The position numbers and the translations under genes are program-made. A model generated the notes under the pieces. That model was not told where the DNA came from. It did no database searches and saw nothing but the letters and a program-made list of their open reading frames with translations. From Deltaproteobacteria bacterium (lineage in GTDB: Bacteria; Desulfobacterota; DSM-4660; Desulfatiglandales; Desulfatiglandaceae), in the NCBI GenBank assembly GCA_018644785.1, contig JABGPV010000085.1:1-17669 (forward strand): a stretch of DNA of 17,669 nucleotides, written 5' to 3'. Below, in pieces: positions 1-17,669 of the stretch; within the stretch, counting starts at the first letter, position 1, and the number at the start of each line of letters is the position of its first letter.

Positions 1-200
1 ACCCGGTCCTTCAGGACGGTATGGTTCAGATGCAACCCCTTTGATATTTGGTGGACGGTGTAGGATTCAGCAAGTGATGTGGCGACATTCCACAATTTTT
101 CCGGGATGGATCCGCGCTTTTTCCGGGTTTTACGCCAAGCTGCAAACTGGTCTTGCGCTTTTTCGAGGGTGAGCTTCCGATTTGCTTTTTCGTTGGTCAT
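1..200 (-). CDS. IS66-like element accessory protein, N-terminal part
   Basis: Sixty-six codons are visible before the window edge. ATG at 200 follows a good ribosome site (AGGAGG, 7 nt spacing). The peptide begins MTNEKANRKLTLEKAQ and continues with FAAWRKTRKKRG, then IPEKLW, then SKGLHLNH. This matches my memory of the small basic helix-turn-helix protein encoded first in IS66-like elements of Geobacter and Desulfobacterota, upstream of TnpB and the transposase. Its job in transposition is poorly known; DNA binding is assumed from the fold. It is read away from nrdD and starts only 54 bases past the broken nrdD end, so the element boundary probably lies in between. The C-terminus and the partner genes are outside the window. 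Family assignment rests on pattern recall, not a search. Confidence 0.6.
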   Translation of the reverse strand, partial: MTNEKANRKLTLEKAQDQFAAWRKTRKKRGSIPEKLWNVATSLAESYTVHQISKGLHLNHTVLKDR

Positions 201-232
201 GGGTTATCCTCCTGAGCAATTTTAGATAACCC
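201..232. repeat. Inverted repeat around the IS gene ribosome site
   Basis: GGGTTATC at 201-208 is the exact reverse complement of GATAACCC at 225-232. The 16-base gap contains the ribosome site of the IS gene. On the transcript it could form a hairpin that presents or hides the ribosome site. It may instead belong to the end structure of the element. The pairing is direct observation; the role is a guess. Confidence 0.4.
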
Positions 233-253
233 ATTCTAACAGGATTTTCGGGC

Positions 254-2260
254 CTATTCATGCACGCTTGCCGAAAGGACACCACAAAAGGAACACTTTT
301 TTTGTTCGCCGCGCAGATATCCGTGGGAGGGGCATATGCTAAAGGTAGGGGTCAGGGTGAAATACGGTAGCCGGTAATTGTTGACCACTTTCTTGATCAA
401 GGCCTTTATGGCTTCGACATCTCCGACTTGTTCACCCAGATAAAAGTGGAGGGCGGTCCCGCCCGTATATCTTGCCTGCAATTCGTCCTGTAACTCTAAG
501 GTTTCGAAAATGTCGTCCGTGTAGTTCACGGGTAGCTGGGTGGAGTTTGTGTAAAAAGGCGCAGCACCTTTTCTATATTCCGTTTCATTGGCACAGATGC
601 TTTCGGGAAACATTTCCTTATCGAGCATGGCAAGTCGATACGATGTGCCTTCCGCAGGTGTTGCTTCCAAATTGAACATTTCACCTGTTTTATCCTGTAT
701 TTCCGAAAGGATTGTACGGAGATAATCGATGATTTTCAGGGCAAATACCTGTCCTTTCTGACTTCCGATGTCCCGGCCAAATAAGTTCAGGCACGCCTCG
801 TTCATGCCTATTATTCCGATGGTTGAAAAATGGTTTTTCCAGTAAAGCCCGGTGCCTTCTTTGATCTGTCTTAAGTAGAATTTTGAATAGGGATAGAGAT
901 CTTTATCGGTGAATTGCTCTAGAACCTTGCGCTTTATATTGAGGCTCTCTTTGGCAAGATGAACAAGCTTTCCTAAACGCTCGCAAAAATCATTTTCGCT
1001 CTCTGATATATAGCCTATGCGGGGAAGGTTGATGGTCACGACTCCGATTGAACCTGTCAGTGGGTATGAGCCGAAAAGACCGCCGCCTCTTTTCAGGAGC
1101 TCTCTGTTGTCCAGGCGAAGGCGGCAACACATGGATCTTGCGTCTTCAGGCGACATATCGGAATTGACGAAGTTTGAAAAATACGGAATTCCGTATTTTC
1201 CTGTCATTCTCAGGATCGGTTCAAGTACAGGGTTGTCCCAATCAAAATCTTTCGGGATATTGTAAGTGGGTATAGGAAAGGTAAAGACGCGTCCTTTGGC
1301 ATCGCCTTCCATCATGACTTCGGCAAATGCGCGGTTGATCATATCCATTTCTACCTGAAAATCCGAATATGTTTCTTTTTGTTCAACGCCGCCTATGATT
1401 ACCCTTTGATTTTTCAGAGTGAGGGGCGGGGATAGATCTAAAGTAATGTTGGTAAATGGGGTTTGGAAACCGACCCGCGTCGAAATGTTTATGCTAAAAA
1501 TGAATTCCTGAATGGACTGTTTGACACCTCTGTAATCCAGTCTGTCATATCGAATGAAGGGGGCAAGAAGGGTATCAAAATTTGATATGGCCTGAGCGCC
1601 GGCAGCTTCGCCTTGTAAAGTGCAGAAAAAATTGACGAGTTGCCCTAAAGCAGATCTAAGGTGTTTAGGGGGGGCGCTTTCGACTTTTCCCTCAACTCCC
1701 TTGAAGCCGTGCATGAGCATGTCTTTGAAATCCCATCCGTTGCAATAGGGCGCAAGGATGCTGAGGTCGTGTATGTGAAAATCCCCGCTTTTGTGCGCAT
1801 GCCTAATCTCAGAAGGGAAGATGCAATTCAGCCAGTATTCAGAGGTAATGCCGGATGAAATGTAGTTATTGAGCCCCTGGAGGGAATAAAACATATTGCT
1901 GTTTTCTTTGACTTTCCAATCTAGATTCTGGATGTAGTTCTCAACCAAATCAACACTGGCCGTGGTTGCGATAGCTCTAATTTGAGAATGTTGTTCCCGA
2001 TACAGGATGTATGCTTTGGCTGTTTTGGAAAATTGAGATTCAAGGAGTACCTTTTCAACGATGTCCTGAATTTCTTCCACATCAGGTGTAGGGCCAATAC
2101 CCAATTTGCCAGTGTGGGTCAGGACTCTTCTTGTGAGCCAGGCAGCTTCTTTAATGTCAAATTCATCTGTTGCTTTCCCTGCTTTTCGAATCGCTTCGGT
2201 AATCTTTATGGAATCGAATCCAACTACCTGGCCGTCGCGTTTTCTAATATTCTCAAACAT
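254..2260 (-). pseudogene. nrdD: Anaerobic ribonucleoside-triphosphate reductase, 3'-truncated
   Basis: Class III ribonucleotide reductase reduces NTPs to dNTPs with a glycyl radical installed by NrdG. ATG at 2260 (MFENIRKRDG) is chosen over an upstream start because GGGAGGGGAGC lies just before it. The frame gives 668 residues. An ATP-cone occupies about residues 1-90 and the glycyl-radical barrel follows, including the SMCCRLRLD segment near residue 390. The zinc-site region starts with CPSHGYLRGE at about 643 and CSFC at 656-659. It then ends after VLSASVHE at a TAG. The usual RVxGY glycyl-radical loop and following residues are absent, so about 40-60 residues are missing. The IS-like gene starts right after the break. 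Without the radical glycine the enzyme should be inactive, so I call it a pseudogene although the rest of the frame is intact. No nrdG is present in the window. Confidence 0.85.
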
Positions 2261-2300
2261 GATAGCTCCCCTCCCTCGAAGACAGTCAAAGATCAGCGAA

Positions 2301-2317
2301 AGCCTCATTCCGAGGCT
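2301..2317. other. Hairpin in the nrdD leader
   Basis: AGCCTC (2301-2306) pairs exactly with GAGGCT (2312-2317) across a 5-base loop, 40 bases before the nrdD start. There is no T-tract, so it is not a standard terminator. I saw no NrdR box nearby. The rest of 2318-2471 shows no gene I can support. Confidence 0.3.
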
Positions 2318-2471
2318 CTGTAATCCTTGAAGCGGCAGAAAGACCTGTCATGTTTCAATAACAGATATCGGTAAGGGATTTGGGGACGTATTTTGCGATC
2401 AATTCAATAGAAAACTAGGGAAAGAAATGTCTGTTTTCGAACCATAAAGGATAGCTGGTTTAACAGAATTC

Positions 2472-2521
2472 GTTAGACGATTTGTTAGACGTTACTACCC
2501 GAAATGGGACCATGTTAGACG
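2472..2521 (+). repeat. Three direct repeats of GTTAGACG
   Basis: The 8-mer GTTAGACG occurs at 2472-2479, 2484-2491 and 2514-2521, all in the same direction, about 100-145 bases before the first tRNA-Pro fragment. This position relative to an attachment core is typical for arm-type binding sites of a tyrosine recombinase. They would belong to an element on the left of the first att copy. Function is inferred from position only. Confidence 0.4.
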
Positions 2522-2617
2522 AAATAACATCTAATAGCGGGAATGGGTGGGAAGATCTAAGGTATTAAAATTGCGTAATTTAAAAGGTTTATGGACGTTT
2601 TTCAAAATCGGTGTGTT

Positions 2618-2665
<48 letters not shown>

Positions 2666-2682
2666 TAAAATCAACAATTTAC

Positions 2683-2706
2683 ACCGTCCTTTGGGGCGGT
2701 TTTTTT
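2683..2706 (+). terminator. Rho-independent terminator after the tRNA-Pro fragment
   Basis: ACCGTCC and GGGCGGT form a 7-bp stem with one G-T wobble and a TTTG loop, followed by six T. It lies 18 bases after the tRNA fragment on the same strand. The element may carry it to end the transcript of the tRNA gene it rebuilds on integration. Confidence 0.75.
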
Positions 2707-2721
2707 GTGGATTTTGGCCTT

Positions 2722-2741
2722 TGTGACCCCTATGTGACCCC
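2722..2741 (+). repeat. Paired TGTGACCCC repeats, candidate integrase arm sites (left)
   Basis: TGTGACCCC occurs at 2722-2730 and 2733-2741, offset by 11 bases, about one helical turn. The same pair with the same offset and direction recurs near the other end of the element (5667-5686). The pair lies between the att core and the integrase remnant, as arm-type sites commonly do. Confidence 0.55.
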
Positions 2742-2750
2742 CGTTCGGGA

Positions 2751-2924
2751 TTAGATATTTTCGTTTTGGTAGTGCTCCGCGAGCTTGGACTTTCTTTGAA
2801 GCATGTGAGAAATGGTCAGGTGGGCATATCGGTCGGTCATGGAGATTTCTGAATGACCCATCATTTCCTTGACATCTTTCAGGCTTGCTCCTGAGAGAAG
2901 CATGTTTGATGCAAGCACCAATCG
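2751..2924 (-). pseudogene. Tyrosine recombinase (integrase) C-terminal remnant
   Basis: The frame ending at TAA 2751-2753 reads LASNMLLSGASLKDVKEMMG, then HSEISMTDRYAHLTISHML and a tail ending HYQNENI. This is the C-terminal catalytic region of phage-type integrases. It has the GH pair of the second histidine box and the nucleophile tyrosine in DRYAHL. An in-frame TGA lies just upstream, near where the RHTFA box should be, so the Arg and first His parts are gone. The gene points toward the adjacent tRNA-Pro fragment, the usual arrangement for an integrase next to its attachment site. It joins an unrelated membrane-protein fragment in another frame, so it is a deletion remnant and not active. 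Confidence 0.8.
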
Positions 2925-3123
2925 TCAGCATGAGGCCGACCGCCAAAATCAGCGGTTTTACATAAGACTTTTCAAAATGTAGCCTGAGGGTAATTCCTGA
3001 TATGGATATGAAAAAGACCAGAACGATGATGAAATATATCCATTCCGAATATTGTGATATGATCTGGCTCGGCTGGATTCTTTCCAGAGGGAAAACAGGA
3101 TTGATGGCATATTGCCTAAGCAA
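2925..3123 (-). pseudogene. Fragment of an unknown membrane protein
   Basis: Reading toward the left, the frame contains INPVFPLERIQPSQIISQ, then a hydrophobic segment WIYFIIVLVFFISISGITL, a charged loop and a second segment PLILAVGLMLTIGA. Two membrane helices are therefore likely. The frame then runs into the integrase remnant out of phase, giving a nonsense tail that ends at 2671. No well-placed ATG with a ribosome site is seen; the frame opens with TTG. I do not recognise the family. It is most likely a gene piece fused to the integrase remnant by a deletion whose junction is near 2925. Confidence 0.45.
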
Positions 3124-3322
3124 TAGCTCTTTGGGTTTAAATGTTTTTCGGTATTGAAACCGGCCAGTTTCAATCTCGTTTGACTCTCGGCTTGTTGTGA
3201 ATTATCATCAAAAACTGCATGTGCTCTTTGTATAGGCGGCTACGATGACCGGAATGCGATTGCTGCTAGATATTGAAAAACTGGCGGTTTTGTTATCGTT
3301 TGAGGGGATCACATCAAATTGA

Positions 3323-3490
3323 TGGCGCTTCTTGCGCGGCAATTGGCTGTTAAAAAACGGAAAATTTCAAGCACCGTATGACTGGACGGCCTTGTACGGT
3401 TTCGGCAAAGGGCTCTGGGAAGGTGAAGACGCGCAGGGCTATGTGAATAAGATGCGTGAGGATCGTTCAGGCGTCTGGCTCAACACCTAG
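3323..3490 (+). pseudogene. C-terminal remnant of an unrecognised protein
   Basis: An open frame follows a TGA at 3320-3322 and ends at TAG 3488-3490. It has no early start codon but is protein-like, with APYDWTALYGFGKGLWE and then DAQGYVNKMREDR. Such a compact acidic tail resembles the ends of small antitoxin-like proteins, but I cannot name the family. It lies between the integrase remnant and the AbiE-like pair and is probably debris. The remaining parts of 3124-3543 show no gene I can support. Confidence 0.3.
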
Positions 3491-3543
3491 AAGGCATATC
3501 ATCCATCTCTCTAAATATTCTCCGGATCATTACAAAAAGAGAG

Positions 3544-4380
3544 CTAATGATGGATGGTATTTATTTCCTCTATCAGCTCCTGAAAAATGCCGAGTATGAA
3601 CTCTTTGAACATGTCATCGGTCAGATTGGAGAAAGCACCTGCTGGACGCTGGCTGGAAACCATAAGAATTCCATCGGCTGTTAGATCAGAGAAATTTTCC
3701 TTGAGGCCTTTGATAAAACGTGAGAACCAAGAGGGGTATTTTCGCTCAAATCCCCTCAGACCGTCGATGATTCGTTCATTGAGTTCAGGACAATTGGTCA
3801 AGATGTCGAAGATGTAATAAAGGTCCTTTGCTTTCTTCCTTTTGTCACTTCGGCGGCCAAAGGTTAGCCCCTTGTGGAAAATATAGGCTTCTGGGGATGG
3901 TACTTTGACCTTGAGTGGAGAATAGTTTCCCTCCATCCAAAAATCATCGATCGTTACCTCTATGGTATGGCTGATTGAAATCGAGAGAAATCTCAATGCC
4001 TCGGCTTGGAGACCTTTCTGAACCTCAATAACAACATCATCCTTGGCCCCACGCTGGTTCGTCAGGAATTCTATCTCTACCTCTTGTCCCTCTATGATTC
4101 CTTCATAGTGTACGACTGGTGGGATATCTGAGCTTTTGAATGCAGGCTCGAAACCGGCATTCAGAAGTAGCCTATTCAACAATGTTTTTCCGACTACAGG
4201 AATTCTAGTATCAACGAAAAGATCAATGTCCCGTGTCATGATGGGCATTCTAGATTTGTCGGCAAGAAGGTAATGATAATAAATAAGGGGAACCCATCCG
4301 CCTCCGATAATAATCACCGATAGATAGTCCCTCAGAATCCAGAGGGTCTTAAGAAATCCGACTTTAAAGTCATTAGGCAT
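3544..4380 (-). CDS. Nucleotidyltransferase, AbiEii-like toxin of a type IV TA-like pair
   Basis: From ATG 4380 (MPNDFKVGFL) the protein has 278 residues. IIIGGGWVPL near residue 23-32 and TRDIDLFVD near 49-57 form the GG...DxD signature of the polymerase-beta-like nucleotidyltransferase fold used by AbiEii/MenT toxins. Those toxins transfer nucleotides to targets such as tRNA. The rest is typical of the family: an EVEIEFL strand with a possible third acidic residue, then a Lys-rich helix (KRKKAKDLYYIFDIL). The start overlaps the upstream gene's stop in ATGCCTAA (8 bases), which points to translational coupling with the antitoxin-like gene. An in-frame TTG at 4401 is a possible alternative. 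Exact subfamily and activity are not established; an uncharacterised NTase remains possible. Confidence 0.7.
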   Translation of the reverse strand: MPNDFKVGFLKTLWILRDYLSVIIIGGGWVPLIYYHYLLADKSRMPIMTRDIDLFVDTRIPVVGKTLLNRLLLNAGFEPAFKSSDIPPVVHYEGIIEGQEVEIEFLTNQRGAKDDVVIEVQKGLQAEALRFLSISISHTIEVTIDDFWMEGNYSPLKVKVPSPEAYIFHKGLTFGRRSDKRKKAKDLYYIFDILTNCPELNERIIDGLRGFERKYPSWFSRFIKGLKENFSDLTADGILMVSSQRPAGAFSNLTDDMFKEFILGIFQELIEEINTIHH

Positions 4381-5464
4381 CGAAAGACTTCTGACCTTCA
4401 ATCATTTGGCTCAGCCGCTTCTCATAGAGATGTTCAGCTTGTTCCAGTCCCCTGACAGGATAGTTGTAAAGGTCAAGATAGAGCTGGAGATCTGAAACCA
4501 CCCTCAAATTTTTGATTCTCTGCATACCATAGAAGACCGAGTTTTTGTAATAGGGTAATAGAAAAATGAAATTGGCCCCTTTTTCTGAGTCTTTCAATTT
4601 GAGATTGTCCACAAACCATTTGATGCTGTCTTTATTTTGGAGGTAGATGTGAACCTCATTATAAACGGCGTAAGGAGCGACAAGATTCGCCCCGGCTTGA
4701 AGCGTCAATGCGTAAGAAACCTTATCAGGGATTTGGGCTGCAACCAGCCTGTCTATAATCTGCTCCGGGTCTCTTGCCAAACAGAAGTACCTGAAATCCT
4801 GATTGCTGCGGTAATTATATTCCCGAACCCAGTCTTCCAAAACAATGTTTGGATCTCGAAGTTTCATTTTAGAATCGATGCGGGATACATAGTTCCTTTT
4901 TTCGAGTTCATTTACCATCCGGGAGACAAAACCGGGGTCAACTCCAATAGATTTGGCAAGCTCGCGAACGCCCCATACCCTCTCGATATCAGAGAAAGCA
5001 GCTCGGATTATAAGCGATGCTTTGTCGGAAAATGGCCCTCTTCCCTTTCGTTTCTCAGGAAAGCGGTTTGGGAAACCGTTGCGTTCTATATACAGACTCT
5101 CATATTCCAGGCAGACATTACCCGAGAGATCCAGGAAGCAAACACCCTCCTCTTGACATCGTTTTCTGCGGTTGGGGCTCAGGTACTTCGCTACCAACAG
5201 AGGAACCAAACCTTTAACCTTGCCCAAAGCATGGGATTTAAGAAGAAATACTTTAGCTTTGAACACCGAAGAACTCTGCTGTGAAATGATTTCACCGACC
5301 AATTTGAATTGCAGTTTTTTGTAGGAGACGCAGGCTATGAAATCCGGCCGCCAGGATTTTTCTTCAGAGCGAGGAGTCTCTATACGGATATTCAATCCTT
5401 GCAGAGGGAGCAAATCTCCTATATGATTTTTTAGATAATCCAGCATTACCTGTTCGGCGTCCAT
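4373..5464 (-). CDS. AbiEi-like antitoxin/regulator with winged helix and nuclease-like N-terminus
   Basis: The protein has 363 residues. The N-terminal 130 residues carry RPDFIA (39-44), a strand with VGEII (56-60), then LLVAKYLSP and GVCFLDLSGNV. I associate this pattern with PD-(D/E)xK-like domains in AbiEi-type proteins. The expected Lys after the Glu is absent (GEII), so nuclease activity is doubtful. A winged helix follows (VWGVRELAKSIGVDPGFVS, RMVNELEKRNYV). The C-terminal 150 residues resemble AbiEi C-terminal domains, ending near the toxin gene. Known AbiEi proteins repress their own promoter and neutralise AbiEii without stable binding; that role is inferred here from architecture and gene order. 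The gene is first in the pair and has a strong promoter 38 bases upstream. It lies inside a tRNA-Pro-flanked element, so it is probably mobile defence or stability cargo. Confidence 0.7.
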   Translation of the reverse strand: MDAEQVMLDYLKNHIGDLLPLQGLNIRIETPRSEEKSWRPDFIACVSYKKLQFKLVGEIISQQSSSVFKAKVFLLKSHALGKVKGLVPLLVAKYLSPNRRKRCQEEGVCFLDLSGNVCLEYESLYIERNGFPNRFPEKRKGRGPFSDKASLIIRAAFSDIERVWGVRELAKSIGVDPGFVSRMVNELEKRNYVSRIDSKMKLRDPNIVLEDWVREYNYRSNQDFRYFCLARDPEQIIDRLVAAQIPDKVSYALTLQAGANLVAPYAVYNEVHIYLQNKDSIKWFVDNLKLKDSEKGANFIFLLPYYKNSVFYGMQRIKNLRVVSDLQLYLDLYNYPVRGLEQAEHLYEKRLSQMIEGQKSFDA

Positions 5465-5485
5465 TGTTGCCTCAATTATTCATGA

Positions 5486-5499
5486 TGTCCATTTGGACA
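5486..5499. promoter_or_regulatory. Palindrome at the AbiE-like transcription start, candidate operator
   Basis: TGTCCATTTGGACA is a perfect 6-2-6 inverted repeat. It sits just downstream of the -10 box of the minus-strand promoter, where a bound repressor would block initiation. Autorepression by the winged-helix partner is a natural reading, but binding is inferred. Confidence 0.5.
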
Positions 5500-5501
5500 A
5501 C

Positions 5502-5529
5502 AGTATAGCAAAAAACAACGCTTTGTCAA
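5502..5529 (-). promoter_or_regulatory. Sigma70-type promoter of the AbiE-like pair
   Basis: On the minus strand TTGACA (5524-5529) is followed after 16 bases by TATACT (5502-5507). Both boxes are near consensus and lie 38 bases before the antitoxin-like start codon. Confidence 0.7.
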
Positions 5530-5666
5530 ATAGAAATAGCTTTTTTAGCATTTTGGCTGATATTCCTCAGTCCCGTGTGAGCATCTTAGATGCATTATCA
5601 GAACAGAAGATTGAGTGAAACCAAAACAAAAGGAAACCGAAGATATCATGAATCGGAATTGGTTTC

Positions 5667-5686
5667 TGTGACCCCTTTGTGACCCC
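5667..5686 (+). repeat. Paired TGTGACCCC repeats, candidate integrase arm sites (right)
   Basis: TGTGACCCC at 5667-5675 and 5678-5686 repeats the pair at 2722-2741 with the same 11-base offset and direction. It lies about 140 bases before the second att copy. Two matched pairs near both ends of the same element support a shared recombinase-binding function. Confidence 0.55.
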
Positions 5687-5824
5687 TTTTGGAGCACGGG
5701 CATGCACAACATGCTGATTTTATTGATGCATGTTTTGCATAATGTGAATAGACCTGAAAGCTAAGCAGCTTGGTTTAGATAATGATTTTAAGTAGTTAAG
5801 TTAGAAATTGACTTTTCGATTGCC

Positions 5825-5874
<50 letters not shown>

Positions 5875-5944
5875 AAACCTCTAATAAAATCATATCTTTA
5901 ATCAAAACTCAAAAATCGCTGATTTTCTCGAAAAACGAAAAAAC

Positions 5945-5961
5945 ATACCATATATATACCA
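5945..5961. repeat. Paired ATACCA repeats to the right of att copy 2
   Basis: ATACCA at 5945-5950 and 5956-5961 has the same 11-base offset as the TGTGACCCC pairs, but a different sequence. It lies 72 bases to the right of att copy 2. By analogy it could be the arm site of a further element that once sat to the right. This is weak evidence in AT-rich sequence. Confidence 0.3.
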
Positions 5962-6004
5962 AAGTGGGTCCTTTTTAAAAATTGGGCATGTGCTTTTCCA
6001 GTGA

Positions 6005-6811
6005 TCAGCTCGGTCCATGCGATTGAACAATTTTCTCGAACATTCTGGTCATTCCAGTGCATAAAGTGTAGATGGAATCTACGGTGAGATTGTCTTCCAC
6101 TGCGGCGTCAAAAAAGAGGGTCAGATCCGAGGCCATTCCATCTTCGGGTTTCCAATAGCAAATGAGAACAGGGACCTTGGGCAGCGGATAAAGCACAAGG
6201 GATATGTCTGATGAATAATGCCTTTCCACCTGCCTTCCGCTGAAAATGTTCAGTATATCTTTAAAAAGGCGGCTGTATTTGTCAGCCAGGCGCTTGAAGG
6301 GTTTTTCGCACTGTTGTCCAAAAAGGCCCTGCATCTCTCTCCCCCCTTTGAGTTCTCTGAAGGGGATCCATTCACCTGAGGGCGCCGTGCCTTTGGCGTG
6401 AAGAACGAAGTTCAAAAAGGGGATGGCGACCCAGGAGTTGATGTGAATCTCAGAAAAAAGGTTTCCCTGGGAATCGACGGTGAAATCTTTGCCCAGAATC
6501 TTGAGCGTCAACCGGTTGTTGAAAAACTTGCCACCCACCCGCCGGGCCGTTGCTGCAAGATCTGTCTCAGCAATCTTACTTTTCAGTTGGGTCATCGATT
6601 CAGCGGCATCCTGATCGGGATTTCTGCGCTTCTGAACCCCATGGCCGAACAGGTCAATGACATCACTTTTGAGATTCGGACATGCCTGGAGTTCTTTTTC
6701 TCCTTTATGAACCATTGCAGCAAACGCGAGACAGGTCGCCTCGCCGCATTCCCTGCAGTTGGATTTGTCGAGTAACTTCAAAATATCCAGAACATTATTG
6801 AGTTGTGCCAT
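6005..6811 (-). CDS. DUF3786 protein with N-terminal 4Fe-4S domain
   Basis: The start is ATG 6811 (MAQLNNVLDI), preceded by GGAGG with a short spacer; a longer upstream frame lacks such a site. The protein has 268 residues. Cys19, Cys22, Cys27 and Cys44 form the NCxxCGxxxCxxFA...CP pattern of the Fes (PF04060-like) domain, also seen in the large subunit of the corrinoid iron-sulfur protein. It should bind one 4Fe-4S cluster. The remaining 200 residues match the DUF3786 type seen in anaerobes, including a WxPFxEL-like segment and a C-terminal RMFEKIV helix. No membrane segment is visible, so it is probably cytoplasmic. The reaction is unknown. It lies downstream of the Fe-S/LuxR regulator on the same strand, with a palindrome between them. 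Confidence 0.8.
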   Translation of the reverse strand: MAQLNNVLDILKLLDKSNCRECGEATCLAFAAMVHKGEKELQACPNLKSDVIDLFGHGVQKRRNPDQDAAESMTQLKSKIAETDLAATARRVGGKFFNNRLTLKILGKDFTVDSQGNLFSEIHINSWVAIPFLNFVLHAKGTAPSGEWIPFRELKGGREMQGLFGQQCEKPFKRLADKYSRLFKDILNIFSGRQVERHYSSDISLVLYPLPKVPVLICYWKPEDGMASDLTLFFDAAVEDNLTVDSIYTLCTGMTRMFEKIVQSHGPS

Positions 6812-6940
6812 GGTTTCCTCCATTTTTGGATGGGCCAAATATCCAGCGTGAATTACAGGATACAACGAATTTCGTATCTGAAGATTCTTTCCGGGAAAAA
6901 AGACGAATTGAGTGTGACATTTAAAGATTTGAAAGAATAA

Positions 6941-7238
6941 CACATCCCCCAAATGGGGGAAAGAAGGATTTTTTTCGGGTGAAAAGGCCTAAATCAAATG
7001 GTGGCGGGCCGCCCAGACGGCTGCTTGGGTGCGGTCGTTTACGCCCAGTTTGTTGAAAATATGAATGACATGGCTTTTGACAGTATGAGGGCTGATGTTG
7101 AGCATGCGTGCGATATCGTTGTTGCTGGTGCCTTCAGCCAGAATGCAGAGGACCTCCAATTCCCTTTCCGAAAGGGGCATGGGGAGGGACTCGTTTGCTT
7201 CTTCCACATTTCCCGGATCCACTTCCGGGCGGTCTTTT
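6941..7238. repeat. 298-bp duplicated block, copy 1
   Basis: This block covers the 3' end and 3' flank of the Fe-S/LuxR gene, including the palindrome CCCCCAAATGGGGG. It is repeated at 13314-13609 in the same direction with only scattered differences. The copies diverge sharply outside these limits. This copy is within the intact gene and is likely the source. Confidence 0.85.
6946..6959. promoter_or_regulatory. CCCCCAAATGGGGG palindrome, site A
   Basis: This GC-rich dyad lies 135 bases before the DUF3786 start and 30 bases after the LuxR stop. Related dyads occur at 10634, 13319 and 15417. It could be an operator for a LuxR-type dimer or a weak terminator stem; no T-tract follows closely on either strand. 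Confidence 0.4.
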
Positions 7239-7936
7239 ACATTTGAACCCGCTGATGCCTCCTCCTTGTTTTGGCGGTCAGCGATTCTGGCCGTATTGAT
7301 GTTGATGGCCACGGTGGAGACCAGGTTTCCCTCGGCATCATAGACCGGGTAGAAGGCCTGTTCACTCAGAGGAGATTGGATGTGAGGGCATTTTTCAGGG
7401 CCGGATTCCTGAAGGCTCAGGGATGCGGCAAAAGCCATGCAGGAGGGAAGGCCGCATTGGCCGCAGTTGGTTTTCGGCAGTAACTTGAGGATGTTGAGTA
7501 CGGAAACCCTTTTGTGTATTCTGCGGTTGGGTGTTATTTCATCCCGCCGTGAAGATATGTCATTCAAGAAGCTGAACAATGACTTCAGAAAAGCCCTGGC
7601 GTGAGATCGGTCTTCAATCGGCGATATGAGGCCGGCCTGAGGATAAAGAACGCAAGAACAATTTTTGTAAAGGAATCTGATGAATCGGGGCGCTTGGTGA
7701 AGTTCCGCCCGCTCGGCCACAGCGTTCAGATAGGGGAACAGGGGACTGACATCAGTGTTGAGAAGGAAGCTGGCCATCATGGCGGTTTCTGACGTGCTTC
7801 CGGGCTTAAACGAAGGTTCCCGGAAATAGACTCTGAGACCATGAAAGGAAAATTTATCTGCGGTTCCTTCAATAAATCCGCCGACTTTCCTTGCAGGCTC
7901 TTTCCTGGTAAGTGAATTGATCTCCATGAAAAACAT
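6989..7936 (-). CDS. Fe-S domain/LuxR-type HTH fusion regulator
   Basis: The protein has 315 residues. Residues 55-130 match an N-terminal module I associate with Fe-S proteins of anaerobes (FPYLNAV, then ISPIEDRSHAR). A Fes-type cluster motif follows: NCGQCGLPSCMAFA with Cys158, Cys161 and Cys166, and Cys183 in a later CP. A short segment (FYPVYDAEGNLV) and an acidic linker precede the GerE/LuxR helix-turn-helix at 253-315 ([20 protein letters not shown], then [10 protein letters not shown]). It probably binds DNA as a dimer under control of a 4Fe-4S cluster that senses redox or metal state; that is inference. ATG 7936 is used; ATG 7927 is an alternative, and neither has a strong ribosome site. 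The DUF3786 gene downstream is a likely target or partner. Confidence 0.8.
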   Translation of the reverse strand: MFFMEINSLTRKEPARKVGGFIEGTADKFSFHGLRVYFREPSFKPGSTSETAMMASFLLNTDVSPLFPYLNAVAERAELHQAPRFIRFLYKNCSCVLYPQAGLISPIEDRSHARAFLKSLFSFLNDISSRRDEITPNRRIHKRVSVLNILKLLPKTNCGQCGLPSCMAFAASLSLQESGPEKCPHIQSPLSEQAFYPVYDAEGNLVSTVAININTARIADRQNKEEASAGSNVKDRPEVDPGNVEEANESLPMPLSERELEVLCILAEGTSNNDIARMLNISPHTVKSHVIHIFNKLGVNDRTQAAVWAARHHLI

Positions 7937-8066
7937 CTCATGTTCGATATCAAGCAGGGAATTGTATTTTCACAATGCGTTCTAATGGATTGTATATGAG
8001 TTTCCATGAAAATGCTACTCTAACACCTCATTTTTTAAGAATCCATATCCGTCGGCTGTTTCGCAC

Positions 8067-8085
8067 CTTCCATCGCGAATGGAAG
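8067..8085. other. Hairpin after the DUF3795 fragment
   Basis: CTTCCAT (8067-8073) pairs exactly with ATGGAAG (8079-8085) over a 5-base loop, 4 bases past the end of the minus-strand gene. No T-tract follows, so it may stabilise a transcript end and not terminate by itself. Confidence 0.35.
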
Positions 8086-8089
8086 ATGA

Positions 8090-8407
8090 CTACCGGTATC
8101 GTGGCTGGTCTTCTGTTTCTTCATAGTATGCGGTAACACCGATCTCCTTGATCCGCTCCTGCATCTGAATCCATCTCTGTTGCAGGTGTTGGTCAAAATT
8201 GGTCTTGTCACAGGGAAATTCATTGCACTCGAAACAGAAATTCACACTTTTTTCCCGAAAGCAGGCCTGAACACCGCAATCCGGCCATTTGCATGTACCC
8301 TTTCGGCATCCCTCGCAATCGGGTGATGCCAAATAGGTCAACAACCTTTTGAAAGCAGGATAGTCCCTGAAGGGAGGTAAAAAACCGGAGCAATCTTGAA
8401 AAATCAT
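8090..8407 (-). pseudogene. DUF3795 Cys-rich protein, N-terminally truncated
   Basis: The frame reads DYPAFKRLLTYLASPDCEGC, then WPDCGVQACFREK, then NFCFECNEFPC and a tail with ERIKEIGVTAYYEETED. This is the C-terminal two thirds of DUF3795-type proteins, which carry clustered cysteines thought to bind metal. The usual first module with CGLxCxxC near the N-terminus is missing. The first in-frame ATG is at 8407, and an in-frame TAG lies at 8459-8461. The full-length relative at 13618-14139 retains the first module. The break falls where the divergent Nif11-like gene begins, 30 bases away, so an insertion or deletion probably removed the 5' part. Its function is unknown, and it may be dead. Confidence 0.6.
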
Positions 8408-8437
8408 TGATTTGTAGAAAATGAGGGAGGATACATA

Positions 8438-8626
8438 ATGGCACTCGAAAGCGCTCAACTATTTGTTGTAAAGATGAGGGAAGACAAAAATTTCAGACAA
8501 AAGGTCAGTGATGTTGCCGATAGGGAATCATTGTGGGATTTGGTGAAAAATGAAGGTTTCGATTTTGATGAGCGGGATTTGGCGGGAGCAATGGCGGCAT
8601 GTATGACGGAAATGGAAGGATTATGA
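8438..8626 (+). CDS. Nif11-like leader/domain peptide
   Basis: The product has 62 residues. MALESAQLFVVKMREDKNFR and the later ESLWDLVKNEGFDFDERDL match the Nif11 (PF07862) pattern: a first helix, a conserved Asp/Phe/Arg turn, and the GFDF motif before the last helix. Nif11 domains serve as leaders of modified peptides (nitrile hydratase-like and Nif11 precursor families), but also occur alone. Here the protein ends at EMEGL with a single Cys and no long core after a Gly-Gly site, so it may be only a domain-sized relative. A GGAGG site lies 7 bases before ATG. No lanthionine or cyclodehydratase enzyme is in the window. It is the only plus-strand gene between 5465 and 15629. Confidence 0.7.
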   Translation: MALESAQLFVVKMREDKNFRQKVSDVADRESLWDLVKNEGFDFDERDLAGAMAACMTEMEGL

Positions 8627-8688
8627 GCGACCGGCTTCAGCTTCACTCAACCAACGCAAAGGGATCAAAGTCCTGACGGGTCTTGTGA

Positions 8689-9576
8689 TCATTCTTGTTT
8701 AGATTTGACGGCTTCAACCGTTGCCGAACAGACAAAATCACGAATGTTATTATTCGTCATCTGCTCTCCTGCGGTTTTGGGGTCCTCTTCTTTAAATTGT
8801 ATACCGATTTCCTGAAAGCCGGCGTGGTTCAACATGTCTTTCAAGTCATCTACAAAAGAGGCGCCTGCTATGCAACCGACATAAAGGTCTGGATCTTTAT
8901 GGATATCGTCCGGTACGGGCGCCCTGGAAACCATGTCGGAAACGATAAGACGACCTCCCGGCTTCAGAACCCGGGACACTTCGGAGTAAACCCTTGGTTT
9001 ATCGGGTGAGAGATTGATAACGCAATTCGAGATGACAATGTCCACGGATTCATCGGCAACGGGGAGATTTTCCATTTCGCCCAATCGAAATTCAACGTTC
9101 CCATAATCCGCCCTTTCACTGTTTTCTCTGGACTTGCTTACCATTTCAGGCGTCATGTCCACCCCGATGATGCGTCCATCCTCACCTACCTGCCTGGCAG
9201 CAAGAAAGCAGTCGAAACCGCCGCCACTCCCCAAATCCAGGACTGTTTCTCCGGATTTGACCACAGCCTTGGAGAGGGGGTTTCCGCAACCCAAGCCCAA
9301 ATATGATCCATTCGGCGCTTTTTTAATGTCATCCTCCGTATAAGCAAATTGTTGTGATGAATCTGAACTCGAATCCCCAGCGGGCGCGGTTTCACAGCAA
9401 GATGAAACCATCGGAGGGCCGCAACAACTTCTCCCTTGCGCCTTAAGAGTCAAATCTCTCGAAGGTTCGCAGCAAGAGGGAGCGGCAGGAGACCCACCAC
9501 AACCGCCTCCAGCCGCCTCGGCATAATGCAAACGCACGGTTGTTCTAATTTTCTCTTTTTCCATCCCTTTCATCAT
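8689..9576 (-). CDS. arsM: Arsenite S-adenosylmethionine methyltransferase
   Basis: ArsM methylates As(III) stepwise to methyl- and dimethylarsenicals using SAM. ATG 9576 has AAGGAGG five bases upstream and gives 295 residues. An N-terminal Cys-rich stretch (GGGCGG, SCCEPS, SCCGPP, SCCETA) precedes the Rossmann methyltransferase, whose SAM loop is VLDLGSGGGFD near 112-122. The three cysteines needed for arsenite binding and catalysis in characterised ArsM proteins are present: GLGCGNP (Cys97), ISNCVIN (Cys185) and YVGCIAG (Cys235). The start overlaps the stop of the upstream merB-like frame in ATGA, so the two are probably translationally coupled. Together they suggest a unit that handles organic and inorganic metal(loid)s. 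No ArsR gene is seen nearby. Confidence 0.92.
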   Translation of the reverse strand: MMKGMEKEKIRTTVRLHYAEAAGGGCGGSPAAPSCCEPSRDLTLKAQGRSCCGPPMVSSCCETAPAGDSSSDSSQQFAYTEDDIKKAPNGSYLGLGCGNPLSKAVVKSGETVLDLGSGGGFDCFLAARQVGEDGRIIGVDMTPEMVSKSRENSERADYGNVEFRLGEMENLPVADESVDIVISNCVINLSPDKPRVYSEVSRVLKPGGRLIVSDMVSRAPVPDDIHKDPDLYVGCIAGASFVDDLKDMLNHAGFQEIGIQFKEEDPKTAGEQMTNNNIRDFVCSATVEAVKSKQE

Positions 9577-10322
9577 GTTCCTCCTTTTGAACCGGGTAGC
9601 ATTGTTCGCTCTCTTATTCTTGGGCCTGTGCCCCATAAAGAATTGTTCTTTCCGAGTTCCATAACAACCTGCATCATTTCCTTTCGATATTCCTTGAGGT
9701 GCGACATCCAGTTGCCCTCCAGCTTGGCCGTAAAATAGGGAATTGCAAACAACTTTCGCACATCTGCCAGGGAGATTAGGCCGTCGTCCTTCGCATTCGA
9801 GTAGCCTGCCCATCTTCTGGCATGTTCTTCCGACCGGAAGAAATTCATGGTGCTTCAGGAATAGGCCCAATCTTCATGCCATTTCCAGGTAGGAACCGAC
9901 ATGTAGCCTACAAGCCTCTCGGGCTCAATCTTTAGCGTTTCACCGTCTCGCATCTCAACCACCATGGGCTCCCCACAATCCAGGCAGGGGGCTTCGATCC
10001 GCACCAGCTTTCCGGGAAAATTCCAGCTGACCGCCAGCGAGTCAAAGGCTCACAACCCGAACCACTTCTGTTTGTCCTCCACACTGATACGATATTGGGT
10101 CGGCTGGCTGCTGAAGGGAGGGAAGGTGGCTATGTAATCGGTGTTGGGGTAGAGCCAGCCTGGTGCCCCCGCTTTGAACAACCCATGTAGAATCAGGCGG
10201 CCCTGCTTCATGCTAACCCCCAGGGCTCGGGCGATGTCCGTATAATGCGGGGCCGGGCCGTTGGCCACTATGTAACGCATGATAAAATCATAGGCTTTAT
10301 TTTGAAAATTGGCGTTTGTCAC
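9573..10322 (-). CDS. merB: MerB-like organomercurial lyase with two UGA (selenocysteine) codons
   Basis: One continuous frame from GTG 10322 (AGGAG, 7 bases upstream) to TGA 9573-9575 encodes 249 residues if UGA at codons 91 (10050-10052) and 156 (9855-9857) is decoded. Residues 1-80 form a winged-helix-like region (HYTDIARALGVS) as in MerB. Then come GL-U-AFD, APCLDCG, a VEPA-like IEPERLVGY segment and YS-U-STMNFF. In Tn21-type MerB the matching positions are Cys96 of CALD with Asp99, and Cys159 of SFCCHVHFF, the residues that cleave carbon-mercury bonds. Both catalytic cysteines are therefore UGA here and the Asp (94) is kept. Each UGA is followed by a hairpin placed like a bacterial SECIS. 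The frame ends in an ATGA overlap with arsM. A pseudogene with two chance nonsense mutations exactly at these codons is unlikely. Substrate may differ from alkylmercury. No selA, selB, selC or selD is in the window. Confidence 0.85.
9825..9842 (-). promoter_or_regulatory. SECIS-like hairpin after the second merB UGA
   Basis: On the minus strand TTCTTCCGGTCGGAAGAA forms a perfect 7-bp stem with loop GGTC. Counting the U of UGA 9857 as 1, the loop is at 23-26, within the usual bacterial SECIS range, and it begins with GG. The codons also encode the conserved FFRSEE, so part of the symmetry may reflect protein constraint. Confidence 0.75.
10028..10044 (-). promoter_or_regulatory. SECIS-like hairpin after the first merB UGA
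   Basis: TGAC and GTCA pair, followed inward by a bulged T and CG/CG, around a CTGG loop at 16-19 from the UGA. An alternative fold, GCTG/CAGC with loop GCGGT at 19-23, also presents a G at the loop start. It is weaker than the hairpin after the second UGA. Confidence 0.5.
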
Positions 10323-10624
10323 GTTACGTCTCCTTTGTATTATGCCCCTTTGAGAGCCTGATTAATGTTTTCGCTCGAATACCCGTTTAATCCCTTCCTT
10401 CCACTCTTTTCCGTCTTTTCCATTACGGTTATCAAACGTAATTGATCTATTCTGTTTAGACGGAAAAACATCAAAAAAGATGCAAAATGTCTTCATGCAT
10501 CCATTTTGAAAAATGAAGCTTCCTTTTTTGGATAAATAAATATGGGCATGATTAATCCCTGAAAAAATAGGCCGTGCAACACTGCTCTACTTTTTCTAAA
10601 CAGCATGCACGTATGTTTCCAGGC
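10323..10624. other. Intergenic region upstream of merB-arsM
   Basis: No coding frame is convincing here. The region is AT-rich and should hold the merB-arsM promoter. A TAATAC-like box lies 20-25 bases before the GTG start, but no good -35 partner is visible. I found no MerR- or ArsR-type operator. Confidence 0.4.
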
Positions 10625-10648
10625 AAAAAAAATCCCCCATTTGGGGGA
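10625..10648 (-). terminator. Rho-independent terminator of the AhpD-SigZ gene (palindrome site B)
   Basis: On the minus strand CCCCCAAATGGGGG (10634-10647) is followed directly by A and eight T, 42 bases after the stop at 10690. This is a classic intrinsic terminator. The stem has the same sequence as the dyads at 6946 and 13319, which complicates reading all of them as operators. Confidence 0.75.
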
Positions 10649-10689
10649 GTGATGGTGATTTTTTTGATTTCTCTGGAATGAGCAGGAGT

Positions 10690-11511
10690 TTATCCGGCCT
10701 GCTTTCTCGGTTCGTAGTCGATCAGGCTTCCGTTTTTATCAAACTCGAAACGACAACAGTTGAGGAGCATGCCTTTCAACATTTCCCGGCCCCTCTGAAC
10801 TCGGGATTTGGCTCCGGAAAGGGACAATCCCTCCTGCTCGGCAAGGTCTCTCTGTCTCAAACCCTGAATATCGGAGAGCATGAGCGCCCGGCGGTAATGG
10901 TCCGGCATCCGTTCGATCATGGGAACAATACACCTTGCGATGTTCTCTTGCGCCTTTTCACTCTCCCCTGCTTCAGCGGAAGCGATCGTCTCCGGGAGTT
11001 CGCCGGTTTCCTTTCGGGTTCGATAATAGTCAATGATGACATTCCGGGTTATTCGATAGATCCAGCTTCGAATCCGGGTGTTGTCGTTGAGGGTGTGAAA
11101 TTTGACGTGCACCTTCAGGAATACTTCTTGAAGGATGTCTTCCACCACTGATACGTCGCTTATACGCTTCCGTATGAAACCCTGGAGCGGGTCATTATAC
11201 TCTTTCCAAATCGATTCCATGTCAGTCATTTTCTTCTGTTCCAACCACTTTATTTTTTGGGCCTCTACGAACTGTGCGCTCACCTTGTGTGCAGCGACAG
11301 CCATCACAATACTCTGAACCGCGCCCATCTCTTCCTTCGTAATGCCTTCTTTTTCGGCCACGCCGGAATAGTACTTCATTCAGGGGTAGCATCCAAGTGC
11401 CATGGCGACGGACATGTGGAGCATAATAGTTGTTTTCTGATCCACTGTCTTATTATAACGTGTCGCGTTGTAAAAATCATCAAATGTCTTCTGTTGTTTT
11501 TCCGATAACAC
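10690..11511 (-). CDS. AhpD-like selenocysteine domain fused in frame to a SigZ-type ECF sigma factor
   Basis: With UGA at 11380-11382 read as Sec44, one frame runs from GTG 11511 (AGGAGG, 6 bases upstream) to 10690, giving 273 residues. Residues 1-94 match AhpD/carboxymuconolactone-decarboxylase-like proteins: HMSVAMALGCYP-U-MKYYS holds the CxxC redox motif as CxxU, then GVAEKEGIT and SIVMAVAAHKV. AhpD-like selenoproteins with CxxU are a known type. From Met95 (11229) the frame continues as a SigZ-like sigma factor: region 2 with VEDILQEVFLKVH and RSWIYRITRNVIIDYY, region 4 with LSDIQGLRQRDLAEQEG and SGAKSRVQRGREML, and the C-terminal CCRFEFD seen in SigZ. There is no stop between the parts. 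The sigma part could also start alone at 11229, though only a weak AGAAG site precedes it. A redox-sensing domain tied to a sigma factor suggests thiol/selenol control of transcription. A terminator follows. Confidence 0.8.
11353..11368 (-). promoter_or_regulatory. SECIS-like hairpin after the AhpD UGA
   Basis: TTC-c-GGC and GCCGAA pair with one bulged C, giving six base pairs and a GTG loop at 22-24 from the UGA. Position and G-first loop agree with bacterial SECIS elements and with the hairpin after the second merB UGA. Confidence 0.6.
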
Positions 11512-11729
11512 CTTGCGCCTCCTGTTCGGTTTCCTGACCTCTCGTAAAGGCTAAATGAAATATGAGCGTTCAGACTTGTGATTCCATGGGAGGACGAAAC
11601 ACCTCCGGGACATGCTACACAATAATCAGATCACTGCGTTTCCAACCATACTTACGCAGACGAGAGCGGAAGAAAAAGGACGCAAAATTTGTGGGGAGTC
11701 TACATAATTTTTTCAGTTCCTCACAAGAA

Positions 11730-12041
11730 CTAAAATGATCGAAACCATGTCAAAAGGTCAGGATCATTTCTTTTCTGTTGCGCCTGCACCATATCATCAA
11801 ATTCCAAACGCAACTGCGGGAACATGAACCACATATTAGACCGCCTCTTATCATCAGCGTCCCGGTATTCTTCTAATATTTCCTGAGAAGTTTGCGCAAA
11901 TCCGGTAGAACTGTTTTCGAAATTTGCTCCGCTGGCTCTGGGGCAAATTGCGTCGGAACAACAATCATCGCAGAATATTTGAGCGTTGAATGCTTTTTTT
12001 TCTACACTATCCATACTGCTCCTACATTGATTGTAGCTCAT
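11730..12041 (-). CDS. Small Cys-rich hypothetical protein
   Basis: The product has 103 residues from ATG 12041, with GAGGGG 9 bases upstream. The N-terminal third has five cysteines (NQC, then FCDDCCSDAIC), which could bind metal or a cluster. The rest is charged and soluble (EILEEYRDADDKRR, then LEFDDMVQAQQKR). There is no signal peptide or membrane helix. I do not recognise the family. It lies between two minus-strand genes, 98 bases from the Fe-S protein gene and 218 bases from the AhpD-SigZ gene, so it may be cotranscribed with either. The 11512-11729 gap shows nothing I can support. Confidence 0.5.
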   Translation of the reverse strand: MSYNQCRSSMDSVEKKAFNAQIFCDDCCSDAICPRASGANFENSSTGFAQTSQEILEEYRDADDKRRSNMWFMFPQLRLEFDDMVQAQQKRNDPDLLTWFRSF

Positions 12042-12139
12042 AATTGATTTCCCCTCACAATTTAGGCGCTTTTATTTTCCGCAGTCAGTACCTCTTTTCA
12101 AATGGCCCTACACCGCTTCCATAAAAGCAAACCTCAATT

Positions 12140-13231
12140 CTATTGCTTAGATATGGCCATCGGTACAACTCCCCGCCTTTTGGCAATCTCCATAAACATG
12201 TGCATGCCGGTTTCCGGCGGTGTAACTCGCTCATTTTCGGGCTTTTGTTTCAATTGAATTGCTTGAGGGGGACAAACGTTCACGCAAAGGCTGCAACCGA
12301 TACACCTGTCCTGGTCGATTTCCGCCGCATCATCCCTTTCAACATGAATGGCATCCATGGGACAATGCTCCAGGCAGGTTTCGCAAGCTTCGCACAGATC
12401 CCGGTTTACAAACGCTTGAAAGCTCGGTTTGAGCACTTCTGCCGGGCGTGGATGTTTCTTTAGTGTGCCAAGGACAACACAACAATCGGAGCAGCAGTTG
12501 CAGATATTTGCCGGCGCCTGGGTGTTAAAAGGCATGGTCACCAGTCCGGCATCCTCGCACAGATCAAGTATTTCCAGCGCTTCATCGGTGCTAATTTGCC
12601 GCCCCGTTCCACGGTCCATATAATACCGGGCCTGGGAACCGAACATGAGGCATGTTTCCACCGGCTTGTCGCAACTTTTATCGAGAACGCCCTTTTGCAC
12701 CCTGCAAATACACTTTGTCACGGCGATCAAGTCCTGGTTCCTTACGATCTCCCGGGAATGATCATAAACCGCCATGGGGTATGACACATCAATTTCCCTG
12801 TTCACCGGAATGGGCCTGTGTATCAGGACAGGCTCCGTTTCAGTGAAATTCTTGTGGAAAACTTCCTTATAATAGCCCTCGAAAAGCGAGGCCTGTGTTT
12901 CATCCATGGTTTCGGACTGTTGTTCGAAAATCCCCGGAGCAAAAGGCAGGGCGCCAAATTTAGCAACGCCTTTTTTACGACGACGGAAAACGAGACCCTT
13001 TTCAAACATCTGATCAAGAATCTCCTCAACGGCTCCTGACTTCTTATTGCCGCATTTTGCTATAGACTCGGCCGTTTCGGGTTTCAAGTCCAGGAACAGG
13101 AAAAGCTCCGCCTCCTCAGGCTTGAAAAACTTCTTAAGTATTTGCATCTCAATTCCGGATTCGGCGTTCGGAAAGCCCACACCGTACTGGTCGAGTTTTT
13201 GCCTGAGCCTCTCGTAAATCTGGTTTTCCAT
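12140..13231 (-). CDS. Winged-helix/4Fe-4S dicluster ferredoxin-like protein
   Basis: ATG 13231 (MENQIYERLR) has GGAGG five bases upstream; ATG 13243 is a possible alternative. It encodes 363 residues. Residues 25-95 look like a winged helix (FKPEEAELFLFLDLKPETAE, then LDQMFEKGLVFRRR). The middle holds CICR, CDKPVETC and an unusual Cys group NICNCCSDCC, near 174-251. The C-terminus has two ferredoxin motifs: CEACETCLEHCP and CIGCSLCVNVCP, for two 4Fe-4S clusters. This architecture is common in Desulfobacterota and is thought to move electrons to unnamed partners; the substrate is unknown. It is soluble, with no export signal. A palindrome (site C) lies about 90 bases upstream, where an activator might bind. 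The truncated LuxR copy lies directly upstream of it. Confidence 0.8.
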   Translation of the reverse strand: MENQIYERLRQKLDQYGVGFPNAESGIEMQILKKFFKPEEAELFLFLDLKPETAESIAKCGNKKSGAVEEILDQMFEKGLVFRRRKKGVAKFGALPFAPGIFEQQSETMDETQASLFEGYYKEVFHKNFTETEPVLIHRPIPVNREIDVSYPMAVYDHSREIVRNQDLIAVTKCICRVQKGVLDKSCDKPVETCLMFGSQARYYMDRGTGRQISTDEALEILDLCEDAGLVTMPFNTQAPANICNCCSDCCVVLGTLKKHPRPAEVLKPSFQAFVNRDLCEACETCLEHCPMDAIHVERDDAAEIDQDRCIGCSLCVNVCPPQAIQLKQKPENERVTPPETGMHMFMEIAKRRGVVPMAISKQ

Positions 13232-13318
13232 ATGGTCCTCCATATTGGGTTCTACTCCTCCAAAACGGCTGTTCTTGTTAATAAGGGAAACTATAAGCGC
13301 AATTTCGAAGGTTCACAT

Positions 13319-13332
13319 CCCCCAAATGGGGG
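13319..13332. promoter_or_regulatory. CCCCCAAATGGGGG palindrome, site C
   Basis: This dyad is identical to site A and came with the duplicated block. It now lies 87 bases before the start of the winged-helix/ferredoxin gene. It may serve as an operator there or be passive baggage of the duplication. Confidence 0.4.
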
Positions 13333-13360
13333 AAAGAAGAATTTTTTCGGGTGAAAAGGC

Positions 13361-13609
13361 CTAAATCAAATGGTGGCGGGCCGCCCAGACGGCTGCTTGG
13401 GTGCGGTCGTTTACGCCCAGTTTGTTGAAAATATGAATGACATGGCTTTTGACAGTATGGGGGCTGATGTTGAGGATGCGTGCGATATCGTTGTTGCTGG
13501 TGCCTTCAGCCAGAATGCAGAGAACCTCCAGTTCCCGCGCCGAAAGGGGCATGGGAAAGACCCGTTTGCTTCTTCCACATTTTCCGGGTCCACATCCGGG
13601 CGCTCTTTA
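13361..13609 (-). pseudogene. LuxR-type HTH fragment, duplicate of the Fe-S/LuxR C-terminus
   Basis: The frame from ATG 13552 to 13361 gives 63 residues, nearly identical to the last 63 of the regulator at 6989 ([20 protein letters not shown], then [10 protein letters not shown]). Upstream the matching linker ([17 protein letters not shown]) is still readable to 13609 but is one base out of frame with the HTH. The Fe-S sensing part is absent. A free HTH could still be made from ATG 13552 and might compete for sites, but no strong ribosome site is present (AAACGGG only). Most likely a non-functional copy. Confidence 0.7.
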
Positions 13610-13617
13610 GAAATGGT

Positions 13618-14139
13618 TTAGAGGGATCCGTCCAATCCTTCGGCAACGTCCTGTTTGCAGGCACGACAAGCCTGCGAACCTCTGAAAAGCGGTTCACCGC
13701 AGGAAGGGCAGTGATAGCGTTCACATTCAGCCCGTGCCCATTCCACACTCCCTTTTTCGTCGCCGTGTTTGGCCACTTCGGTGCGCCATAGGGGAATCGC
13801 CCTTTTTGCAACCCGTACGCCTGTGGCATACCCAAAATTTTCGATCTGATCACAAGGCCATTCAACGCATTGATGGCATGAATAGTAATCTTTGGATTTT
13901 ACGCAACTTCGGATCTTGCACTGTTGACAATACCCATAGCGCTTTTTCGGCGGTTCCGGCTGCATGCATCCACAGCACTGGGTTTCTTCAGGTTTAGTTC
14001 CATAAACGCGGCCCATCACCGCCTTGAACTTTTCATTTTCGTCTCTGGTCGCAATGTAGATGCCGCAAGCACCGCAATAGAGTCCGCATGGCGCCATTAA
14101 TTCTCTATTTTGGATCTCTTCTTCAGTCCAGCCTTTCAT
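13618..14139 (-). CDS. DUF3795 Cys-rich protein
   Basis: The product has 173 residues from ATG 14139 with GGAGG 8 bases upstream. The first Cys group (APCGLYCGACGIY) is the DUF3795 hallmark. CCGCMQ, YCQQCKIRSC and CHQCVEWPC follow. A further zinc-ribbon-like end (HCPSCGEPLFRGSQACRAC) is added. Fifteen or more cysteines suggest metal or cluster binding. The function is unknown; such proteins are common in anaerobes. The start codon lies inside the overlapping tail of the truncated thioesterase frame, on the same strand. It follows the EFR1-like gene, so the three probably share a transcript. A shorter relative is at 8090-8407. Confidence 0.8.
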   Translation of the reverse strand: MKGWTEEEIQNRELMAPCGLYCGACGIYIATRDENEKFKAVMGRVYGTKPEETQCCGCMQPEPPKKRYGYCQQCKIRSCVKSKDYYSCHQCVEWPCDQIENFGYATGVRVAKRAIPLWRTEVAKHGDEKGSVEWARAECERYHCPSCGEPLFRGSQACRACKQDVAEGLDGSL

Positions 14140-14503
14140 GATTGTGTCCTCCTGTCTGCAATTTTACCATATTAATACTGAGGGTTTCTTTTATCGTTTG
14201 TGACTGAAAAATAATGAAATTGACCTTTATTTCAACCGTTGCGCAGCCGAACCCTTTTGCCAGGGTTGACAGGACGGGAGCCGTCATGGCGCTGTCGAGC
14301 AGTGTGGATAATATTTCCCCGTGAACCGTCGAAAACGGGTTGTAATGATACTCCTCGGGATTGAGCTCAAAAGTGGAATAACCATTGTCCACATCGATTA
14401 TTCGGTATCCGATAAGCCGGGCAGACGGACCGCTTCCAGGCGGGAATTTGTTTTGGCGGTCACGATCCGTATTTCCGCATCCATCGGGTTCATGAGCTAT
14501 CAT
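14123..14503 (-). pseudogene. PaaI-type hotdog thioesterase, 3'-truncated
   Basis: ATG 14503 lies 4 bases after the stop of the EFR1-like gene. The frame reads FPPGSGPSARLIGYRIIDVD, then HYNPFSTVHGEILSTLLDSA and VEIKVNFI. This is the first half of a PaaI/YdiI-like acyl-CoA thioesterase; the HGG motif is HGE here. After KVNFI the usual second half (RP..G.L.A.G...H.G) is missing and the frame continues into noncoding-looking sequence to 14123, overlapping the next gene start by 17 bases. About 50-60 residues are lost, including part of the hotdog sheet, so activity is unlikely. Confidence 0.7.
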
Positions 14504-14507
14504 TCCG

Positions 14508-15338
14508 TTATGGAAGAAAAACCTCCGGTTCCTTTCTTTCCCGGCAGAGGTCATACAAATGACTGATGGCCTGAATAAAATTCTCGTCTTTCATTTGCCT
14601 GGCACCGGTGGGACAATTCTTGATGCAGGCAAAACAGATAATGCATTGCCACCGGTCGGTGGTAATGGCGTCGTTAAGGGAAACCGCTTCCGTAGGACAC
14701 GTTTCCGCGCATTGGCCGCACTCGATACAGGTATTTTCATCCGTTTCAGGAGTAAAGGGAATGGATTTTCGGGCTTCTTTAATCAGGTTCAGGTTTTTGG
14801 GAACCACATACGGTACGTTTCCCGGAACCTTTGAAAGGGTCGCTGCATCAATGGATTCAGAAACGGCAAGTTTCTTTCGAATATCGGTTCCGAAGGCTTG
14901 TGCTTTATTCAGGTCGTTCGCATCGGGCCGTGCTTCTGCGATGGGCCGGTCGGGCGTTGAATAGGAATGTTGAGCGATAAAGGCACCAGCAGCAACGGGC
15001 AAAAAACCGCCTGCCACAGCAATATCGTACAATTCTTTCAGCGCATCATCGTATTCCCTGTTCCCATAAACCACCACTGGAATTGCGGGCGTTTGCAGAC
15101 CTTTCAACGTAGCAAAGTATGGAAGGATTTCTTCGGGAATACGGCCGTAATAGACAGGCGTTGCCAGGATCACCAGATCGCCTTTTGAAAAGGGGCCGCA
15201 CTTTTTCCGATCCGACCGTTTGGTGCAGTCCACCATCTCAATTCTTCCAGCCCCAATGCCCCGTGCAATGTGCTCCGCGAGGATTTTTGTTGTGCCGGTG
15301 GGCGAAAAGAAAATGCAAGTAACGGTATCAATGTTCAT
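14508..15338 (-). CDS. EFR1-type flavodoxin-ferredoxin fusion
   Basis: The product has 276 residues. The N-terminal flavodoxin-like domain has the FMN phosphate loop SPTGTTKILAE (12-22) and TPVYYGRIPEE in the second loop. The C-terminal part has two 4Fe-4S motifs: CIECGQCAETCP (about 204-215) and CIICFACIKNCP (about 233-244). EFR1 proteins are thought to pass electrons between flavin and clusters in anaerobes; partners are not known. ATG 15338 has GAGGAG 7-8 bases upstream. A minus-strand promoter candidate (TTGATT, then TTATAT after 18 bases) lies upstream, directly next to palindrome site D. Confidence 0.85.
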   Translation of the reverse strand: MNIDTVTCIFFSPTGTTKILAEHIARGIGAGRIEMVDCTKRSDRKKCGPFSKGDLVILATPVYYGRIPEEILPYFATLKGLQTPAIPVVVYGNREYDDALKELYDIAVAGGFLPVAAGAFIAQHSYSTPDRPIAEARPDANDLNKAQAFGTDIRKKLAVSESIDAATLSKVPGNVPYVVPKNLNLIKEARKSIPFTPETDENTCIECGQCAETCPTEAVSLNDAITTDRWQCIICFACIKNCPTGARQMKDENFIQAISHLYDLCRERKEPEVFLP

Positions 15339-15416
15339 GATTGATCTCCTCGATTTCGAAATTCGTCTTTTTTTACAAATATAAAGTCTTTTACAAGCAC
15401 AAAATCAAGAAAAAAT

Positions 15417-15430
15417 CCACCATTCGGGGG
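15417..15430. promoter_or_regulatory. CCACCATTCGGGGG, diverged palindrome site D
   Basis: This differs from CCCCCATTTGGGGG at two positions and keeps the flanking GATGT of sites A and C. It lies about 80 bases before the EFR1-like start and about 7 bases upstream of a possible -35 box, where an activator would sit. Confidence 0.35.
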
Positions 15431-15546
15431 ATGTTGTCATTTTTAAAATCAGTTATGCACATAGATGAAAACGCGGTTGTGTTGTCCAAATAACAGGAAT
15501 ACAGAAGATCTTTTTGAGATTTTTCTGTCACAATCGGTGTTATGGG

Positions 15547-15575
15547 TTGGTCATGCTATAGAGAAGGGATAATAT
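15547..15575 (+). promoter_or_regulatory. Promoter candidate for the 75-residue ORF
   Basis: TTGGTC (15547-15552) and TAATAT (15570-15575) are spaced by 17 bases, 54 bases before the ATG at 15630. Confidence 0.45.
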
Positions 15576-15629
15576 GAAGACAAAAATAGACAGGTACCCA
15601 AAAAAGAATGGTCTAAAAAGGTGAATTAA

Positions 15630-15857
15630 ATGGAAACAACAATGGAACAATTGGTGACCGAAGCGGTTCAAGGCAGCCGGGAATCCCTTGAAGAAAACGA
15701 GACATTGGGAGCTTATATGAGGGAACTGGATGAACTGGGTCGGGCTTCCGCTCTGTACAAGGCCTCTGTATTGGGAGAAGAGACGAGTGATTTTTCAGGG
15801 GTGGTGAAAGAATTAGTGGAAAATGGAGAATATCGTGTTTTTTCTGAACTTCATTGA
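15630..15857 (+). CDS. Small acidic hypothetical protein
   Basis: The product has 75 residues and starts METTMEQLVTEAVQGSRESL. It is rich in Glu and predicted helical, with no cysteine, signal or membrane segment. AAGGTG lies about 8 bases before ATG, and a sigma70-like promoter is placed well upstream. It is divergent from the EFR1-like gene. I recognise no family; coding status rests on the promoter, ribosome site and codon-like composition. Confidence 0.5.
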   Translation: METTMEQLVTEAVQGSRESLEENETLGAYMRELDELGRASALYKASVLGEETSDFSGVVKELVENGEYRVFSELH

Positions 15858-15877
15858 ATTAAAACAATGGTAAGTGA

Positions 15878-16018
15878 TCCGGTCATGAATTCGGAATGAC
15901 GCAATACAGTTCGGTCAGTAGCGCGGTTAACCGGATTAGCAAGAAACGGAAAAATGACAGCCGGTTTCTAATAAAGTTGAACGAGGTGTTGGAATTGGTC
16001 AAGAAAGGTCAAACGTAG
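15878..16018 (+). pseudogene. REP-associated (Y1) transposase C-terminal remnant
   Basis: An open frame after TGA 15875-15877 reads YSSVSSAVNRISKKRKNDSR, then FLIKLNEVLELVKKGQT and TAG. This resembles the DnaA-like helix-turn-helix tail of REP-associated tyrosine transposases, which often shows YSSVSS...R at that place. The catalytic HUH part is absent. It ends 100 bases before the VapBC promoter. Family call is from recall. Confidence 0.5.
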
Positions 16019-16118
16019 ACCCCCTACCATTTCGACGACTTTGTCGGTATTGTTTGAAGAGCCGTAAAGATAAGAATGGTCACCAACCATGTCAATTATG
16101 GCCATGTAGACATTCAAC

Positions 16119-16147
16119 TTGACAAACTTAGTCAACCGGGCTAGACT
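16119..16147 (+). promoter_or_regulatory. Promoter and candidate operator of the VapBC-like pair
   Basis: TTGACA (16119-16124) and TAGACT (16142-16147) are spaced by 17 bases. TTGAC (16119-16123) and GTCAA (16131-16135) form an inverted repeat across the -35 and spacer, a likely antitoxin-binding site. Confidence 0.6.
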
Positions 16148-16180
16148 TATGAAAATGCCAATGAATAATCGGAGGCCCCG

Positions 16181-16411
16181 ATGAAGTCTGTCAACGTGCA
16201 TAAAGCAAAAACAACACTCTCTGCGCTCCTGGCCCAGGTTGAAAAAACGGGCGAGAGAATTTTCATCTGCCGAAATGGGAAACCCGTGGCCGACCTGGTG
16301 CCCCACAAGCGTAAAGAGCGTATTACACCGCACCCCGTTATGAGTGGCATAAACATCAAATACGATCCAACGGAACCCTTGACCCCGGATGAATGGCCGG
16401 AGACAACCTGA
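16181..16411 (+). CDS. Phd/YefM-type antitoxin of a VapBC-like pair
   Basis: The product has 76 residues from ATG 16181, preceded by CGGAGG. The N-terminal KSVNVHKAKTTLSALLAQVE and RIFICRNGKPVADLVP match the Phd/YefM DNA-binding fold (helix followed by the GKPVA strand). The C-terminal tail (YDPTEPLTPDEWPETT) would bind and block the toxin. Its stop overlaps the toxin start as TGATG. It should repress its own promoter, where an inverted repeat overlaps the -35 box. Confidence 0.88.
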   Translation: MKSVNVHKAKTTLSALLAQVEKTGERIFICRNGKPVADLVPHKRKERITPHPVMSGINIKYDPTEPLTPDEWPETT

Positions 16412-16788
16412 TGTTGCTGGACACCTGTGCTCTTCTCTGGCTGACCCAGGGCGGGGGACAATTGTCCCCGGATGTCCTGAAAAGTTTGGCAGAGGCGCCT
16501 TTTGTCTACGTTTCGGCCATCAGTGGTTTTGAGGTTGGCATTAAACAGAAAAAAGGAAAGCTCGATCTGCCGGTGCCACCTTCCGATTGGTTTGATGTCA
16601 TCGTTAAACATCACGATCTTCAGGTTCTCCCCCTGGACCTTGAAATCTGCATCCGTTCAACCCAGTTGCCCCCCATTCATAACGATCCGTGCGACAGAAT
16701 GATCATTGCCACGGCCCAGATCCATCAACTTGTCATCGTCACAGCAGATACAGTTTTCAAGACCTACGAAATTGAAACTTTGTACTGA
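16411..16788 (+). CDS. vapC: PIN-domain ribonuclease toxin (VapC-like)
   Basis: ATG 16411 (MLLDTCALLW) is chosen because it overlaps the antitoxin stop as TGATG; an upstream in-frame start would add six residues inside the antitoxin gene. The protein has 125 residues, normal for PIN toxins. The metal-binding acids are in place: Asp4 (LLDTCALLW), Glu41 (ISGFEVGIK), Asp95 (PCDRMIIATA) and Asp113 (VTADTVF). VapC toxins cleave tRNA or rRNA when free of antitoxin. All key residues are present, so it is probably active. Confidence 0.9.
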   Translation: MLLDTCALLWLTQGGGQLSPDVLKSLAEAPFVYVSAISGFEVGIKQKKGKLDLPVPPSDWFDVIVKHHDLQVLPLDLEICIRSTQLPPIHNDPCDRMIIATAQIHQLVIVTADTVFKTYEIETLY

Positions 16789-16790
16789 AC

Positions 16791-16864
16791 TCCAATTCAG
16801 TCCAATTCAGGTGTCGACGATTCGTGCTATGAGCGCCATAGACGCATAATGTGTGACCGACACC
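16791..16864. repeat. Tandem 10-mer and long-loop inverted repeat
   Basis: TCCAATTCAG is repeated in tandem at 16791-16810. GGTGTCG (16810-16816) is the reverse complement of CGACACC (16858-16864). CTATG-agcgc-CATAG forms a small hairpin between them. The layout resembles a REP-like or transposon-end structure, which fits the transposase remnant on the far side of the TA pair. Confidence 0.4.
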
Positions 16865-17004
16865 CATTGTCGATAATTTAATATTGTGCCCCCCTCAATT
16901 TTTGTAATTTCAGGACTCCTGATCCGGGCTAAATGGTTCTAGCCTGACAACTTTCAGATAAATACAATCATATCATTAAGTTGAACATTTTTATTTCAAT
17001 TCTG

Positions 17005-17021
17005 GGGAAGGTGCCCTTCCC
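17005..17021. other. Strong hairpin in the intergenic region
   Basis: GGGAAGG and CCTTCCC form a perfect 7-bp stem with loop TGC. No T-tract follows on either strand. No gene is visible in 16865-17075. Confidence 0.4.
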
Positions 17022-17075
17022 TGAAAATATCCTTGGAGGTTGGAAATAGGGTTGGAAACAGTTTCCCGTGGCCAC

Positions 17076-17108
17076 AAAAAAAGGGCTTAGATTTTCATCT
17101 AAACCCTT
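17076..17108 (-). terminator. Rho-independent terminator of tRNA-fMet
   Basis: On the minus strand AGGGTTTAGAT and ATCTAAGCCCT pair (one G-T wobble) around GAAA, followed by seven T. It begins 11 bases after the tRNA 3' end. Confidence 0.85.
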
Positions 17109-17118
17109 GTATTTGTTT

Positions 17119-17195
<77 letters not shown>

Positions 17196-17259
17196 GCAAT
17201 CCGATAATATAATATTTTATTGGATGGATGTCAATTAAAAAAAATAGAAAAATGTTACA

Positions 17260-17669
17260 TCAACCCGGCAGACGCACGAAAAAAGTGGTTCCCTTTCCTT
17301 TAACGCTCTCCGCCCACAATTCCCCCCCATGGGCTTCCACAATTTTGTAGGATATGGCCAGGCCTAATCCGGAACCGCGATCCCGGGTTGTATAAAAAGG
17401 TTCAAAGATGTGAAGGAGATCTTCCTCACTGATGCCGACCCCTTCATCGCGAATTTGGATTTCAACACCACCAGAGGATTTTTTCGTTCTTATGGTAATA
17501 CTTCCAGCGTCTTCCATGGCTTCAATGCCATTTGTAATAATATTGATAACCACCTGTTTCAGTTTGTCCGGATCACATTGGATTTCGGTCAAATTGGGTG
17601 CCAGATCGGCCTGCATTGGATATTTTTCAGGGGAGTATATGCCCCTGAAAATTTTCAATACATCCTGAA
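17260..17669 (-). CDS. Sensor histidine kinase, C-terminal ATPase domain (partial)
   Basis: The gene begins outside the window. The visible 136 residues are the HATPase domain: N box VVINIITNGIEAM, G1 box DEGVGI, F box FEPFYTT and G2 box GSGLGLAI, ending FFVRLPG. The family autophosphorylates a His in the upstream DHp domain, not seen here, and passes the phosphate to a response regulator. The box sequences fit the NtrB/PAS-type HATPase group. The input signal cannot be told. It ends 64 bases before the tRNA-fMet gene on the same strand. Confidence 0.92.
   Translation of the reverse strand, partial: QDVLKIFRGIYSPEKYPMQADLAPNLTEIQCDPDKLKQVVINIITNGIEAMEDAGSITIRTKKSSGGVEIQIRDEGVGISEEDLLHIFEPFYTTRDRGSGLGLAISYKIVEAHGGELWAESVKGKGTTFFVRLPG

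Follow-up and report, generated by a model that had tools for sequence, protein, structure and literature searches.

The window, by which we mean the whole stretch of 17,669 nucleotides that was analysed, carries a merB-family gene with two in-frame UGA codons, followed by an arsM-like gene (Table 1). The coordinates and the single MerB-like frame reported in the initial annotation were confirmed, on the minus strand, which the annotation had not named: the frame, read from 10322 to 9573, contains only two internal stops, TGA at codons 91 and 156, has an AAGGAG ribosome-binding site immediately 5' of its GTG start, and matches the Pfam family MerB (PF03243) over residues 70-186 with an E-value of 1.7e-21 (76.9 bits, above the cut-off of 27). 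A phmmer comparison with PDB sequences places codon 91 on Cys96, Asp94 on Asp99, Cys113 on Cys117, and codon 156 on Cys159 of MerB; both UGAs do align with the catalytic cysteines, as had been claimed. The numbering of Cys96, Asp99 and Cys159 agrees with that of PMC4525700, according to which the metal is held by Cys96 and Cys159 and Asp99 has an accessory role. Both cysteines of the C-L-D-C motif are conserved without exception among 42 aligned family members.

Table 1. Features of the merB-like locus, in window coordinates
Feature	Position	Strand	Remarks
arsM-like arsenite methyltransferase gene	8689..9576	(-)	325 bits against a cut-off of 263
Double-UGA merB-family gene	9573..10322	(-)	GTG start at 10322; 249 residues; ends TGA TGA
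Predicted SECIS hairpin 2, UUCUUCC-GGUC-GGAAGAA	9825..9842	(-)	19 nt after UGA 156; 7 bp, 4-nt loop
UGA codon 156, predicted Sec, then Ser (YS-UGA-STMNFF)	9855..9857	(-)	at MerB Cys159 place
C-L-D-C motif, Cys113 and Cys116	9975..9986	(-)	Cys113 at MerB Cys117
Predicted SECIS hairpin 1, CUGGC-GGUCA-GCUGG	10023..10037	(-)	17 nt after UGA 91; 5 bp, 5-nt loop
Asp94 codon	10041..10043	(-)	at MerB Asp99 place; Glu in 35/36 double-UGA copies
UGA codon 91, predicted Sec (GL-UGA-AFD)	10050..10052	(-)	at MerB Cys96 place
SigZ-type ECF sigma factor gene	10690-11379	(-)	5' of merB-like gene

Because the first ATG of arsM overlaps the merB-like stop, the two genes probably form one operon. The sigZ gene is unlikely to belong to it, as a terminator-like hairpin (10649-10633) lies in between, such sites being no commoner than in shuffles. 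Among 29 loci compared, including the window, arsM stands directly 3' of the merB-like gene in the window only, and a blastp search of the window ArsM against the neighbour ORFs of these loci gave one weak match, at L055 (26% over 119 residues). We found no conserved operon: clusters of neighbour ORFs, which were called crudely from stop to stop on contigs that in many cases end nearby, were common to at most three of the 29 loci, window included. Pfam searches (E limits of 1e-8 or 1e-12) with 30 of the 45 near neighbours listed at the other loci named 22 and left eight without a match; the named ones are mixed, mostly metabolic or electron-transfer proteins (including three ETF, two AMP-binding and one acyl-CoA dehydrogenase). 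No mer genes were found among the neighbours scanned in the window and among these 30. Elsewhere in the window, two DUF3795 genes (8090-8458 and 13618-14139, minus strand) flank the merB-arsM pair, and the minus-strand gene 6989-7936 combines a putative Fe-S cluster domain (PF04060) with a LuxR-type (GerE) DNA-binding domain, its product being possibly an Fe-S sensing regulator. The DNA-binding part of this gene corresponds to a 237-nt direct repeat, 94% identical between 6947-7183 and 13319-13555, and the second GerE copy forms a short ORF (13361-13552) between the genes 12140-13243 and 13618-14139.

Relatives with two UGA codons

TGA occurs at the same two places in 36 distinct copies of the gene, including that of the window (36 of 43 aligned rows), and since so many distinct copies carry both codons at the same places, these are not there by chance. 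The copies are diverse (median pairwise identity 53%, lowest 36%), and within the matched stretch they contain neither a third in-frame TGA nor any other stop. A genome scan gave five matches. Four are relatives of 46-52% identity that carry both TGAs, three of them in Deltaproteobacteria MAGs and one in a MAG of Chloroflexota; in the fifth, L005, homology is lost after residue 85. Profile searches matched 32 genomes among 297 kin of G001 (E limit 1e-8), with two TGAs in 26 of 38 rows, and 13 genomes among 294 kin of G004 (E limit 1e-20), with two TGAs in nine of 14 rows; the other 12 and five rows, respectively, are Cys/UGA loci, fragments and distant MerB-like genes. The seven aligned rows outside the 36 belong to L069 (two frameshifted pieces), L075 (a fragment) and L084, L086, L087 and L088 (not double TGA). 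Excluded from the 43 rows were L076, which duplicates the locus L004, and, for other loci, the first copies (L001-L003, L018-L047); L089 is absent from them as well, presumably as it falls below the 80-bit floor.

Three copies are broken: L069 is frameshifted, and L075 and L005 have no homology beyond residue 82-85. Decay in close relatives had been named in the initial annotation as a sign of a pseudogene; with 36 intact double-UGA copies against these three, it is not the rule. The breaks of L005 (2-127) and L075 (about 1548-1851, minus strand) nearly coincide, at residues 82-85, and lie shortly ahead of the site of the first UGA. In L088, a more distant MerB-like gene (about 1501-2115 on the minus strand of that locus) combines TGT at the position of Cys96 with TGA at that of Cys159, and perhaps represents a second clade of MerB-like selenoproteins.

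Frequent exchange between cysteine and selenocysteine is typical of genuine selenocysteine sites. Read from the DNA, loci L084 and L086 have TGC at position 91 and TGA at 156. Among the 120 proteins listed of 698 database matches, P0012, P0034 and P0103 have Cys at both positions, 37 long or full-length proteins have W at both, 78 carry Cys at 91 and stop at 156 or close to it, and two shorter ones have W at 91; these counts are biased, both by the listing of 120 of the 698 and by the length range of the search (0.55 to 1.75 times the query), which excludes double-UGA genes truncated at codon 91 (about 90 residues). As the initial annotation had anticipated, homologues therefore show Cys or UGA at both positions, in the double-UGA copies, in the two TGC/TGA loci and in the three Cys/Cys proteins. 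Parsimony on a 157-tip gene tree, made without position 91 and without the sequence beyond residue 154, gave 15 changes at position 91 and four at 156, numbers that are rough because support is weak at some nodes and the labels of database proteins are for the most part indirect. Of the 80 'CU' labels, 77 were assigned from proteins truncated at about 155 residues and three were read from DNA; W/W in database proteins accounts for 37 of the 73 'UU' labels. P0049, P0052 and P0116 are omitted from this tree.

Signs of selenocysteine insertion

Each of the two UGAs is followed by a predicted SECIS hairpin, at a spacing counted from the UGA to the loop. In the published bSECIS model, the stem has 4-16 bp, the loop has 3-9 nt with a G among its first two positions, the hairpin lies 16-37 nt after the UGA and the minimum free energy is at most -7.5 kcal/mol (PMC13188914); both window hairpins lie within its ranges for stem, loop, G position and spacing. 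The bare upper stems of the window, at -3.9 (hairpin 1) and -7.4 kcal/mol (hairpin 2), both fall short of the published energy limit, which counts against them, the means over the 36 copies being -6.6 and -8.5 kcal/mol. All six consensus pairs of hairpin 1 are present in 35 of the 36 copies and all seven of hairpin 2 in 32, and the loop reads GGUC in 27 and 35 copies, respectively. The window is the one exception for hairpin 1, which with five of six pairs and its low stability is the weakest of the set, a fact that weighs against it. The 60-nt stretches of the window fold at -16.4 and -13.9 kcal/mol; the first of these folds is not hairpin 1, and that the minimum-energy structure around UGA 91 is a different hairpin likewise counts against it. 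Loss of hairpin 1 in Cys/UGA loci was dropped as a test, as there are only two such loci, of which L084 keeps the hairpin despite its TGC at codon 91 and the other has it changed. A scan of the window for TGAs with a SECIS-like hairpin and at least 30 open codons on each side, limits that were chosen after the hairpins had been seen, let four TGAs pass, two of them codons 91 and 156.

The choice among synonymous codons is unusually uniform where the hairpins lie. Mean excess codon homogeneity is 0.52 over the five scored positions of residues 95-100 (hairpin 1) and 0.40 over the eight positions of residues 160-167 (hairpin 2), as compared with 0.05 at the 171 other positions, and the joint mean of the two ranges, which were picked after the alignment was seen, was reached by none of 100,000 random draws. 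Where a copy has the commonest residue, the codon is always TCG for residue 95 (28/28), CTC for 161 (26/26), TTC for 162 (36/36), CGG for 163 (35/35) and TCG for 164 (36/36); codons 155, 157 and 158, which flank UGA 156, are similarly uniform. This frozen codon choice is the strongest sign of SECIS elements.

The initial annotation had also looked to the sel genes for a check, which we carried out on 34 relative genomes (31 with the double-UGA gene, the frameshifted G024 and two with Cys/UGA). The tRNA-Sec exceeds the Rfam cut-off in 4/4 and 26/30 of them, that is in 30/34 (the match in G162 being marginal, 47.2 bits against a cut-off of 47), and selB exceeds its cut-off in 3/4 and 27/30, again 30/34; one or the other is found in all 34 genomes and both in 26. 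Among 14 named control genomes, five exceed the cut-off of the tRNA-Sec model and two that of the selB model. The machinery is thus present in these relatives, which makes for an indirect test of the window gene, and selB is also common in kin that lack the merB-like gene (29/40 against 30/34, Fisher p 0.15), so that a tracking of the merB-like gene by sel genes was rejected as not significant and the presence of sel genes is permissive, not diagnostic. The central claim of the initial annotation, that both UGAs encode selenocysteine, is supported, and the tests on relatives (sel genes, homologues and decay) brought nothing that refutes it.

Relation to known systems, function and alternatives

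An AlphaFold2 model of the protein, computed from 42 sequences with Cys in place of Sec, has a mean pLDDT of 92.7. In Foldseek it gave 11 PDB matches with E <= 0.001, every one of them MerB or MerB2, at moderate likeness (TM 0.44-0.59 by query, rmsd 4.7-6.8); the match to 3f0o (E 7.4e-12, TM 0.54 by query and 0.67 by target) is in keeping with a MerB fold. With MerB of the R831b type (PDB 3f0o, 3f2g, 1s6l; PF03243), the window protein shares the fold of the model, the metal-binding places, the aspartate and Cys117. By contrast, it has UGA in place of the strict Cys/Cys pair, possesses the C-L-D-C motif and lies far below the cut-offs of the canonical MerB models NF009710 (35.7 of 193 bits) and NF033555 (34.5 of 200 bits). 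The aspartate, which the initial annotation considered kept, is so in the window but not in the family: 35 of the 36 double-UGA copies have Glu, which preserves a carboxylate and nevertheless, as a departure from MerB, weighs against our interpretation. MerB2 (PDB 5c17), also of MerB fold, is the best PDB sequence match of the window protein (8.8e-6), but it retains both cysteines and carries Ser where MerB has Asp99; an 'Organic mercuric lyase MerB2' appears in a list of predicted selenoproteins that does not give the number or place of its Sec (PMC7435645).

Another relative is SaoL (NF040728) of the SAO system, a MerB-like selenoprotein and the best NCBIfam match of the window protein. Membership in this family was rejected on score, since the window protein reaches 56.2 of 140 bits and eight relatives also remain below the cut-off (33.6 to 45.4 bits). 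PMC13188914 gives SaoL a single Sec, within a C-U motif. Because the model ends at codon 156, this Sec probably occupies the place of MerB Cys160 and not Cys159; the 'Alkylmercury lyase MerB-like protein' of PMC9312934 has the same example accession. No Sao families occur among the matches listed for nine neighbouring window proteins. Also comparable, as multi-Sec proteins for metalloid chemistry, are the arsenite methyltransferase/AhpD and arsenite methyltransferase/DUF2284 selenoproteins (NF041537 and NF041536; PMC13188914), whose domain make-up is different; the window ArsM matches their methyltransferase part only, below cut-off. In the open-access literature searched we found no MerB in which both catalytic positions are Sec, and a word search of the main text of PMC2398784, PMC5029168 and PMC12013277 gave neither MerB nor mercury nor lyase; an earlier report may still exist. 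The initial annotation, which knew of no double-Sec MerB, needs an amendment here: the one-Sec SaoL and the 'MerB2' entry were already in print.

That the window encodes a double-selenocysteine protein of the MerB family is well supported by the sequence comparisons, and we hold it highly probable that each UGA is read as Sec by means of its own SECIS hairpin in what is likely an organometal lyase with two selenols. It would be, in that case, a likely overlooked selenium enzyme for breaking metal-carbon bonds. By analogy with MerB, SelB and tRNA-Sec would insert Sec at each UGA, the two selenolates would bind the metal of R-Hg+, and the carboxylate of Asp94 or Glu would hand a proton to the leaving carbon; R-H would be released, and thiols would then remove the metal. 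The substrate in this scheme would be methylmercury or another organomercurial; an organoarsenical would be a further candidate.

Two explanations would do away with selenocysteine altogether. UGA might be read as tryptophan in another genetic code, as some public-metagenome gene callers seem to do, and the 37 full-length W/W proteins among the 120 listed of 698 matches are most simply explained by a TGA=Trp code. Yet TGA terminates six of the 15 window genes, and the arsM reading frame closes with a TGA right at the end of its family model (residue 296 of 297; model position 270 of 272), both of which speak against a changed code and lead us to reject it for the window; the lack of internal TGA in other window genes is a consequence of gene calling. 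The three Cys/Cys relatives, the SECIS-like hairpins with their frozen synonymous codons, and selB and tRNA-Sec in the relatives' genomes make tryptophan more improbable still, and we give this explanation very little credence. Even less probable is a dead merB with two nonsense mutations, or a sequencing error, suggested by the two in-frame stops and by the breaks in L069, L075 and L005; it was rejected because the conservation contradicts it, 36 distinct copies having the two TGAs at identical codons and no other stop in the matched stretch.

The other alternatives keep both selenocysteines and concern what the protein does. It could be a metal-binding sensor or carrier instead of an enzyme, with N-terminal helices that could bind DNA: the AlphaFold2 model starts with three helices, there are weak and short Foldseek matches to DNA-binding domains (E > 0.5, about 47-68 columns), and no gene neighbour is widely common to the loci. 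MerB itself, however, has a similar N-terminal segment, the significant Foldseek matches are to MerB only and the proton-transfer carboxylate is retained, so that we regard a sensor or carrier as improbable. A double-Sec lyase acting on another organometal or organometalloid, such as methylated arsenic from the neighbouring ArsM, deserves more weight, even if it seems to us rather unlikely. The overlap of the arsM start with the merB-like stop, the distance of the protein from the curated NCBIfam MerB cut-offs, the mostly metabolic and electron-transfer, not mer, character of the named neighbours elsewhere (22 of 30), and the presence of MerA above its curated cut-off in only five of the 34 relative genomes would all fit such a substrate. 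Nonetheless, none of the other 28 loci has arsM next to the merB-like gene, which makes the adjacency a weak hint of organoarsenicals, and the two metal-binding positions of MerB plus a carboxylate are retained. Also in favour of mercury, hgcB, a mercury methylation gene, is commoner in the double-UGA genomes among the kin of G001 (13/23 against 66/274 others, p 0.002, uncorrected for kinship and for other families tried, and with the frameshifted G024 among the 23); among the kin of G004 it was found in 0/11. The hgcB matches in G125 and G292 each run through one TGA, in line with a published Sec-bearing HgcB (PMC13188914).

Methylmercury lyase activity is a tentative reading, to which we give slightly less than an even chance: a widespread and unannotated double-Sec family in Sec-using Deltaproteobacteria and Chloroflexota, mostly without MerA, would carry out a selenium-based demethylation, a route hidden from gene surveys because standard gene calls terminate at UGA. 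A 2021 survey of mer genes treats Cys96, Asp99 and Cys159 as strictly conserved, and its main text does not mention selenocysteine (PMC8261052); it would be likely to miss double-UGA genes. Should methylmercury be the substrate, the family would provide a way of demethylation that probably goes uncounted in surveys of merB, as public gene calls seem to end at the UGA (about 155 residues) or to give Trp. The use of selenium for both metal ligands would also constitute a natural experiment on the part that the softness and acidity of the ligands play in C-Hg cleavage and product release, for which natural Cys/Sec and Cys/Cys relatives are available for comparison.
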